From Pseudomonas sp. AL03 (GTDB lineage: Bacteria > Pseudomonadota > Gammaproteobacteria > Pseudomonadales > Pseudomonadaceae): a stretch of 64,000 nt of DNA. The notes below the pieces were generated by a model. That model saw only the letters and a program-made list of their open reading frames with translations, did not search any database and was not told the DNA's origin. Each line of letters starts with the position of its first letter. Position 1 is the stretch's first letter. Made by a program: the position numbers and the translations under genes. The DNA lies in assembly GCF_029960815.1 (NCBI RefSeq), contig NZ_JASBRE010000008.1:1-64000 (forward strand), given 5' to 3'. Below are positions 1-64,000 of this stretch, one piece after another.

Positions 1-293
1 TGACCAGGTCTTCGGCAGTCTGCACGGCCAATTGCGTTCCGGCGTACACCGGTCCGTGGGCATCGAGGCTTCTGGCTTTGATGTCGACGACATTACTGGC
101 GGTAGCTTTGACCATGCTCAGGTGGCCGTTGACGTCGATTTGAATATCCCCGCCACTGGCCGCCAGGTTGCCATCGAGTTTCACCCCGACCCCGGCTTCG
201 GTACCCACCAGTTTGATCGCCCCGGCGTACATACCGCCCAAGGCCGAGGAGTCGATAGCCAGCCCCGGCTTGGCGCTGCCGTCATCGGCGCGG
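1..293 (-). pseudogene. fragment of a second filamentous haemagglutinin (FhaB/CdiA-like) gene, 5' end lost
   Basis: Read on the minus strand, this stretch is open in one frame and translates to about 97 residues that align without gaps, except one short spot, to the intact haemagglutinin of this window over its segment encoded near 13000-12700. Shared words include ADDGS-KPGLAIDSSALGG, MYAGAIKLVGTE and SLDA-GPVYAGT. The copies differ at many positions, so this is a diverged paralogue and not an assembly repeat. The part encoding the signal peptide and TPS secretion domain is missing: homology stops at 293 and transposase coding begins at 294. The remainder would lie beyond the left edge. Without a start, signal or TPS domain this copy should not be secreted, so I call it a pseudogene or silent cassette. 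Whether the rest is intact cannot be seen. Confidence 0.75.
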
Positions 294-540
294 CGCGGGA
301 CCAACGAGAACACCAACAGCCTTGTCCGCCGGTTTTTGCCGAAGGGAACCGACCTGTCCAAGCACAGCCAAGAGGAGCTGGATAAGTTTGCGTATATGCT
401 GACCATCCGACCACGCAAGCGATTTAACTGGCAGTGCCCGATCGAGGTACTCACTCAGCTAATTGGATTGCAACATGAGGCTCCTCTTCAACTCAATAGG
501 CGTGTTGCACTCAGCTGCTGCAACCGCCCCCTATGTAATT
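294..540 (+). mobile_element. 3' remnant of an IS30-family transposase gene
   Basis: From 294 the plus strand encodes a sequence beginning RGTNENTN, followed by L-RRFLPKGTDLS and RPRKRFNW-CPIEVL. These are the hallmark C-terminal words of IS30-family DDE transposases (RGTNENTNGLIRQ-, PKGTDF-, NNRPRKRL-, TP-EV-). Only about the last 70-80 residues are present. The N-terminal HTH and most of the catalytic domain are gone, so the element is dead. The frame continues open to 662 over the immunity gene, but the IS-derived part probably stops near 500-540; I could not place an inverted repeat with confidence. The left boundary falls exactly at the broken haemagglutinin fragment, which points to an IS-mediated deletion or recombination. 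Confidence 0.75.
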
Positions 541-963
541 TCAAATTGGCTGCTCATCTGAAAAAACCACATACACAGCCTCAACCAAAGCGTCATCTTC
601 ACGTATATCTGGAACGTAAAAACGCAACCCTAACCTATTTAAATAATAACCTGAAGAGTTGAACTCAAGGACTTCTCCAGCCCGCTCAAGAAAACTCTGC
701 ACCTCATGCGAGCCAACACCTACCAAACGTTGTGAACCCCAGAAAAAATTGCTCCACTTCAGAAATTCCACGCCTTCAATATTGTGATTTTCAAGATAAT
801 AAACGTGCAAGCCGAGATCATCATAGGCGTCTGTAGGGACTATAGAATCTTCCACCTTGAAAAACTCTTCAAAGTTTTCGCCTAAAATCGTTCTCACACG
901 ATCCCTACTCATCCCGGCTTTAATTAAACCAAGATCTCCGAAGCTCAGCAATTCAAAATTCAT
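541..963 (-). CDS. probable immunity protein for the adjacent haemagglutinin/CdiA toxin domain
   Basis: A 140-residue soluble acidic protein with no signal peptide or membrane segment. It starts 4 nt after the stop codon of the giant exoprotein gene, the usual place of a CdiI immunity gene, so the role is inferred from position. I could not assign a named immunity family. The sequence appears to be built from two similar halves. Each has G-x5-V-x2-(I/F)-L followed by Y-x2-LGL-(H/R)-(V/F)-Y and a hydrophobic VE-x-V strand (roughly residues 17-68 and 82-135). The gene is visibly richer in A+T than its surroundings, as expected for a horizontally exchanged toxin/immunity cassette. It ends where the IS30 remnant ends. 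The expected role is to bind and neutralise the C-terminal nuclease delivered by sibling cells. Confidence 0.7.
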   Translation of the reverse strand: MNFELLSFGDLGLIKAGMSRDRVRTILGENFEEFFKVEDSIVPTDAYDDLGLHVYYLENHNIEGVEFLKWSNFFWGSQRLVGVGSHEVQSFLERAGEVLEFNSSGYYLNRLGLRFYVPDIREDDALVEAVYVVFSDEQPI

Positions 964-967
964 ATAC

Positions 968-3900
968 TTATCTCTTGAAATCTTCAGGATTCAGCTTTGA
1001 GGCATAGTCCAACATCTGTTTTATCGCCCCATCGTATTTATCGCCAAATTTGCTTCTTATATCTCGAATATCCATATCGATAGCTTCCATCAGTTTGCCT
1101 TGTCTGAGGAGCTCCTCCTGTTTCTCCCTATATGCCACAGCCTTGGCCGAATTACCATGGCTCGCTGTTCTTGCATGATCGGCTGGTGTCATTTTTATTG
1201 CTGGACCATTCTTGGTGCTTATTGGGGCGCCGTCATAGCATCCCTTTGCGGGGCAGTGGTGCGAATCAAATCCATCATTCTTAGGTTTAGTGGTATCTCT
1301 ATGAGGTCCACCTAAAATTTCAGACGGATTTTTTTTCAAAACTTCGATAGCCCTTCCACCAGCCCTATCGTGACTCGGGGTCGCCATCCCTATCAGGATC
1401 GAGGCCATGAGCGACCCACCGCCCAATCGCCAAGCATCCAGGTCAACATCCTCATTAAGCTTTTTACCCTCAATACCTTCAGCGATCTTGCGTCCAACAA
1501 TACCTTGCAGATCACTTTGAAGCTGGTTCAAAGACTGTACCAAGGACGTTTCGCCTAGGACCTTTTGAGTGGCATACAAAATCATGCCCTTCGGGCCCTG
1601 CGCAGCAGCAAGAATAAGCTCGACAGCCTGAACCTTGTCGGGATTGGCCTTCAGGTATTTGTTAATGTCAGAAACACGATCAAGGGCAAGCTTGGAGTTG
1701 GTAATGGCAGGGCCTTTGATAACGATGTTCTTCTCGACAATGTTCTTGTCGGCCAGATCATCCTTAACCGCGGCTATCGTTTCCGACTGATACTTGGATA
1801 GGTCATTGAGCTGTTTTAGCTGAGCCAGGACCTGACTTTGAAAGGCCGGATCTTCCAACATCACCCGAGCATCTTTCCTGCTGTAACCCGCCTCCACTAA
1901 AGCGGACAGGGCCTGTTCGGCAACTTCTTGCCCGCCCGCTGCGATCGCGCCTTGCCCAGCACCTTCATGTTGGATTCGATCAATCTGATTACCGATAACC
2001 AAAGCCAACGCATTAAAGTTTGCTTTGGCGGTATCGCTGTAATTAATAGCGCTATTATTCCAACCATCCACGGTATCGATCGGATGCATTACCGCATCAA
2101 TCGAGGTACTGCTGACATACAGATCCGTCCGATGCTCCTCATCCCGAGTTACTTCGTATGCCTTGTTCACATCGCGATTGAGCCCGGCCGTTGAGTCCTG
2201 TCCGGTAGCCTTGTCATGACGCACGACAATTTCGCCCGCGCCCACTGTGGCGTTCAGCGTCTGCTCACGATCCTTGGTGTAGTTGTAACCCTCCACCGCC
2301 CAACTGTTCTTATCCGGGGCTTCCATGCCTTTGTTGGGTTTGTCGGCTTGGGAGCCACCCTCCGCGCCGTAGCTACCACTGACATTCAGGTAGTAACCGT
2401 GCTCGTTGTCCTTGCCGGTGATATTGCGGAAACCCAGGGTATCGGTATCCAGCTTGAGATTGCCATTGTCGGCGGTCAGTACTGCGCCATCCAGCTGCGT
2501 GTGGCCTTCGGTGCGGATATCGACTTTGTTTTTACCGCTGATCACCGTCTGGTTTTCAACCCAGTTGGTCTGGCCAGTGGTTTTGCCATACCCGACCGAA
2601 CCACTGACACCGTAAAACGAACCAGTGATGCTCAGGTCCAGTTCTTGCCCACGCACTTTGCCGGTATCAGGCACCGAGCTCACAGTGAGATTGCGACCCA
2701 CATCACCAATCACTTCATCACCACGCAATGTGGCGCCAGCGATGTTGGTGTCACGGCCACTTTCGAAGTTGAGGTTATTGCCTGCGTACAGGTAGGCTTC
2801 CTGTTGTTTTACGCCTTCACGGTTGAGATCGCCGATACCGATATTGGCGGAGCCATAGATACCAAACCCGTCTTTACCGAGGATGATGCCGCCCTCTGCT
2901 CCCCAGCTGCGGCGGTCGTTTTCACTGCTGTAAGCATTTTGCGTGGACAGCACGTTCAGGTCGTTGCCAGCCTTGAGTTTGATATCCCGTTCGGCAGTCA
3001 CCTGAGTCGCGATCAGCGTCAGATCGTTTTTCGCGTCCAGATTGATGCTGCCACCGGCGTTCAGTTGCGTCGCTGTAGAGGTGCCTTGGCTCGACTCTCC
3101 CTTATTGCCAGCATTACTGATACCAACGCCCAGTTTGAAGCCGCCGGTGGTGCCACCCTTGAGGCCGCCCTTGCTTTGGGTCTGAGTGTCTTCGCTGTTT
3201 TCGGCACCGTGTGCCACATCAAAAGTGATGTTGCGCCCTGTGACATTGATGTCTCGCCCGGCATCGAACTGGCTTCCTTTCACGTTGACATTTTCAGCCT
3301 CTAGCGTGATATCACCACCGGCCGACAGGCTGGATGGACGATGTGTCACGGAGGTCTGGGTTTGGGCCTGGCTGGTGCTTGAGCTGCCAATGTGCCCGTC
3401 GAACTTCGGCCCGCTGAAAAACTGATCCAGGGCATCAACCGACTTCAGAACGCTGGAACCCTTGCTGACCCCATCCTCACCTTTGCCTGTGCCTTTAAGG
3501 CTATCAACGGTGTTGCCAAAGTTGTAAGCGACAGTCGTGGTGCTGCCAGTACGTTTCACGCTGTCACGGGTGGTGACTACGTTGGCTTCTTCCGCCGCAT
3601 CGATATTGATATTGCGACCGGCTTTGAGCTTTATATTGTTTTCGGCTTCAAGGTCGGACCCTTGCTGGTTGATATCGCGGCCAGCCGTTACCTTGAGGTT
3701 CATACCGGCATCAATGGAGCTGCCCGCCGCCGTATAACCGCTGCTATCCACCCCATGCTTGATGGTTTCATTACCGACAAACGTGGTGTACCCGTTGTTA
3801 TCGACGGTTTGCTTGAGGCCGGTGCTTTTATCGGTTTCCCAACTGTTGCTGCGCTGTTGATCGGTGGAGGCGAGGACGTTGACATCACGCCCGGCATCCA

Positions 3901-6900
3901 GCTTCGCGTTGTTACCGGTGCTGATGCCGCTGCCGATGATATTGATGTCACGGGCCGCATTCAGAATCGCGTCATTTCCGGCGTTGACCTGGCTGCCAAC
4001 ACTGTTGGAACTGACGACCTCGCGCCCCTCTTTGTGTGACGAGTTGACAGTAATATCACCCCCGAAACTTGGCGTGCCGACCGCCCAGCCGATAGCGTCC
4101 TTGAGCGTCAGGCCCAGCTTTTTCTTGTACTCCTCGGCGCGGCTGTAGGTCAGATCATCGGAGGACGACAGCGTGATGTCACCGGTTTTGTCCACCAGCC
4201 CGGCGTGCAGTTCGGCATCATTTTCGGCATTGACTTCACTGGCGTTCAACCGCACATCGCGCCCCGCCAGAATGACCGCATCGTGGCCAGCATCCAGTTC
4301 ACTACCGATGTGGGTGACGGTGGTCTGCAGTTGGCTCTTGCCGCTGCTCGACATGCCGAATAGACCGGTCTTGGTCTTCTTGCTGTAGTCGCCGGTTTCT
4401 TCGGTGGCTGAGAGCACTGCGACATCGTTGGTCGCACCGACCACCAAATCATTACCGGCCTTCAGCTGACTGCCGATGATCGTGACGTTACGCCCACCAT
4501 CGAGGCTGACCGCGCCGTCTTCATCCTTGGTGGCGTTGACGGTCAGGTCATTCCCCGCCTCAATCACCGAGGCGACGTTTGTGCTGTCGTAGCTTTCTTT
4601 CTGAGTGGTGCTACTGCGGCCGAACGACCCTTTTTTCTTTTTGTAATAGTAAGACGAACTTTCGTCTTTGGCCGAAGCGACGGTGATGTCTTGCACGGCA
4701 TCTAGATCAATGTTCTCCGAAGCTTTGATCCGGCTGGCGATGATCCCCAGATCGTTGCCCGCATTAAGGGCAATGTCTCGACCAGCGTTCAGCACGGAAG
4801 CCTGCTGAGTAGTGCTGTGGGTTTCCTGCGCGCGCTTTTTGCTGCGCGATACGTAATCGCTCTCGTTGGCGGCCGAGGTGATAATTATGTCATTGCCTGC
4901 ATTGACCCCGATATCACGCTTGGCGTCCAGACGACTGGCAACAATGGCGACGTCACGATCAGCGCTGATCGACAGATCCCGGCCAGACGTCACTTCAGCA
5001 GCATGCTGGGTAATGGTCTGGTTGAGAAAATGGCTGCCACGCGCATTGGTGCTGCGATCCTGGACTGAGGTGATGTTGACGTCTCGAGTCGCACTAAGAT
5101 CGAGGTCACGCCCACTCTGCAACACACCGCCAATGTTGTTGATGTCACGACCCGCATTGATACTCAGATCGTTGGCCGCCTCGATCCGCGCCGCGTTATC
5201 GAGATAATCGCGATGCTGCAGACTTCCACCCCGACGGACATCAACACCGGTCACGTCACGCTGGTTGATCACATCACCATTGGTTGCCGTCAGACTGACG
5301 TCGCGACCGGAGATGATCCCGCCCGATTTGTTGACGATGTTGTTGCCCGCCTTCAGCGTCAGGCGATCACCCGCCTCGATCAAGCCGGTGTTGGTGAGGT
5401 CGTTGCCGGCCTCGGCGGAAAGGTTGTTAGTGGCGCGCAGGGTGCCGGCATTGTTCAGGTCCTGGCCGGCGATCAGGGTCACGTCGCCGCCCTGGATCAA
5501 TGCGCCATTGGGTGCCAGACGATTGTTGGCCTGGGCCAGATAGAGCACCGGCACCAAGACTTTTTCACCGTTCACTACGTGCTCTTCGAGCCAGACGATG
5601 TCGTGGGTCAAGGCAGCGACTTGCTGGGCGGTAAGCGTCACGCCCATGGACAGGTTGAGCTGGACCTTGCTGGCGATGGCGTTGTTCATCAGGTACTTGA
5701 ACATCGCTTCGTCAGAGGTCTGACCGTCGAGGAAGCGCTGGCCGGTGCGTGCGACGATCGACTGCTGGACCAGGCGTTGCTCAAACAAACCATCGCCCAG
5801 GCGTTTGGCGCTGGTGTCCGGGTTGTAGCCGAGGTTCGCCAACAGGTAGTCCGAACTCATGAACTGCTTGAGGTTGGTCAGTACCGGGTTGGTTTCGATC
5901 AGGTACTTGTGCGGGTTGGAGCGCACGCTGGTGTCAGGCAGCCCCTGCACACGCGACACGTTGAAGGACGCGTTCCCTCTATTGGGCAACAGCACACCGA
6001 CCGGACCGTCACCGGCGGCGGCATTGACGTTGATCAGCGCGGTTTTGTCGTTGAGATTCACCGACGGGCGACTGGCCAGAGCCAGCTCGCGATTTTTGAC
6101 CGAGACCGGGTCGTTCTGGTCGAACTGGAATTCGGTGGCTTGCCTGACAGGCATGCCGTCCGAACGCTGCGTGTTACCGGCTGAAACGGAACCAATAGTC
6201 CAGCTCTGTCCGGGTAGGATCGTCTGCTCGGTGCCGCCTTTACCGCTAAGGCGGAACAGGCCGTTGTCTCCCGTTGGCAGGGTGAAGCCAGGCAACGTCA
6301 GCGGGTTGACTTGTTGTTGGGCCAGGTCCGGTGGCAACTGTGGATTCAGAAAGATGATGGTCGGTTTAGCGGCGTTTTTAACGCCGGTATCAGCCGTACC
6401 CTTGGTTGTACCGCCAAAACTCGTGTATGGATTGAGATTACCGTTGGTGATGGTGTTTTTAGCGTTGATCGCTATCGCTTGCCCGGCTTGAACGATGGAG
6501 GACACGCTGCCGCCGCCATTGGTGAAGACCCTGACATCGTTTTTTAGCTCGCCGGACAGAATTCGCGCAGGCACCGCTATTTCAGGCCCCATACCGTAAT
6601 TCGGGTTGATTGTGTTGGTTAGCTGCTTATTCAGATCAACATATTCCCAATTCGTCCCGCCCTTATCAAGCTCATGCCAGAATCTTGAATACTTATAAAC
6701 ATAGATGGAGTTTCTTTTTGCATAAGCCCGCAGATCCGTGCTTGTCCAACCATCCTCGCGATCTGGAAGACCTGCGAGTTTGAAAGTGCGCGAGCGGGTG
6801 AAACTGCCCGACTGCAGTCCAAAATTATCGAAGGTGTCCACATCCAGCTTGATATTTTTGCCGGCCGAAATCTGCGAAGCAGTATTGGTGAAGGCCCCCA

Positions 6901-9900
6901 CATTGCCGGTCAGGTTTCCCGCCACGGTGAGCGACGCCTGGGGACCGGTGATCGTTGATTGCGATACAAAGTTTTCATTTACGTAAAAAGTAGCGGAATT
7001 CGGATCAAACGTAATATCTCCGGACAGGAGCTTCTCTTCGCCAATGACGCCCTCGGTTTTATTATTGAAACTATTGGCCGACAGTGAAAAATCACCATCA
7101 ACATTAATCGATGCAGCCAAGTTATTAACAGTATTGGCTCGACCGCCATCGCGCCCGGCAATCGTCAGATCCCCGATGCTATAAACATCCCCATTCTGGT
7201 TGGTGAAGTCATTGAGCAGCAGGTTCATATTGCGGCCGCTGAAGATCAGGCCGCGGTTGTTCACCAGGCTCGATGTCTTGATCGTCAGGTCTTGTGCAGC
7301 CCCTAACGTGCCTGTGTTGCTGACACTGCCGGCATTGATCGTCAGTCCGCCATCAGAGGTCAACCGCCCGGCATTCGTCAGTTGCCCACCAATATTGAAA
7401 GTGGTTTGCGCGCCCCCGCCAATGCTGGTCGCACTCGACAAGCCGAGTTGCGCGGCAGTCAACGTCAGATTGCCCAGACTGGAGAGCCGCCCGTTACCGG
7501 TGTAAGTGCCGCCCAGATTGAGATTCAAGCTTCCATCACTGGCAATCAACCCGTCGTTGGTCCAATTTACGCCTCGCCCTTCCAGATGACTGGAAGCCAA
7601 CAATTGACCACTCGTGGTCTGCGTGAAATTGTTGACGTTAACTTTCAACCGCCCCGCCTGAATCACACTGCTGTTAGTCCAGCTATCGGCATTCAGCGTC
7701 AGCCCGCCACGCGTCACCAGCGAACCGCCGGCATTCATGACATTGGCCGTCGAAATGTCAAACTCACCCACGCCCACATGAGTCACGGTACCGCCCGCGT
7801 TCAGGAAGCTCGGCGTCGCGAGCGTCAGGTCAGTGTTCGCCGTTTCCAGCAGACCATTGCGGTTATCGAACAGGCTGCCGATCTGGAAGTTGGTTTTCCC
7901 GCTGATACCCAGCGCACGCAGTTTGCCGGTCTGGTTATCGAGGTTGGCGGCACGCACTGCGAGGGTGCCGGCGCTTTCAATCAGGCCGCCGCGGTTGGTG
8001 AGATTGCTATCGAGAACGATGTCGATACCATCGCCACTGATCTTGCCGGCGTTGTTGTTCAGCGCACCGCCAATAACCTTGACCTGGCCTTTGGCGTAAA
8101 TCCCGCCGTTGCTGTTATCGATAGCAGCGTTGCCAGCGTTAAGCAGAATGTTGCCGGTATTGGCGGCGATGCGTCCGCCGTCGCTGTAGATTCCGCCCAA
8201 GGCCTGAAGGTCGAGGCGATTGCCTTCGATCTTGCCGCCCTGGCCGTTGCGCAATACGCCCGTCAGGCGGGTCTGCAGCAAACCTTTGAGGCTCGACAGC
8301 ACACCGGCGCGGCTGTCGAGGCTGGCGGCGGTGATGTTCAGCTCACCGTTCTGGGCGATGACCTTGCCGCCCTGGTTGTCGATGGCGCCGCCCTTCACGT
8401 CCAGGGTCAATGCGCCCTGGCTTTGCAGCGCGCCGCCGGCATTGTTGAGGGAAGCGGCTTTGACGTTGAGGCCTGCATCGCGACTGGAGATCAGGCCGCC
8501 GGCGTCGTTACGAACACTGCCGGTGGCGGTGAGATCAAGCTGCCCATTGGCAGCCACGGTGCCCTCCAGGCTGTTATTCAGGCTTCCAGTCAACAGGCTC
8601 AACAAACCTTGACTGAGCAGCTGGCCGCCCTGGTTATCGATGCTGCTGGAACGCTTGATCACCAGCGGCCCCGTACTACCCAGCGCACCTTTGATGTTGG
8701 TCAGCGTACCGAGCAGATCGAGGGTGACGCTGTCTGCACCGACCAGACTGCCGTTGCTGTTATCCAGGCTCGTACCGGTGAAGGTCAGCGCTTTGTTCGC
8801 GGTGACGTTCCCCGATGCGTTGTTCAAGGAGGCCGCGCTGATAGCCAGTGTGCCGCTGCTTTCGATCAGGCCACCCGATGCGTTGTTGATCGCACCTTGA
8901 GTCATCGTCAGCGTCTGCTTGCCGCCACTGGTGACGATGCCGTTGCTGTTGTCAAGGCTGGCGGCAGTGATGGTCACGTCGCCTAAGCCCGCCAGGCCGC
9001 CCTTGGCGTTGTTGATCAGCGCACCGCTGAGGTCGATGCTCAGATTGCCGAGCAAGCTGGAGAGCGTGCCTTCCTGGCTGTTGTCGAGGCTACCGCCGGC
9101 AACGGCGAGTTTGTTCCAGCCGGAAACCAGGCCGCCCTGGTTATTCAGGCGGGTAGCGTTGAGGATCAATTGATCATTGCTGATCAGGTTGCCACCGCGG
9201 TTATCCAGCGTGTTGCCGGTCAGGCTGAAGCTGTGGACGCTGGAGATTTCGCCTTGCTGGTTATTCAGGTCACGCAGGTGCGCAATGCTCAACACGCCCT
9301 TGGTGTTGATCAGGCCGTTCTGGTTATTCAGGTCGGCAGGTGCTGCCCCCAGATCGATGCTCAGGCCAGTGCCACCCAGCAACGTACCGCCCTGATTATC
9401 CAGACCGTTGCTGTTGAGGGTGAGTTGTCCGGCCGCTTTGATCAGGCCTTTGTTCTGGTTGGTCAGTAGACCGTCGACGGTCACTTGCAGATCGCCATCG
9501 CTGAGCATTGTGCCGGCGCTGTTATCCAGACTGGCGGCGCGAACTTGCAATGCTGCGGCGGCAATTTTGCCTTTGACCGAGGTCAGTGCCTGCTCAATAC
9601 GCAGTGTGAGTTTTTGGTTGCTGAGCACCTGGCCATCGCTGTTATCCAGCTGTTTGGCGACCAGTTCGAAGGCCTCTTCGCTAGAGATTTCACCATTGCG
9701 GTTGTCCACACCGGCGAGGTTTTTCAGCAGCAGTTGACCGGGCGCGTTAATGAAGCCGTCCTGGTTGTTCAAGGCCCCGCCGTTCAGGTCCAGGCTCAAG
9801 GCGCTCTTGCTGAAGAGCTTGCCGCCTTGCTGATCCAGGCCACTGACGTTGGCAACCAGCGAGGTGGCCGCGCCGATGCTGCCGCCGGTGTTGGTGACTA

Positions 9901-12900
9901 GGCCGGCGCTCAGCTCCAAGCGGTCGCCCGCGTAAATACTGGCCTGGCTGTTATTGAGCGCGCCGGTGGTGATGCTCATTCCACCTTTGCTGCTGATCGC
10001 ACCTGTTTGCTGGTTATCCAGGCTGGTGCTAGTGAGCGTCAGTGTGGTGTCGGTCTGCAGTTTTCCGCCTTGGTTGCTGACTGCGCCTTTGCTATCGATT
10101 GTGAGCGCCTTGGCGCTGGAAATCGTGCCGCCGTTGTTGCTCAGGCTCTGGGCATTGATCGCCAATTTACCCTCGCTGACGAGGCTGCCCTGATTGTTGT
10201 CCAGATCCGAAGTCAGGTTCACCGTGAGGTTGTTCAGCGTGGTCAGCCGACCGCTGTTTTCCAGCGTCTGCCCGGTCAGCGTCAACCCGGCGTCGCCGGA
10301 CAGCAGCCCTTTGTTGCGGTTGATGACCTTGTCTACGGTCAGTGCAAGGTTGCCACCGGCCAGGATGTAACCGGCGTCGCTGTTGTCGAGTTGTTGGCCG
10401 ATCAGTGTCACGTCCGCCTTGCTCGACAACTCGCCGCTTCGGTTATCGAGGTTGTCGACGGTCAGTTTCAGCGCTTTTGTCGCCCCTACCAAACCCTCCT
10501 GACGGTTATCGAGACTGGTGGCTTTCACGGTCAGCCCGTCATCGGCGATGACCACACCGGCCTGGTTATCGAAGGCATCGGTGACCGTCAGATCAACCTC
10601 GCCACGACCACGGATTTCACCGTTGTTGTTATTCAGGCTCGCACTGCGACTGGCGAGGCCGGCAGACTTGATCAGGCCATGGATGTTGCTCAGTGCGCGG
10701 TCGATGACGAGAGTGAGTTTTTCATTGCTCAGCAGTTTGCCGTCATCGTTATTCAGGCTTTGGGCGTTAATGCTGTAGGCCTTGGCACCGGAGATTTCGC
10801 CGCCGCTGTTGTTCACCTCCTTGAGGTTTTTCAACAGCAAAAGACCCGCTGTATGGAGGTTGCCGCGCTGGTTGTTCAGCAGGCCGTTGTTCAGGTCGAG
10901 GGTCAGGTCGCTGTTGCTGAACAGCTCGCCGCCGTCTTGATCCAGGCTCGTGACCGAGACATTCAGCTGTTGCTGACTACCAATTTGCCCGGCCGAGTTA
11001 TCCAGGTGCTTAGCTGTCAGACCAAGGGGGCCGTCAGCCGCCAGACTACCGCCCTTGCTGTTGTTGAATTCGCCGGTCGTGACGTTCGATGCAGCCTTGG
11101 CGCTGACAATGCCTTTGTCGCTGTTGTCGAGGCTGGCGCTGGTCAGCACCAGACCTTTTTGCGAAGCGATCAAACCGCCCTGGTTTTGCAGGGCTGCCGC
11201 TACGTCGAGCGTCATGGCTTCGAGGCTCGACAGCTTGCCCAGACGGTTGTCCAGACTGCCGGCGTTGAGCATCAGCGTGCCTTCGCTGCTGAACAACCCT
11301 TGCTGGTTGTTCTTGATGCCGTTGAAGGTCAACGCGAGATTGTTCTGGCTGACGATCTTGCCGCCCGAATTGTCGAGCCCGAGGCCACTGAGCGTGCTCG
11401 CGCCTTTGCTGAAAATCAGCCCGGCGGTCTGGTTGATGATTTGATCGACCTTGAGTGCCAGCGTCGTGTCAGAGAGCACTTTGCCGTTGTCGCTGTTGTT
11501 CAAGCTTGCGCCGTTGATGTGCAGGTCGGTCTGGCTGGACAGTGAACCGCCACGGTTGTCGATCTGATCGACGTTGACCGTCAGCGATTTGAGCGACGCG
11601 ACCAGGCCGCCTTTACGGCTGTCCAGCGTCTTGCCGGTCAACTTAAGATTGCCCTCGGCAACCAGTTCGCCAGCCTGCTGGCTCAAGGTATCGATATTGG
11701 CTTCGATATCACCCTTACCGGAAATTCGGCCGCCATCGTTGGCGACTTCTTTGGCCTTGAGGTTGAGCGGGCCGCTGGCCGTCAGCAGACCACTGTTGCG
11801 ATTGTCCAGTTTGTTGCCGTCAAAGGTCAGAGCAGCCTTGCTTTCGAGGCGTCCCTTATCGCGGTTATCCAGCTCGGTGATCAGCAGTTTCAACGTCTGA
11901 TCGGCACGAATCACGCCGTTGCGGTTGTCTGCGTTGTTACTACTGACCGTCAGTGTGTTGATCCCGGAAATCTTGCCTTCACGGTTGTCCAGACGCGTGG
12001 CCTGCACATCCATCACGCCGTTGGCCTGGACCAGCCCTTTGCTCTGGTTGTTCAGGAGACCGCTGACTCGGGTCGTCAGTTGGCCTTCGCTGTTCAGCTT
12101 TCCTTGCTGGCTGTTGTCGAGGTTTTGCGCACGGACTGTCAGAGCTTGTTTCGCCCCCAGCGTGCCGCCGATGTTGTTGATGCCGCCACTGGCAGTGATG
12201 TCCAGCAGGCGACCAGCTGTGACAAGGCCGACAACGTTATCCAGCGAAGTCAGGTTCAGGACAACGTCAGCGAGGCTGCTCAGTTCACCGCTGCTGTTGC
12301 TCAATCGGCCGACGTTGCCAGTGAGATTGCCGGTGCTGTTGATCACGCCTTTCGAGTTCAGCACCTGATTGGCATTGAGGTTCAACGTGCTGTTGCTCAG
12401 CACTCGCCCGTTGTTTTGATTGTCCAGTGTTGCGGCGGTGATGTGGGTGCTTTGCCCGCTCAGCGTACCGCCCTGGTTGCTCAAGGTCTGAGCAGTGTTG
12501 ATGGTGAGAGTGCGGCTGGCGACCAGGCTTTTGCCGGTGTTGTTGAGATTCTGCGCGCCGAGGCTCACATCGCCGTTGGTGTTGCGGCTGCCGTCGGCGT
12601 TGACCCCGGCCTCGATGACGCCGCTGTTGGTCAACTGCCCGCCGGCGCTCAGCGCGATGCTGTCGCGGGCGGCGAGGGTTTGCTGGTTGCTCAGGTTGCC
12701 TTGGGTTTGTACGTTTAGCGCTGTGCCCGCATAGACCGGACCGCGTGCATCGAGACTGGCGGCTTTGACATTGACCGTGCCGTTAGTCGCCGAGGTGTCT
12801 ACCAGGCTCAAGTGCCCGTTGGCATCGAGCTGAATATCACCACCACTGGCGATCAGTTTGCCGTCGAGCTTCACGCCGACGCCCTGCTCGGTGCCGACCA

Positions 12901-13729
12901 ATTTGATCGCCCCGGCGTACATGCCGCCGAGGGCCGAGGAATCGATGGCCAACCCTGGTTTGCCGCTGCCGTCATCGGCGCGGGCGGTGGCGTTGAGGCT
13001 GTCGGCATTGACGTCGTTGCGACCGGCGACAATGGTCAGGTTTTTCGCCTGAATCTCGGCGTTGATCTTGGCGCTACGGGTGATGATTTCGAAGCGGTCG
13101 ACGTTGTTGGCGTTCAGCCCAGCGCCGTCGATGGACACGCTGCCCTGATCCACCTGAAAGCGATCCAGCCGACCGTTGTCCAGCACCGGCTTGCCGGTGG
13201 TCAGCGTCACGCGCGGCGTATTGATGAAGCCGCAACCGTTGCAGCTGATGCCATAAGGGTTGGCAACGATGACGCGGGCTGACTGCCCGGCCACTTCGGT
13301 ATAACCGCGCAACTGGCTAGGGCTGCCGCCGATCACTTCGTTGAGGATGGTCTGCGCTGCGACCCGATTGGTGAGGTTGGGGTTGCCCACAATGATCCCA
13401 CCCAACTGCGTCGCGCCGGTCTGGTTGGCGACGTTGTTGAGGATCACGCCCTGGGCGCCGACGTTGTAATCGTGAAACTGGTTATGCGATAGGCCCGTGC
13501 CGTTGGGCGTGGCGATGTTGACGATCGGCACACCGTTGCCGGCCTGCCCAAGGCTGACTCCCGGCGTAGCCACCACAATCCCATCCGCCTGCGCCCACAT
13601 CGGTTGCCAGAACATGACGTTGGCCAACAGGAACGCCAACCCGCGCTTGGGCATGCCCCAGAAGTGCTCGCGTTTTTTGACCGCAGCAGAAGGCTGGCCG
13701 GCGAGGAAGGCGTATTGGCGAACGTCCAT
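968..13729 (-). CDS. filamentous haemagglutinin / CdiA-like contact-dependent inhibition exoprotein with C-terminal Tox-SHH-type nuclease domain
   Basis: A 4253-residue two-partner secretion (TpsA) protein. The ATG at 13729 is chosen because it begins an extended signal peptide (MDVRQYAFLAGQPS..., hydrophobic core LAFLLANVMF, cleavage near AQA-DG at about 48); the frame is open 68 codons further upstream. Residues about 50-180 form the TPS/haemagglutination domain, with GNGVPIVNI, NPNL (117-120) and NPYGI (157-161). Then come long arrays of about 20-residue beta-helix repeats (SLDN..G.I.S...L.L) to about residue 2200, a non-repetitive middle region near 2300-2750, and a second repeat field with AGRDI-type words to about 3700. 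The last 114 residues carry DSHHCPA (SHH at about 4156-4158), GPAIKM-PADH and DIRSKFGDKYD. This resembles the HNH/EndoVII Tox-SHH family, a predicted nuclease. No VENN motif was seen. The immunity gene follows after 4 nt. No TpsB gene is visible nearby. Confidence 0.85.
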   Translation of the reverse strand: MDVRQYAFLAGQPSAAVKKREHFWGMPKRGLAFLLANVMFWQPMWAQADGIVVATPGVSLGQAGNGVPIVNIATPNGTGLSHNQFHDYNVGAQGVILNNVANQTGATQLGGIIVGNPNLTNRVAAQTILNEVIGGSPSQLRGYTEVAGQSARVIVANPYGISCNGCGFINTPRVTLTTGKPVLDNGRLDRFQVDQGSVSIDGAGLNANNVDRFEIITRSAKINAEIQAKNLTIVAGRNDVNADSLNATARADDGSGKPGLAIDSSALGGMYAGAIKLVGTEQGVGVKLDGKLIASGGDIQLDANGHLSLVDTSATNGTVNVKAASLDARGPVYAGTALNVQTQGNLSNQQTLAARDSIALSAGGQLTNSGVIEAGVNADGSRNTNGDVSLGAQNLNNTGKSLVASRTLTINTAQTLSNQGGTLSGQSTHITAATLDNQNNGRVLSNSTLNLNANQVLNSKGVINSTGNLTGNVGRLSNSSGELSSLADVVLNLTSLDNVVGLVTAGRLLDITASGGINNIGGTLGAKQALTVRAQNLDNSQQGKLNSEGQLTTRVSGLLNNQSKGLVQANGVMDVQATRLDNREGKISGINTLTVSSNNADNRNGVIRADQTLKLLITELDNRDKGRLESKAALTFDGNKLDNRNSGLLTASGPLNLKAKEVANDGGRISGKGDIEANIDTLSQQAGELVAEGNLKLTGKTLDSRKGGLVASLKSLTVNVDQIDNRGGSLSSQTDLHINGASLNNSDNGKVLSDTTLALKVDQIINQTAGLIFSKGASTLSGLGLDNSGGKIVSQNNLALTFNGIKNNQQGLFSSEGTLMLNAGSLDNRLGKLSSLEAMTLDVAAALQNQGGLIASQKGLVLTSASLDNSDKGIVSAKAASNVTTGEFNNSKGGSLAADGPLGLTAKHLDNSAGQIGSQQQLNVSVTSLDQDGGELFSNSDLTLDLNNGLLNNQRGNLHTAGLLLLKNLKEVNNSGGEISGAKAYSINAQSLNNDDGKLLSNEKLTLVIDRALSNIHGLIKSAGLASRSASLNNNNGEIRGRGEVDLTVTDAFDNQAGVVIADDGLTVKATSLDNRQEGLVGATKALKLTVDNLDNRSGELSSKADVTLIGQQLDNSDAGYILAGGNLALTVDKVINRNKGLLSGDAGLTLTGQTLENSGRLTTLNNLTVNLTSDLDNNQGSLVSEGKLAINAQSLSNNGGTISSAKALTIDSKGAVSNQGGKLQTDTTLTLTSTSLDNQQTGAISSKGGMSITTGALNNSQASIYAGDRLELSAGLVTNTGGSIGAATSLVANVSGLDQQGGKLFSKSALSLDLNGGALNNQDGFINAPGQLLLKNLAGVDNRNGEISSEEAFELVAKQLDNSDGQVLSNQKLTLRIEQALTSVKGKIAAAALQVRAASLDNSAGTMLSDGDLQVTVDGLLTNQNKGLIKAAGQLTLNSNGLDNQGGTLLGGTGLSIDLGAAPADLNNQNGLINTKGVLSIAHLRDLNNQQGEISSVHSFSLTGNTLDNRGGNLISNDQLILNATRLNNQGGLVSGWNKLAVAGGSLDNSQEGTLSSLLGNLSIDLSGALINNAKGGLAGLGDVTITAASLDNSNGIVTSGGKQTLTMTQGAINNASGGLIESSGTLAISAASLNNASGNVTANKALTFTGTSLDNSNGSLVGADSVTLDLLGTLTNIKGALGSTGPLVIKRSSSIDNQGGQLLSQGLLSLLTGSLNNSLEGTVAANGQLDLTATGSVRNDAGGLISSRDAGLNVKAASLNNAGGALQSQGALTLDVKGGAIDNQGGKVIAQNGELNITAASLDSRAGVLSSLKGLLQTRLTGVLRNGQGGKIEGNRLDLQALGGIYSDGGRIAANTGNILLNAGNAAIDNSNGGIYAKGQVKVIGGALNNNAGKISGDGIDIVLDSNLTNRGGLIESAGTLAVRAANLDNQTGKLRALGISGKTNFQIGSLFDNRNGLLETANTDLTLATPSFLNAGGTVTHVGVGEFDISTANVMNAGGSLVTRGGLTLNADSWTNSSVIQAGRLKVNVNNFTQTTSGQLLASSHLEGRGVNWTNDGLIASDGSLNLNLGGTYTGNGRLSSLGNLTLTAAQLGLSSATSIGGGAQTTFNIGGQLTNAGRLTSDGGLTINAGSVSNTGTLGAAQDLTIKTSSLVNNRGLIFSGRNMNLLLNDFTNQNGDVYSIGDLTIAGRDGGRANTVNNLAASINVDGDFSLSANSFNNKTEGVIGEEKLLSGDITFDPNSATFYVNENFVSQSTITGPQASLTVAGNLTGNVGAFTNTASQISAGKNIKLDVDTFDNFGLQSGSFTRSRTFKLAGLPDREDGWTSTDLRAYAKRNSIYVYKYSRFWHELDKGGTNWEYVDLNKQLTNTINPNYGMGPEIAVPARILSGELKNDVRVFTNGGGSVSSIVQAGQAIAINAKNTITNGNLNPYTSFGGTTKGTADTGVKNAAKPTIIFLNPQLPPDLAQQQVNPLTLPGFTLPTGDNGLFRLSGKGGTEQTILPGQSWTIGSVSAGNTQRSDGMPVRQATEFQFDQNDPVSVKNRELALASRPSVNLNDKTALINVNAAAGDGPVGVLLPNRGNASFNVSRVQGLPDTSVRSNPHKYLIETNPVLTNLKQFMSSDYLLANLGYNPDTSAKRLGDGLFEQRLVQQSIVARTGQRFLDGQTSDEAMFKYLMNNAIASKVQLNLSMGVTLTAQQVAALTHDIVWLEEHVVNGEKVLVPVLYLAQANNRLAPNGALIQGGDVTLIAGQDLNNAGTLRATNNLSAEAGNDLTNTGLIEAGDRLTLKAGNNIVNKSGGIISGRDVSLTATNGDVINQRDVTGVDVRRGGSLQHRDYLDNAARIEAANDLSINAGRDINNIGGVLQSGRDLDLSATRDVNITSVQDRSTNARGSHFLNQTITQHAAEVTSGRDLSISADRDVAIVASRLDAKRDIGVNAGNDIIITSAANESDYVSRSKKRAQETHSTTQQASVLNAGRDIALNAGNDLGIIASRIKASENIDLDAVQDITVASAKDESSSYYYKKKKGSFGRSSTTQKESYDSTNVASVIEAGNDLTVNATKDEDGAVSLDGGRNVTIIGSQLKAGNDLVVGATNDVAVLSATEETGDYSKKTKTGLFGMSSSGKSQLQTTVTHIGSELDAGHDAVILAGRDVRLNASEVNAENDAELHAGLVDKTGDITLSSSDDLTYSRAEEYKKKLGLTLKDAIGWAVGTPSFGGDITVNSSHKEGREVVSSNSVGSQVNAGNDAILNAARDINIIGSGISTGNNAKLDAGRDVNVLASTDQQRSNSWETDKSTGLKQTVDNNGYTTFVGNETIKHGVDSSGYTAAGSSIDAGMNLKVTAGRDINQQGSDLEAENNIKLKAGRNINIDAAEEANVVTTRDSVKRTGSTTTVAYNFGNTVDSLKGTGKGEDGVSKGSSVLKSVDALDQFFSGPKFDGHIGSSSTSQAQTQTSVTHRPSSLSAGGDITLEAENVNVKGSQFDAGRDINVTGRNITFDVAHGAENSEDTQTQSKGGLKGGTTGGFKLGVGISNAGNKGESSQGTSTATQLNAGGSINLDAKNDLTLIATQVTAERDIKLKAGNDLNVLSTQNAYSSENDRRSWGAEGGIILGKDGFGIYGSANIGIGDLNREGVKQQEAYLYAGNNLNFESGRDTNIAGATLRGDEVIGDVGRNLTVSSVPDTGKVRGQELDLSITGSFYGVSGSVGYGKTTGQTNWVENQTVISGKNKVDIRTEGHTQLDGAVLTADNGNLKLDTDTLGFRNITGKDNEHGYYLNVSGSYGAEGGSQADKPNKGMEAPDKNSWAVEGYNYTKDREQTLNATVGAGEIVVRHDKATGQDSTAGLNRDVNKAYEVTRDEEHRTDLYVSSTSIDAVMHPIDTVDGWNNSAINYSDTAKANFNALALVIGNQIDRIQHEGAGQGAIAAGGQEVAEQALSALVEAGYSRKDARVMLEDPAFQSQVLAQLKQLNDLSKYQSETIAAVKDDLADKNIVEKNIVIKGPAITNSKLALDRVSDINKYLKANPDKVQAVELILAAAQGPKGMILYATQKVLGETSLVQSLNQLQSDLQGIVGRKIAEGIEGKKLNEDVDLDAWRLGGGSLMASILIGMATPSHDRAGGRAIEVLKKNPSEILGGPHRDTTKPKNDGFDSHHCPAKGCYDGAPISTKNGPAIKMTPADHARTASHGNSAKAVAYREKQEELLRQGKLMEAIDMDIRDIRSKFGDKYDGAIKQMLDYASKLNPEDFKR

Positions 13730-14111
13730 GTAAAAAGGTCTCGTTGCGAATGGCAAGAATGGAATGAGCAATTCAAAGACACAGCCGTTCCGACACGGCA
13801 GACGCTGGAGGCGTTTGCAGAGCGAATACGTCATAAGGGGATAAGTGCGCGCTTGGGTCAGAAGGTCCAAAGCGTGGCGTAACAACCACTGCATCAGCGT
13901 GTGGGTGGTCTGTCCGATCCCTCGAAACGGCAAAGTGATATCAATATAGTGGCGCGATGTTAAGTTGCCATCATTCTGACGTCAATAAGCCGTTCGGGAT
14001 GTTTTTGGGTGGACGCTCTAGTTCGCAAGTTTAGGTCCATAGCCTGAACTTTCTGGATCGAGGAACCCTCAACTCAATAACGCTGTGACGCTGATAAATG
14101 AGGCTTCGTTC
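13730..14111. other. intergenic region upstream of the haemagglutinin gene and the small secreted protein
   Basis: This 380-base stretch separates two divergent genes. About 200 bases next to the haemagglutinin start are open in the same frame (an extension of 68 codons with no recognisable domain), so an upstream start cannot be excluded. The rest is more AT-rich around 13935-13990 and probably holds the promoters. No clear operator, repeat or RNA gene was recognised. Confidence 0.4.
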
Positions 14112-14390
14112 ATGAAAAACACTCTGCTGAAACTCACCCTAGCCGCCACCCTCGCCTGCGCCCTCCCCGTCTGGGCCTGCACCCCCGAGGAAGCCACCGC
14201 CAAACGCGAGCAACTGGCCAAGGAAGTCACCAAACTCACCGAGCAGAACCCGGCCAAGGCCAAGGAGATCAACGCTGAGTTGCAGCAGATGGATTTGGGC
14301 ACAGCCAGCAAGGATTTGCCCGACAAGTGCCAGCTGATCGATCAGCGACTCAAGGAGTTGAAATCGGCGGAGAAGAAAACCGAGAGTTGA
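14112..14390 (+). CDS. small periplasmic protein of unknown function
   Basis: A 92-residue protein starting MKNTLLKLTLAATLACALP with cleavage near VWA-CTP, so it is exported. The mature part is short, highly charged and helix-prone (EEATAKREQLAKEVTKL, AKAKEINAELQQM), with two cysteines that could form a disulfide. The ATG at 14112 is preferred over one at 14085 because it starts the signal peptide and has GAGG 8 nt upstream. It is followed by a strong bidirectional terminator, so it is probably monocistronic. I do not recognise a characterised family. Confidence 0.7.
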   Translation: MKNTLLKLTLAATLACALPVWACTPEEATAKREQLAKEVTKLTEQNPAKAKEINAELQQMDLGTASKDLPDKCQLIDQRLKELKSAEKKTES

Positions 14391-14413
14391 TCCCACCCAA
14401 GAATCCGAGGCAT

Positions 14414-14443
14414 AAAAAAACCGGACATTTGTCCGGTTTTTTT
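14414..14443. terminator. bidirectional rho-independent terminator
   Basis: A run of A, then the stem ACCGGAC with loop ATTT and the complement GTCCGGT, then a run of T. Both strands show a stem followed by a U tract. It sits between the convergent small secreted protein gene and the DEAD-box helicase gene and can serve both. Confidence 0.85.
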
Positions 14444-14463
14444 ATGGGGTCACGACGCGGCTT

Positions 14464-15810
14464 TTATTCAGCAGCCGGCGCTTCCGGCTTGCGGCGCTTC
14501 AACGGGGCCATGCCGTCCTTGCTGACCAGCGACAGGGCGTCGGTCTTCGGGCGGTTGGCGATTTTGCGCTTGGTCGGGGCCTTGGCACCGGTTTTCTTCT
14601 TGTCGCCTTTGGCGTCGACTTTTTTCTTCTTCACGCCAACGGCTTTGCCCGAGGCCTTGACCTTTTTCGGTCCGCCGTAGGTGCCTTTGACTTCCTTGAT
14701 GGTGCGGCGCTCGAAGCTCTGCTTGAGGTAGCGCTCGACGCTCGACATCAGGTTCCAGTCGCCGTGGCAGATCAGCGAGATGGCCAGGCCATCGTTGCCG
14801 GCGCGGCCGGTACGACCGATGCGGTGAACATACTCGTCGCCGCTGCGCGGCATGTCGAAGTTGATCACCAGGTCCAGGCCATCCACATCGAGGCCGCGAG
14901 CGGCGACGTCGGTGGCAACCAGGATTTTCACGCCGCCCTGCTTCAGGCGATCGATGGCCAGCTTGCGATCCTTCTGGTCTTTGTCACCGTGCAGCACGAA
15001 CGCTTTGTATTCCTGCGCCACCAGACGGCCATAGATTCGGTCAGCCATGGCCCGGGTGTTGGTGAACACGATGGCCTTCTGGTAGGTCTCGTTGGCCAGC
15101 AGCCAGTTCACGATCTGCTCTTTGTGCTGGTTGTGGTCAGCGGTGATGATCTGCTGACGGGTAGTCGCATTCAGATCGCTGACGTTGTTCAGCTGCAGGT
15201 GCTCAGGGTTGTTCAACACCTTGGCGACCATCTCGCGCAGACCCGAACCGCCAGTGGTGGCGGAGAACAGCATGGTCTGCTGGCGGTTGGTGCACTCTTG
15301 CACCAGACGCTGCACGTCTTCGGCAAAGCCCATGTCGAGCATGCGGTCGGCTTCGTCGAGGACCAGGACTTCGACTTCTTTCAAGTCGAGGTTGCCGGCG
15401 TTCAGTTGCTCGATCATCCGGCCCGGCGTACCGATCAGGATGTCCGGCACCTTGCGCAGCATGGCAGCCTGGACCTTGAAGTCTTCACCGCCGGTGATCA
15501 GGCCGGACTTGATGAACGTGAACTGCGCAAAGCGCTCGACTTCCTTGATGGTCTGCTGAGCCAGTTCGCGAGTCGGCAGCAGGATCAGGGTCTTGATGCT
15601 GACGCGGACTTTAGCCGGGCCGATCAAACGGTTGAGGATCGGCAAAACGAATGCAGCGGTTTTACCGCTGCCGGTTTGCGCTGTCACCCGCAGGTCACGC
15701 CCTTGGAGCGCCAGCGGAATAGCCGCTGCTTGCACAGGCGTTGGCTCGACAAATTTAAGCTCGGCCACGGCTTTGAGCAGGCGTTCGTGCAGGGCGAATT
15801 GGGAAAACAC
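14464..15810 (-). CDS. DEAD-box ATP-dependent RNA helicase
   Basis: A 448-residue helicase that unwinds RNA duplexes using ATP, of the SrmB/RhlE-like bacterial group acting in ribosome assembly or RNA turnover. Motifs in order: Q motif (F..PTPVQ), motif I AQTGSGKT (44-51), Ia PTRELAQQ, Ib GTPGR, II DEAD (152-155), III SAT (183-185), IV IVFTNT, V ATDVAARGLD, VI HRIGRTGR (329-336). The last about 70 residues are a Lys-rich unstructured tail, probably for RNA binding. I choose the GTG at 15810 (VFSQFALHERL), which has GAGG 8 nt upstream, over an ATG 24 nt earlier that lacks a good site. Which E. coli paralogue it matches functionally cannot be decided from motifs. Confidence 0.93.
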   Translation of the reverse strand: MFSQFALHERLLKAVAELKFVEPTPVQAAAIPLALQGRDLRVTAQTGSGKTAAFVLPILNRLIGPAKVRVSIKTLILLPTRELAQQTIKEVERFAQFTFIKSGLITGGEDFKVQAAMLRKVPDILIGTPGRMIEQLNAGNLDLKEVEVLVLDEADRMLDMGFAEDVQRLVQECTNRQQTMLFSATTGGSGLREMVAKVLNNPEHLQLNNVSDLNATTRQQIITADHNQHKEQIVNWLLANETYQKAIVFTNTRAMADRIYGRLVAQEYKAFVLHGDKDQKDRKLAIDRLKQGGVKILVATDVAARGLDVDGLDLVINFDMPRSGDEYVHRIGRTGRAGNDGLAISLICHGDWNLMSSVERYLKQSFERRTIKEVKGTYGGPKKVKASGKAVGVKKKKVDAKGDKKKTGAKAPTKRKIANRPKTDALSLVSKDGMAPLKRRKPEAPAAE

Positions 15811-16003
15811 GGGTGCTACCTCGAAGAAATACAAAAAAACAGCTGCATAGGGTAACGGTTTCGAGCGCTAAGGCCGAGTTTCTTTATACAAACGGCGCTA
15901 AACAGTGGTTTTTTTGTTGCGTCTTTTGTCCCAAAACGTCATCCAAAGCGTCTTAAATGCTCTAATCGCCCCGTCGCGTCCTATAGAAGAAGCATTTTCG
16001 CCC

Positions 16004-17302
16004 ATGGATATCAAACAGCTCTGGCTCAACGTCCAAGACCTTTGGGGTGCGCTCGATCAGCACCCGCTCCTGCATTCCAGCCTGGCGCTGATGGTGTTGC
16101 TGGTGATTGCGCTGGTCCTCGGACGAGTGGCGCGCTACCTCATTCTTCATGCGACCAAAATGCTTGGCCGCCAACCGGCGCTGCACTGGGTCAACGATTT
16201 ACGCCACAACAAGGTGTTTCATCGCCTGGCGCAGATGACGCCGTCGCTGGTGATTCAGTTCGGCCTGCACCTGGTGCCGGAGTTGGGCAAGACCAGCCTG
16301 ATCTTCCTTGGCAATGTGGCGCTGGCGTTCACCATTCTATTTCTGGTGCTGGCCATCAGCGCCGTGCTCAACGCCCTGCTGGACATCTATGCGCGCACTG
16401 AGCATGCCCGCACCCGCTCGATCAAAGGCTACGTGCAACTGGCGAAAATGGTCTTGTACGTGTTTGGCGCGATTATCATTGTCGCGACGCTGATCGATCG
16501 TTCGCCGCTGTTGTTGCTGTCGGGTCTGGGCGCCATGTCGGCGGTGATTTTGTTGGTTTACAAGGACACCCTGCTGTCGTTCGTCGCCAGTGTGCAGTTG
16601 ACCAGCAACGACATGCTGCGGGTCGGCGACTGGATCGAGATGCCGCAAGTCGGCGCCGACGGTGACGTGGTCGACATCACGCTGCACACGGTCAAGGTGC
16701 AGAATTTCGACAAGACCATCGTTTCGATTCCGACCTGGCGCCTGATGTCCGAGTCGTTCAAGAACTGGCGCGGCATGCAGCAATCTGGTGGGCGTCGGAT
16801 CAAGCGCAGCCTGTTCATCGACGCCAGCGGCGTGCGGTTTGTGCGTGATGACGAAGAGTCAAAACTGGCCCAGGTACACTTGCTGACCGACTATATCAGC
16901 CGCAAGCAGGCTGAACTCAAGGCCTGGAACGAAGCCCAGGGCAATGTGGCGGCGATGTCGGCCAACCGTCGGCGGATGACCAATATCGGGACTTTCCGCG
17001 CCTATGCGCTGGCGTATTTGAAGAGTCACCCGGAGGTCCAGCCGAACATGACCTGCATGGTTCGGCAAATGCAGGCCACGGCCCAGGGTATTCCGCTGGA
17101 AATTTACTGCTTTACTCGCACTACGGCGTGGGCCGATTACGAGCGGATTCAGGGGGATATTTTTGATTACTTGCTGGCGGTGTTGCCGGAGTTTGGCTTG
17201 AGCCTTTATCAGCAACCGAGCGGCGGTGACCTGAGGGCCGGGTTGCTTCCGGCAGTGCTCGGCGCGAGCCACATCCCTGAACCCGAAAAACACATCATGT
17301 AG
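16004..17302 (+). CDS. mechanosensitive channel of the MscS superfamily, YbdG type
   Basis: A 432-residue inner-membrane protein with about five hydrophobic segments in the first 190 residues, followed by the MscS pore/beta-domain signature (LLSGLGAMSAV, then VQLTSNDMLRVGDWIEMP and GADGDVVDITLHTVKVQNFD). The words FKNWRGM-QSGGRRIKRS match the YbdG/MscM group rather than MscS itself. This family opens small-conductance pores on hypo-osmotic shock. The ATG at 16004 is preferred over one at 15905 because the upstream extension has no family resemblance and an AGAAGAAG purine run precedes 16004. A large palindromic repeat follows the stop. Confidence 0.88.
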   Translation: MDIKQLWLNVQDLWGALDQHPLLHSSLALMVLLVIALVLGRVARYLILHATKMLGRQPALHWVNDLRHNKVFHRLAQMTPSLVIQFGLHLVPELGKTSLIFLGNVALAFTILFLVLAISAVLNALLDIYARTEHARTRSIKGYVQLAKMVLYVFGAIIIVATLIDRSPLLLLSGLGAMSAVILLVYKDTLLSFVASVQLTSNDMLRVGDWIEMPQVGADGDVVDITLHTVKVQNFDKTIVSIPTWRLMSESFKNWRGMQQSGGRRIKRSLFIDASGVRFVRDDEESKLAQVHLLTDYISRKQAELKAWNEAQGNVAAMSANRRRMTNIGTFRAYALAYLKSHPEVQPNMTCMVRQMQATAQGIPLEIYCFTRTTAWADYERIQGDIFDYLLAVLPEFGLSLYQQPSGGDLRAGLLPAVLGASHIPEPEKHIM

Positions 17303-17312
17303 CACCACATAT

Positions 17313-17410
17313 CCCTGTAGGAGCGAGGCTTGCCCGCGAAGGCGGTGTGTCAGGCAACATCGTCGCCGACTGACACACCGCCTTCGCGGGCAAGCCTCGC
17401 TCCTACAGGG
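17313..17410. repeat. REP-like inverted pair (family A) with 40-bp perfect arms
   Basis: The left arm (17313-17352) and right arm (17371-17410) are exact reverse complements over 40 bp, separated by 18 bp. The core TGTAGGAGCGAGGCTTGCCC recurs at 42888-42956. It lies between convergent genes and could also stop transcription or stabilise mRNA ends. Confidence 0.9.
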
Positions 17411-17412
17411 GT

Positions 17413-18279
17413 TTAGTGTGTGGTTATCGATTGGCGTACACCCAACCGGCTGATCCACACCGCCATCAGAATCACCACCCCACCCAGGAACAACCGCCCC
17501 AGCGCTTCATGCTGATTCCAGATCAGCAGATTGATCAGCAACCCCACCGGCACATGCAGGTTGTTCATCACCGCGAGCGTCCCGCCATTCACCAGGCACG
17601 CGCCCTTGTTCCACCAGTACAACCCGAGCGCAGTCGAGACCAGGCCGAGGAACACCAGCACGCCCCATTGCAGCGGTGCTTCGGGCAGGAAGTTCTGTTT
17701 GCCGAACAGCAGAAACGCTGGCAACGCCACTGCCAATGCGCCGAGATAGAAGTAACCGAAGCGCCGATAATGCGGTAGATCGCTCGGATGACGGGCGACC
17801 AGATGCTTGTAGAGCACCTGCCCGGCGGCGTAGGTGAAGTTGGCCAGTTGCAGCAGCAGAAACCCCATGAAGAAATCCGGGTTGATCCGGTCATAGCGAA
17901 TCACCGCCGCGCCCATCACCGCCACCAATGCGGCGATCAATGCCCATGGGTTGAAGCGCCGGTTCAGCGCGTCTTCGATCAAGGTCACGTGCAGCGGCGT
18001 GAGGATGGTGAACAGCAACACCTCCGGCACTGTCAGCACCCGAAAGCTCAGGTACAGGCAGACGTACGTCACGCCGAACTGCAACGCGCCGATCAGCAGC
18101 ATGCCGCGCATGAATGCCGGTTCAACCGAACGCCAGCGAGTCAACGGAATGAACACCAGCCCCGCCAGCACCACTCGCACCAGCACCGCAAAGTAACTGT
18201 CGACATGACCGGCCAGGTATTCGCCGATCAGACTGAAGGAAAACGCCTGAATCAGCGTGACAAAAAGTAGATAGCCCAT
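17413..18279 (-). CDS. EamA-domain DMT superfamily transporter
   Basis: A 288-residue inner-membrane protein with about ten hydrophobic segments in two EamA repeats, the plan of drug/metabolite exporters. It begins with a membrane segment (MGYLLFVTLIQAFSFSL), so no signal peptide is needed. Typical words are LTPLHVTLIEDALNRR at the end of repeat one and LVSTALGLYWWNKGA in repeat two. The substrate cannot be read from sequence; relatives include carboxylate and amino-acid exporters. It is transcribed alone, with a palindromic repeat downstream and the azoR terminator upstream. Confidence 0.8.
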   Translation of the reverse strand: MGYLLFVTLIQAFSFSLIGEYLAGHVDSYFAVLVRVVLAGLVFIPLTRWRSVEPAFMRGMLLIGALQFGVTYVCLYLSFRVLTVPEVLLFTILTPLHVTLIEDALNRRFNPWALIAALVAVMGAAVIRYDRINPDFFMGFLLLQLANFTYAAGQVLYKHLVARHPSDLPHYRRFGYFYLGALAVALPAFLLFGKQNFLPEAPLQWGVLVFLGLVSTALGLYWWNKGACLVNGGTLAVMNNLHVPVGLLINLLIWNQHEALGRLFLGGVVILMAVWISRLGVRQSITTH

Positions 18280-18342
18280 GCTCGCCTCATTTCGAATGGC
18301 GGCGACGATAGCGGTTTTTGCTAGCCATCACTAAATCCCAGG

Positions 18343-18382
18343 CAAAAAAAAGCCCGATCTCGCTAAAGCGTTCAATCGGGCT
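18343..18382 (-). terminator. rho-independent terminator of azoR
   Basis: On the minus strand the stem AGCCCGAT ... ATCGGGCT is followed by a run of eight T. It lies about 110 nt after the azoR stop and before the next minus-strand gene, isolating the two transcripts. Confidence 0.8.
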
Positions 18383-18489
18383 ACAGCACTCAGGAGCAAC
18401 AAGTGCAAAGGGAGGTTCGATGCGCGTAAAGCCTTGAAGAGGTTCGCCAGGTCACTTGAACATCAAGGGATTATCTGGCGATTAAAGCC

Positions 18490-19089
18490 TCAGGCGACCT
18501 GGGCCAGCTTGGCGTTGGCCTGGCTCAGTCCCTTCTCCTGGAAGTCGCCGCCCAGGTTCATGCCTTCGGCGTGAATAAAGGTCACGTCGTGGATCCCGAT
18601 GAAGCCCATGACCTGACGCAGGTACGGTTCCTGGTGATCCGCGGTGCTGCCGGCGTAGATCCCGCCGCGAGCAGTCAACACATAGGCACGCTTGCCGCTG
18701 AGCAGACCTTGTGGGCCGGTGTCGGTGTACTTGAAGGTCACGCCGGCACGCAGCACGTGGTCGAGCCAGGCTTTCAACGTGCTGGGGATCGCGAAGTTGT
18801 ACATCGGCGCAGCCATGACCAGCACATCGGCGGCCAGCAGTTCGTCGGTCAGCTGGTTGGAGCGTTCCAGGGAAGCCTGTTCGATGTCATTGCGTTGTTC
18901 AGCAGGTTTCATCCAGCCGCCCAGCAGGTTGATGTCCAGGTGCGGCACCGGGTTGACGGCCAGGTCACGCACGGTGATCGGGTCGGCCGGGTGAGCGGCT
19001 TTCCACTGGCTGATGAAGGTCTGGGTCAGTTGACGGGAAACCGAGTCTTGCTGACGGGCGCTGCTTTCGATGATCAGAACACGTGACAT
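18490..19089 (-). CDS. azoR: FMN-dependent NADH-azoreductase
   Basis: A 199-residue flavodoxin-fold protein that uses NAD(P)H and FMN to reduce azo compounds and quinones by two electrons, often a defence against quinone or thiol stress. Seen: the N-terminal FMN phosphate loop (IIESSARQQDSVSRQL), APMYNFAIPSTLKAW-D (about 94-110) and F-YTDTGPQGLL, all AzoR hallmarks. The length matches the family. A GGAG site lies about 10 nt before the ATG. Upstream is a small secreted protein gene and then a LysR gene in the opposite direction, which is a candidate regulator by position only. Confidence 0.92.
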   Translation of the reverse strand: MSRVLIIESSARQQDSVSRQLTQTFISQWKAAHPADPITVRDLAVNPVPHLDINLLGGWMKPAEQRNDIEQASLERSNQLTDELLAADVLVMAAPMYNFAIPSTLKAWLDHVLRAGVTFKYTDTGPQGLLSGKRAYVLTARGGIYAGSTADHQEPYLRQVMGFIGIHDVTFIHAEGMNLGGDFQEKGLSQANAKLAQVA

Positions 19090-19149
19090 GGGATGTAGGC
19101 TCCATCTGAGAATGCTGTAAGGCGATGGAGTGAAGGTTAAACAGAACTA

Positions 19150-19191
19150 TATCGATGAAAAAGCGCAAGTAACTGCTATAAATCATCGATA
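19150..19191. promoter_or_regulatory. inverted repeat in the azoR promoter region
   Basis: TATCGATG (19150-19157) and CATCGATA (19184-19191) are perfect 8-bp inverted repeats 26 bp apart, 60-100 bp upstream of the azoR start in AT-rich DNA. Such spaced dyads can be sites for LysR-type or TetR-type regulators. No protein is assigned. Confidence 0.35.
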
Positions 19192-19203
19192 AATTTGTTT
19201 ATA

Positions 19204-19231
19204 AGCGGAGCGTACCCGGCGAGTGTGCTCC
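19204..19231 (-). terminator. hairpin downstream of the small secreted protein gene
   Basis: GCGGAGC ... GCTCCGC can form a stem just after the stop of the minus-strand gene ending at 19240. On that strand it is followed by an AT-rich but T-poor stretch, so it is a weak terminator candidate. Confidence 0.4.
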
Positions 19232-19239
19232 GCGTTGTG

Positions 19240-19569
19240 TCATTTTGGGGTGCAGGTCAGTTTGATACGCATCTTGATGATGGTCCGGGTGAACTTGGCG
19301 GTGGCATTTTTGTGTTTGCCTGCGGCCACTTCAATCTTGCGGGTGCGCGGTGCTTCCGGGCCGTTGTTGAAAACCACCGTACAAGACGCATCGGTGGTGC
19401 CGTAGTTGTTCACCTGAATGGAAGCAATGTCGCTATCTGTGTCATACGCGTTGTAGTCGATGCTCAAGCCATTCAGCTGTTTTTGAACATCGATTGGATA
19501 GGCAAAGGCCGTCAGCGGCAACATCACCAGCAGCACACAACCCGACACCACACAACAAAGCTTTTTCAT
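19240..19569 (-). CDS. small secreted protein of unknown function
   Basis: A 109-residue protein with a clear signal peptide (MKKLCCVVSGCVLLVMLPLTAFA, cleavage near residue 23). The mature part of about 86 residues is predicted mostly beta (DSDIASIQVNNYG, ASCTVVFNNG, ATAKFTRTIIKMRIKLTC) and has two cysteines that could pair. It looks like a small periplasmic Ig-like or beta-sandwich protein conserved in pseudomonads. I do not know its function. It lies between azoR and a divergent LysR gene, 48 nt from the LysR start. Confidence 0.7.
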   Translation of the reverse strand: MKKLCCVVSGCVLLVMLPLTAFAYPIDVQKQLNGLSIDYNAYDTDSDIASIQVNNYGTTDASCTVVFNNGPEAPRTRKIEVAAGKHKNATAKFTRTIIKMRIKLTCTPK

Positions 19570-19617
19570 TCAGCAGTCTCCAATAAGGACTGCCAGCTTA
19601 GACAAGAGGAGCTATTC

Positions 19618-20541
19618 ATGAAAGCGCCCCGCGTGACCCTTGATCAATGGCGAACGTTACAGGCCGTGGTCGACCACGGCGGTTTCGCCCAGGCCGCCGA
19701 AGCGCTGCACCGCTCGCAATCGTCGGTGAGCTACACCGTGGCGCGCATGCAGGACCAGCTCGGCGTGCCGCTGTTGCGCATCGACGGCCGCAAAGCGGTG
19801 CTGACCGAAGCCGGCGGGGTGCTGCTGCGCCGTTCCCGGCAACTGGTGAAACAGGCCAGTCAGCTGGAAGACCTGGCCCATCACATGGAACAAGGCTGGG
19901 AAGCGGAAGTGCGGCTGGTAGTCGACGCTGCGTACCCGAGCGCCCGCCTCGTCCGCGCCTTGACCGCGTTCATGCCGCAAAGCCGTGGCTGCCGGGTGCG
20001 TCTGCGTGAAGAGGTGTTGTCGGGCGTTGAAGAAGTACTGCTCGAAGGCGTGGCCGACCTGGCCATCAGTGGTTTCAGCATCCCGGGTTACCTGGGCGCG
20101 GAATTGAGCGACGTCGAGTTCGTCGCGGTCGCCCATCCCGAGCATCCCTTGCATCGCCTTAATCGCGAACTGAATTTCCAGGACCTGGAAAGCCAGTTGC
20201 AAGTGGTCATCCGCGACTCCGGTCGCCAGCAGCCACGGGACGTTGGCTGGCTCGGCGCGGAACAGCGCTGGACCGTCGGCAGCCTCGCCACCGCCGCGAC
20301 TTTTGTCAGCAGCGGCCTGGGTTTCGCCTGGTTGCCTCGGCACATGATCGAACGAGAACTCAAGGAAGGTCTGCTCAAGCTGCTACCGTTGGACCAGGGT
20401 GGCAGCCGCAACCCGAGCTTCTACCTGTACTCAAACAAGGACAAACCCTTGGGTCCGGCCACGCAGATTCTCATCGAACTGCTGCGCACTTTCGACACCG
20501 CGCCGCTGGATGCACCGTTCGCCGCCCCTGAACAAGCCTGA
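19618..20541 (+). CDS. LysR-family transcriptional regulator
   Basis: A 307-residue protein with the winged HTH at about residues 5-65 (LDQWRTLQAVVDHGGFAQAA, LHRSQSSVSYTVARMQDQLG) and a periplasmic-binding-protein-like effector domain after residue 90. The ATG at 19618 has AGAGGA about 8 nt upstream; the frame is open back to 19195, but that stretch overlaps the opposite secreted protein gene and carries no HTH. The effector is unknown. It is 14 nt upstream of an alpha/beta hydrolase gene on the same strand, so the two may be co-transcribed. Confidence 0.9.
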   Translation: MKAPRVTLDQWRTLQAVVDHGGFAQAAEALHRSQSSVSYTVARMQDQLGVPLLRIDGRKAVLTEAGGVLLRRSRQLVKQASQLEDLAHHMEQGWEAEVRLVVDAAYPSARLVRALTAFMPQSRGCRVRLREEVLSGVEEVLLEGVADLAISGFSIPGYLGAELSDVEFVAVAHPEHPLHRLNRELNFQDLESQLQVVIRDSGRQQPRDVGWLGAEQRWTVGSLATAATFVSSGLGFAWLPRHMIERELKEGLLKLLPLDQGGSRNPSFYLYSNKDKPLGPATQILIELLRTFDTAPLDAPFAAPEQA

Positions 20542-20555
20542 CACGGAGTGTAAAC

Positions 20556-21371
20556 ATGGCCTATTTCGAACATGAAGGTTGCAACCTGCACTATGAGGAA
20601 TATGGCCACGGCACGCCGTTGCTGTTGGTTCACGGGCTGGGTTCCAGCACCCTGGACTGGGAACAGCAGATCCCGGCGCTGTCGGCCCGCTACCGGGTGA
20701 TCGTCCCGGATGTGCGTGGCCACGGTCGCTCCGACAAACCCCGTGAGCGCTACAGCATCGCCGGGTTCAGCGCCGACCTGATCGCCCTGATCGAACATCT
20801 GAACCTGGGCCCCACTCATTACGTGGGCTTGTCCATGGGCGGCATGATCGGTTTTCAACTGGCCGTGGATCAGCCGCAACTGCTCAAAAGCCTGTGCATC
20901 GTCAACAGCGCGCCCGAGGTCAAACTGCGCAGCCGCGACGACTATTGGCAGTGGTTCAAGCGCTGGAGCCTGATGCGCGTCCTCAGCCTGGGCGCTATCG
21001 GCAAGGCTCTGGGCGCCAAGCTGTTCCCTAAACCGGAACAGGCTGATTTGCGACAAAAGATGGCCGAGCGCTGGGCAAAAAACGACAAACATGCTTATCT
21101 CGCCAGCTTCGACGCGATCGTTGGTTGGGGTGTTCAGGAACGACTTTCGAAGGTCTCCTGTCCAACCCTTATCGTCAGCGCCGACCGTGACTACACACCG
21201 GTCTCGCTGAAAGAGGCCTACATAAAACTGCTGCCCGATGCGCGGCTGGTGGTGATCGCCGATTCGCGCCACGCCACCCCGCTCGATCAACCCGAACGCT
21301 TCAACCAAACCCTGCTCGAGTTTCTCACCGCAGTCGACACCACCCCACTCAGGATCACTGACCCATGCTGA
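20556..21371 (+). CDS. alpha/beta hydrolase
   Basis: A 271-residue cytoplasmic hydrolase. Seen: the oxyanion-hole HGLGSS (26-31), [12 protein letters not shown], the nucleophile elbow GLSMGG with Ser93, an acid residue in SADRDYTP (Asp212 likely) and His239 in [12 protein letters not shown]. This is a complete Ser-Asp-His triad. The family acts on esters, lactones or haloalkanes; the substrate cannot be read. Its 3' end overlaps the cyclophilin gene by 7 nt, suggesting translational coupling, and it follows the LysR gene closely. Confidence 0.88.
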
Positions 21372-21922
21372 AAAAAATCGCCCTCGTCGCTGGCACCGTT
21401 CTGTTTGCCGCCAACCTGATGGCCGCAACGCCCGCCAAGGCGCCGCACGTGTTGCTGGAAACCACCAACGGCCAGATCGAAATCGAACTGGACCCGGTCA
21501 AGGCCCCGATCAGTACCAAGAACTTCCTTGATTACGTCAACAGCGGCTTCTACAACAACACGATTTTCCACCGTGTAATTCCTGGCTTCATGGTCCAGGG
21601 CGGCGGTTTTACTCAACAAATGCAGCAGAAAGAAACCAAGGCACCGATCAAGAACGAGTCCAAAAACGGTCTGCATAACGTCCGTGGCACGCTGTCCATG
21701 GCCCGCACCTCTAACCCTGATTCGGCCACGAGCCAGTTCTTCGTCAACGTCAAAGACAACGACTTCCTCGACCAGGGCGACGGCTATGCCGTGTTCGGTA
21801 AAGTCGTGAAAGGCATGGACGTGGTGGACGTGATCGTCAACTCGCAAACCACCACCCGTGGCGGCATGAAAGATGTGCCAGCCGACCCTGTGTTCATCAA
21901 GTCGGCCAAAGTCATCGACTAA
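21365..21922 (+). CDS. ppiA: periplasmic peptidyl-prolyl cis-trans isomerase (cyclophilin, PpiA type)
   Basis: A 185-residue protein with a signal peptide ([20 protein letters not shown], cleavage at about 21) and one cyclophilin domain. Active-site words are present: [13 protein letters not shown] with Arg70, Phe74 and Gln78, then GTLSMART and [13 protein letters not shown]. It catalyses proline isomerisation during folding of exported proteins. The start lies within the end of the hydrolase gene, so expression probably follows that gene. Confidence 0.93.
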
Positions 21923-22004
21923 GCTGCACAGGGAGTCTTGAGCGGCTGCCGGAGTGCGCCGCTCACACTGTTCAAAGGAGAGCCCGTGCGCGGGCGGAGA
22001 ACTG

Positions 22005-23837
22005 ATGCTTTATCGCCGTTTTGAGAAACTGATCGACATTTTCCGCGATGCCCCGACGGCCGCTCCGCCGGATCGGGTTCTCCCTTTTTATACCTATTAT
22101 CTGAAGCAGGTCTGGCCGAGTTTCGCCGTCCTGCTGATCGTCGGCCTGTTCGGCGCGCTGATCGAAGTGGCGCTGTTCAGCTACCTGAGCCGCATCATCG
22201 ACCTGACCCAAGGCACGCCTAACGTCGATTTCTTCAAGGAACACGGCATCGAGCTGGCCTGGATGGCGGTGGTAGCCCTGATTTTTCGGCCGATTTTTGT
22301 TGGCCTGCATGACTTGCTGGTGCACCAGACCCTGAGCCCCAGCATGACCAGCCTGATCCGCTGGCAGAATCACAGTTATGTGCTTAAACAGAGCCTGAAT
22401 TTTTTCCAGAACGACTTTGCCGGGCGCATCGCCCAACGCATCATGCAGACCGGCAACTCGCTGCGCGATTCCGCCGTGCAAGCAGTGGACGCGCTGTGGC
22501 ATGTGCTCATCTACGCGATCAGTTCGCTGGTGCTGTTCGCCGAAGCCGACTGGCGCCTGATGATCCCGCTACTGACCTGGATCGTCGCCTTCATCAGTGC
22601 CCTTTACTACTTCGTGCCACGGGTCAAGGAACGCTCGGTCGTGTCCTCCGATGCGCGCTCAAAACTTATGGGGCGGATTGTCGATGGTTACACCAACATC
22701 ACCACGCTGAAGCTGTTCGCCCACACCAACTTCGAGCAGCAATACGCTCGCGAAGCGATCAAGGAACAAACCGAAAAAGCCCAACTGGCCGGCCGGGTGG
22801 TCACCAGCATGGACGTGGTCATCACCAGCATGAACGGCTTGCTGATCGTCGGCACCACCGGCCTGGCGCTGTGGCTGTGGACGCAGTCGCTGATCACCGT
22901 AGGCGCCATTGCCCTGGCCACCGGCCTGGTGATCCGCATCGTCAACATGTCCGGCTGGATCATGTGGGTGGTCACCGGGATTTTCGAAAACATCGGCATG
23001 GTCCAGGACGGTTTGCAGACCATTTCTCAACCGGTCAGCATCACCGACCGCGAGCAGGCCAAACCGCTGGCGGTCACCCGTGGCGAAGTGCGTTTCGAGC
23101 ACGTGGATTTCCACTACGGCAAGAAGAGCGGGATCATCGGCGACCTCAATCTGACCATCAAGCCTGGCGAGAAAATCGGCCTGATCGGTCCTTCCGGTGC
23201 CGGCAAATCGACCCTGGTCAACCTGCTGCTGCGCCTCTATGACGTGGAGGGCGGTGGCATCCTCATCGACGGGCAGAACATTGCTGAAGTCGGCCAGGAA
23301 AGCCTGCGCGAGCGCATCGGCATGATCACCCAGGACACGTCCCTGCTGCATCGCTCGATCCGCGACAATTTGCTTTACGGCAAACCCGACGCCACCGACG
23401 CCGAACTTTGGGAAGCGGCACACAAGGCCCGAGCCGACGCGTTCATCCCGTTGTTGTCGGACGCCGAAGGCCGCACCGGTTTCGATGCCCATGTCGGTGA
23501 ACGCGGCGTGAAACTCTCCGGCGGCCAGCGCCAGCGGATTGCGATTGCTCGCGTGCTGCTCAAGGACGCGCCGATCCTGATCATGGACGAGGCGACCTCG
23601 GCGCTGGACTCGGAGGTCGAAGCGGCGATCCAGGAAAGCCTCGAAACCCTGATGCAGGGCAAAACCGTGATCGCCATCGCCCACCGGCTGTCGACCATCG
23701 CCCGAATGGACCGACTGGTGGTGCTGGAAAACGGCAAGATCGCCGAAACCGGCAGCCACGCCGAACTGCTGGCCCGTGGCGGGTTGTATGCGCGGTTGTG
23801 GCAGCATCAAACCGGTGGGTTTGTCGGGATCGACTAA
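22005..23837 (+). CDS. ABC exporter, fused membrane and ATP-binding domains
   Basis: A 610-residue half-transporter expected to work as a homodimer. Residues about 35-320 hold six membrane segments (type I exporter fold); residues about 340-605 hold the nucleotide-binding domain, with Walker A GPSGAGKST (about 395-403), signature LSGGQRQR (about 504), Walker B ILIMDEATSALD (about 524-535) and switch AIAHRLST. It is in the MsbA/multidrug-like group; the cargo is unknown. The ATG at 22005 has GGAG close upstream; an ATG at 21954 is less likely. A long repeat follows the stop. Confidence 0.9.
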   Translation: MLYRRFEKLIDIFRDAPTAAPPDRVLPFYTYYLKQVWPSFAVLLIVGLFGALIEVALFSYLSRIIDLTQGTPNVDFFKEHGIELAWMAVVALIFRPIFVGLHDLLVHQTLSPSMTSLIRWQNHSYVLKQSLNFFQNDFAGRIAQRIMQTGNSLRDSAVQAVDALWHVLIYAISSLVLFAEADWRLMIPLLTWIVAFISALYYFVPRVKERSVVSSDARSKLMGRIVDGYTNITTLKLFAHTNFEQQYAREAIKEQTEKAQLAGRVVTSMDVVITSMNGLLIVGTTGLALWLWTQSLITVGAIALATGLVIRIVNMSGWIMWVVTGIFENIGMVQDGLQTISQPVSITDREQAKPLAVTRGEVRFEHVDFHYGKKSGIIGDLNLTIKPGEKIGLIGPSGAGKSTLVNLLLRLYDVEGGGILIDGQNIAEVGQESLRERIGMITQDTSLLHRSIRDNLLYGKPDATDAELWEAAHKARADAFIPLLSDAEGRTGFDAHVGERGVKLSGGQRQRIAIARVLLKDAPILIMDEATSALDSEVEAAIQESLETLMQGKTVIAIAHRLSTIARMDRLVVLENGKIAETGSHAELLARGGLYARLWQHQTGGFVGID

Positions 23838-23860
23838 ATTTGTCGGTTGCCGAGATCCTT

Positions 23861-23992
23861 GTAGCAGCTGGCGCAGCCTGCGTTCGGCTGCGAAGCAGTC
23901 GCAAAATCCTATAACGCGGTGTTTCAGGCATAACGCATCTGCTGAATTAACGACTGCTGCGCAGCCGAACGCAGGCTGCGCCAGCGGCTACA
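23861..23992. repeat. REP-like inverted pair (family B)
   Basis: The left arm TGTAGCAGCTGGCGCAGCCT and following bases are mirrored at 23953-23992 with a few mismatches. The same family occurs at 47775-47935 and 52036-52168. It fills the gap between two convergent genes. Confidence 0.85.
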
Positions 23993-24075
23993 TGGAGTTA
24001 CTTCATTGGGAGGTTGCGGCAGTGCGGTCCTGGCCACGTCTTCTCCGCTGGGGATGCTAAAACCCGGAGCAAGGC

Positions 24076-25200
24076 TCAGTCTTGCCGATAAGGCAAGGCC
24101 GTCCTCGCTTCCTCGGCATACGCCAACACGCCAACGCGTTCCTGCTGCAGGAAGTCTTTGACGGCGGCTTTCAGGCCAGGATGACGCAAGTAGTGCCATG
24201 AATGAGTGATCACAGGTTCAAACCCGCGAATCAACTTGTGCTCGCCTTGGGCGCCGGCATCGAATCGCTGGAAACCATTGGCAATCGCGTAGTCCATGCC
24301 TTGATAGAAACAGGTCTCAAAGTGCAGGCGGTCGAACTCTGCCAGACACCCCCAGTAACGCCCGTAAAAACTGTCTCCGCCCACCAGACTGAAAGCCATC
24401 GCGACTGGGCGTGAACCTTGTTTGGCCAACACCACACGAATCGACTCCGGCATGCGCTCGGCCAACAGGCTGAAAAACTCCCGCGTCAGATAAGGCCTTT
24501 GCCGACGCACTGCGTAGGTGTTGACGTAGCAGGCATACACAAAATCCCACTGCGCTTGATCGAGTTGCCTACCTTCGAGCCATTCGAAATCAATGCCATG
24601 CCCCGCCACTTGTTCGCGTTCCTTGCGCATCTGTTTGCGCTTGCGCGAACTGAGGACGTCGAGGAAGTCTTGAAAGTCCCGATACCCGCGATTCTGCCAG
24701 TGGTACTGACAGCCGATTCGCTGCAACCAGCCCGGCTGCTCGGCCAATGCTGCGTCGGTGAAAGGATCGGTGAAGTTGATGTGGGCACTGGAAAGTTGTT
24801 CGATCTCAAGGTAGCCGGGCAGGCTTTTCAACAGTTCGAATCCGTCCTTCAGAGTAGCTGCCAGCAAACGCGGGCCACTGACCGGACTGAACGGTACGGC
24901 AGTCAACAGTTTGGGGTAGTAATCGATACCGGCACGCTCACACGCGTCAGCCCAAGAATGATCGAACACGTACTCGCCGTAAGAATGCCATTTGCGGTAA
25001 CTGGGCAGCGCGGCGATCAGACGATCGCCTTCGATGTGCAGCAAATGCTCGGGCTGCCATCCGGAATGGGGGCTAATGCTGGCGCTGTCTTCCAGCGCGC
25101 TCAGAAAAGCGTGACGCAAAAATGGCTGAGTATCGGGGACCAACGCATCCCACGTGTGCGGGGCGATTTCCGACAGGCTTTGCAGACGTTGCAACGGCAT
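24076..25200 (-). CDS. FemAB/GNAT-like protein (DUF482 type, putative peptidoglycan biosynthesis/recognition)
   Basis: A 374-residue soluble protein resembling the DUF482 group of the GNAT/FemAB superfamily: LVPDTQPFLRHAFL-ALE near the N-terminus, VPFSPVSGPRLL, SRKRKQMRKER, and a C-terminal GNAT-like core with MAFSLVGGDSFYGRYWGC and FQRFDAGAQGEHKL-RGFEP. The family is annotated as possible peptidoglycan aminoacyl transferase, but biochemical proof is thin. The start is uncertain: three in-frame candidates lie within 12 nt, and I prefer the ATG at 25200, which has GAGG 6 nt upstream. It is transcribed away from the porin gene. Confidence 0.75.
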   Translation of the reverse strand: MPLQRLQSLSEIAPHTWDALVPDTQPFLRHAFLSALEDSASISPHSGWQPEHLLHIEGDRLIAALPSYRKWHSYGEYVFDHSWADACERAGIDYYPKLLTAVPFSPVSGPRLLAATLKDGFELLKSLPGYLEIEQLSSAHINFTDPFTDAALAEQPGWLQRIGCQYHWQNRGYRDFQDFLDVLSSRKRKQMRKEREQVAGHGIDFEWLEGRQLDQAQWDFVYACYVNTYAVRRQRPYLTREFFSLLAERMPESIRVVLAKQGSRPVAMAFSLVGGDSFYGRYWGCLAEFDRLHFETCFYQGMDYAIANGFQRFDAGAQGEHKLIRGFEPVITHSWHYLRHPGLKAAVKDFLQQERVGVLAYAEEARTALPYRQD

Positions 25201-25315
25201 CACCATCCTCACTCTTCATGGCGTGAAAGCACCGCGAGTATCGCTTATCGCTTTGCATTGCACACGAGCAATTCGACGACAGCGCTCTAGCTCGATAGTT
25301 CGAGACGACTTTATA

Positions 25316-25372
25316 TCGTCATCGAGATGCCATCACATTGCCACCGCCCTGTCATAAACCATCGCGATACTG
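25316..25372 (+). promoter_or_regulatory. candidate PhoB-controlled promoter with tandem pho-box half sites
   Basis: Four 7-mers resembling the PhoB half site CTGTCAT are spaced exactly 11 bp apart: TCGTCAT (25316), ATGCCAT (25327), TTGCCAC (25338) and CTGTCAT (25349). Against the consensus they match 5, 5, 4 and 7 of 7 positions. A -10-like GATACT lies at 25367, 11 bp after the last half site, the spacing known for pho promoters where PhoB replaces the -35 contact. The porin start is 110 bp downstream. No binding has been tested. Confidence 0.55.
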
Positions 25373-25482
25373 GCGCCTGTTTTTAGAGCGTCGGGTTCTA
25401 GCCCGGCCACCGTTTTCCGCCCGTCAACGGTCGGTTGTGTCCTGGATGGCTCAGTCATCCCCTTTCATCTTCGGAGATTGAT

Positions 25483-26796
25483 ATGCGTCTTGCTTCCACG
25501 AAAACTGCGGCGGCCTTGTGTGGTGGCTTGCTGCTGGCCATGAGCGTTCCGGCCAGCGCCGCAGTCGACGCCAAACTGCTCGACATGCTCAAGGCAAACG
25601 GCTCGATTTCGCCTGCGCAGTACACCGAACTGCAAGCCGAGCTGGCCAGCGATCAGAAAGACCAGCAAATCGCCCGTCAGGCTCAGCGAGAGACCAACGA
25701 GCAGATCGCGGCGACCGCGAAGAAAACCAATGAACTGAGCACCTTCGACCAGAAACTGGCGTGGGCTGCCAAGACCCAGTTCAAGGGCGATGTTCGTTTC
25801 CGTCAGGAAACAGTCAAGAACGATGGTGTTTCCAACACTGGCGACCAGGACCGTCAACGCATTCGTGTGCGCCTGGGTGCCTACACCGAAATCAACCCGC
25901 AAGTCGACACCGGTATCCGGATCGCCACGGGCAGCGACAACGACTCGCGCTCCACCAACCAGAGCCTGGACAACAACTTCACCAAGAAGGATATCTGGCT
26001 GGACCAGGGCTACGTGGATTACCACCCTACGGCCATCAAGGACCTGCACTTGATCGGCGGCAAGATGCCGCAACCGTGGGTGAGCACCGGCGACATCATC
26101 TGGGATAGCGACATCAGCCCTGAAGGTCTGGCAGCAACCTACAAGCACGCGCTGGGCCCTGTCGAGATGTTCGGTAGCGCCGGTCACTACACGCTCAAGG
26201 ACAACGTCGACGGCGAAGGCAAGCAGTTCCGTCATGACCTGCGTCTGTACGCGGGCCAGTTGGGCGCGCGTTTCGCGATCACCGACAACTTGAAAATGAC
26301 TCTGGGCGGCAGTGTCTACGCTTACGACAACGACAACGACATCAACAATACGTGTGCCGCGGCAACATGCCGACTGGCCGTCAACGGCAACACTGCGAAC
26401 GAACAGTTCAAACTGTACGAAGGCTTTGGTCAGCTCGACATCGGCGGCCTGCCAATGCCGCTGTCGCTTTACGGTCAAATCGTCACCAACGACGATGCCA
26501 GCAACGATCAGGACATGGGCTGGCTGGCTGGCGTCAAGACCAAGTTCTACGGCTTCGGAGTTGACTACAACTACCGCGACGTACAGCGTAACGCGGTGGT
26601 CGGCGCCTTCACCGACTCCGACTTCGCCAACGGTTTCACCGGTTCGCGCGGCAGCAAGCTGAAAGTGAGCTACGAGATCGACAAGAACTTCTCCCTCGGC
26701 GCGACGTACTTAATGGCTGACTCCGACTACACCAACGCCACCCTGCGGGATTCGAAAATCAACACCCTGCAACTGGATGCTGAAGCCAAGTTCTGA
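25483..26796 (+). CDS. outer-membrane porin (Porin_5 type, putative)
   Basis: A 437-residue outer-membrane protein: signal peptide to ASA at 26, a short helical/coiled segment at about 30-80 (KLLDMLKANGSISPAQYTEL, then Gln-rich helix), and a beta-barrel domain of alternating hydrophobic strands rich in aromatic girdles and acidic loops, ending in Phe (DAEAKF) as outer-membrane proteins do. An acidic loop YDNDNDIN and one Cys pair (TCAAATC) may mark extracellular loops. ATG 25483 has GGAG upstream. The promoter carries PhoB-like repeats, so it may be induced in phosphate starvation and carry phosphate or other anions; that is inference. A strong terminator follows. Confidence 0.85.
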   Translation: MRLASTKTAAALCGGLLLAMSVPASAAVDAKLLDMLKANGSISPAQYTELQAELASDQKDQQIARQAQRETNEQIAATAKKTNELSTFDQKLAWAAKTQFKGDVRFRQETVKNDGVSNTGDQDRQRIRVRLGAYTEINPQVDTGIRIATGSDNDSRSTNQSLDNNFTKKDIWLDQGYVDYHPTAIKDLHLIGGKMPQPWVSTGDIIWDSDISPEGLAATYKHALGPVEMFGSAGHYTLKDNVDGEGKQFRHDLRLYAGQLGARFAITDNLKMTLGGSVYAYDNDNDINNTCAAATCRLAVNGNTANEQFKLYEGFGQLDIGGLPMPLSLYGQIVTNDDASNDQDMGWLAGVKTKFYGFGVDYNYRDVQRNAVVGAFTDSDFANGFTGSRGSKLKVSYEIDKNFSLGATYLMADSDYTNATLRDSKINTLQLDAEAKF

Positions 26797-26841
26797 TCCA
26801 CGCTACACGGCTCGGGCAAGGAAGCCTGAGCTGCTTTACCA

Positions 26842-26900
26842 AACTCGCGTTGCTGTATCGGTCCCCATCATCCGTCCGATACAACAACGCGAGTTTTTTT
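26842..26900 (+). terminator. rho-independent terminator of the porin gene
   Basis: A long stem, AACTCGCGTTG-TGTATCGG pairing with CCGATACAACAACGCGAGTT with one bulge, is followed by seven T. It lies 45 nt after the porin stop. Confidence 0.88.
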
Positions 26901-26908
26901 GTCTGCGC

Positions 26909-26942
26909 AAAAAAAATCGTCCGAACTCGGACGATCTTTTTT
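26909..26942. terminator. bidirectional terminator between porin and ketoacyl synthase genes
   Basis: A-run, stem ATCGTCCGA, short loop, complement TCGGACGAT, then T-run. It is usable from both strands, backing up the porin terminator and ending the minus-strand KAS III gene, whose stop is at 26951. Confidence 0.88.
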
Positions 26943-26950
26943 TGACGAAC

Positions 26951-28072
26951 TCAGCGCTTGCGCAGAATCACGCTACCAATCGAGTAACCGGCGCCGAAAG
27001 AGCTGAGTACGGCCAGCGAACCGGCGGCCAAATCATCCTGATGTTTGTGGAACGCAATCACGGAACCGGCGGAGCTGGTGTTGGCGTAGGTGTCGAGAAT
27101 CACCGGAGCTTCTTCTTCAGTGGCTTCACGGCCCAGCAGTTTCTTGACGATCAGGTGGTTCATGCTGAGGTTGGCCTGATGCAGCCAGAAGCGTTTCACG
27201 TCGCTGATGTTGAGCGCGTTCTCTTCCAGGTGCGTTGCGATCAGCTCGGCGACCATCGGGCAGACATCGCGGAATACCTTGCGACCTTCCTGCACGAACA
27301 GTTTGTCCTTGGCACCGATGCCCTCTTCCGCCGCGCGATTAAGGAAGCCGAAGTTGTTGCGGATGTTGTTGGAGAACTTGGTCAGCAGCTTGGTGCTGAC
27401 GACATCGAACTGGTGCTTGGACGTCGCCAGGTCGGCGCGTTCGATGACCACGGCAGTCGCGGCGTCACCGAAGATGAAGTGGCTGTCGCGGTCGCGGAAG
27501 TTCAGGTGACCGGTGCAGACTTCCGGGTTGACCATCAGGATCGCCCGGGCCTGGCCCAGTTGCACGCTGTTGGCGGCGGCCTGAATGCCGAAGGTTGCAG
27601 AGGAGCAGGCGACGTTCATGTCGAAACCGAAACCCTGAATGCCCAAGGCTTCTTGAACTTCGATGGCGATGGCCGGATAGGCCCGCTGCAGGTTGGAGCA
27701 GGCGACGATCACGCCGTCGATGTCCGCGGCGGTCTTGCCGGCGCGCTGCAAGGCTTGCTCGGCGGCGCCGATGGCCATTTGGCAAAGCACCGACCACTCG
27801 TCATTCGAGCGCTCCGGCAGGCGTGGCGCCATGCGTTGCGGGTCGAGAATGCCGTCCTTGTCCATGACAAAGCGGCTTTTGATGCCAGACGCTTTTTCGA
27901 TAAACGCCGCGCTGGACTCGGTCAACGCTTCGATTTCGCCGCGCGCGATGGCGTCGGCATTGTCGGCGTTGAATTGCGCGACGTAAGCATTGAAAGACTG
28001 CACCAGCTCTTCGTTGGAGATGCTGTTGGCCGGGGTGTACAAGCCGGTGCCGCTGATGACGACGTTATGCAT
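26951..28072 (-). CDS. beta-ketoacyl-ACP synthase III (FabH-like)
   Basis: A 373-residue thiolase-fold condensing enzyme. The KAS III triad is complete: Cys156 (NVACSSATFG), His298 (WLHQAN) and Asn331 (YANTSSAGS). This class joins an acyl-CoA primer to malonyl-ACP to start fatty acid or related chains. It is longer than classic FabH (about 320 residues), with an insertion near 35-95, and stands apart from other fab genes. It resembles the stand-alone FabH-like enzymes of pseudomonads that take medium-chain acyl-CoA from beta-oxidation, but primer choice is inference. The ATG at 28072 is chosen because MHNVVISGTGLYTP is the family's first strand. Confidence 0.88.
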   Translation of the reverse strand: MHNVVISGTGLYTPANSISNEELVQSFNAYVAQFNADNADAIARGEIEALTESSAAFIEKASGIKSRFVMDKDGILDPQRMAPRLPERSNDEWSVLCQMAIGAAEQALQRAGKTAADIDGVIVACSNLQRAYPAIAIEVQEALGIQGFGFDMNVACSSATFGIQAAANSVQLGQARAILMVNPEVCTGHLNFRDRDSHFIFGDAATAVVIERADLATSKHQFDVVSTKLLTKFSNNIRNNFGFLNRAAEEGIGAKDKLFVQEGRKVFRDVCPMVAELIATHLEENALNISDVKRFWLHQANLSMNHLIVKKLLGREATEEEAPVILDTYANTSSAGSVIAFHKHQDDLAAGSLAVLSSFGAGYSIGSVILRKR

Positions 28073-28278
28073 GGTCGTTTCTCTAATCTGGTCAGGCAGA
28101 AAGTAGTGGCACCGACGTACCAATACACAAAGAGTCTATTCCCCTCACGGGAAGCAAACCTGGCATCGCTTATTCCGATCCGCCCCGGCCTGTGAAGGCT
28201 CAAACTGCGGGGCCGGCGTTTATAGGCGCGAAGTTTGCCATAAACGCTGGGGTTTGGCCCCTTTTGCGAGATCGAAAA

Positions 28279-31200
28279 CTACGGCTCGACTTGTGTCCAT
28301 TGTTTGTTCAAACGCTTATCGGAAATCGGCACCTTGGTCCCCAATTGCTGGGCGAACAGCGAAACCCGGTATTCCTCAAGCCACCAGCGATAGAGTTCCA
28401 GTTGCGGATCGCGTTTGCCTTCCTGGGCGTGTTTTTTCGCGCGGGTCTGGTATTGCGTCCACAGGCCGGACAGTTCGCCGCTCCAGACCCGATCCCTCTG
28501 AACCTGAGCGCCGATTTTCTCGAAGCGCTGTTCGACAGCTTTCAGATAGCGCGGCAGCTCCTTGAGCCACTGCATCGGGGTTTCCCGTACAAAACCCGGA
28601 TACACCAAATGACTGAGTTGCTGCTTGATGTCGTTCAAGGCCACGGCTTGCGCCAGGTCGATCTTGCCCTTGAAGCGTTTTTGCAGGCCGTGCCAGAGCT
28701 TGAGAATCTCCAGCGTCAGCTTCGCCAACCGTTCGGCGTGCTCAGTCCAGCCGCCGCGCTTGCGTTCGGCCAGTGACGCCAACCCGGCGCCATCACGCGG
28801 CAACGGGTCTTCACCGTCGAGAATACAACTGTCGAGGCTGGCCAGCAGGATGTCTTCCACCAAGGCATCGATGCGCCCCAATTCGCGGTACATCAAACCC
28901 AGTTCGGTCAGCCCCGGCAACTTGCCGCGCAGGAACTTCGCTGGCTCGGCCAGCTGCTGCATCAGTAGGCGCTGCAAGGCACGGCGATGCTGGAACTCGG
29001 CCTCGGCCGGGGTCGAGAAACGCCCTTCCTTGACCGTACCGCTTTCCTCCATCAGCGCCGGATAGACCGTCATCGACAACCCGGCGATCTTTTGCTGGGT
29101 TTTCTCGGCGACGGCGGCGAAGACTTTCGGCTCGACCGGTTGCTGGTTTTTTGCGGTTTGCGGTACGGCCAGCGCGGCCTGACTGGCTTCGGCAAAGCGT
29201 GCGGTCAGTTCCGCCAGATCACGTCCCTCACCGAGGAACTTGCCCTGGCCGTCGACGATTTCCAGGTTCATCCGCAGATGACTGTCGACCTGTTGCGACG
29301 CTTGCGCCCAGGCTTCATCGCTGACCCGCGCACCGGTCATGCGCAACAGTTCACGGCCCAACGCCTGCGGCAACGAGCCCTCGGCGAAGGTCATCCGCTG
29401 CAACGCGGCTTTGACGAAGTCCGGCACCGGCACGAAGTTCTTGCGCAGGGCTTTGGGCAGGTTGCGCACCAGCGCGATGCACTTGGCCTCGATGACGCCC
29501 AGCACCAGCCATTCCAGACGCTCCGGCGGCAGCATCGGCAACAACGGCGCTGGCACACGCAGGGTCACGCCATCGCGCGGGTGATTCGGTTCGAAGTGGT
29601 AACTCAGCGCCAACTCCAGATCACCGATGTGCAAGGTGTCCGGGTAATGCGTGGCGGTGACTTCACTGGCCTCGCGAGCCAGTACGTCTTCTTCGCGCAT
29701 GATCAGCAGTTGCGGGTCTTTCTGGCTGTTGATTCGGTACCAGCTGTCGAACGTGGCGGTCTGGTGAATCTCTGCCGGCAGTCGCGCGTCGTAGAAGGCG
29801 AACATGGTTTCTTCGTCGGCCAGAATGTCGCGACGACGGGCCTTGGCTTCCAGTTCGTCGAGCTGCTCCAGCAACTGCGCATTGGCCGTCAGGCACTTGG
29901 CCTTGGACTGAATCTCGCCGCGCACAAGGCCTTCGCGAATGAAAAACTCACGAGACACCACAGGATCGATCGGCCCGTAATGCACCGGCCGGCGACCGAC
30001 CACGATCAGCCCGAACAGGGTAATTTGCTCGAAGGCCACGACCTGACCGCGCTTCTTCTCCCAATGGGGTTCGAAATGGTTTTTCTTGATCAGGTGCCCG
30101 GCCAACGGTTCGATCCAGTCGGCGTCGATCTTGGCGACCATCCGCGCGTAAAGCTTGGTGGTTTCTACCAGCTCCGCAGCCATCAGCCATTGCGGGCGTT
30201 TCTTGCCGAGACCCGATGACGGGTGAATCCAGAAGCGCCGCTGTCGGGCGCCAAGGTAGTCGCCGTCTTCGGTTTTCTGGCCGATCTGGCTGAGCAGCCC
30301 CGAGAGCACGGCTTTGTGCAGTTTCGGGTAATCCGCTGGTTCCTTGTTGAGGCTCAACTGCATGTCGCGACAGATCAGGCTCAACTGGCGATGAGAGTCG
30401 CGCCATTCGCGCAGACGCAGGTAATTCAGGAAGTTCTTGCGGCACCAATTACGCAGCGGACTGGCGGTCAGGGCCTGGCGCTGTTCTTCGAAACCACGCC
30501 ACAGATTGACCAGCCCGGCGAAGTCCGAGTCCACGTCTTTCCACTGAGCGTGCGCCTGATCCGCCGCTTGCTGACGCTCCGGCGGACGTTCGCGCGGGTC
30601 TTGAATCGACATGGCGCTGGCGACGATCAGCACTTCCTGCAAGCTGCCGAGTTTCGCCGCTTCCAGCAGCATGCGGCCCATGCGCGGGTCCACCGGCAAC
30701 CGCGCCAACTGCCGACCCAGCGGGGTCAGCTGGCTGTTGCGGTCGACCGCCGAGAGTTCTTGCAACAGGTTGAAACCGTCGCTGATGGCCTTGCCATCCG
30801 GCGGCTCGATAAACGGGAAATCGGTGATCTCGCCGAGGCGCAGATGCAGCATCTGCAAAATCACCGCCGCGAGGTTGGTCCGCAGGATTTCCGGGTCGGT
30901 AAACTCCGGGCGACCGATGAAATCTTCTTCGCCATAGAGGCGGATGCAAATGCCCGGTTCAACCCGCCCGCAGCGACCTTTACGCTGGTTGGCGCTGGCC
31001 TGGGAAATCGCTTCGATGGGCAGACGCTGGACCTTGGCGCGGTAGCTGTAGCGGCTGATGCGCGCGGTGCCACTGTCGATCACGTAACGAATACCCGGCA
31101 CCGTCAGCGAGGTTTCCGCGACGTTGGTCGCCAGGACCACGCGACGGCCTGGGTGCGACTGGAAAATCCGCTGCTGTTCGGCCGGCGACAAGCGTGCGTA

Positions 31201-32190
31201 CAGCGGCAGAATCTCGGTGTGCTTGAGCTGAGCCTTGCGCAGCATGTCGGCGGCGTCGCGAATTTCGCGCTCGCCGGGCAGGAACACCAGCACATCGCCG
31301 GGGCTCTTGCGCTCGCTGCGTTCGAACGCGGCGATTTCGTCGAGGGTGGCGAGAATCGCCTGATCCACCGTCAAGTCATCCTCGACGCGGTTGCCCTCTT
31401 CGTCCTGCTCCAGGGTCAGCGGGCGATACCAGGTGTCCACCGGGAAGGTGCGGCCGGAGACTTCGACAATCGGCGCATCGTCGAAGTGCTTGGAAAAGCG
31501 CTCCAGGTCGATGGTCGCCGAGGTGATGATGACTTTCAGGTCCGGACGACGCGGCAGCAGGGTTTTCAGGTAACCGAGCAGGAAGTCGATGTTGAGGCTG
31601 CGCTCGTGGGCTTCGTCGACGATGATCGTGTCGTAGCGTTCGAGGTAGCGGTCGTTCTGGGTTTCCGCCAGCAGGATGCCGTCGGTCATCAGTTTGATCA
31701 GGGTGTTGGAATCGCTCTGGTCCTCGAACCGCACCTGGTAGCCGACCAGCGCGCCCAACGGCGTTGCCAGTTCTTCGGCAACCCGGCTGGCCACGCTGCG
31801 GGCGGCGATTCGACGCGGCTGGGTGTGGCCGATCAGGCCATGCTGGCCGCGACCGATTTCCAGGCAGATCTTAGGCAACTGGGTGGTTTTACCCGAACCG
31901 GTTTCACCGGCAATGATCAGCACCTGATGCTTGAGCAGTGCTTCTTTGATTTCGGCGCGTTTGGCGGCGATCGGCAGGCTGTCGTCGTATCGAATCACCG
32001 GCAGGCTGGCACGCCGCGCCAACACCTGATCACAGGACGCCTGCATGCGTGTCACCCACTGGGCCAGCTTGGCCTCATCAGGTTTTTTGCGCAGCTCAAG
32101 CAACTGCCGCCGCAGCCGGTGGCGGTCGGCGAGCATGGCGTGATCGAGGTTTTTCAGCAGTTTGTCGATTGAAGGCGATTCGTCAGTCAT
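28279..32190 (-). CDS. hrpA: ATP-dependent RNA helicase HrpA
   Basis: A 1303-residue DEAH-box helicase, close to the 1300 residues of E. coli HrpA. Motifs: GETGSGKT (95-102), DEAH (192-195), SAT (TSATIDLERF), ATNVAETSLTVPGI and QRKGRCGRVEPG (motif VI). The helicase core is followed by winged-helix/HA2 and OB-like regions and the long DUF3418 C-terminal part found only in HrpA proteins. It unwinds RNA in mRNA processing and rescue of stalled ribosomes. ATG 32190 (MTDESPSIDKLLKN) is chosen; the open frame upstream overlaps a palindromic repeat. It is transcribed towards the KAS III gene, 207 nt apart. Confidence 0.96.
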   Translation of the reverse strand: MTDESPSIDKLLKNLDHAMLADRHRLRRQLLELRKKPDEAKLAQWVTRMQASCDQVLARRASLPVIRYDDSLPIAAKRAEIKEALLKHQVLIIAGETGSGKTTQLPKICLEIGRGQHGLIGHTQPRRIAARSVASRVAEELATPLGALVGYQVRFEDQSDSNTLIKLMTDGILLAETQNDRYLERYDTIIVDEAHERSLNIDFLLGYLKTLLPRRPDLKVIITSATIDLERFSKHFDDAPIVEVSGRTFPVDTWYRPLTLEQDEEGNRVEDDLTVDQAILATLDEIAAFERSERKSPGDVLVFLPGEREIRDAADMLRKAQLKHTEILPLYARLSPAEQQRIFQSHPGRRVVLATNVAETSLTVPGIRYVIDSGTARISRYSYRAKVQRLPIEAISQASANQRKGRCGRVEPGICIRLYGEEDFIGRPEFTDPEILRTNLAAVILQMLHLRLGEITDFPFIEPPDGKAISDGFNLLQELSAVDRNSQLTPLGRQLARLPVDPRMGRMLLEAAKLGSLQEVLIVASAMSIQDPRERPPERQQAADQAHAQWKDVDSDFAGLVNLWRGFEEQRQALTASPLRNWCRKNFLNYLRLREWRDSHRQLSLICRDMQLSLNKEPADYPKLHKAVLSGLLSQIGQKTEDGDYLGARQRRFWIHPSSGLGKKRPQWLMAAELVETTKLYARMVAKIDADWIEPLAGHLIKKNHFEPHWEKKRGQVVAFEQITLFGLIVVGRRPVHYGPIDPVVSREFFIREGLVRGEIQSKAKCLTANAQLLEQLDELEAKARRRDILADEETMFAFYDARLPAEIHQTATFDSWYRINSQKDPQLLIMREEDVLAREASEVTATHYPDTLHIGDLELALSYHFEPNHPRDGVTLRVPAPLLPMLPPERLEWLVLGVIEAKCIALVRNLPKALRKNFVPVPDFVKAALQRMTFAEGSLPQALGRELLRMTGARVSDEAWAQASQQVDSHLRMNLEIVDGQGKFLGEGRDLAELTARFAEASQAALAVPQTAKNQQPVEPKVFAAVAEKTQQKIAGLSMTVYPALMEESGTVKEGRFSTPAEAEFQHRRALQRLLMQQLAEPAKFLRGKLPGLTELGLMYRELGRIDALVEDILLASLDSCILDGEDPLPRDGAGLASLAERKRGGWTEHAERLAKLTLEILKLWHGLQKRFKGKIDLAQAVALNDIKQQLSHLVYPGFVRETPMQWLKELPRYLKAVEQRFEKIGAQVQRDRVWSGELSGLWTQYQTRAKKHAQEGKRDPQLELYRWWLEEYRVSLFAQQLGTKVPISDKRLNKQWTQVEP

Positions 32191-32262
32191 CTGGTACGCA
32201 ATAAGTTGTCTGGTGGCGCAGGGGGCGGATTGTCGCAGATTTAAAGAACGAACGAGATCCCT

Positions 32263-32334
32263 GTAGCAGCTGTCGAGCCCCAGCGAGGCTGCGTTGGCCC
32301 CGACGCAGCCTCGCTGGGGCTCGACAGCTGCTAC
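32263..32334. repeat. large perfect inverted repeat (family B variant)
   Basis: Arms 32263-32294 and 32303-32334 are exact reverse complements of 32 bp around an 8-bp loop. The arm starts GTAGCAGCTGTCGAGCCCCA. It lies between aceK (stop side) and hrpA (start side), both on the minus strand. Confidence 0.9.
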
Positions 32335-32352
32335 GACGTCGTGCAATTGCGA

Positions 32353-34071
32353 CTATTCGTTATCCAGGCCCTTACGCCGATACGGAAACACATCAATCAC
32401 CTTCCCCGCCCGAATCGCCTCCTGCAGGCTCTTCCAGTAATCAGCGTTGTACAACTCACCATGCAACTGATCAAACAACTTGCGCTGTCCGGAATCGGCA
32501 AACAAAAACGGCGGAAACTCCTCAGGAAACACATCCAGCGGCCCAATCGAATACCACGGCTCGGACGCCATCTCATCTTCCGGCGTACGCGGTAGCGGGA
32601 TGTGACGGAAGTTGGCCTCAGTCAGGAAGCAGATCTCGTCATAGTCATAAAACACCACCCGCCCATGACGAGTGACGCCAAAGTTCTTCAGCAGCATGTC
32701 ACCGGGAAAGATGTTTGCTGCCGCCAGTTGCTTGATCGCCAGACCGTAATCTTCCAGCGCCTCTCGGACCTGAGCGTCGTTGGCGTTCTCCAGATAAAGG
32801 TTCAACGGCGTCATCCGCCGTTCGGTCCAGCAATGGCGGATCAGCACGGTGTCGTCCTCAACCGACACCGTGGACGCGGCCACCTCAAGCAGCTCTTCCA
32901 GGCACGCCGGGTCGAATTTGCTCAATGGGAAACGGAAGTCGGCAAATTCCTGGGTGTCGGCCAGGCGTCCGACCCGGTCGACGCTCTTCACCAAACGGTA
33001 CTTCTCGATCACCGTGGCGCGGTCGACGTTCTTCGACGGCGAGAAGCGGTCTTTGATGATTTTGAATACGGTGTTGAAACCCGGCAGGGTGAACACGCTC
33101 ATCACCATGCCACGCACGCCAGGGGCCATGATGAACTGGTCGTCGGTGTTGGCCAGGTGATTGATCAGCGCCCGGTAGAACTCGGACTTGCCGTGCTTGT
33201 AGAAACCGATCGAGGTGTACAGCTCGGCAATGTGCTTGCCCGGCAGGATGCGTTTGAGGAAACCGATGAACTCCGCCGGTACCGGCACGTCGACCATGAA
33301 ATACGAACGGGTGAACGAGAAGATGATCGACACGTCCGCTTCATCGGTGATCAGCGCATCGATCTGAATCCCGCGGCCTTCGCGGTGCAGCAGCGGAATC
33401 ACCAGCGGCCATTGTTCGTCCTGGGTGTAGATGCGCCCCACCAGGTACGCGCCCTTGTTGCGGTAAAGCACCGAGGAAAACAGTTCGACGCTCAACTCCG
33501 GATCCTTGCAGACCCAGTCCGGCAGGTTCTCACGCAATTGCCCTTCGAGTCGAGACAGGTCGCCCGCCAGGTTGGCGTAATCCTCGCTGAAGCGGTAGTC
33601 GGCAAAAATGCTCGCCAGCATCCCGGACAGTTGGCCCTGGGGCTTGTACGTGCGGGTTTGCGCGGCACGGGCCCGGCGCAGGCTCGGCCGGGTGGTGTGG
33701 ATGAACATGCAGCCGTCGCTGATCAGGTCATGGCTGAACAGCCCGCAGAAGATCGAGTTGTACCAGGTCTCGGACAGCTCATCGTCGAAGCGCAGGTCGA
33801 TCAAGGTGATGTAAGCGCTTTTGACCAGCGGCCAGCAACTGACATCCAGCGTGTCGGCGTCGAAAGCGATGCGCAGCCGTTCCACTGTTTCGCCGACTTT
33901 TTCTTCGTACAGATTGATCCGCGCCGCCGACGCCGATTGCGTCTCCTGCCACTTGGCCTGCTCGAAGCGGGCTCGGGCGCCGTCGGTGATCTGGCGGAAA
34001 TGCTCGCGATAATCGTCAAAGCCATCGAGGATCATTCGGGCGATGTCGGCGGCGGGCCATTGCTGCGGCAT
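32353..34071 (-). CDS. aceK: isocitrate dehydrogenase kinase/phosphatase
   Basis: A 572-residue bifunctional enzyme that phosphorylates and dephosphorylates isocitrate dehydrogenase, sending isocitrate to the glyoxylate shunt when cells grow on acetate or fatty acids. Seen: the AceK regulatory half, then the kinase-like half with the ATP loop [26 protein letters not shown], and the Asp-containing catalytic segment [15 protein letters not shown]. The length is normal for the family. It stands alone, away from glyoxylate-shunt genes, as in other pseudomonads. Confidence 0.97.
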
Positions 34072-34201
34072 AGGTAAAACCTCGGCGGCTGAATCTTATC
34101 GTTGGGGCCTGAGCTTAGTGGCCCTTTGTTACGCAACGCAACCATTGCCTTGCGTCCTGACTGGCGCGACACTTGCGCGCCAATCAAGGAAGGAATGTGC
34201 T

Positions 34202-35110
34202 GTGAACCCCGTCGATACTCTGCGTTTGCTGTCGCTTGCCGCCATTTGGGGCGCGAGTTTTCTGTTCATGCGCATCATCGCCCCGGTGATTGGCACAATC
34301 CCCACTGCCTTTTTCCGCGTGTCGATTGCCGCGGTCGGCCTGTTGGTGATCCTCGGGCTGATGCGCATCAGCTGGGATTTCAAAGGCAAGCTCAAAACCG
34401 TGATGCTGCTCGGGGTGATCAACTCAGGGATTCCGGCGACCCTGTATTCGGTCGCCGCGCAAGTGCTGCCGGCCGGTTACTCGGCCATCTTCAACGCCAC
34501 CACGCCGCTGATGGGTGTGCTGATCGGCGGTCTGTTCTTTCATGAAAGGCTCACCGCCGCCAAGCTTGGCGGGGTGTTTCTCGGGCTGTTTGGCGTTGGA
34601 GTCCTAACGCGTGCGGGTCCGGTGGCGTTCGACATGGAACTGCTGACGGGCGCCCTCGCCTGCCTGCTCGCCACGACCTGCTACGGTTTCGCCGGGTTCC
34701 TCGCGCGCCGTTGGCTTGATCAGGCCGGTGGTCTCGACAGCCGACTGTCGGCGTTGGGCAGCATGCTGGGCGCGACGTTGTTTCTGTTGCCACTGTTTGG
34801 TTACAGCGTGATCAGCCAGCCACCGGCGAGCTGGGGCGGCTGGAGTGTCTGGTTGTCATTGCTCGGGTTGGGGCTGGTGTGCACCGCGTTTGCGTACATT
34901 ATTTACTTCCGTTTGCTCAGCTCGGTTGGCCCGGTGAAGTCGATGACCGTGACCTTCATGATCCCGCCGTTCGGAGTGTTGTGGGGGGCGTTGTTGCTGG
35001 ATGAGCCGCTGTCGATGGCGCACATTTATGGCGGGGTGTTGATCGCGGCGGCGTTGTGGTTGGTGTTGAAGCCGGCGGTGGTGAAGAAGAGTGAAGTGGT
35101 TGCCCGGTAA
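34202..35110 (+). CDS. EamA-domain DMT superfamily transporter
   Basis: A 302-residue inner-membrane protein with ten hydrophobic segments in two EamA repeats: LAAIWGASFLFMRIIAPVIG at the start, ATTPLMGVLIGGLFFHERLT at the end of repeat one, and TFMIPPFGVLWGALLLDEPLS at the end of repeat two. The Glu-Arg and Asp-Glu-Pro words are typical of the family. GTG 34202 is chosen with AAGGA upstream; the longer frame back to 34043 overlaps the aceK start. Substrate unknown; probably an exporter. It diverges from aceK and ends at a palindromic repeat. Confidence 0.85.
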   Translation: MNPVDTLRLLSLAAIWGASFLFMRIIAPVIGTIPTAFFRVSIAAVGLLVILGLMRISWDFKGKLKTVMLLGVINSGIPATLYSVAAQVLPAGYSAIFNATTPLMGVLIGGLFFHERLTAAKLGGVFLGLFGVGVLTRAGPVAFDMELLTGALACLLATTCYGFAGFLARRWLDQAGGLDSRLSALGSMLGATLFLLPLFGYSVISQPPASWGGWSVWLSLLGLGLVCTAFAYIIYFRLLSSVGPVKSMTVTFMIPPFGVLWGALLLDEPLSMAHIYGGVLIAAALWLVLKPAVVKKSEVVAR

Positions 35111-35133
35111 TATGTGCCGTTATTGAAATTGCC

Positions 35134-35197
35134 ATCGCGAGCAGGCTCGCTCCCACAGGGATCGCATATAACCTGGGGGAGCGAGCCTGCTCGCGAT
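35134..35197. repeat. REP-like inverted pair (family C)
   Basis: ATCGCGAGCAGGCTCGCTCC (from 35134) is mirrored by GGGAGCGAGCCTGCTCGCGAT ending at 35197 with about 21 bp between. It lies between two convergent DMT transporter genes. Confidence 0.85.
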
Positions 35198-35214
35198 ATA
35201 GGCGTCGGCTCGGT

Positions 35215-36078
35215 TCAGGCTGATTGACGGAAAACGAACACCAGACCGACGATGATCAGCAGCATGCCGAGCATGCTCAATGCCGCCAGCCGGTTGCCGA
35301 AAATCAGGTAGTCCATGACCGCCGTCACCGCTGGCACCAGGTAAAACAGACTGGTGACATTGACCAGGTTGCCCCGGGCGATCAAGCGATACAGCAGCAA
35401 GGTCGCCAGCACCGACACGACCAATCCCATCCACAACACCGGCACGATGAAACCGCTGCCGTGTTCGAAATGAAAAGGTTGGAATGGCACGAAGATCCCG
35501 CAGAGCAACAGTCCCGCCAGGTATTGCACTGGCAGTGTGCCGAGGGGATTTTCGGTGATGCGTTTCTGCATGATCGAACCGAACGTCATGCTCGCCAGCG
35601 CCAGCAATCCGAAGAGCATGCCGGCCAACGACATGCCGGCCAGACCGATGCCCTGATAGACCACCATGATCAACCCCGCCAGCCCCAGCGCCAGGCCGAA
35701 CATCCGGCTCCAGGAACGCTGCCGCTCCATCAACACCACCGTGAGGATCGGCTGCACGCCCATGATCGTCGCCATGACCCCCGGCGTGACGTTCAGGTCC
35801 AGGGCCAGCAGATAGAAAATCTGGTAGGCCCCCAGCAACACCACGCCCGTGGCCATTGCATACACCATCGGCTTGCCACCCTTGGGCAGTTTGAGCTTGA
35901 GCAACGGCACCAGCAGCACCAGACCGCACAGCGCGATGGCGAAACGAAACAGCAAAAAGGCAAACGGTGACGCGTGGGCCAGGCCCCATTTGGAGAAGAT
36001 CGCCCCGCTGCTCCACAGCAAAACGAACAGGCTCGTGGACGCCGCCGCGAGCGCGGATTTTTTCGAAAGGACAAACAT
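35215..36078 (-). CDS. EamA-domain DMT superfamily transporter
   Basis: A 287-residue inner-membrane protein with about ten hydrophobic segments and two EamA repeats: LLWSSGAIFSKWGLAHASPF in the first segment, GVQPILTVVLMERQ closing repeat one, and FYLVPAVTAVMDYLIFGNRL closing repeat two. ATG 36078 has AGGTGG 5-6 nt upstream, better than the ATG 9 nt earlier. Unlike the neighbouring transporter it has a long leader that contains a 54-codon ORF (36355-36191), suggesting translation-linked control. Substrate unknown. Confidence 0.85.
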   Translation of the reverse strand: MFVLSKKSALAAASTSLFVLLWSSGAIFSKWGLAHASPFAFLLFRFAIALCGLVLLVPLLKLKLPKGGKPMVYAMATGVVLLGAYQIFYLLALDLNVTPGVMATIMGVQPILTVVLMERQRSWSRMFGLALGLAGLIMVVYQGIGLAGMSLAGMLFGLLALASMTFGSIMQKRITENPLGTLPVQYLAGLLLCGIFVPFQPFHFEHGSGFIVPVLWMGLVVSVLATLLLYRLIARGNLVNVTSLFYLVPAVTAVMDYLIFGNRLAALSMLGMLLIIVGLVFVFRQSA

Positions 36079-36190
36079 GAATACCACCTGTAGTCAGGCA
36101 AAAAGCCAACTCAGCCGAAGCTGAAATTCAGTAGTTATTTTCAAGCGGGCGCTTTTTCAGACGGGCATGGGAACAGCAGAAAAAAGCTGA

Positions 36191-36355
36191 TCAGCCCGAA
36201 AAGCCAACGCCCGGCGGTGATACGACTGCGCACACCGGCGTGCTACTGACAGGTGGGGGGTAATGACTGATCTGCGCAGGCTGCTGATTCCCGCACGGCA
36301 CGACGCCAGCGTTGACCGCTGAATCGACTACCGCGTTGAAGAGGGAAGCAGGCAT
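36191..36355 (-). CDS. candidate leader peptide ORF upstream of the DMT transporter
   Basis: A 54-codon ORF (ATG to TGA) on the same strand as, and 112 nt upstream of, the transporter gene; it is too short for most gene finders. The product starts MPASLFNAVVDSAV, contains HYPPPVSSTP and ends VVSPPGVGFSG. The Pro-Pro-Pro and Pro-Pro-Gly runs are poor substrates for the ribosome and fit a stalling leader. No convincing ribosome-binding site was seen. In the -1 frame an open run starts near the end of the ORF and reads GLISFFLLFPCPSEKAPA before its own stop. The role is inference from position and composition. Confidence 0.45.
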   Translation of the reverse strand: MPASLFNAVVDSAVNAGVVPCGNQQPAQISHYPPPVSSTPVCAVVSPPGVGFSG

Positions 36356-36507
36356 GGGCTGATCTTTTTTGATGGGTTGGAAGGTGGGTTAGTAAACCAC
36401 CGAGCGCCGACTATAACCAGCGCGTGACAGGTATTGCAATGGCTTCGCAGGTAAACAAAACAACAGTGGTTTACACCGCCGCCCTCACCACAAGACCGGG
36501 CTAACTT

Positions 36508-36537
36508 AAAAAAACTGCTCCCAAGGAGCGGTTTTTC
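36508..36537. terminator. rho-independent terminator after lpxO
   Basis: A-run, stem GCTCC, loop CAA, complement GGAGC, then GG and T-run. On the minus strand the same stem is followed by T seven times, and it begins 16 nt after the lpxO stop. Confidence 0.82.
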
Positions 36538-36552
36538 ATTTCGTGATCGGCC

Positions 36553-37491
36553 TCAACCAAACAACCAATACCCCAACAGCGCCGACACCACCAACGCCAA
36601 CACCGGTCGCAGCACACGGTAGGCCTTGGGATTACGACGCTTCCACTGTTTGATCACACCACTGAACTTGTCGCTGGAATTCTTGCTCCAGGCATAAACC
36701 TGGTTAATTCCGCCAACACGTTCATCACCCAGGTTCTGCGGCGCAGTGGCGCGGCCCAGGAATCCGCTGATCCAGCGGTTGATGCGGGTCATGAGGCGGT
36801 TGCTCAGCGGTCGTTCGATGTCGCAGAACAGGATGAGCCGAGTCTTGTCGGTTTCGTTCTTGACCCAATGCACGTAGGTTTCGTCGAACATCACGTCTTC
36901 GCCATCACGCCAAGCGTAGACCTGACCGTCGACGAAGATCCGGCAATCGTCGGAATTCGGTGTCGACAACCCCAGGTGATAACGCAGGGAACCGGCAAAC
37001 GGATCACGGTGCGGGTTGAGGTGACTGCCACCGGGTAGTAACGCGAACATGGCGCCTTTGACGTTGGGAATGCTGCTGACCAGTGCCACGGTTTTCGGGC
37101 ACAGGGCTTGCGCCGATGGCAGCGGTTTGTCGTACCACTTGAGGTAGAAGCGCTTCCAGCCTTTCTTGAAAAACGAACCAAATCCGGCGTCGTTGTTTTT
37201 TTCGGCGGCGCGGATGTAACCCTCGTCGAACAGGTGCATCGCTTCGTCGCGGATAACTTCCCAGTTGTCCTTGAGCACGTCCAGCTCCGGGAACTTGCTG
37301 CGGTCCAGATAGGGTTTGGAGGGCACGCTTGAGAACAGGTACATCAAGGCGTTATAGGGCGCAAACAATGCCGAATGGTTGACGAACTGACGCAAGACCG
37401 GCAAACGCGCCTTGCCGCGTAAATGCACATAGAGAGTGCTGCCGAGGAACAGCAGCAACAGCGACGCCTTCGCGGCAATGGAAAAGGTCAT
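36553..37491 (-). CDS. lpxO: lipid A Asp/Asn-type beta-hydroxylase (LpxO-like)
   Basis: A 312-residue Fe(II)/2-oxoglutarate dioxygenase. It begins with a membrane anchor (about residues 4-22) followed by VHLRGKARLPVLRQFVNHSA, the typical LpxO N-terminus. The catalytic core has PGGSHLNPHRDPF with His161 and Asp163, the second His208 in DETYVHWV, and Arg218 for 2-oxoglutarate. LpxO adds a hydroxyl to the secondary acyl chain of lipid A at the inner membrane. A second hydrophobic segment sits at the extreme C-terminus. ATG 37491 has AAGGAG 6 nt upstream, so the longer frame is rejected. Asp/Asn hydroxylases of other substrate type are the alternative. Confidence 0.85.
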   Translation of the reverse strand: MTFSIAAKASLLLLFLGSTLYVHLRGKARLPVLRQFVNHSALFAPYNALMYLFSSVPSKPYLDRSKFPELDVLKDNWEVIRDEAMHLFDEGYIRAAEKNNDAGFGSFFKKGWKRFYLKWYDKPLPSAQALCPKTVALVSSIPNVKGAMFALLPGGSHLNPHRDPFAGSLRYHLGLSTPNSDDCRIFVDGQVYAWRDGEDVMFDETYVHWVKNETDKTRLILFCDIERPLSNRLMTRINRWISGFLGRATAPQNLGDERVGGINQVYAWSKNSSDKFSGVIKQWKRRNPKAYRVLRPVLALVVSALLGYWLFG

Positions 37492-37710
37492 CAACAACTC
37501 CTTGATAGTAGACAACTCTGTACAACGCCATTTACCCAACGTGGCAGTCGGCCATGATCAACATTACCGGCCTCGGGAAAAACCCGCCTGTCTCAACATT
37601 CAGTGTTAAGGATCGCGCAACAAAGCACTTCTTAACCTAAGGTGCCTGAACAAGGGCTGACCTGAATCAACCCTCGCGATTCGCTCAAACAATCCAAGCC
37701 TTTTGCAGTG

Positions 37711-38685
37711 TCATTGCTGATTCTCCTGCTCGGTAAACAGATCACTGAACAGCATGCTCGACAGGTAGCGCTCGCCAGAGTCCGGCAGGATCACCACGAT
37801 GGTCTTGCCCTGCATTTCCGGGGTTTCCGCCAGACGAACAGCGACAGCCATGGCGGCACCACAGGAAATGCCGCTCAAAATCCCTTCTTCCTGCATCAAG
37901 CGCAGGGCCATGGCCTTGGATTCGTCATCGCTGACCAATTCCACCCGATCGACCATCGACAGATCAAGATTTTTCGGCACAAAACCGGCGCCAATACCCT
38001 GGATCTTGTGAGGGCTGGGCTTGATCTCTTCACCGGCCATTGCCTGAGTGATGACCGGCGACACCGCTGGCTCCACCGCCACCGAGATGATCGGTTTGCC
38101 CTGGGTATTCTTGATATACCGCGAAACCCCGGTGATGGTTCCACCCGTTCCGACGCCTGCCACCAATACGTCGACTGCACCGTCGGTGTCGTTCCAGATT
38201 TCCGGACCGGTCGTTTTTTCGTGGATGGCCGGGTTGGCCGGGTTGTCGAATTGCGCTGGCATGAAGTACTTGGACGGGTCACTGGCGAGGATTTCAGTCG
38301 CTTTTTCAATCGCTCCTTTCATGCCCTTGGCCGGTTCGGTCAGCACCAGTTCGGCCCCCAGTGCCTTGAGCACTTTGCGTCGCTCGATACTCATGGATGC
38401 CGGCATGGTCAGCATCAGCTTGTAACCGCGAGCCGCGGCAACGAACGCCAAGCCTATACCGGTATTGCCCGAGGTCGGTTCGACGATGGTCATGCCAGAC
38501 TTTAATTTGCCGGTGCTTTCGGCGTCCCAGATCATGTTCGCACCGATCCGGCACTTGACTGAGTAACCGGGGTTACGCCCTTCGATCTTGGCCAGGATGG
38601 TCACCCCTCGCGGGGCGATACGGTTGATCTGCACCAGCGGCGTATTGCCGATGGAGTGGGCGTTGTCAGCGTAGATACGGCTCAT
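37711..38685 (-). CDS. cysK: cysteine synthase A (O-acetylserine sulfhydrylase)
   Basis: A 324-residue PLP enzyme making L-cysteine from O-acetylserine and sulfide. Seen: PLP lysine Lys44 in SVKCRIGA, substrate loop PTSGNTG (70-76), phosphate-binding [10 protein letters not shown], and [10 protein letters not shown] near the C-terminus. The length and motifs fit CysK rather than CysM. One small departure is GRNPG-YS where most family members have Ala. It stands alone; no CysB site could be identified with certainty. Confidence 0.95.
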
Positions 38686-38811
38686 GGCTGGGTCCTTGTA
38701 CAGCGTTGAATAAGCTCTCCAAGGTATGCCTGTTGCCCGTGGTCGTCCAGTCAGTCGAACGTCCTGTAACCGCCGCAGTCAATGGTTTTACATCGCCAGA
38801 GATTTGCCATC

Positions 38812-39888
38812 ATGAAACGCAGATACAGTTGGCCCCTGTGGACCCTCGCCGGCCTCGTTGTGCTGCTGGTTGCCCTGCACATCGCCCTGCCCTACATAGT
38901 GCGCGACTACCTGAATGACAAGCTGGCGGACATGGGCGACTACCGTGGCCAGATCACCGATGTAGACTTGGCCCTGTGGCGCGGTGCGTACAAAATCAAC
39001 GGGCTGAAAATCGTCAAAGTCGACGGCAAGGTCCCGGTGCCTTTCGTCAACGCGCCGCTGATCGACCTTTCCGTCAGTTGGCACTCGCTCTGGTCCGACC
39101 ACGCCGTCGTGGCCGAGGTGCAGTTCTTCAACCCTGAGGTGAACTTCGTCGACGGCGGCGCCAACAAGAAAAACTCTCAAACCGGTCAGGGCACCGACTG
39201 GCGTGCGCAGTTGAGCAAACTGGCGCCGATCACCTTGAACGAAGTGCGGATCAACGATGGCAAGATCACTTTCCGCAACTTCAATTCCAAGCCCCCCGTG
39301 AACATGAACGCCACTCAGGTCAACGCCAGCTTTTACAACCTGACCAACGTGGTCGACACCAAAGGCAAACGAGACGCTCGCTTCGAAGGCAAGGCGCTGC
39401 TGCTAGGGCACGCGCCCCTGGAAACCACCGCAACCTTCGACCCTTTGAGCAATTTCGAAGACTTCGAATTCCGCCTGCGAGCCAGGGACATCCAACTCAA
39501 ACGCATGAACGACTTCGCCTCGGCCTATGGCAAGTTCGACTTCAATGCAGGTCACGGTGATGTGGTCATTGAAGCGCAGGCTAAAAAAGCTCAATTAACG
39601 GGTTACATCAAACCGCTGCTGAAGGATGTCGACGTGTTCAATTGGCAGCAGGACGTAGAGAACAAGGACAAAGGGCTTTTCCGCTCCATCTGGGAGGCCA
39701 TCGTTGGTGGCTCCGAAAACGTACTGAAAAACCAGGGCAAGAACCAATTTGCGACTCGCGTCGAACTGAGAGGCAATGTACATCGCCAAAATATCAGCGC
39801 GTTTCAGGCGTTTTTGCAGATTTTACGCAATGGCTTCATTCAGGCGTTCAATGCCCGGTATGAACGGCCGAAGCCGGATGCCGGTTAA
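38812..39888 (+). CDS. DUF748-type AsmA-like envelope protein
   Basis: A 358-residue protein with one N-terminal membrane segment (about residues 8-28, LWTLAGLVVLLVALHIALPYIV) followed by a beta-rich periplasmic domain: YLNDKLADMGDYRGQITDVDLALWRG, then VSWHSLW and NDGKITFRNF. This matches the DUF748 group related to AsmA-like proteins, which are proposed to bridge inner and outer membranes; function of this group is not settled. The ATG at 38812 is chosen because it gives a short charged N-terminus before the membrane segment. Its stop overlaps the end of the convergent DUF2442 gene by 4 nt. Confidence 0.8.
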   Translation: MKRRYSWPLWTLAGLVVLLVALHIALPYIVRDYLNDKLADMGDYRGQITDVDLALWRGAYKINGLKIVKVDGKVPVPFVNAPLIDLSVSWHSLWSDHAVVAEVQFFNPEVNFVDGGANKKNSQTGQGTDWRAQLSKLAPITLNEVRINDGKITFRNFNSKPPVNMNATQVNASFYNLTNVVDTKGKRDARFEGKALLLGHAPLETTATFDPLSNFEDFEFRLRARDIQLKRMNDFASAYGKFDFNAGHGDVVIEAQAKKAQLTGYIKPLLKDVDVFNWQQDVENKDKGLFRSIWEAIVGGSENVLKNQGKNQFATRVELRGNVHRQNISAFQAFLQILRNGFIQAFNARYERPKPDAG

Positions 39889-40379
39889 GACTTGCGTGTG
39901 ATGGTATAGCGACCGGTTTCTTCAGCCGCCCGCGCCGGGTTCGATTGCTGTTGTAAGAAGTCCCAGCCCAGGCAGGCTAGAGCCAATGATCGGGGTACCG
40001 CTTCACGACCGCTGCTGTAACGAGTGATGCTACGGGCACTGACTCCCAGCGCTTCGGCCGCCTGATTCAACGGCAACCCAGTTCGAGCGCGCCAGTCGAT
40101 GAAGATCCGGGTGTTTTCGTCCGATGCGTTTTGCGCGAGCGCATCCAGATAAAGCGTGTCTGCGCCGATCTGAATGTCCAATTCAGGCCATTCAACGCTC
40201 CAGCCATCATCGCCCAGGGTTGCACCGTCGAAAGCGCCAGACTCCAGCAATGGTTGCAACCCTGGATAGCCACGCAGGTCTCGACTCAAATCGAGGTTCA
40301 GTTGCTGACCGTCGATAAAGGTCAGCGCCAGCTGGTGATCCGGCAACGCCTGCACAGACGACAGCCGTGGTCGTTTCAT
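39885..40379 (-). CDS. DUF2442-HTH protein, possible antitoxin partner
   Basis: A 164-residue soluble protein in two parts. Residues about 1-85 resemble DUF2442 (SVQALPDHQLALTFIDGQQ, LDLSRDL, VEWPELDIQIGADTLY). Residues about 105-145 form a helix-turn-helix (LPLNQAAEALGVSARSITRYSSG, then VPRSLALACLGW), like XRE-type regulators. The chosen ATG (40379) overlaps the TGA of the upstream DUF4160 gene in an ATGA arrangement, a sign of translational coupling; an ATG 9 nt earlier is possible. DUF4160/DUF2442 pairs look like toxin-antitoxin modules by organisation. The HTH suggests this one is the DNA-binding autorepressor. Function not proven. Confidence 0.75.
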   Translation of the reverse strand: MKRPRLSSVQALPDHQLALTFIDGQQLNLDLSRDLRGYPGLQPLLESGAFDGATLGDDGWSVEWPELDIQIGADTLYLDALAQNASDENTRIFIDWRARTGLPLNQAAEALGVSARSITRYSSGREAVPRSLALACLGWDFLQQQSNPARAAEETGRYTITRKS

Positions 40380-40606
40380 GGGTAACATCGTTTCCAATCC
40401 TCCAGCAATTGCACCTGATGGGCCCTGACCCACTCCAGCGCTTCCTTGATAATCAGCGGCGGCGCCTTGCCCACCATCACTTCGACGGTTTCAAGGCTGA
40501 GCATCACATCGAGCCCGCCACCAGTCAGGTGGACATGGGGCGGCGGATGATCCTTCTCGCGCAACTGAATGCGGTATGTATCGCGAAATCGATATTTAGT
40601 AGACAT
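40376..40606 (-). CDS. DUF4160 protein, possible toxin of a two-gene module
   Basis: A 76-residue protein (ATG 40606). It matches the DUF4160 pattern: a basic beta start (STKYRFRDTYRIQLREKDHPPPHVHL), then LETVEVMVGKAPPLIIKEALEW and a C-terminal LLEDW. The His-rich HPPPHVH loop is the strongest hallmark. It is immediately followed, with a 4-nt ATGA overlap, by a DUF2442-HTH gene. A perfect palindrome lies 8 bp before its start. An alternative start 36 nt upstream would overlap that palindrome and is rejected. Toxic activity is only inferred from module layout. Confidence 0.72.
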   Translation of the reverse strand: MSTKYRFRDTYRIQLREKDHPPPHVHLTGGGLDVMLSLETVEVMVGKAPPLIIKEALEWVRAHQVQLLEDWKRCYP

Positions 40607-40614
40607 ACCCCGCA

Positions 40615-40639
40615 AGCTATCGCCAAAATGGCGATAGCT
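40615..40639. promoter_or_regulatory. perfect palindrome before the DUF4160-DUF2442 module
   Basis: AGCTATCGCCA, three bases, TGGCGATAGCT: an 11-bp perfect inverted repeat ending 8 bp upstream of the DUF4160 start codon. It is well placed to be the operator bound by the HTH partner, or an RNA hairpin next to the ribosome-binding site. Confidence 0.6.
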
Positions 40640-40808
40640 CAATACTGGCTAGCAGCCGAGACTAAGTCAAGATGTGACGCCCCATTCAGAGACTGAATAA
40701 GCCGTCTGCGTTCACAGTCGACCGGGCACCGCGTTATAGTCGGGTACTACAATTATTGCGCCCCGCCCTGCCTCGTTCAGGTCGGCGTTACCGTTCGAGG
40801 ATTAGCAG

Positions 40809-41654
40809 ATGAAGTTCGAAGGCACCCCGGCCTACGTCGCCACCGATGACCTGAAGCTGGCGGTCAACGCCGCCATCACCCTGGAGCGCCCGCTGCTGGT
40901 CAAGGGCGAGCCGGGCACCGGCAAAACCATGCTCGCCGAGCAACTGGCCGAATCCTTCGGCGCCAAGCTGATCACCTGGCACATCAAGTCCACCACCAAG
41001 GCGCATCAGGGCTTGTACGAGTACGACGCGGTCAGCCGCCTGCGGGACTCGCAGCTGGGCACGGAAAAGGTCCACGACGTTCGCAACTACCTGAAAAAGG
41101 GCAAGCTCTGGGAAGCCTTCGAGTCCGAAGAACGGGTGATCCTGCTGATCGACGAAATCGACAAGGCCGACATCGAGTTCCCGAACGACCTGCTGCAAGA
41201 ACTCGACAAGATGGAGTTCTACGTTTACGAGATCGACGAGACCATCAAGGCCAAGAAGCGTCCGATCATCATCATTACCTCCAACAACGAGAAAGAGCTG
41301 CCGGACGCCTTCCTGCGCCGCTGCTTTTTCCACTACATCGCTTTCCCCGATCGCGTCACGCTGCAGAAGATCGTCGATGTGCACTACCCGAATATCAAGA
41401 AGGACCTGGTCAGCGAAGCGCTGGACGTGTTCTTCGACGTGCGTAAGGTGCCGGGCCTGAAGAAGAAACCATCGACCTCCGAGCTGGTGGACTGGCTGAA
41501 GCTGCTGATGGCCGACAACATCGGCGAAGCGGTACTGCGTGAACGCGATCCGACCAAGGCCATTCCGCCGCTGGCCGGTGCCTTGGTGAAGAACGAACAG
41601 GACGTGCAGTTGCTTGAGCGTCTGGCGTTCATGAGCCGTCGCGGCACTCGCTGA
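40809..41654 (+). CDS. MoxR-family AAA+ ATPase
   Basis: A 281-residue AAA+ protein: Walker A GEPGTGKT (33-40), Walker B ILLIDEIDKAD (111-121), sensor 1 TSNN (157-160) and an arginine finger region FLRRCFFHYIAFP. MoxR ATPases act as chaperones that insert cofactors or activate partner proteins, usually with a von Willebrand A protein. Here the partner gene follows after 33 nt. GAGG lies 8 nt before the ATG. The client complex is not encoded nearby, so the target is unknown. Confidence 0.9.
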   Translation: MKFEGTPAYVATDDLKLAVNAAITLERPLLVKGEPGTGKTMLAEQLAESFGAKLITWHIKSTTKAHQGLYEYDAVSRLRDSQLGTEKVHDVRNYLKKGKLWEAFESEERVILLIDEIDKADIEFPNDLLQELDKMEFYVYEIDETIKAKKRPIIIITSNNEKELPDAFLRRCFFHYIAFPDRVTLQKIVDVHYPNIKKDLVSEALDVFFDVRKVPGLKKKPSTSELVDWLKLLMADNIGEAVLRERDPTKAIPPLAGALVKNEQDVQLLERLAFMSRRGTR

Positions 41655-41687
41655 TCCCTCTGTTTAACAAGATAGAGGGCGATAGCC

Positions 41688-42866
41688 ATGCTGCTTAACC
41701 TGTTCAATGAAATGCGTGCAGCCAAAGTGCCGGTCTCGGTACGGGAGCTGCTGGACCTGATCAACGCGCTGAAACAGCGCGTGACCTTCGCCGACATGGA
41801 CGAGTTTTACTATTTGTCCCGGGCGATTCTGGTGAAAGACGAAAAGCATTTCGACAAGTTCGACCGGGCCTTCGGTGCCTATTTCAATGGCCTGGAAAAA
41901 CTCGACGATCACCTTCAGGCATTGATCCCGGAAGACTGGCTGCGCAAGGAGTTCGAGCGTTCCCTGTCCGACGAAGAGCGAGCCGCGATCCAGTCCCTCG
42001 GCGGCCTGGACAAGCTGATCGAAGCGTTCAAGAAGCGCCTCGAAGAACAGAAAGAACGCCATGCCGGCGGTAACAAGTGGATCGGCACGGGCGGCACCAG
42101 CCCGTTTGGTTCGGGTGGTTTCAACCCGGAAGGTATTCGGGTCGGCGATGCCGGCAAGCGCCAGGGCAAAGCGGTCAAGGTCTGGGATCAGCGCGAGTAC
42201 AAGAACCTCGACGATTCGGTGGAGCTGGGCACGCGCAACATCAAGGTCGCCCTGCGCCGGTTGCGCAAATTCGCGCGTCAGGGCGCGGCGGAAGAGCTGG
42301 ACATCGATGGCACCATCGACCACACCGCGCGTGATGCCGGCCTGCTGAACATCCAGATGCGGCCGGAGCGGCGCAACACCGTCAAGCTGTTGCTGCTGTT
42401 CGACATCGGCGGCTCGATGGACGCCCACGTAAAGATCTGCGAAGAGCTATTCTCGGCCTGCAAGACCGAGTTCAAGCACCTGGAGTACTTCTACTTCCAC
42501 AACTTCGTTTATGAATCGGTGTGGAAGAACAACATGCGCCGTACTTCCGAGCGTACCTCGACCCAGGACCTGTTGCACAAGTACGGTGCTGACTACAAAG
42601 TGATCTTCATCGGCGACGCCGCCATGGCGCCGTATGAAATCACCCAGGCCGGCGGCAGCGTCGAGCACTGGAATGAAGAAGCGGGTTATGTGTGGATGCA
42701 GCGGTTCATGGAGAAGTACAAGAAGGTCATCTGGATCAACCCGTATCCGAAAGATACGTGGGGCTATACGTCTTCGACCAACATCGTGCGGGACTTGATC
42801 AACGACCAGATGTATCCGTTGACGTTGCGGGGACTGGAGGAAGGGATGCGGTTTCTTTCCAAATAA
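41688..42866 (+). CDS. CoxE-like von Willebrand factor A domain protein
   Basis: A 392-residue protein. The N-terminal half is helical with a charged linker and a Gly-rich patch (KWIGTGGTSPFGSGG, about 130-145). The C-terminal half is a VWA domain with the metal site written DIGGS (Asp239-Ser243) instead of the classic DxSxS, as is usual in the CoxE/YehP-like group, and a later FIGDAAMAPYE segment. It is the partner of the MoxR ATPase directly upstream. In CO dehydrogenase clusters such pairs mature the enzyme, but no dehydrogenase is linked here. GAGGG lies upstream of the ATG. Confidence 0.87.
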   Translation: MLLNLFNEMRAAKVPVSVRELLDLINALKQRVTFADMDEFYYLSRAILVKDEKHFDKFDRAFGAYFNGLEKLDDHLQALIPEDWLRKEFERSLSDEERAAIQSLGGLDKLIEAFKKRLEEQKERHAGGNKWIGTGGTSPFGSGGFNPEGIRVGDAGKRQGKAVKVWDQREYKNLDDSVELGTRNIKVALRRLRKFARQGAAEELDIDGTIDHTARDAGLLNIQMRPERRNTVKLLLLFDIGGSMDAHVKICEELFSACKTEFKHLEYFYFHNFVYESVWKNNMRRTSERTSTQDLLHKYGADYKVIFIGDAAMAPYEITQAGGSVEHWNEEAGYVWMQRFMEKYKKVIWINPYPKDTWGYTSSTNIVRDLINDQMYPLTLRGLEEGMRFLSK

Positions 42867-42887
42867 TTGTGTTGTCTGGGCGGTCGC

Positions 42888-42956
42888 CTTCGCGGGCAAG
42901 CCTCGCTCCTACAATTGGAATGCATTTCCCTGTAGGAGCGAGGCTTGCCCGCGAAG
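42888..42956. repeat. REP-like inverted pair (family A)
   Basis: CTTCGCGGGCAAGCCTCGCT and six further bases (42888-42913) are mirrored exactly at 42931-42956. It is the same family as 17313-17410 and lies between the convergent VWA and pxpC genes. Confidence 0.9.
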
Positions 42957-42959
42957 CTT

Positions 42960-43886
42960 TTAGCGATTTATGAAGCGCCGTAGATATTGGACCTGCTCCC
43001 GATGCGCCACATCTTGCATCACCGGCCGCAACCGCACCGTTGCCCCCGGCAGACACTGCGCCAGCTGTGCCAATGCCAACGGCGTCAAGGCGCCCAATCG
43101 CGGATAACCACCCATGGTCTGTCGATCATTGAGCAATACAATCGGCTGCCCGTCTGGCGGCACCTGAACCGCACCCAGCGGGATGCCTTCCGAAATCATC
43201 GGCTTACCCTGATACTGCAACGCCGTTCCCAGCAAGCGGATGCCCATCCGGTCGGCACGGCTGTCGAGGGTCCAGACGCTGTTGAACGCATCAAACAAAC
43301 TCTGCCCGCTGAACTCGCCAATCTGTGCACCGAGCACCAGGTCCAGCGGCGAGTTGAGTTTGAAATCCGGCACCTGTTCGCGCGCCAACTCCCGCAGCAG
43401 GAGCCGTGAGCACCCCGAAAAACTCAACTGCGCATCTTTGGCCAACGCCCGGCCCATGCCATCCAGCCCGCCGAGCTCCTCACGGACCACCGTTGCGCTA
43501 CTGCCCAACACTGCTGGCGCATCAAATCCGCCCGGCGCCGCCAAATAAGCCCGAGCGCCAAGCAGCGGCTGAGTGAATTGCAACTGCTGATCTTTGTTCA
43601 GCCTGAAACTGCGCCACGGTGCCAACGCCTCGCCATCCAACCGCGCCCCCAGATCCGCCCCGGCCAAGGCCAGCACGCAATCCTCTTCGGCAACGACGGT
43701 GAACCCGCCGAGGGTGATTTCAATCACCGGTGCCTCCAGCTCATTACCCAGCAGCCAGTTAGCCCACAACATCGATCGCCAATCCGCCGCCCCGCCCTGG
43801 GTCACGCCCAGATGCCGCACACCGAATCGCCCGGCGTCCTGTAAGAGGCACAGCGGCGTACTCGCTTCTATTGATAAACGACTCAT
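42960..43886 (-). CDS. pxpC: 5-oxoprolinase subunit PxpC (KipA-like)
   Basis: A 308-residue subunit of the ATP-dependent 5-oxoprolinase that opens 5-oxoproline to glutamate. Family words: LCLLQDAGRFGVRHLGVTQGGAADW near the start, ALAGADLGARLDG, YLAAPGGFDAP-VLGSSAT, and VQVPPDGQPIVLLNDRQTMGGYPRLG near the C-terminus (biotin-carboxylase-like carboxyltransferase fold). Its ATG overlaps the pxpB stop by 4 nt. The length is typical. It is the last gene of the operon and is followed by a REP pair. Confidence 0.92.
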   Translation of the reverse strand: MSRLSIEASTPLCLLQDAGRFGVRHLGVTQGGAADWRSMLWANWLLGNELEAPVIEITLGGFTVVAEEDCVLALAGADLGARLDGEALAPWRSFRLNKDQQLQFTQPLLGARAYLAAPGGFDAPAVLGSSATVVREELGGLDGMGRALAKDAQLSFSGCSRLLLRELAREQVPDFKLNSPLDLVLGAQIGEFSGQSLFDAFNSVWTLDSRADRMGIRLLGTALQYQGKPMISEGIPLGAVQVPPDGQPIVLLNDRQTMGGYPRLGALTPLALAQLAQCLPGATVRLRPVMQDVAHREQVQYLRRFINR

Positions 43887-44587
43887 GCCTGCGCCTCCAA
43901 CGGCGTGTCGTCACCGCCGAGATTGATGAATTCTGCATGGCTGACGGCTTCGAAACGCACCGTGTCGCCGGGTTGCATCAGGCTGTAGCCGTCGCGTTCG
44001 CGGTCGAACAATTTGGCCGGGGTGCGACCGATCAGATTCCAGCCACCCGGGGACACCACCGGGTAAGCGGCCGTTTGGCGTTCGGCGATGCCGACACTGC
44101 CGGCGGCTACCTTTTTACGCGGAGTGTTCAGACGCGGCGCCGCCAGCGCTTCTTCCACCAATCCCATGAAGGCGAAACCCGGTGCGAAACCCAAGGCGAA
44201 CACCTGATATTCACGCTCGCTGTGGCGGCGGATCACTTCATCCACCGCCAGCCCGCTGCGCTGGGACAACAGGTTCAATTCGGGGCCAACGCTCACGTCA
44301 TACCAGACCGGTAGCACATGACATTTGCCGCGAGTGCAGGCGTTGGGCGACAGATCGATCAAGGCCTCGGCGATCAGCTCCCGAGCCTGAGCGGGACTCA
44401 ACGCGGTCAGATCGTAATGCACCATCAACGTCGTATAGGACGGCACCAGATCGATCAGATGCCCGGCGAACGCAGCACGCAATCCTTCGCTGGCAGCGAG
44501 CATCCACGGCATGTTGGCCTCGCTGATCTCATCAAAGAGACGCACCATCAGGCAATCCAGCGCCGCCACTTCCACCCGAAATTTCAT
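43883..44587 (-). CDS. pxpB: 5-oxoprolinase subunit PxpB (KipI-like)
   Basis: A 234-residue subunit working with PxpA and PxpC. Seen: [29 protein letters not shown], and the family core [18 protein letters not shown] followed by [38 protein letters not shown]. The true ATG at 44587 overlaps the pxpA stop (ATGA); the open frame further upstream is an extension inside pxpA. Both 4-nt overlaps show tight translational coupling and equal subunit supply. Confidence 0.93.
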
Positions 44588-45336
44588 GGCGCACTCTGTT
44601 GAACAAGGGCTTCGCGAATGCGTCGCACGGCGGCCACTGAACTGGCGTTGTCGCCGTGTACGCAGAGGGTGTTTGCCTGCAAGTGCAACGCACTGCCATC
44701 GCTGGCCGTGAGGTTGCCACCACGGGCAATGATCAGCGCCTGTTTGATGATTGTCTCGGGATCGTGATGCACCGCGCCCGGCAATTGCCGCGAAACCAGC
44801 ATTCCCGCGCTGTCGTAAGCGCGATCGGCAAAGGCTTCGAACCACAGGGTCACGCCGTATTCATCGCCCAATTGCTGTGCGGCGCGGTTGTCGCGAGTGG
44901 CCATCAACATCAGCGGCAACTGGCGATCATAGGACGCTACCGCCTGAAGAACGGCGCGCAATTGCGCCGGGTTGGCCATCATGTCGTTGTACATCGCACC
45001 GTGGGGTTTGACGTAACTCACCCGCCCGCCCTGGGCCCGGCAGATGCCGTCGAGGGCGCCGATCTGGTAGTGCAAAATGTCCTGAAGTGCCTGGGCGGTG
45101 TAGGCCATGGAGCGGCGGCCGAAGCCGACCAGATCCTGATACGCCGGATGCGCGCCAATCTGTACGCAGTTGCTCAGGGCGAGGCTGACGGTCTTGCGCA
45201 TGATGCTCGGGTCGCCGGCATGGAAGCCGCAGGCGATGTTGGCGCAATCGATGAAGGGCATGACTTCGGCGTCCAGACCCATGGTCCAGTTGCCGAAACT
45301 CTCGCCGATGTCGCAGTTCAATAGCAGGCGGTTCAC
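44584..45336 (-). CDS. pxpA: 5-oxoprolinase subunit PxpA (LamB/YcsF family)
   Basis: A 250-residue subunit with the LamB/YcsF signature: [13 protein letters not shown] at the start, [36 protein letters not shown], and [11 protein letters not shown]. It phosphorylates or otherwise activates 5-oxoproline for ring opening together with PxpB and PxpC. I choose the GTG at 45336 with AGGAG 8 nt upstream; a GTG 9 nt earlier sits too close to that site. A gene for an MFS transporter lies 61 nt upstream on the same strand. Confidence 0.93.
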
Positions 45337-45397
45337 GGTGAACACTCCTGTAGGTTTGATTCATTTTAGCTGTAGGCATTTGCCCGCAGATTATCAG

Positions 45398-46684
45398 CTA
45401 CTCCGCTTCAAGTTGCTTGCCACGGGTTTCCGGCAGGCTCAGGGCCGCAAGGATCACCACCCCGTAGGACACCGCCGCAAAAGCACCGATGCCTACGCTC
45501 AATGGCACCGTCTGGCTCATCAAGCCGATCAACAGCGGGAACAACGCCGCCAGCGCCCGGCCAATGTTGTAGCAAAAGCCCTGACCCGAACCGCGAATCC
45601 GCGTTGGAAACAGCTCGGTCAGAAACGCGCCCATTCCGCTGAAAATCCCCGAGGCGAAGAAGCCCAACGGAAAGCCCAGCCAGAGCATCACGCCATTGCT
45701 GACCGGCAATTGGGTGTAGAGCAGAACAATGGTGAATGAGCCGACCGCGAACAGAATGAAGTTCTTTTTACGCCCGAGGATGTCAGTCAAATACGCGCTG
45801 ATGACATAGCCGACGTAGGATCCGACGATCACCATCGCCAGATAGCCACCGGTGCCGAGTACGCTCAAACCGCGCTCATTCTTCAGAAATGTCGGCAACC
45901 AGGAGGTGATTGCGTAGTAACCGCCCAGAGCACCGGTGGTCAGCACCGAAGCACGAATCGTAGTGAAGAGGATGCCAGGGGCGAAGATCTCGTAGAACTT
46001 TGCCGGGTTGCTCGGTTCCTGCTTGGCTTTGGCTTCCCGGTAGATTTCCGGGTCCTTGACCAAACGGCGGACGAAGATCACAAAAATCGCCGGCACGATG
46101 CCGAGGATGAACAGTGCGCGCCAAGCGTCTTCCGGCGGCAGCACCGAGAACAGCAGCGCATACAAGATCGCCGTCATCCCCCATCCCAGCGCCCAGCCGG
46201 ATTGCACCATGCCCACGGCCTTGCCGCGGTCCTTGGCACGAATCACTTCACCCATCAGCACGGCGCCGGCGGTCCATTCGCCACCGAAACCGAAGCCCAT
46301 CAGGGTGCGACTGATCAGTAGTTGCTCGTAGTTCTGGGCGAAACCGCAAAGGAAGGTGAAGAAGGCAAACCACAGAACCGTCAGTTGCAGGGTACGTACG
46401 CGACCGATGCGGTCGGAGAGAATCCCCGCCACCCAACCGCCGATGGCCGAGGCGATCAGGGTGCTGGTGTGAATCAGCCCTGCCTCGCCGGTGGTGATGC
46501 CCCACATCGCAATCAGGGTCGGCACCACGAAGCTGAGCATCTGGGTGTCCATGCCGTCCAGGCCATAGCCGATCTTGCAGCTCCAGAAGGTGCGGCGTTC
46601 CTGCTGATTGATGTTGCGGTACCAGTCGAAAGGTCCCGGGCGAACCGTGGCTTTGGGGATGTCGAGCGTGTCGGGCGCACTCAT
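45398..46684 (-). CDS. MFS transporter, metabolite:H+ symporter type
   Basis: A 428-residue inner-membrane protein with twelve hydrophobic segments and MFS loop motifs: GWVAGILSDRIGRVRTL (motif A, about 82-98), RTLMGFGFGGEWTAGAVL, and DILGRKKNF between segments 8 and 9. It resembles the AAHS/sialate-type symporters. It heads the pxpA-pxpB-pxpC genes on the same strand, so it may import 5-oxoproline or a precursor; that is inference. A LysR gene diverges from it across 172 nt. Confidence 0.85.
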   Translation of the reverse strand: MSAPDTLDIPKATVRPGPFDWYRNINQQERRTFWSCKIGYGLDGMDTQMLSFVVPTLIAMWGITTGEAGLIHTSTLIASAIGGWVAGILSDRIGRVRTLQLTVLWFAFFTFLCGFAQNYEQLLISRTLMGFGFGGEWTAGAVLMGEVIRAKDRGKAVGMVQSGWALGWGMTAILYALLFSVLPPEDAWRALFILGIVPAIFVIFVRRLVKDPEIYREAKAKQEPSNPAKFYEIFAPGILFTTIRASVLTTGALGGYYAITSWLPTFLKNERGLSVLGTGGYLAMVIVGSYVGYVISAYLTDILGRKKNFILFAVGSFTIVLLYTQLPVSNGVMLWLGFPLGFFASGIFSGMGAFLTELFPTRIRGSGQGFCYNIGRALAALFPLLIGLMSQTVPLSVGIGAFAAVSYGVVILAALSLPETRGKQLEAE

Positions 46685-46812
46685 GGCAAATCTCCGCGCT
46701 AATTTTATTGGTATTGTTCTGAGCCCCGACGACGCCTATCGTGGGAACCGGATGGCCTGATTTTTGAGTGCCTTGCCCTGTTAAGTCCAACTAATAAAAA
46801 CCCGCTCTAGAC

Positions 46813-46827
46813 ATAAGAAAACCTTAT
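46813..46827. promoter_or_regulatory. candidate LysR-type operator
   Basis: ATAAG-N5-CTTAT, which contains the T-N11-A dyad typical of LysR regulators, lies 30 bp upstream of the LysR start and within the divergent promoter region of the MFS-pxp operon. A wider stem ACCCGCT/AGCGGGT flanks it (about 46800-46839). Confidence 0.5.
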
Positions 46828-46856
46828 CCAACAAGCGGGTCGCACGAGCTGACCCC

Positions 46857-47771
46857 ATGAACCTGAAGTTTCTCGAGACCTTTGTCTGGGTCGCCCGACT
46901 CAAGAGTTTTCGCCTGACGGCAGACAAACTTTTCACCACCCAGGCGTCGATATCCAGCCGCATTGCAGTGCTCGAAGGCGAGCTCGGGGTGAAGCTGTTC
47001 CTGCGCGATTCACGCGGCGTGAGCCTGACGCCCGAAGGCTTGAAAGTGCTCGAATACGCCGAGCAAATGATGGACACCATGCAGGCGCTCAAACAGTCGA
47101 TCGAGACCCGTTCGAGCAAGGTCGGTCGGGTTCGCATCGGCGTGATGGACACGGTCATCCATACTTGGCTGAGCCCGTTGGTGGCGCAAATGATGGATCA
47201 CTATCCGCGGGTGGAAATCGAGCTGGTGGCCGATACCGCGCTCAACCTCTGCGATCAGCTGCAAAAAGGCTTTCTCGATCTGATCCTGCAAACCGACCTG
47301 TTGCGACAGGAAAGTGTGCGCAGCCTTGAGCTGGCCAGCCACCCGATGGGGTGGATTGTGGCCAGCAATTCGATCTACAACCGTGAGTATTCAAGCGTTG
47401 CCGATCTGGCACGCGAGCGCATCATTACTTACTCGAAAAACTCACACCCGCATCAGGACATCCTGAGTTTGATGCAGGCCAATGGCGTCATGGCGCCACG
47501 GCTCAACTGCGTGAACTCGGTATCGGCGATTACCCGTCTGCTGCGCGATGGCTTCGGCATTGGCGCGTTGCCGCCGGTGCTGGTGGCCGAAGAACTGGCA
47601 CGGGGTGAACTGACCTTGCTGACCATCGAGCAACGGCCGCCGAATTTGCAGGTGGTGGTGTCGTGGCGGGTTGGCGTGGAGTGGGTCGAGGAGATTGTTG
47701 CGTTGTGTCAGCAGGTGCTGGACAGGTATGCGCGCAAGGTGGGCGAGGATTACATAGTTCTCGCACGCTAG
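46857..47771 (+). CDS. LysR-family transcriptional regulator of the MFS-pxp operon (by position)
   Basis: A 304-residue protein with an N-terminal winged HTH (FLETFVWVARLKSFRLTADKL, TTQASISSRIAVLEGELGVKLF, residues 3-60) and an effector-binding domain from about 92. It diverges from the MFS-pxpABC genes, the classic layout of a LysR regulator and its target. The effector may be 5-oxoproline or a related amino-acid derivative, but this is inference. Confidence 0.88.
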   Translation: MNLKFLETFVWVARLKSFRLTADKLFTTQASISSRIAVLEGELGVKLFLRDSRGVSLTPEGLKVLEYAEQMMDTMQALKQSIETRSSKVGRVRIGVMDTVIHTWLSPLVAQMMDHYPRVEIELVADTALNLCDQLQKGFLDLILQTDLLRQESVRSLELASHPMGWIVASNSIYNREYSSVADLARERIITYSKNSHPHQDILSLMQANGVMAPRLNCVNSVSAITRLLRDGFGIGALPPVLVAEELARGELTLLTIEQRPPNLQVVVSWRVGVEWVEEIVALCQQVLDRYARKVGEDYIVLAR

Positions 47772-47774
47772 CCT

Positions 47775-47935
47775 TGTAGCAGCTGGCGAAGCCAGCGTTC
47801 GGTTCGGGCCGCGTTCGGACGTAGCAGTCGTCAATCCAGCCAACTCGGTTTGCCTGAAACACTGCGGTGCCTGATTTTGCGACTGCTTCGTCCGAACGCG
47901 GCCCGAACCGAACGCAGGCTTCGCCAGCTGCTACA
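47775..47935. repeat. REP-like inverted pair (family B, long arms)
   Basis: Arms of about 54 bp at each end (starting TGTAGCAGCTGGCGAAGCC) are reverse complements with few mismatches, with about 55 bp between. The arms carry an extra CGGTTCGGGCCGCGTTCGGA segment not present in the other family B copies. It lies between two convergent genes. Confidence 0.85.
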
Positions 47936-47954
47936 GGGTCTGCGCCGTTGCTGA

Positions 47955-48497
47955 TTACAACCCCCGCACATCCCGATCTTCGATCGGCCGGCTCTGGCGC
48001 AGGCGTTTGCCGCCCAGCACCACCCAGTCGATCAGCCGGAACAGGCATTCAATGCCGAACGACAACAGCAACGCCCCGCTCATGCCCCAGATCATCGCTT
48101 CCGGCGTCAGCAGAATTTGGTAGCTGTAGCCGTTCCAGGTTTCCTTGCGAATATCCGGGTCGGCCGCCAGCGCAACCTGCAGGAAGCGGATGTACCACGG
48201 GCCCTGCATGGCCTGGAACTGTTTATCAAGGGCCAGTTGACGGGTCAGCAAGGTGCTCAGGCTGTCGGCATCGCTGCGAAAAATCGGGTCTTCGCTCGCG
48301 CGGTAATGGGCCACCAGCGCCTGCATGTCACCTTTGAAGAACTGATTGGCAGTGCCCTGAAAACCGCTTAAACCGGTCTGCGCCTCTATCAGATGCGCTT
48401 CGACCCGCTTGGCGTAATCGCTGATAAACCCCGGCACCTGGACACCGATCAACAGGCCCGCCGCGAACAACACCAGCCGTAGATAACTGAGCAACAT
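47955..48497 (-). CDS. membrane protein, DUF2937-like
   Basis: A 180-residue protein with a hydrophobic N-terminal segment (about 2-20), a soluble helical middle (about 25-120, VEAHLIEAQTGLSGFQGTANQF) and a second membrane segment near 135-155 (AMIWGMSGALLLSFGIECLF). It resembles the DUF2937 family; the function is unknown. ATG 48497 has AAGGA upstream, so it is preferred over a TTG 9 nt earlier. It is the third gene of a run of three on the minus strand (12 nt after the amidotransferase gene). Confidence 0.75.
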   Translation of the reverse strand: MLLSYLRLVLFAAGLLIGVQVPGFISDYAKRVEAHLIEAQTGLSGFQGTANQFFKGDMQALVAHYRASEDPIFRSDADSLSTLLTRQLALDKQFQAMQGPWYIRFLQVALAADPDIRKETWNGYSYQILLTPEAMIWGMSGALLLSFGIECLFRLIDWVVLGGKRLRQSRPIEDRDVRGL

Positions 48498-48509
48498 GAG
48501 GGGCAATCC

Positions 48510-49286
48510 TTATTCGGTCTTGCCTTGGCTGACGCATTCACCGCGTCGCCAGAGGCTCCATTGGCCCGGTTCGTAGCGGGTCCAGGTTTCGTTTTCGGTC
48601 AAGGGTTCGGTGGCGATCACCGTGACCACGTCGTTGGGTGTGGTTTCGGCCTGGAAGTCGACGATCACATCGACGTCCTTCAAGCGCGCCGGGCCGAATG
48701 GCGCGCGACGGGTGATTTGCGCCAGCTTGGTCGAGCAATAGCAGAACAACCAATCGCCGTCGCTGAGCAGGCAGTTGAACACGCCTTTGCTGCGGTATTC
48801 GGCGCAGGCGGCTACCAGGTCTGGCAGCAGTTCTTCGACCTCTACCGGTTCCGGGAACGCCGCGCGCACGCGGTTAAGCACATCGCAGAACGCCGCTTCG
48901 CTGTCGGTATCGCCGACCGGGCGGTAAAAACTCTTGATCGGTTGAAACTCCGCGAGCTGACCGTTGTGGGCGAAACACCAATTGCGCCCCCACAGTTCAC
49001 GCACGAACGGATGGGTGTTGGACAGGCAAACCTTGCCAACATTGGCCTGACGGATGTGCCCGATCACTACTTCGCTCTTGATCGGATAGCGCTGCACCAG
49101 GTTGGCGACTTCGGACTCACTGCTTGCCGCCGGGTCCTGAAACAGGCGCAGGCCACGGCCCTCGTAAAAGGCGATGCCCCAACCGTCACGGTGCGGACCG
49201 GTGCGGCCGCCGCGCTGCATCAGCCCGGTGAAACTGAACACGATATCGGTCGGCACATTGGCGCTCATGCCCAATAACTCACACAT
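48510..49286 (-). CDS. class II glutamine amidotransferase (YafJ-like)
   Basis: A 258-residue Ntn-type amidotransferase. The start at 49286 puts the nucleophile Cys at position 2 ([20 protein letters not shown]), as the family requires after Met removal. Other words: [46 protein letters not shown] and [13 protein letters not shown]. It hydrolyses glutamine to release ammonia, but no synthase domain is present, so the acceptor is unknown. It sits between a membrane protein gene and a DUF2937-like gene, both membrane bound. Confidence 0.9.
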
Positions 49287-49318
49287 GCTCGGATTCTCGC
49301 TGAAAGGCAGGGGCAAGG

Positions 49319-49807
49319 TTACAGACGTGGTTCAACCCGCAAACGCTGAGGGTTGCTCGGTACCGGTGGACGACCGTAACGATCATCGCCCGCACCGCCG
49401 AAATACTGATCCTCTTCAGGGTCATCGGCCCGGGCCGCAGCCTTGGCAGCGGCAGCCTGTTCCTTGCGAGCGTTGGACGCACGTTCGATAGGGAAACGGA
49501 TCGCCACAAATACCAGGTAAATGCCGAAGACGATCATGCCGTACATGAACAGGTCGGAAACCGCCCGCCAGGCGTTGTTGCCGACCTTGAACATTAGATC
49601 AAGGGCAGTAATGGCGATGGCCGGAGCGACCTTTTCCTTCACCGGGTCGATGATGGTGGGGCTGAACAGCAACACGGCAACCAGCAGCCGCAGCGGCTCA
49701 CGCAGCCAGCGCCACATCCAGCGGGTCAAGCGCATCCACACCAACAGGCAGCCCAAAGCGGCAAAGGCGTAGAGGCCCCAAGCGATCAGATAGTCGTTCT
49801 CGGTCAT
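49319..49807 (-). CDS. membrane protein of unknown function
   Basis: A 162-residue protein with about three membrane segments (near 6-25, 38-58 and 82-103) and a charged Ala/Lys/Asp-rich C-terminal tail (about 110-162). No catalytic motif is seen. ATG 49807 gives [18 protein letters not shown]; an ATG 9 nt upstream is also possible. It is the first gene of the minus-strand run with the amidotransferase (32 nt gap) and the DUF2937-like gene. Confidence 0.7.
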
Positions 49808-49917
49808 GGTGTCCATGGCAAGGCAGGCAAAGAGGCGCTTATAGTAACGACTTTTCGCACGTCAGGCTTGCCCGCCGTCTGCGAGACCCCTTTTCGTAAA
49901 CCGCTCGAGAGTCCTTC

Positions 49918-51972
49918 ATGCCCTTATCCGTCAACGTTTGCGACGCTCCCATTGCCCACAAGGCCGAAGGCGACGACCCGTATGCCTGGCTGCAGGAACG
50001 CGACACCGACGCTGTGCTCGACTACCTGAAAGCGGAAAACAGCTATCAAGAGGCGCAAACCGCCGATCAGGCCGCGCTGCGTGAAACCCTGTTCCAGGAG
50101 ATCAAGGGCCGAATTCTCGAAACCGACCTGTCCTTGCCCTCCCCTTGGGGTCCATACCTGTATTACACGCGCACCACGGCGGGTGATGAATACGCCCGTC
50201 ACTACCGCTGCCCGCGCCCGGCCGATGACAGCCTGCAGCTCGACGAAAGCCAGGAACAGCTGCTGTTGGACCCGAATGCGTTGGCCAAAGGCGGCTTCTT
50301 TTCCTTGGGCGCGTTCAGTATCAGCCCGGACCACCAGCGCCTGGCCTACAGCATCGACGCCACGGGCGATGAGATTTACACGCTGTTCGTGAAGGAGTTG
50401 TCCAACGGCCGTGTCAGCGAACTGGAATTCCAGGACTGCGACGGCAGCATGACCTGGGCCAACGACAGCCTGACCTTGTTCTTCGGCGAGCTGGACGAGA
50501 CCCATCGCCCGCACAAACTGTTCCGCTATCGGCTGGACGGTACAGCGGCTGAAGAAGTGTTCCATGAGCAGGACGGTCGATTCTTCATGCATTGCTACCG
50601 CTCGAGCTCCGAGCAGCAATTGCTGCTGTCCCTGGGCAGCAAGACCACCAGCGAAGTCTGGGTGCTCGACGCGTTCCAGCCGCAGCAAGCTTTTACCTGT
50701 ATCGCACCGAGGGTTGAAGACCATGAGTACGACGTCGACCACGGCGCGCTCGACGGTCAATGGACCTGGTTCATTCGCACCAACCGCGACGGTATCAACT
50801 TTGCCCTGTACCACGCCGTCGACACCGGCGTGGCGCCGACCGAGGCCGATTGGCAGAACCTGATCCCGCACAGCGACACGGTGATGATCGACGGCATGAG
50901 CCTCAACGCCGGGGCCATGACCCTGAGCCTGCGGGTCGGTGGCTTGCCAGTGATTGAAGTTCATCCGCAAGACCTGCCCAGCTACCGTGTGCAACTACCG
51001 GATGCGGCCTACAGCCTTCACGTGCAAAACAGCCTGGAATTCGTCAGCGACAGGATCCGCCTGCGCTACGAAGCGTTGAACCGTCCGGCGCAAATCCGCC
51101 AGCTTGAGCTGGGCAGCGGCGAGCAGAAAGTCCTCAAGGAAACCCCGGTGCTCGGGCCGTTCGACGCCGATGCCTACGTCAGTCAGCGTCTGTGGGCGAC
51201 GGCACCGGACGGTACGAAAGTGCCGATCAGTTTCGTCGTCAAACGCGAAGCACTTGGCAAGCCGACGCCGCTTTATCTGTACGGCTATGGCGCCTACGGT
51301 GAAAGCCTCGACCCGTGGTTCTCCCACGCGCGTTTGAGTCTGCTGGATCGTGGCGTGGCATTCGCCATCGCTCACGTGCGGGGCGGCGGTGAACTGGGCG
51401 AAGCCTGGTATCGCGCTGGCAAGCAGGAACACAAGCACAATACCTTCAGCGACTTCATCGCCTGCGCCGAACACCTGATCGCCGAGGGCTTCACCACATC
51501 ACAGCAATTGGCGATCAGCGGCGGCAGTGCCGGCGGTCTGCTGATCGGCGCGGTGCTCAATCAGCGGCCGGAGCTGTTCGGCGTAGCGATTGCCGAAGTA
51601 CCGTTCGTCGACGTGCTGAACACCATGCTCGACCCGGATCTGCCGTTAACCGTCACCGAATACGACGAGTGGGGCAATCCTGAAGAGCCAGAGGTCTATG
51701 AGCGAATCAAGGCCTACGCCCCGTACGAAAATGTCACCGCGCAAGCCTATCCGGCGACCCTGGTGATTGCCGGCTACAACGATAGCCGCGTGCAGTACTG
51801 GGAAGCAGCCAAGTGGGTGGCAAAATTACGCGCGACCAAAACCGACACCCATCCCCTGCTGCTCAGGACCGAATTGGGTGCCGGGCATGGCGGGATGAGC
51901 GGTCGTTATCAGGGATTGCGTGACGTAGCACTCGAATACGCATTTGTTTTCAAGGTTTTGGGCATCGCCTGA
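49918..51972 (+). CDS. ptrB: S9 serine peptidase, oligopeptidase B type
   Basis: A 684-residue prolyl-oligopeptidase-fold enzyme with an N-terminal beta-propeller lid (about 70-400) and a C-terminal alpha/beta hydrolase domain. The catalytic triad is in place: Ser537 (GGSAGG), Asp622 (GYNDSRV) and His657 (GAGHGG). Oligopeptidase B cleaves short peptides after basic residues. Words such as YYTRTTAGDEYARHYR and YLYGYGAYGESLDPWFS fit that group rather than true prolyl oligopeptidase. No signal peptide, so cytoplasmic. It stands alone. Confidence 0.88.
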   Translation: MPLSVNVCDAPIAHKAEGDDPYAWLQERDTDAVLDYLKAENSYQEAQTADQAALRETLFQEIKGRILETDLSLPSPWGPYLYYTRTTAGDEYARHYRCPRPADDSLQLDESQEQLLLDPNALAKGGFFSLGAFSISPDHQRLAYSIDATGDEIYTLFVKELSNGRVSELEFQDCDGSMTWANDSLTLFFGELDETHRPHKLFRYRLDGTAAEEVFHEQDGRFFMHCYRSSSEQQLLLSLGSKTTSEVWVLDAFQPQQAFTCIAPRVEDHEYDVDHGALDGQWTWFIRTNRDGINFALYHAVDTGVAPTEADWQNLIPHSDTVMIDGMSLNAGAMTLSLRVGGLPVIEVHPQDLPSYRVQLPDAAYSLHVQNSLEFVSDRIRLRYEALNRPAQIRQLELGSGEQKVLKETPVLGPFDADAYVSQRLWATAPDGTKVPISFVVKREALGKPTPLYLYGYGAYGESLDPWFSHARLSLLDRGVAFAIAHVRGGGELGEAWYRAGKQEHKHNTFSDFIACAEHLIAEGFTTSQQLAISGGSAGGLLIGAVLNQRPELFGVAIAEVPFVDVLNTMLDPDLPLTVTEYDEWGNPEEPEVYERIKAYAPYENVTAQAYPATLVIAGYNDSRVQYWEAAKWVAKLRATKTDTHPLLLRTELGAGHGGMSGRYQGLRDVALEYAFVFKVLGIA

Positions 51973-52035
51973 GGAACTCCGTTCGGCGTGCCGGTCTTAA
52001 CACCAGTACGCCGGGCCCTGCCTACACGCTATCCT

Positions 52036-52168
52036 TGTAGCAGCTGGCGAAGCCTGCGTTCGGCTGCGCAGCAGTCGTAAATGCGGATACCGCGGATTAA
52101 ATGAAACACCGCGGCGTCTGATTTTACGACTGCTGCGCAGCCGAACGCAGGCTTCGCCAGCTGCTACA
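52036..52168. repeat. REP-like inverted pair (family B)
   Basis: TGTAGCAGCTGGCGAAGCCT and 20 further bases (from 52036) are mirrored at the right end with near-perfect identity. The middle segment also holds a shorter dyad. It fills most of the 275-base gap after the peptidase gene. Confidence 0.88.
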
Positions 52169-52247
52169 TGGGATCGTGGGTGGCCAGTATCATTGACCTT
52201 AGCCAGGCCCGGACCAGCAACAGACACACGAAAAAGACCGTGACGAC

Positions 52248-52721
52248 ATGTCAGAACCGACCTTACTGAACAACGAAATTCGTGACTGGCTGATGGACTG
52301 TGGCCTGTTCGATCAACTGCTGCCGGCGGACTTCGCCGCTGCCTCGGGTTACTTCAGCATCAGCACCATTGCTCAGGGCGAAGAGATTTTCCATGAGGGC
52401 GATGCCGGCAGCTTCATGTGCATCATCCACACCGGCCAGGTGGCGGTGCAGAAAACCAACAGCGACGGGCAACGGGTGACCATGGCAACGTTGCGCAGTG
52501 GTCGGGCGTTCGGCGAAATGGCCGTACTTGACGGCGAACGACGTTCAGCCAGTTGCGTGGCCGCGAGCAATTGCCAGTTGCTCAATCTGGGTAAGGACTC
52601 GATGGAAAAGATGCTCAACGATGCACCGAAAATCGCCGCCAAAGTCATCCGCGCCCTTGCCGTTTCCCTCTCCAAACGCCTGCGCATGGCCGACGGACAA
52701 CTGCTCTCGCAGCAGGTTTAA
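52248..52721 (+). CDS. cyclic-nucleotide-binding domain protein
   Basis: A 157-residue protein made of one cNMP-binding domain of the CRP type (about 25-150), with no DNA-binding HTH or output domain. The phosphate-binding cassette FGEMAVLDGERRSAS keeps the Glu and Arg that contact the cyclic nucleotide. It may be a sensor acting through protein contacts. It ends with a 4-nt overlap with a convergent small secreted protein gene. Confidence 0.85.
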   Translation: MSEPTLLNNEIRDWLMDCGLFDQLLPADFAAASGYFSISTIAQGEEIFHEGDAGSFMCIIHTGQVAVQKTNSDGQRVTMATLRSGRAFGEMAVLDGERRSASCVAASNCQLLNLGKDSMEKMLNDAPKIAAKVIRALAVSLSKRLRMADGQLLSQQV

Positions 52722-53008
52722 CCGCCGGGTGATTTGGTTTTCGACGAGTTTTGCTCCAGCCCCGGCAGCGGCTGGTCCTTGGTGGGCGGGCTAGGCATTT
52801 CAATGGGCACCAACGGCGGACCGCCACTGCCCGGGCCAACCTTGGGCACGCTGGTCGGAGTGATTTGCGGGTACGGTGTCGGGGTCGCAGTACCGGGCGA
52901 ACCGGGCAGGGGTGCGGGGTTGGTGGGAATGGTTTGCAGCGCCTGGGCCTGCACTGCAGTTATCGAGAGCGCGGCCAAGGCAATGACCGTTAGAATGGTG
53001 CGCTTCAT
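52718..53008 (-). CDS. small secreted Pro-rich protein
   Basis: A 96-residue protein with a signal peptide (MKRTILTVIALAALSITAVQA) and a mature chain of about 75 residues that is low complexity, with 20 or more prolines (PTNPAPLPGSPG, GGPPLVPIEMPSPP). It is probably unfolded and periplasmic or surface located. GGAG lies 7 nt before ATG 53008. Function unknown. It overlaps the convergent cNMP-binding gene by 4 nt. Confidence 0.68.
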   Translation of the reverse strand: MKRTILTVIALAALSITAVQAQALQTIPTNPAPLPGSPGTATPTPYPQITPTSVPKVGPGSGGPPLVPIEMPSPPTKDQPLPGLEQNSSKTKSPGG

Positions 53009-53106
53009 CAATGGCTCCGTTGGCCTTGGTGTCTTTTTGCAGGCTACTCCCAACGGCGCGTGTTTGCCTTCCTCCTCTTTTGCCAACTTCTCCTCAAGTG
53101 AGTCCC

Positions 53107-53793
53107 ATGAAACGTTTCGTTCTGCTCGACACCACTCCAATACCTGAAAATGGCGGTGCCTTGTGCCTGTTCGAATACGGTGAGGATTTTGTCATCAAGA
53201 TCCAGGGCGGCGACGGCGGGCAACTGATGAACACCCGCATGCACGGCTCCGAAGATGCGCTGGCGGAGATCCCGTGCCGTAAAGTGGCCGGCCGGCCGAA
53301 TTCGCGCGTGCTGATCGGCGGCCTGGGCATGGGCTTCACCCTCGCCTCGGCCCTCAAGCACCTGGGCAAGACCGCTGAAGTGGTCGTCGCCGAACTGGTG
53401 CCGGGGGTGGTGGAGTGGAACCGTGGACCGCTGGGCGAGAAAGCCGGGAACCCGCTGCTCGACCCGCGTACGGTCATTCGCATGGAAGACGTGGCCAACG
53501 TGCTACAAGCCGAGCCACAAGGTTTCGACGCGATCATGCTCGACGTCGACAACGGCCCCGAAGGCCTGACCCAGAAGGCCAACAGCTGGCTCTACTCCGC
53601 TGGTGGCCTGAGCGCCTGCGCCAAGGCCCTGCGGCCCAAAGGAGTGCTGGCCGTATGGTCTGCGAGCGCTGACCGACAGTTTTCCGACAAACTGAAGAAG
53701 GCCGGCTTCAAGGCCGAGGAAGTCCAAGTCTTCGCCCACGGCAACAAAGGTACCCGTCACACCATCTGGATTGCCGAGAAGCTCAAGGGCTGA
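53107..53793 (+). CDS. spermidine-synthase-like methyltransferase-fold protein
   Basis: A 228-residue Rossmann protein with VLIGGLGMGFTLASAL (glycine loop, about 76-91), acidic VVVAELVPGVVEWN, and IMLDVDNGPEGL where spermidine synthases carry their catalytic Asp. It lacks the N-terminal beta domain of true spermidine synthase. It may bind SAM or a related nucleoside, but the reaction is unknown. ATG 53107 fixes the start. Confidence 0.78.
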   Translation: MKRFVLLDTTPIPENGGALCLFEYGEDFVIKIQGGDGGQLMNTRMHGSEDALAEIPCRKVAGRPNSRVLIGGLGMGFTLASALKHLGKTAEVVVAELVPGVVEWNRGPLGEKAGNPLLDPRTVIRMEDVANVLQAEPQGFDAIMLDVDNGPEGLTQKANSWLYSAGGLSACAKALRPKGVLAVWSASADRQFSDKLKKAGFKAEEVQVFAHGNKGTRHTIWIAEKLKG

Positions 53794-53841
53794 GCTAAAC
53801 TGCGTTTATTACCGTCATTAGTCTTTTACAAAGGTGAACCC

Positions 53842-54216
53842 ATGAGTTCGTCAACGCCTCCGTCCAACACGTCGAAGCTGGACCGCATCCTTGCTGACAA
53901 CCAGCGCGACAAGGAAATGGGTTACCGCGACAAGGCCCTGAAAATGTACCCGCACGTGTGCGGTCGCTGCGCCCGTGAGTTTTCCGGCAAGCGCCTGAGC
54001 GAACTGACCGTGCACCACCGCGACCACAACCACGACAACAACCCTCAGGACGGCTCGAACTGGGAGCTGTTGTGCCTGTATTGCCACGACAACGAACACT
54101 CGCGGTACACCGACCAGCAGTATTTTGGTGAAGGCTCGCTGAGCTCGCCGAAAATCGCCAAAGCGACGCATAACCCGTTTGCGGCGTTGGCGGGGTTGAT
54201 GAAGAAAGAAGACTGA
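53842..54216 (+). CDS. yajD: YajD-family HNH nuclease-like protein
   Basis: A 124-residue protein with an HNH core: CGRCAREF (first Cys pair), LTVHHRDHNHDNNPQDGSNWELLCLYCHDNEH (His-His, Asn and second Cys pair). The zinc ribbon cysteines and the HHRDHN active-site word are complete. YajD proteins are conserved in gammaproteobacteria but the physiological role is not established. An AAGGTG site precedes the ATG. Confidence 0.88.
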   Translation: MSSSTPPSNTSKLDRILADNQRDKEMGYRDKALKMYPHVCGRCAREFSGKRLSELTVHHRDHNHDNNPQDGSNWELLCLYCHDNEHSRYTDQQYFGEGSLSSPKIAKATHNPFAALAGLMKKED

Positions 54217-54225
54217 GCCCCGCAT

Positions 54226-54255
54226 GATCGTTCCCACCAGAGCGTGGGAGCGATC
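54226..54255. repeat. REP-like inverted repeat (family D)
   Basis: GATCGTTCCCACCAG pairs with the following AGCGTGGGAGCGATC with mismatches. Related copies are at 55268-55295 and 57775-57803. Confidence 0.75.
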
Positions 54256-54316
54256 ACCGAACACCCCTCCCCCAATCCCCGTATAATCGCCGTTTTTTCC
54301 CCGAAGGCACCCGCTC

Positions 54317-54787
54317 GTGGCAGACAAACGGTACAGCTGCATTGGTTTGTATAACCCCAAATCACCGGAGAACGTCGGTTCGGTGATGCGCGCCGCTGGC
54401 TGTTATGGCGTGGCGTCCGTGTTCTACACCGGCAAGCGCTATGAACGCGCCGCCGACTTCGTCACCGACACCAAGCGAGTCCACTACGACATTCCGCTGA
54501 TCGGCATCGACGACCTGAAAAAAATCCTGCCGCTGGGCTGCGTCCCGGTCGCTGTGGAATTGGTGGACGGCGCCCGTTCGCTGCCGGAATACACGCACCC
54601 GGACCGCGCGCTGTACATTTTTGGCCCGGAAGACGGCTCGCTGGATAAAGAGATTCGTGACTGGTGCGAAGACGTGGTCTACATCCCGACCACCGGCTGC
54701 ATGAACCTGGCGGCCACCGTCAACGTCGTGCTCTATGACCGCCTGTCCAAGGGACTCAACACCCGTTCCGGGGCGAAGTTTCGCTGA
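54317..54787 (+). CDS. SpoU/TrmH-family RNA 2'-O-methyltransferase
   Basis: A 156-residue SPOUT-fold enzyme that transfers a methyl group from SAM to a ribose 2'-OH in RNA. Motif 1 (NPKSPENVGSVMRAAGCYG), motif 2 (YIFGPEDGSLDKEI) and motif 3 (IPTTGCMNLAATVNVVLYDRL) are all present; Asn and Arg of motif 1 are intact. The length fits single-domain TrmL-like enzymes; which RNA is modified is not shown. The start is GTG. Confidence 0.88.
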   Translation: MADKRYSCIGLYNPKSPENVGSVMRAAGCYGVASVFYTGKRYERAADFVTDTKRVHYDIPLIGIDDLKKILPLGCVPVAVELVDGARSLPEYTHPDRALYIFGPEDGSLDKEIRDWCEDVVYIPTTGCMNLAATVNVVLYDRLSKGLNTRSGAKFR

Positions 54788-54879
54788 CTCACCGAACATC
54801 CGATGGAACAAGCCGCCCACCTCGGCAGTCAGCTTAATTATCTATTGTTGAAGCAGCTATTCCAGCCAGGAGACAGATC

Positions 54880-55257
54880 ATGAGCGATCTCAAACGCGTA
54901 GAACGCATCGAATCCACCCCGTTCCAGACTCACACTGACCAGAACGTTGAGGGTTGGGAACGCATTGCTTCCCTGGCCGGCGGTGTGGTGATGGTCGGCA
55001 AGGGCCTGCGTCGCGGCGGCGTTTTCGGGTTGATTCAAGTGGCGATCGGCGGTGTGGCCCTGGCGCGTGGGATTACCGGGCACAGTTCGGTGAAAAGCCT
55101 GCTTGAGAAAAGCCGTCAGGACATGAACAACGTACGGGTGAAGATTCAGCGGGCGGGTGAAGAGCTGAACCGGTTGAAGGCGAATGCTGAAGCGGCGACC
55201 AATACCGCTACCGTAACGGGCAATGATTCTTTGACGTCGCCAAAAACCGGGGTTTGA
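54880..55257 (+). CDS. membrane-associated protein, DUF2892-like
   Basis: A 125-residue protein: a hydrophilic N-terminus, two short hydrophobic stretches near 28-62 (SLAGGVVMVGKGLRRGGVFGLIQVAIGGVALA) and a helical C-terminal part (DMNNVRVKIQRAGEELNRLKANAEAA) likely to form a coiled coil. This fits small YgaP-like DUF2892 membrane proteins. GGAG precedes the ATG. Function unknown. Confidence 0.7.
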   Translation: MSDLKRVERIESTPFQTHTDQNVEGWERIASLAGGVVMVGKGLRRGGVFGLIQVAIGGVALARGITGHSSVKSLLEKSRQDMNNVRVKIQRAGEELNRLKANAEAATNTATVTGNDSLTSPKTGV

Positions 55258-55267
55258 TCCAGGCGAC

Positions 55268-55295
55268 GATCGTTCCCACGCTCGTGGGAACGATC
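55268..55295. repeat. REP-like inverted repeat (family D)
   Basis: GATCGTTCCCACG and CGTGGGAACGATC are exact reverse complements separated by 2 bp. It overlaps the stop end of the metallopeptidase-like gene and sits between convergent genes, so it may serve as terminator stem. Confidence 0.88.
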
Positions 55296-56523
55296 ACTGC
55301 AGCAACTCGGTATCGAGGACTTTGGAGGACTCGCCAATAACGCTCTCACTGAGCAGAACAAATTCCTTGGTATCCACGCTCTCCAGATGCATCGCTCCTT
55401 GCAATACATCATCCAGCGAACGCTTGTTGCGGGTCTTCAGACGAATTTCGCGATCCAGTTCCTGCAATAACACGACCGCTTTCGAGACCTGCGCCGGACT
55501 GGCCTGTTCACCGCGCAATGTGCTGACCTTCTGGCTGTCCTTGGCCAACTTCTTCTGCAAACTCTCATACCGCTCATCACTCATGCCGCCAGCGCGGCGC
55601 ACCAGTTCGATGGCGTAATACTCGGCAAATCCTTCGCTGATCCAGTCACTGCGCTGCTTGTCGTTGATCCGCCCGAACACCTGAGCCAATTCCCGCACCA
55701 ACGCACTGGTGCCGTTTTCGCTGACCAGCGGCAGACGCGTGTTCAGATAGATCGATTCACGTGCCGCCAGACTGCCACGCCACATCGGGTCGTTGGCACC
55801 GACGATTAACAGTTTGGTGGGATGACGGGGATACACCGCCTGCACTTGCGGCCAGATAAAGGTCAGCAGCGTCAGGACATCCATGCGGCGCATGCCCTGG
55901 CCTTGAGGCGAGGCGACGGTGACCTCGGTTTCCCCTAACCGCGTGCGACGGCTGCCGAGGTGGCCCGCAAGCATCCAGCCCGTGGGCCGGTCGAACAAGC
56001 GAGAAACGTTATCGACCCGGAACTTGTTCTTGCCGGTCCGCGGCCAGGCGGTTTCAACGCTTTTCCAGCCGGTGGGCAATTCGAATTCAAGCCGCGAAAC
56101 CAACTCGATGCCATCCTGCTGATCGAGTTTGGCCGCCGGCACCAGGTCATCGCCGCGCATCAGCGCCCAAGTTGGTGTCATGCGCGTGTCGAAGCTGCCG
56201 CTCTTGCGCCCGTGGCTGATGCGTACGCGGTAGGTCAGGCTGGCCTTGTCGGCGGCCGGACGCCAGACACCACGGGCCTGTTTGCCCGGCGTGAGCTGCC
56301 ATTGGCCATCGGCCTTGAAGTCGCTGTAGTGGCTGCCGTCACCCAGGTCGAAATCCAGACTGCGCACTGCCGAACCCTGGGCCAGGGTCAATCGCACTTC
56401 AGCCTGATCACTTTGCGGGAACAGGCGAACGTGGTAATCCAGATCGACCTTCTTCGCCGCCCACACGGGCGAACTCAGGGCAAAAAGCCCAAAGGCCAAC
56501 GCCAGCCGCAATCCCACAGCCAT
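55294..56523 (-). CDS. secreted metallopeptidase-like protein lacking the zinc motif
   Basis: A 409-residue exported protein with a signal peptide (about 1-22, GLFALSSPVWA). It keeps the layout of M61/M1-like gluzincin peptidases: N-terminal beta domain, then the helix where HExxH should be, then WISEGFAEYYA. The expected zinc helix reads LVRELAQVFG (about 275-284): the first His is Arg277 and the second is Gln281, while Glu278 and the downstream Glu297 remain. Zinc binding is therefore unlikely and the protein is predicted to be inactive as a protease, perhaps a binding protein. ATG 56523 has AAGGAG 5 nt upstream and is preferred over a GTG 6 nt earlier. Confidence 0.75.
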   Translation of the reverse strand: MAVGLRLALAFGLFALSSPVWAAKKVDLDYHVRLFPQSDQAEVRLTLAQGSAVRSLDFDLGDGSHYSDFKADGQWQLTPGKQARGVWRPAADKASLTYRVRISHGRKSGSFDTRMTPTWALMRGDDLVPAAKLDQQDGIELVSRLEFELPTGWKSVETAWPRTGKNKFRVDNVSRLFDRPTGWMLAGHLGSRRTRLGETEVTVASPQGQGMRRMDVLTLLTFIWPQVQAVYPRHPTKLLIVGANDPMWRGSLAARESIYLNTRLPLVSENGTSALVRELAQVFGRINDKQRSDWISEGFAEYYAIELVRRAGGMSDERYESLQKKLAKDSQKVSTLRGEQASPAQVSKAVVLLQELDREIRLKTRNKRSLDDVLQGAMHLESVDTKEFVLLSESVIGESSKVLDTELLQ

Positions 56524-56551
56524 ACACACTCCTTCGTGAAACGTTAGGCGT

Positions 56552-57001
56552 TCAACCCGCCCTGAATATCAGATGGTCTTCCCAATCCTCTTCAGCCACG
56601 CTGCCTTCGGCGAGCATGCGCCCGGACTGGGAAATACGTTCGTGGTGCACCGCATCGCGATCACCGCACACCAGAGGATGCCAGAGCGGCAGGTCCTTGC
56701 CTTCGCTGACCAATCGATAGCCGCAGGTCGGTGGCAACCATTTGAACTCATCGGCCTTGCCCGGTGTGAGCTGGATGCAGTCCGGGACGAAATCGCGGCG
56801 GTTGGGGTAATCGGTGCACTGACAGGTTTTCAGGTCCAGCAGTTTGCAGGCGATGCGCGTGTAGTAAACGCTGTTGTCGTCTTCATCCTCGAGCTTTTGC
56901 AGGCAGCACAGGCCACAGCCATCGCACAGCGATTCCCATTCCTCTTGATCAAGTTGATCGAGGGTTTTGCGTATCCAGAACGGTTCGACTTTGGCGGCCA
57001 T
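56552..57001 (-). CDS. YcgN-family cysteine-cluster protein
   Basis: A 149-residue cytoplasmic protein with an N-terminal Cys cluster [10 protein letters not shown] (Cys26, 29, 32, 33) and further cysteines in [25 protein letters not shown] and PTCGYR. This matches the UPF0260/YcgN group, likely metal or Fe-S binding; the reaction is unknown. The length is typical. It diverges from the nitroreductase gene across 166 nt. Confidence 0.88.
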
Positions 57002-57167
57002 GGCTCAAGCATCAACATCAGGTGGTGAAAAGGCCGCCAGTCTAGTGCCAAGGCCGTTGTCGGCCAAGCATTGGCGACTGCCGGTAGAACCGGACTTGCC
57101 AGTTATTGCGCCGCCCAGTAGGGTTTTGCGTCGCCCCTCACGTTCAAACGTAGCAAGGAATGTCTTG

Positions 57168-57761
57168 ATGAGTGCTAATCCACGCGTTGCCGATTATGCC
57201 ATCCACCCTCAGTTCACTGATCGCTGGTCGCCCCGCGCCTTCACCGGTGAAGCGATCCCCATCGAGACCCTGCTGAGCTTCTTTGAAGCCGCACGCTGGG
57301 CGCCATCGGCTTACAACTCGCAGCCTTGGCGGTTTCTGTATGCGCGTCGCGACACGCCAAACTGGGAGCGCTATCTGGGGCTGCTGAACGAATTCAACCG
57401 CAGCTGGGCGCAACACGCCTCGGCGCTGGTGATCGTGATCTCGAAAACCACCTTCGCAGTGCCTGGCGCCACCGAAGAAACCCCGGCGCTGTGGCACACC
57501 TTCGACACCGGTTCGGCCTGGGGCCATCTGGCGCTGCAAGCGAGCATCAGCGGCTGGCACACCCACGGGATGGCCGGTTTCGACCAGGAACTGACCCGCA
57601 AAGCGCTGAACATTCCTGAGGGTTATGCGCTGCACGCGGCGGTGGCGGTGGGCAAACTGGGCGATAAGGCAACGCTGGCGGATTACCTGCAAGCGCGTGA
57701 AGAACCGAGCCCGCGTCGTCCGCTGAGCGAGTTGGCCGCCGAAGGCGACTTCACCCTCTAA
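57168..57761 (+). CDS. nitroreductase-family flavoprotein
   Basis: A 197-residue FMN-binding protein: RWSPRAFTGEAIP near the start, FFEAARWAPSAYNSQPWRFLYARR (the FMN-contact helix, about 39-62), and AWGHLALQASISGWHTHGMAGFD. The family reduces nitro groups, quinones or enones with NAD(P)H; the substrate is unknown. ATG 57168 has AAGGA upstream; the longer frame begins inside the ycgN region and is rejected. Confidence 0.9.
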   Translation: MSANPRVADYAIHPQFTDRWSPRAFTGEAIPIETLLSFFEAARWAPSAYNSQPWRFLYARRDTPNWERYLGLLNEFNRSWAQHASALVIVISKTTFAVPGATEETPALWHTFDTGSAWGHLALQASISGWHTHGMAGFDQELTRKALNIPEGYALHAAVAVGKLGDKATLADYLQAREEPSPRRPLSELAAEGDFTL

Positions 57762-57774
57762 CCGCGCTCCACCC

Positions 57775-57803
57775 GATCGCTCCCACGCAGCGTGGGAACG
57801 ATC
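57775..57803. repeat. REP-like inverted repeat (family D)
   Basis: GATCGCTCCCACGC and the following AGCGTGGGAACGATC are near-perfect inverted copies. It lies between convergent nitroreductase and dehydrogenase genes. Confidence 0.82.
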
Positions 57804-57815
57804 ATTGCGGTGTAC

Positions 57816-58748
57816 TCAGTAGCCGCGATTGAAATCCACTTCCCCGCGCAACGCCTCACTCGCCTGATACGCCCGCAGGTTTTCGACAAACAGATTCACC
57901 ATCATCGATGGCGAAGTCGGTGCCGAGCTGTGGCCGGTCAGCAGCAAGCCCCACGCCGTCCAGAACGGGTGACGCTGCGGCAACGGTTCCTGACGGCAGA
58001 CGTCGATCACGGCACCGGCCAGATGCCCTTCTTTCAAGGATTCCACCAGGTCCGCATCGACCACTGCCACGCCGCGTCCGACGTTGATGAACAAACCGGT
58101 CGGTTTGAATTGCTTGAACAGCGCCGCGTCGTACAAGTCGTGGGTGTTCGGCGTATTCGGCAGCAGATTGATCACGTAATCCACTTCACCCACCAGACGC
58201 GGCAAATCAGCCAGCGCCCCCACTTCGACAAACGGCGTCTGCTCACGGGCTTCGCTGGCGACGCCGTACAACTCGACGCCAAACGGCACGAGGAACTGTG
58301 CCACGGTCTGCCCGATGTCACCGGTGCCGACGATCAACACTTTGCGGCCGGCCAGGCTTTGGCCCTGGCGACTGTCCCACCTGCGCTCGACCTGGCTGAC
58401 CAGCCGCGGCAGCACTTCGCGCTCGTGGCCAAGCATGTAGGTCAGCACGTATTCGGCCATGACCTGACCGAAAATCCCCACCGCCCGGGTCAGGCGATAG
58501 TGCCGAGGCAAGCCGTCGGCCAGCAGCGGCGTGATGCCCGCCCAGGTCGATTGCAGCCATTGTGGCTCGTGGCCCTGACGCAGCAGGGTCGCCAGCAGGT
58601 CCGGCTGACCGAGCCAGATCGGACAATCGGCGGCCTGGCTGGCCAGTTCGGCGGAGTCACCGCTGGTCAGCACTTCCAGGTCAGGCGCTGCTTGACGCAA
58701 CAGCTGGGCGTACACAGGGTGGTCGTGTTCAGCTATCAGAACGCGCAT
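57816..58748 (-). CDS. D-2-hydroxyacid dehydrogenase (GhrA-like)
   Basis: A 310-residue NAD(P)-dependent enzyme reducing 2-oxoacids. The Rossmann loop is GTGDIG (141-146). Catalytic residues are present: Arg225 (INVGRG), Glu254 (DVCRQEPLP) and His273 (LTGHSSA). It resembles glyoxylate/hydroxypyruvate reductase A in length and motif spacing; the in vivo substrate cannot be fixed. AAAGG lies upstream of the ATG. It stands alone between a REP repeat and the ycgL gene. Confidence 0.88.
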   Translation of the reverse strand: MRVLIAEHDHPVYAQLLRQAAPDLEVLTSGDSAELASQAADCPIWLGQPDLLATLLRQGHEPQWLQSTWAGITPLLADGLPRHYRLTRAVGIFGQVMAEYVLTYMLGHEREVLPRLVSQVERRWDSRQGQSLAGRKVLIVGTGDIGQTVAQFLVPFGVELYGVASEAREQTPFVEVGALADLPRLVGEVDYVINLLPNTPNTHDLYDAALFKQFKPTGLFINVGRGVAVVDADLVESLKEGHLAGAVIDVCRQEPLPQRHPFWTAWGLLLTGHSSAPTSPSMMVNLFVENLRAYQASEALRGEVDFNRGY

Positions 58749-58868
58749 GGTTCAAACCTTTCGAAAACAGTGCAGACGGCCACCGACGGAGTATCGCCCC
58801 ATCGCCCTGGCCATCGCCAAAATCATTCCAGTGTTTCATAAAGGCTCTGAACAGAGCCTGTCTGCCGA

Positions 58869-59162
58869 TCACATCGGGTCGTTACGTCGCAGCAATTCTT
58901 CCGGCAAGTGTTCGATGTACTCGTCTTCGGCCGGCGGCATTTGCAAGTGATAACCCTGCTTCTCAAGGTTTTCCAGCACCACGGTGATGTCCTCGCGCGA
59001 CAGTTTGCGCTCGGGGGTCAGCACCAGGTCGAAGGCGTGATGCGGTTTGCCGAAGGCGGCCATCAGGCTTTCCGGAACGCGCTCCAGTGCATCGCTTTTG
59101 AGCACATAGAGGTACATCTCGTTTTTCTTCAGGCTTCGATAAATGGAGCAAATACGTTTCAA
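58869..59162 (-). CDS. YcgL-domain protein
   Basis: A 97-residue protein of the YcgL/UPF0745 family: [20 protein letters not shown] at the start, [23 protein letters not shown] and [20 protein letters not shown]. The family has a small alpha/beta fold and is linked to rnd in many gammaproteobacteria. Here its start overlaps the rnd stop by 4 nt, so the two are translationally coupled. Function beyond RNA-related context is unknown. Confidence 0.9.
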
Positions 59163-60292
59163 GGCTGTTCTCCGGCGGTGGCCAGGCTGTCGAGCAGCGC
59201 CTGGCCCATCAATTCGCGGCGCCAGCCACGCAGCGAATCAGGCAATTGGTAAGGACCATTGGGGTAGCCGCTCTTGAGCAGCGCTTCCAGGGTTTTCTTG
59301 CGCAGCATCAGCTCTGGCGCAATGTTCAGGCGCTCGGCTTCGGCCTGGCCGATCGCACGCAGCTGTTTGACCAGGGCGGCGGCGTCCACCGGTAATGGCT
59401 CCGGCACTGCTGGCGGCCATTGGTCTGGCGACACACTGCCAGAGCGCTTGATCAGATCAAGCAGAAATTCGCCATCCTGACGCACGGTACGCGGGTGCAT
59501 GTCTTCGATTTTCGCCAACGCGCCGAGGTTGTCCGGCTGAGTCCGCGCCAGCGGCCACAGCGAATGCTCACGAACGATGCGATTTCGCGGCAGATCACGG
59601 GCACGGGCTTCGCGCTCGCGCCAGGCGCACAGTTCACGCAACACCACGAGTTGGGCGCGGGAGAGCTTCCAGGCCAGCTTGGCTTCGCGATAGACCTCAT
59701 ACGGATCAACTTCGCGACGCAGGTTGGCCACCAGCTCGGCGCCGTCTTCCAGGACCCAGGCGTACTTGTCGTCAGAAAGCTTCGGACGAAGCTGTACGAA
59801 AACTTCCGCCAGGTGCAAGGCATCTTCGGCGGCGTAGCTGATTTGAGTCTCCGAAAGTGGGCGTTGCAGCCAGTCGGAACGGGTCTCGCCCTTGGGCAGA
59901 TCGATGCCGAGCACTTCCTGCACCAACCGCGAATAACCCATGGAGAAACCCAGGTTCAGGTAAGCGGCGGCCAGTTGAGTGTCGAACAGTGGCGCCGGCA
60001 GGCTGCCGGTCAGGCGCAGCAGGACTTCGAGGTCTTCGCTGCACGCATGGACGACTTTGACCACGGCCGGGTTTTCCAGCAACGCGGCCAGAGGTTGCCA
60101 GTTGTCGATGGTCAGGGGGTCAATCAGGTAAGCGCGTACGCCATCGCCGATCTGCAGCAGGCCTGCGATCGGATAAAAGGTGTCGACCCGCATGAATTCG
60201 GTGTCGAGGGCAACGAATGGCAGCTGCTGCCACTCGGCGCAAAACTGACCGAGGCTATCGTTGTCGCGAATCCAGTGAATATCGATGGCCAC
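59159..60292 (-). CDS. rnd: ribonuclease D
   Basis: A 377-residue 3'-5' exoribonuclease trimming tRNA and other small RNA 3' ends. The DEDD exonuclease motifs are present: ALDTEF with Asp30 and Glu32, [12 protein letters not shown], and YAAEDALHL. An HRDC domain follows (about 205-290) and a second helical domain to the end. The GTG at 60292 is chosen with GGGAG upstream; this matches the usual RNase D length, and the extension to 60355 is rejected. ycgL follows with a 4-nt overlap. Confidence 0.94.
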
Positions 60293-60415
60293 ACGGCTCT
60301 CCCTTGAAGAATGGCGCGCAGTATATATCGCCCCCGGCGATTTCCGCGCATCCACTGAACAAGAGCTTTAGCGAAAAAGCCTGCCTGACAGCAAGAAATG
60401 TCTGACAAGCGGAGC

Positions 60416-61078
60416 CTAGCTGGCCTTACGCAGGACGTAGACCCGCATCCGCGCACAGCCGGGCAGGAAGTCTTGATGACTGAGCAAGCGCAAACCTGCG
60501 CGCTTGAACTCGGCTTCCACCTCGGCCTTGCTGGCCAACTGTCGGGCCGGAGCGCCCTGTGCATCCGAGCGCTGGCCTTTGAAATGAGCATCGACCTTTA
60601 CCGCCACAATCACCGTATCGCGACTGACCCGATGGAACTCCTTAAGCATGGCCAAACGATGTTCGGGGCTGGCGAGGTGTTGAAACAGCTGCATGCAAAA
60701 AATGCAGTCAACCGCGTTCGCCGATAAGCCAATTGTGAACGCTGAACTCTGAAAGGTCTTGACCCGTTTCAGCAGACTTTGCGGATGATGGGTACGGGCA
60801 TGGTCGAGTATGTCCTGAGACGGGTCGGCCGCAAGGATCACCCGGTTGGCATGCTCGGCCAATACCGGCCAAAAGCGCCCGACACCACAGGCCAAATCGA
60901 GAACCAGGCCTGGCTCGCCAGCAACCTTGAGCGCGTTGCGCACCAGTTGCTCTTTACGCCAGAACGTCAACCGCCCGGCCAGGCCACGCGGTTGCGACTG
61001 AAGACAGACGCGGGCGTGCTCCTGATCGTAGCGCCGGGCGATCTCAAGCTCGATGGCAGATGGGGGTTGAGCGGACAT
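60416..61078 (-). CDS. class I SAM-dependent methyltransferase
   Basis: A 220-residue enzyme with the SAM motif VLDLACGVGRFWPVLAEH (about 58-75), acidic AADPS, and motif DCIFCMQLFQHL plus LKEFHRV. No domain indicates the substrate. ATG 61078 is used; a TTG 6 nt upstream is less likely. It stands alone between rnd and eptA. Confidence 0.85.
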   Translation of the reverse strand: MSAQPPSAIELEIARRYDQEHARVCLQSQPRGLAGRLTFWRKEQLVRNALKVAGEPGLVLDLACGVGRFWPVLAEHANRVILAADPSQDILDHARTHHPQSLLKRVKTFQSSAFTIGLSANAVDCIFCMQLFQHLASPEHRLAMLKEFHRVSRDTVIVAVKVDAHFKGQRSDAQGAPARQLASKAEVEAEFKRAGLRLLSHQDFLPGCARMRVYVLRKAS

Positions 61079-61151
61079 GTGCAAGGGCTCTTGGGGGAAA
61101 CTCTACCAGCCGCAGGTTAGCGGCCGGGGCGTGAAAAAAAGGTGGGAACGC

Positions 61152-62801
61152 TCATTCTTTGGCCAACACGCCGTCAATCACCGCACCGCGACATCCGGCA
61201 AACATATCCAGATTCTGGTTGTACACCTTGCTGCTGACCTCCAGCAGACCAAGCATCGAATGGAACAGATTGTCCTGGCTCAAGGGCTTCTCACGACTCA
61301 GTTGCAGGCAATGGGCGTCCACCGAGAACGACTTTTGATAGCTGTCGGAAAACCATGCCAACATCGCGACATGCTTTTGTTGTTCCGGCGCCAGCATGTA
61401 AGGCGTGCCGTGGAGGTACAAGTTGTACTCGCCCAGGGATTCGCCGTGGTCCGACAAATAGAGCATCGCGGTATCGACTTTGTCCTGATTTTTACGCAAC
61501 AAATCGATCAGGGTGGACAGCACGTGATCGGTATACACCAGGGTGTTGTCGTAACCATTGACGATACTTTCGCGGCTGCAATTGTTCAGAGCGTTACTTT
61601 CACAAACCGGGGTGAAGCGTTCGAATTCTTTCGGGTAGCGCTTGAAGTACTCCGGACCGTGACTGCCCATCTGGTGCAACACCAGTACCGTGTCTTTATC
61701 CAGGGTATCGATGAAGTGCTGCAAACCTTGCAGCAGGATTTCATCGCGGCATTCGCTATTGGCGCACAGCACCGGGTCTTTCAGGTTACTGACGTCGTCG
61801 AGGGTGACCCGATCGCACGTGCCTTTGCAGCCCGATTGGTTATCACGCCAGATCACGTCGAGACCCGCGCGTTTGAGCACGTCCAGCAGGCCTTCCTGAT
61901 TCTTTGCCTTACTGGCGTTGTAATCCTTGCGGCCCATGTCGGAGAACATGCACGGCACCGACACCGCTGTTTCCGTCCCGCAGGAATGCACGTTGGTGAA
62001 AGCGATCAGGCCAGCTTCTTTATTCAGTTTGGGTGTGGTGTCGCGGTCATACCCCAGAATGCCGAAGTTCTCGGCTCGGGCACTTTCGCCCACCACCAGC
62101 ACCGTCAGGGATCTGCGGCCATGGGTTTGCCAGGCCGGAGTTCGCTGGGCATCTTCACCGAGCGTGACAAAGGGTTGTTGCGCCGACGCGACCTGCTCAC
62201 GCAGATAGCCAGCCGAGGCACCGATGTAGTTGCTGGGTACTATCATCAGGCGCAACTCATGGTGATTGCGAAACAACGAAGACAGGCCCTGATAGTTAAC
62301 CAGTGCAACGCCTCCGATCACGGCAACCGACGCGACACTTACCAGTGTTTTACTTATTAGCTCACGGTGCCAGCGGCGATAATTAACCGGGATCCCCCAC
62401 AACAACAACGACGGCAAAACGCCCAGCAAAAGTATATAAACAAGCAATTTCAATGACAGCAAGTCACGCACTTCCGTCGCATTGGTTTGCGCAAAGTTAC
62501 GCAGCATGCCGGTGTCAATCAAAACACCATATTGGCTCATGAAGTACGCCACGCCCGCACTGACCATGAAGATCAGCGTCAGGATCGGTTTCATCACGGG
62601 CCGGAAAGCCAGCAGGGTCAGCACAATGTTAAAAGCGGCCAGGATCATCAATCCGAAAGCCACGCGAATGACGATGCCCTTACCGTCAGACGCCGTGATT
62701 TCAAACAGGTGTTGCCAGAGAACAAGATTGAAGCCCGTTAATAGAAAGGCGCTGGCAATCAGTGTCACCCACTCGGGGCGCACGGCTTTAATCTTCAACA
62801 T
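61152..62801 (-). CDS. eptA: lipid A phosphoethanolamine transferase
   Basis: A 549-residue inner-membrane enzyme. Five membrane segments lie in the first 170 residues, then a periplasmic sulfatase-fold domain: VVGESARAENFG (metal Glu239), NVHSCGTETAVSVPCMFS with nucleophile Thr276, and DHGESLGE (metal site). EptA moves phosphoethanolamine from phosphatidylethanolamine to lipid A phosphate and thereby lowers polymyxin binding. ATG 62801 gives the family's usual length; the extension to 62915 runs through a palindrome and is rejected. Upstream is a large dyad that may control it. Confidence 0.92.
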   Translation of the reverse strand: MLKIKAVRPEWVTLIASAFLLTGFNLVLWQHLFEITASDGKGIVIRVAFGLMILAAFNIVLTLLAFRPVMKPILTLIFMVSAGVAYFMSQYGVLIDTGMLRNFAQTNATEVRDLLSLKLLVYILLLGVLPSLLLWGIPVNYRRWHRELISKTLVSVASVAVIGGVALVNYQGLSSLFRNHHELRLMIVPSNYIGASAGYLREQVASAQQPFVTLGEDAQRTPAWQTHGRRSLTVLVVGESARAENFGILGYDRDTTPKLNKEAGLIAFTNVHSCGTETAVSVPCMFSDMGRKDYNASKAKNQEGLLDVLKRAGLDVIWRDNQSGCKGTCDRVTLDDVSNLKDPVLCANSECRDEILLQGLQHFIDTLDKDTVLVLHQMGSHGPEYFKRYPKEFERFTPVCESNALNNCSRESIVNGYDNTLVYTDHVLSTLIDLLRKNQDKVDTAMLYLSDHGESLGEYNLYLHGTPYMLAPEQQKHVAMLAWFSDSYQKSFSVDAHCLQLSREKPLSQDNLFHSMLGLLEVSSKVYNQNLDMFAGCRGAVIDGVLAKE

Positions 62802-62833
62802 GATGATCGGCTGTTCCTGAAAAGAAGGGCCTT

Positions 62834-62860
62834 CGGTAAATGTGAAAATTTCATTTACCG
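62834..62860. promoter_or_regulatory. 27-bp palindrome upstream of eptA
   Basis: CGGTAAATG and CATTTACCG are perfect 9-bp inverted repeats 9 bp apart, with an inner GAAA/TTTC dyad. It ends 33 bp before the eptA start in AT-rich DNA. It could be an operator or a 5'UTR hairpin; the binding factor is unknown. Confidence 0.5.
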
Positions 62861-62901
62861 CGACAGCACTAACTTTAGGCAGCCAACCATCAATTTTTTG
62901 T

Positions 62902-62928
62902 GAAAAAGAAGCCAACGATTAGTTGGCT
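62902..62928 (-). terminator. rho-independent terminator after the glutamine synthetase-like gene
   Basis: On the minus strand AGCCAAC, 5-base loop, GTTGGCT, then TCTTTTTC. It lies 53 nt beyond the stop of the gene ending at 62981 and upstream of eptA, so it separates the two transcripts. Confidence 0.72.
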
Positions 62929-62980
62929 CATGGCACTAGGCCAAAACTTTTAACTTATTTGAGAATGGTTCAGGTTCTGT

Positions 62981-64000
62981 TCAGGCTTGATTCAAATACC
63001 AGCGCCAGTCCTGCTCGCCGACTTCGCCCATGAACTGTCGATACTCGGCACGTTTTACCGCCAGGTAAACGCCGAGGAACTCACCGCCGAACGCTTCCCG
63101 TGCCCAGCTCGAACCTTCAAGCGCCCGCAACGTGGTCAGCCAGTCAGTCGGCAACAGTTCCGTGGCCTGGGCGTACCCATTGCCCTCCACCGGCGCGCCA
63201 GGATCGAGTTGTTCGCGTATACCGCGATGGATCCCGGCCAGAATCGCCGCAGCCGCCAGATACGGGTTGGCGTCGGCGCCACAGATGCGGTGTTCGATAT
63301 GCCGGGAAAACGCCGGCCCGCCGGGCACGCGCAAACTCACGGTGCGGTTGTCCACGCCCCAGGTGGCCGCCAGTGGTGCGTAGCTGTTGGTCTGGAAACG
63401 GCGGTAAGAGTTGGCGTTCGGACAGAACAGCAGCAACGAATCGAGCAAGGTGCTGAGCATCCCGCCGACCGCCTGTTTGAGCAGCGGCGTGCCGTCCGGG
63501 GCTTCGCTGGCGAACAGGTTGTTGCCCTCCTTGTCCGCCAGGCTGACGTGCATGTGCATGCCAGTGCCCGCCAAGTCATCGAACGGTTTTGCCATGAAGC
63601 ACGCCGTCATCCCGTACTTGTGGGCCACGCCTTTGACCAGCCGTTTGTAGCGCACCGCTTCGTCCATCGCCTGCAAGGCGTCGGTGCGGTGTTCGAGGGT
63701 GATTTCCACTTGCCCCGGCGCGTATTCGGAAATCGCCGTGCGCGCCGGAATACCCTGGAGCTTGCAGGCGCTGTAGAGATCAGCCAGAAACGGCTCGATC
63801 TGTTCCAGTTCACGCAAGCCGTAGACCTGAGTCCCACGGGGCCGCCCGCCATCGACATCCCGCGCCGGCTGCGGCCGACCGTCGCTGTCGCGCTGCTGAT
63901 CCAGCAGGTAGAACTCCAGCTCCGCCGCCATCACCGGGTAATAACCGTCGGCCTTCAAGCCTTCGATGACGTTCGCCAGCAGATGCCGTGGATCGGCAAT
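62981..64000 (-). CDS. gamma-glutamylpolyamine synthetase-type glutamine synthetase (partial)
   Basis: The C-terminal 339 residues of a GlnA-fold enzyme; the start lies beyond the right edge. Family words: AAELEFYLLD, QVEITLEH, KPF-DLAGTGMHMHVSL, the Arg loop NSYRRF, VDNRTVSLRVPGG, and EHRICGADANPYL. These patterns fit PuuA/SpuI-like enzymes, which use ATP to join glutamate to putrescine or other amines and start polyamine breakdown, rather than assimilatory GlnA. Which amine is used is unknown. A rho-independent terminator follows the stop. Confidence 0.85.
   Translation of the reverse strand: MADPRHLLANVIEGLKADGYYPVMAAELEFYLLDQQRDSDGRPQPARDVDGGRPRGTQVYGLRELEQIEPFLADLYSACKLQGIPARTAISEYAPGQVEITLEHRTDALQAMDEAVRYKRLVKGVAHKYGMTACFMAKPFDDLAGTGMHMHVSLADKEGNNLFASEAPDGTPLLKQAVGGMLSTLLDSLLLFCPNANSYRRFQTNSYAPLAATWGVDNRTVSLRVPGGPAFSRHIEHRICGADANPYLAAAAILAGIHRGIREQLDPGAPVEGNGYAQATELLPTDWLTTLRALEGSSWAREAFGGEFLGVYLAVKRAEYRQFMGEVGEQDWRWYLNQA

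Follow-up and report, generated by a model that had tools for sequence, protein, structure and literature searches.

An exporter gene of the EamA/DMT family is probably switched on by a ribosome that pauses on the prolines of a short leader open reading frame (ORF) upstream of it. The leader ORF (36191..36355, 54 codons, MPASLFNAVVDSAVNAGVVPCGNQQPAQISHYPPPVSSTPVCAVVSPPGVGFSG) and the exporter gene (35215..36078, 287 amino acids) are both located on the minus strand of the window, by which we mean the whole 64,000-nt stretch of DNA that was analysed. The frame of the leader was supported by alignment, a sequence profile, and parsimony. Comparisons between leaders and folding predictions suggest a translational attenuator that is opened by ribosome pausing on polyproline, an explanation to which we give slightly better than even odds.

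The first-pass annotation described a Pro-rich ORF of 54 codons with PPP and PPG upstream of a DMT exporter. This ORF is present as described, at 36355-36191, and it does precede the exporter gene; its location on the minus strand was left unstated. The motifs are YPPPV (codons 32-36) and PPG (codons 47-49). The exporter starts with an ATG at 36078, which is 277 nt away from the leader start codon, and its product matched Pfam EamA in two stretches (E 7.1e-22; 78.6 bits versus a gathering score of 28.2). The score of the exporter against TIGR00950 (65.3 bits) was under the cut-off of 230.2, and a PDB sequence search with the transporter as the query gave no relative at E 0.001. The leader ORF matched no Pfam or NCBIfam family. 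A sigma-70-type promoter-like site (TTGCAA, 18 nt, TATAGT) is present at 36410..36439 on the minus strand, and we infer a transcription start at approximately 36403, approximately 48 nt before the leader ATG. The scan for promoter-like sites found 1 site versus 1.2 expected in shuffles, and a TATAGT or TATATT block was aligned among the leaders listed (26 of 66). The surroundings include a second EamA/DMT transporter gene (34169-35107, plus strand), which adjoins the first and is convergent with it. An LpxO-like lipid A hydroxylase gene (36556-37491, minus strand; 405.7 bits, below the curated 500) is located just upstream, and a terminator-like hairpin (36529-36517) lies between this gene and the leader promoter.

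Leader DNA was matched in 66 of 194 related genomes, and a homologue of the transporter was adjacent in all 66. The ORF is full-length in 65 of these leaders; in the exception, L031, TAG stops it two codons early, and the codon alignment therefore comprises the other 65. All 65 start with ATG and have 53-55 codons, with indels solely in multiples of three, and 17.2% of their residues are Pro. On a tree of the transporter genes of 64 of these leaders (L058, whose transporter is broken, was left out), parsimony required 148, 165, and 288 changes at positions 1, 2, and 3, respectively, of the codons of the ORF. The same parsimony gave 146, 160, and 173 for the non-coding stretch past the leader stop (94 columns, 64 leaders). 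Codon constraint was strongest from alignment column 23 onward, and the first 22 codons were weakly constrained (63, 87, and 107). The leader ORF is clearly conserved and translated-looking, and is held by selection at the amino-acid level. The first-pass annotation had proposed a comparison of synonymous and non-synonymous change, and had named an unconserved frame in related genomes as the outcome that would count against the ORF. Position 3 is in excess in the ORF, this excess is absent from the non-coding leader, and the frame is kept as amino acids, the opposite of that outcome.

The polyproline motifs are also selected as amino acids. Alignment columns Pro34-36, 49, and 50, which are window residues 33-35, 47, and 48, carried 36 synonymous changes versus 1 non-synonymous change among 64 leaders, in a tally that omits L058 (Ser for the first Pro) and the Pro codon lost from L046. 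Under the assumption that two thirds of changes are non-synonymous, this result would have a probability of 1.7e-16, a rough figure that ignores mutation bias. The first motif, YPPP (Tyr32 and Pro33-35; 36251..36262, minus strand), is the proposed stall site, based on its conservation and on published stallers; the portion of PMC4176338 on E. coli reporters places YPPP among the strong stallers. The second, Pro47-Pro48-Gly49 (36209..36217, minus strand), is supported by the alignment and parsimony. Tyr precedes the prolines in all 65 aligned leaders, and the two clusters begin at residues 33 and 47 in 50 of them. The PPP run is shorter or broken up in L046, L058, L186, L188, L189, and many of 19 diverged leaders described below. 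The second cluster has longer runs (PPP to PPPPPP) in many diverged relatives and is absent in some (L189, L194, L211, and L213).

A hydrophobic -1 frame at the end of the ORF had also been described. It is present in the window, where it reads GLISFFLLFPCPSEKAPA. However, comparison of the 65 leaders shows nothing beyond chance in this frame. Beyond the stop of the 0 frame, it continues for anywhere between 3 and 53 residues, and its letters diverge after the first few. The mean hydropathy of the -1 extension is still 0.95, 28 of the 65 exceed 1.0, and the window has a value of 0.98, but many of the extensions are short, and their initial LIS or LIG overlaps the conserved end of the ORF. Since the -1 frame has neither a conserved length nor a conserved sequence, the idea of a frameshift is unsupported, and we rejected both programmed -1 frameshifting and a conserved product of the -1 frame. 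The C-run of PPP is likewise unconserved (the first Pro codon is CCC in 37, CCA in 15, and CCT in 11 of 65 leaders). The proposal that leader translation controls the exporter is supported by the comparison; the frameshift part is not.

Prediction and conservation suggest that the exporter Shine-Dalgarno (SD) sequence is sequestered by pairing with the leader. The putative anti-SD, CCACCUGU (36249..36256, minus strand), consists of codons Pro34 and Pro35 and the start of Val36; when read with the next base, CCACCUGU(C), it spans codons Pro34-Pro35-Val36. It is complementary to the exporter SD region, ACAGGUGG (36084..36091, minus strand). RNAalifold proposed the anti-SD:SD helix unprompted on 63 leaders, and the minimum-energy fold of the window leader includes it (z -2.93). 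A test of the named structure, for which 47 of the 66 leaders were used, showed pairing in 92.8% of cells and double changes at 13 pairs versus 6.5 in shuffles, with none of 500 shuffles as high. When the structure was slid by 1-3 columns, pairing fell to 26-50%, a control that favours a structure drawn from the same sequences.

The anti-SD:SD helix itself (helix 2) was paired in 96.5% of cells and is nearly invariant. The anti-SD arm is extended by CAGUAG (36243..36248, minus strand), which pairs with CUACUG (36129..36134, minus strand; alifold, window fold, and structure test), and the helix therefore runs on across an intervening hairpin. These arms form helices 3 and 4 (97.9 and 94.0% of cells paired, respectively). 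Covariation sits mostly in hairpins, all on the minus strand. Helix 1, within the ORF (U-CAGCG / CGCUG-G, 36306..36322), was paired in 91.5% of cells, with both-side changes at 3 of 6 pairs. Helix 6, right after the leader stop (CAGC / GCUG, 36174..36189), was paired in 97.2%, and 11 cells were changed on both sides at one pair. Helix 7, before the SD (UCAGC-UUCG-GCUGA, 36111..36124), was paired in 89.8%, with both-side changes at 3 of 5 pairs.

The five core anti-SD positions were paired in 60-62 of 62 distinct arm pairs (94 of 97 leaders; L187, whose genome has no transporter, was not entered). Since this core hardly varies, covariation there is weak. At the flanks, pairing at offsets -1, +6, +8, and +5 was reached by 40, 79, 115, and 316 of 2000 shuffles, respectively, and pairing at offsets -4 and +7 was below that of the shuffles. 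The length of the helix was rejected as proof of an anti-SD, the best match of shuffled leaders being equally long. Silent changes were fewest in CCUGUCAGU, with 1, 2, and 2 third-position changes at columns 36, 37, and 38, versus 13, 5, and 10 at Pro columns 34, 49, and 50, which are outside the anti-SD. This stretch, CCUGUCAGU, is held fixed at its silent positions as well. The third base of column 35, inside the anti-SD, had 7 changes, most of which create a U-U mismatch, and the silent constraint therefore falls short of the whole arm. A one-base indel in the C-run of PPP was observed in L178, L179, L180, and L181 (approximately locus 1590-1610; three gains and one loss). A gain moves the leader stop inside the anti-SD arm, and the sequence downstream is mostly retained. 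The indels of these four genomes could be real or homopolymer errors.

Among 27 free leaders, the SD had an unpaired probability of at most 0.01 in 14 and up to 0.36 in the rest. Folding calculations in which the footprint of a ribosome was blocked along the leader gave partial support for opening; by the criterion applied, the SD opened preferentially around PPPV in just 12 of 26 leaders, and it was never more than 64% unpaired. L005 and L030 remained unchanged, and the SD became less open in L053; L194 was left out of this summary because a wrong-frame ORF had been used. The first-pass annotation suggested that leaders of this type can switch on exporters by stalling ribosomes in response to a drug or an amino acid. 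The conserved frame and the location of the anti-SD exactly under the PPPV codons agree with control of the exporter by the state of leader translation; a drug or an amino acid may be the signal.

We propose that the attenuator functions as follows. If the leader is passed quickly, with sufficient EF-P and prolyl-tRNA, the anti-SD would refold onto the SD and the exporter would be off. A pause at YPPP (codons 32-36) would place the ribosome footprint over the anti-SD arm, which would free the SD and allow the exporter to be made. A ribosome at the second cluster alone would leave the arm free; a pause there, approximately 14 codons on, would put the next ribosome in the queue over that arm, a placement that is a matter of arithmetic. 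Most simply, the signal would be how well the cell can translate polyproline, whether this is set by EF-P, by prolyl-tRNA, or by inhibitors of this step, and export would ease whatever condition had slowed the ribosome. A shortage of EF-P or prolyl-tRNA is the simplest signal because the distant leaders have the prolines in common but differ in the rest of the peptide.

Profile A1, which was built from 18 leaders, matched 245 of 398 genomes of the genus, and the transporter was found at E <=1e-80 in 261. Leader and transporter were both found in 242 genomes, the leader alone in 3, the transporter alone in 19, and neither in 134. Further analyses used loci other than L067-L096 and other than the 80 named loci L097-L176. 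Among the leader-only genomes, G437 has a leader remnant with a lost frame, the transporter match of G085 spans just half of the transporter, and that of G459 is under the cut-off. L187 (approximately locus 1500-1700) is a decayed leader with a lost frame and a different gene next to it, and no transporter was found there at E 1e-80. Each of the 19 transporter-only genomes has, at the leader position, an ORF that contains one or more Pro-Pro pairs; these ORFs have diverged beyond the reach of the profile and are mostly of the form ...PPV-x-PP...PPPP-A. In 17 of these 19 leaders, a pattern search located the anti-SD site where a Pro-Val or Ser-Val pair is encoded, and it did not find the site at the proline codons of L199 and L212. 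The leaders of L199 and L212 are much shorter (MRFVVVASVAPPPGR and MPANAQSIVVVQCAVVAIAAVAPPASGR). The background count matters because the diverged ORFs were chosen by their prolines; 1 of 44 greedily called window genes had a leader-placed PPP ORF, and none of the 44 had two separated clusters. This list of 44 genes apparently lacks the studied gene, which is covered by a longer wrong-frame ORF.

The conservation of QQP..ISHY in the main clade leaves room for a ligand-specific arrest peptide. According to this explanation, QQPxQISHYPPPVS senses a drug or metabolite, the exporter substrate, in the exit tunnel, and polyproline is merely the place of arrest. The residues before PPP are held as amino acids in the main clade (Gln25 in 65 of 65, Ile29 in 62 of 65, and Tyr32 in 65 of 65 leaders), with synonymous changes at Ser30, His31, and Tyr32, and ermC and leader-controlled ABC transporters are described in a section of PMC5418344. 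However, the diverged leaders retain the prolines and mostly the anti-SD, not the residues before PPP. We consider a ligand-specific arrest to be unlikely.

The leader's own SD is weak, with a median duplex energy of -0.9 kcal/mol versus -8.8 kcal/mol for the exporter SD region with the 16S tail (65 leaders), and leader translation may therefore be infrequent. A weak leader SD and a strong exporter SD that is predicted to be hidden would also be expected from plain translational coupling, in which the structure would be opened by leader translation at an unvarying rate, the exporter would be kept at a low, constant level, and nothing would be sensed. This coupling would account for the conserved anti-SD and frame. 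However, it does not account for the amino-acid constraint on two separate polyproline clusters or for the invariant Tyr before the prolines, and we regard it as quite unlikely.

Transcription attenuation by the leader, intrinsic or Rho-dependent, has precedents in mgtP and mgtL of Salmonella, which are similarly Pro-rich leader ORFs before a transporter gene in the parts of PMC6460261 and PMC3641672 that describe them. Consecutive Pro codons of mgtP confer a response to EF-P, and Pro codons confer a response to proline limitation (passages of PMC6460261 and PMC3641672). As described there, mgtP and mgtL act on transcription elongation, whereas a conserved structure that is predicted to hide the SD is present here. 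The window has a terminator-like hairpin at 36125-36110. However, terminator-like sites numbered 5 versus 3.8 expected, and the U-run is not adjacent to this hairpin and is lost in relatives, such as L010 and L054. We saw no conserved intrinsic terminator in the leader and rejected attenuation by an intrinsic terminator because the U-run is unconserved; transcription attenuation in general is improbable. A riboswitch-like RNA with a conserved ligand-binding fold and an incidental ORF would fit the 5' half, which folds well and covaries (helix 1, 47 leaders), but it is hardly credible given the clear codon periodicity and amino-acid constraint, and the window had no Rfam 15 match at the gathering score; a further search gave just three matches, all far below their gathering scores.

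By analogy, the polyproline-paused attenuator that we favour may work like CutF/cutO and erm-type attenuation, with a Pro-rich sensor like that of mgtP/mgtL. In ermC-type attenuation, arrest is drug-dependent, and the leader precedes a resistance gene and encodes a different peptide. Two features of erm-type attenuators were found here, a conserved upstream leader ORF and a predicted sequestration of the SD. A stalled leader ribosome frees a sequestered ribosome-binding site in that system, as it would here (from a section of PMC5418344). Passages of PMC9973294 describe CutF/cutO of Rhodobacter capsulatus, in which a small upstream Pro-rich protein controls an SD-shielding stem-loop of the next gene; this leader similarly has a C-terminal Pro-rich stalling-like motif and a putative SD-shielding structure. 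However, the same passages describe CutF as carrying a Sec signal and binding copper at a CxxxC site, and as preceding a copper oxidase, whereas the present leader precedes an exporter. Moreover, the Pro codons themselves would be the anti-SD here, unlike in CutF. A CxxxC motif was found in 0 of 65 main-clade leaders and in 2 of 6 diverged leaders examined. L200 and L205 have CPALC (CxxxC) directly before the first polyproline, which is reminiscent of a CutF-like metal site. In a crude check for Sec signals, based on basic residues and hydropathy, K or R was present within residues 1-8 of 14 of the 65 leaders, and the best 19-residue hydropathy window had a median of 1.31 (range 0.95-2.19; 65 leaders). 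A CutF-like protein was rejected based on the lack of CxxxC in the 65 leaders and of any Pfam family in a scan of 7 leaders.

The description of mgtQ of Salmonella in part of PMC8092293 is also similar, in that the structure occluding the ribosome-binding site of a transporter gene is opened by a short upstream ORF. In contrast to the present leader, mgtQ has 8 codons and acidic ribosome-destabilising residues, and its Pro codon is not required (same part of PMC8092293). PA5471.1, which functions in mexXY induction in P. aeruginosa, is another Pseudomonas leader peptide that links interference with the ribosome to an exporter, as outlined in PMC3884212; compared by that description, it differs in acting via the anti-repressor ArmZ. 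The loss of EF-P also raises mexXY, as stated in an excerpt of PMC13159725. We found no paper describing this leader in a literature search by title and abstract start, the coverage of which lies outside most subscription journals and preprints.

Beyond the genus, profile A1 matched only the window's own genome in a class-wide draw of 369 genomes, and the transporter was found only in the window itself in even class-wide draws (1 of 369 and 1 of 198). Distant homologues were obtained from a plasmid/replicon collection, with 49-55% identity to the window protein or via the Klebsiella protein. We examined 13 named homologue records among those listed, and chose the transporter start ourselves where it was unannotated. 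Eight have a leader ORF with Pro-Pro, namely, Cupriavidus (2), Caballeronia (1 of 2 loci), Klebsiella, Chimaeribacter, Pantoea dispersa (2), and Tistrella. Among the 13, no leader was found at the second Caballeronia locus or in Proteus, Pantoea vagans, and Pantoea agglomerans, and one case was uncertain and left uncounted (Pseudomonas silvicola, L224; transporter match in two pieces). A gene for a divergent LysR-type regulator is located beside the leaderless exporter in P. vagans and P. agglomerans (L221 and L222), unlike which P. dispersa (L218 and L223) has a leader.

The leaders of Klebsiella and Chimaeribacter have six consecutive prolines. In Cupriavidus, GGUCCUGUCG/CGACAGGACC pair at Pro-Val codons, with none of 300 shuffled ORFs as good, and in Caballeronia, CACCUGUCG/CGACAGGUG pair at Pro-Val codons, with 2 of 300 shuffles as good. 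The best match was elsewhere in the ORF in C. metallidurans (8 of 300) and Chimaeribacter (14 of 300). That of Klebsiella, at the last Pro codons, was not significant (33 of 300), and the shuffle test gave no anti-SD match in P. dispersa or Tistrella. The distant relatives appear to support the lock more clearly than the covariation at its flanks. We tentatively suggest, at well under even odds, that this is an old polyproline-sensing switch common to Gamma- and Betaproteobacteria, and perhaps Alphaproteobacteria, in which the stall-site proline codons would themselves be the anti-SD, so that one sequence would be both sensor and lock, and the second polyproline cluster would park a queued ribosome on this lock. 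The case for Alphaproteobacteria rests on one locus, in Tistrella, where the prolines are present and the anti-SD was not found.

If this explanation is correct, an exporter common in pseudomonads and some other proteobacteria would be controlled by how well ribosomes translate runs of prolines, and any failure of EF-P, prolyl-tRNA, or proline elongation would induce the exporters of this DMT subfamily. The system would represent a clean case of a stall peptide and an anti-SD that share the same codons. The gene would then report naturally on stress in polyproline translation and would offer a ready in vivo sensor of EF-P activity. Moreover, the substrate may be tied to that stress, which would provide a clue to what an EamA/DMT exporter transports.
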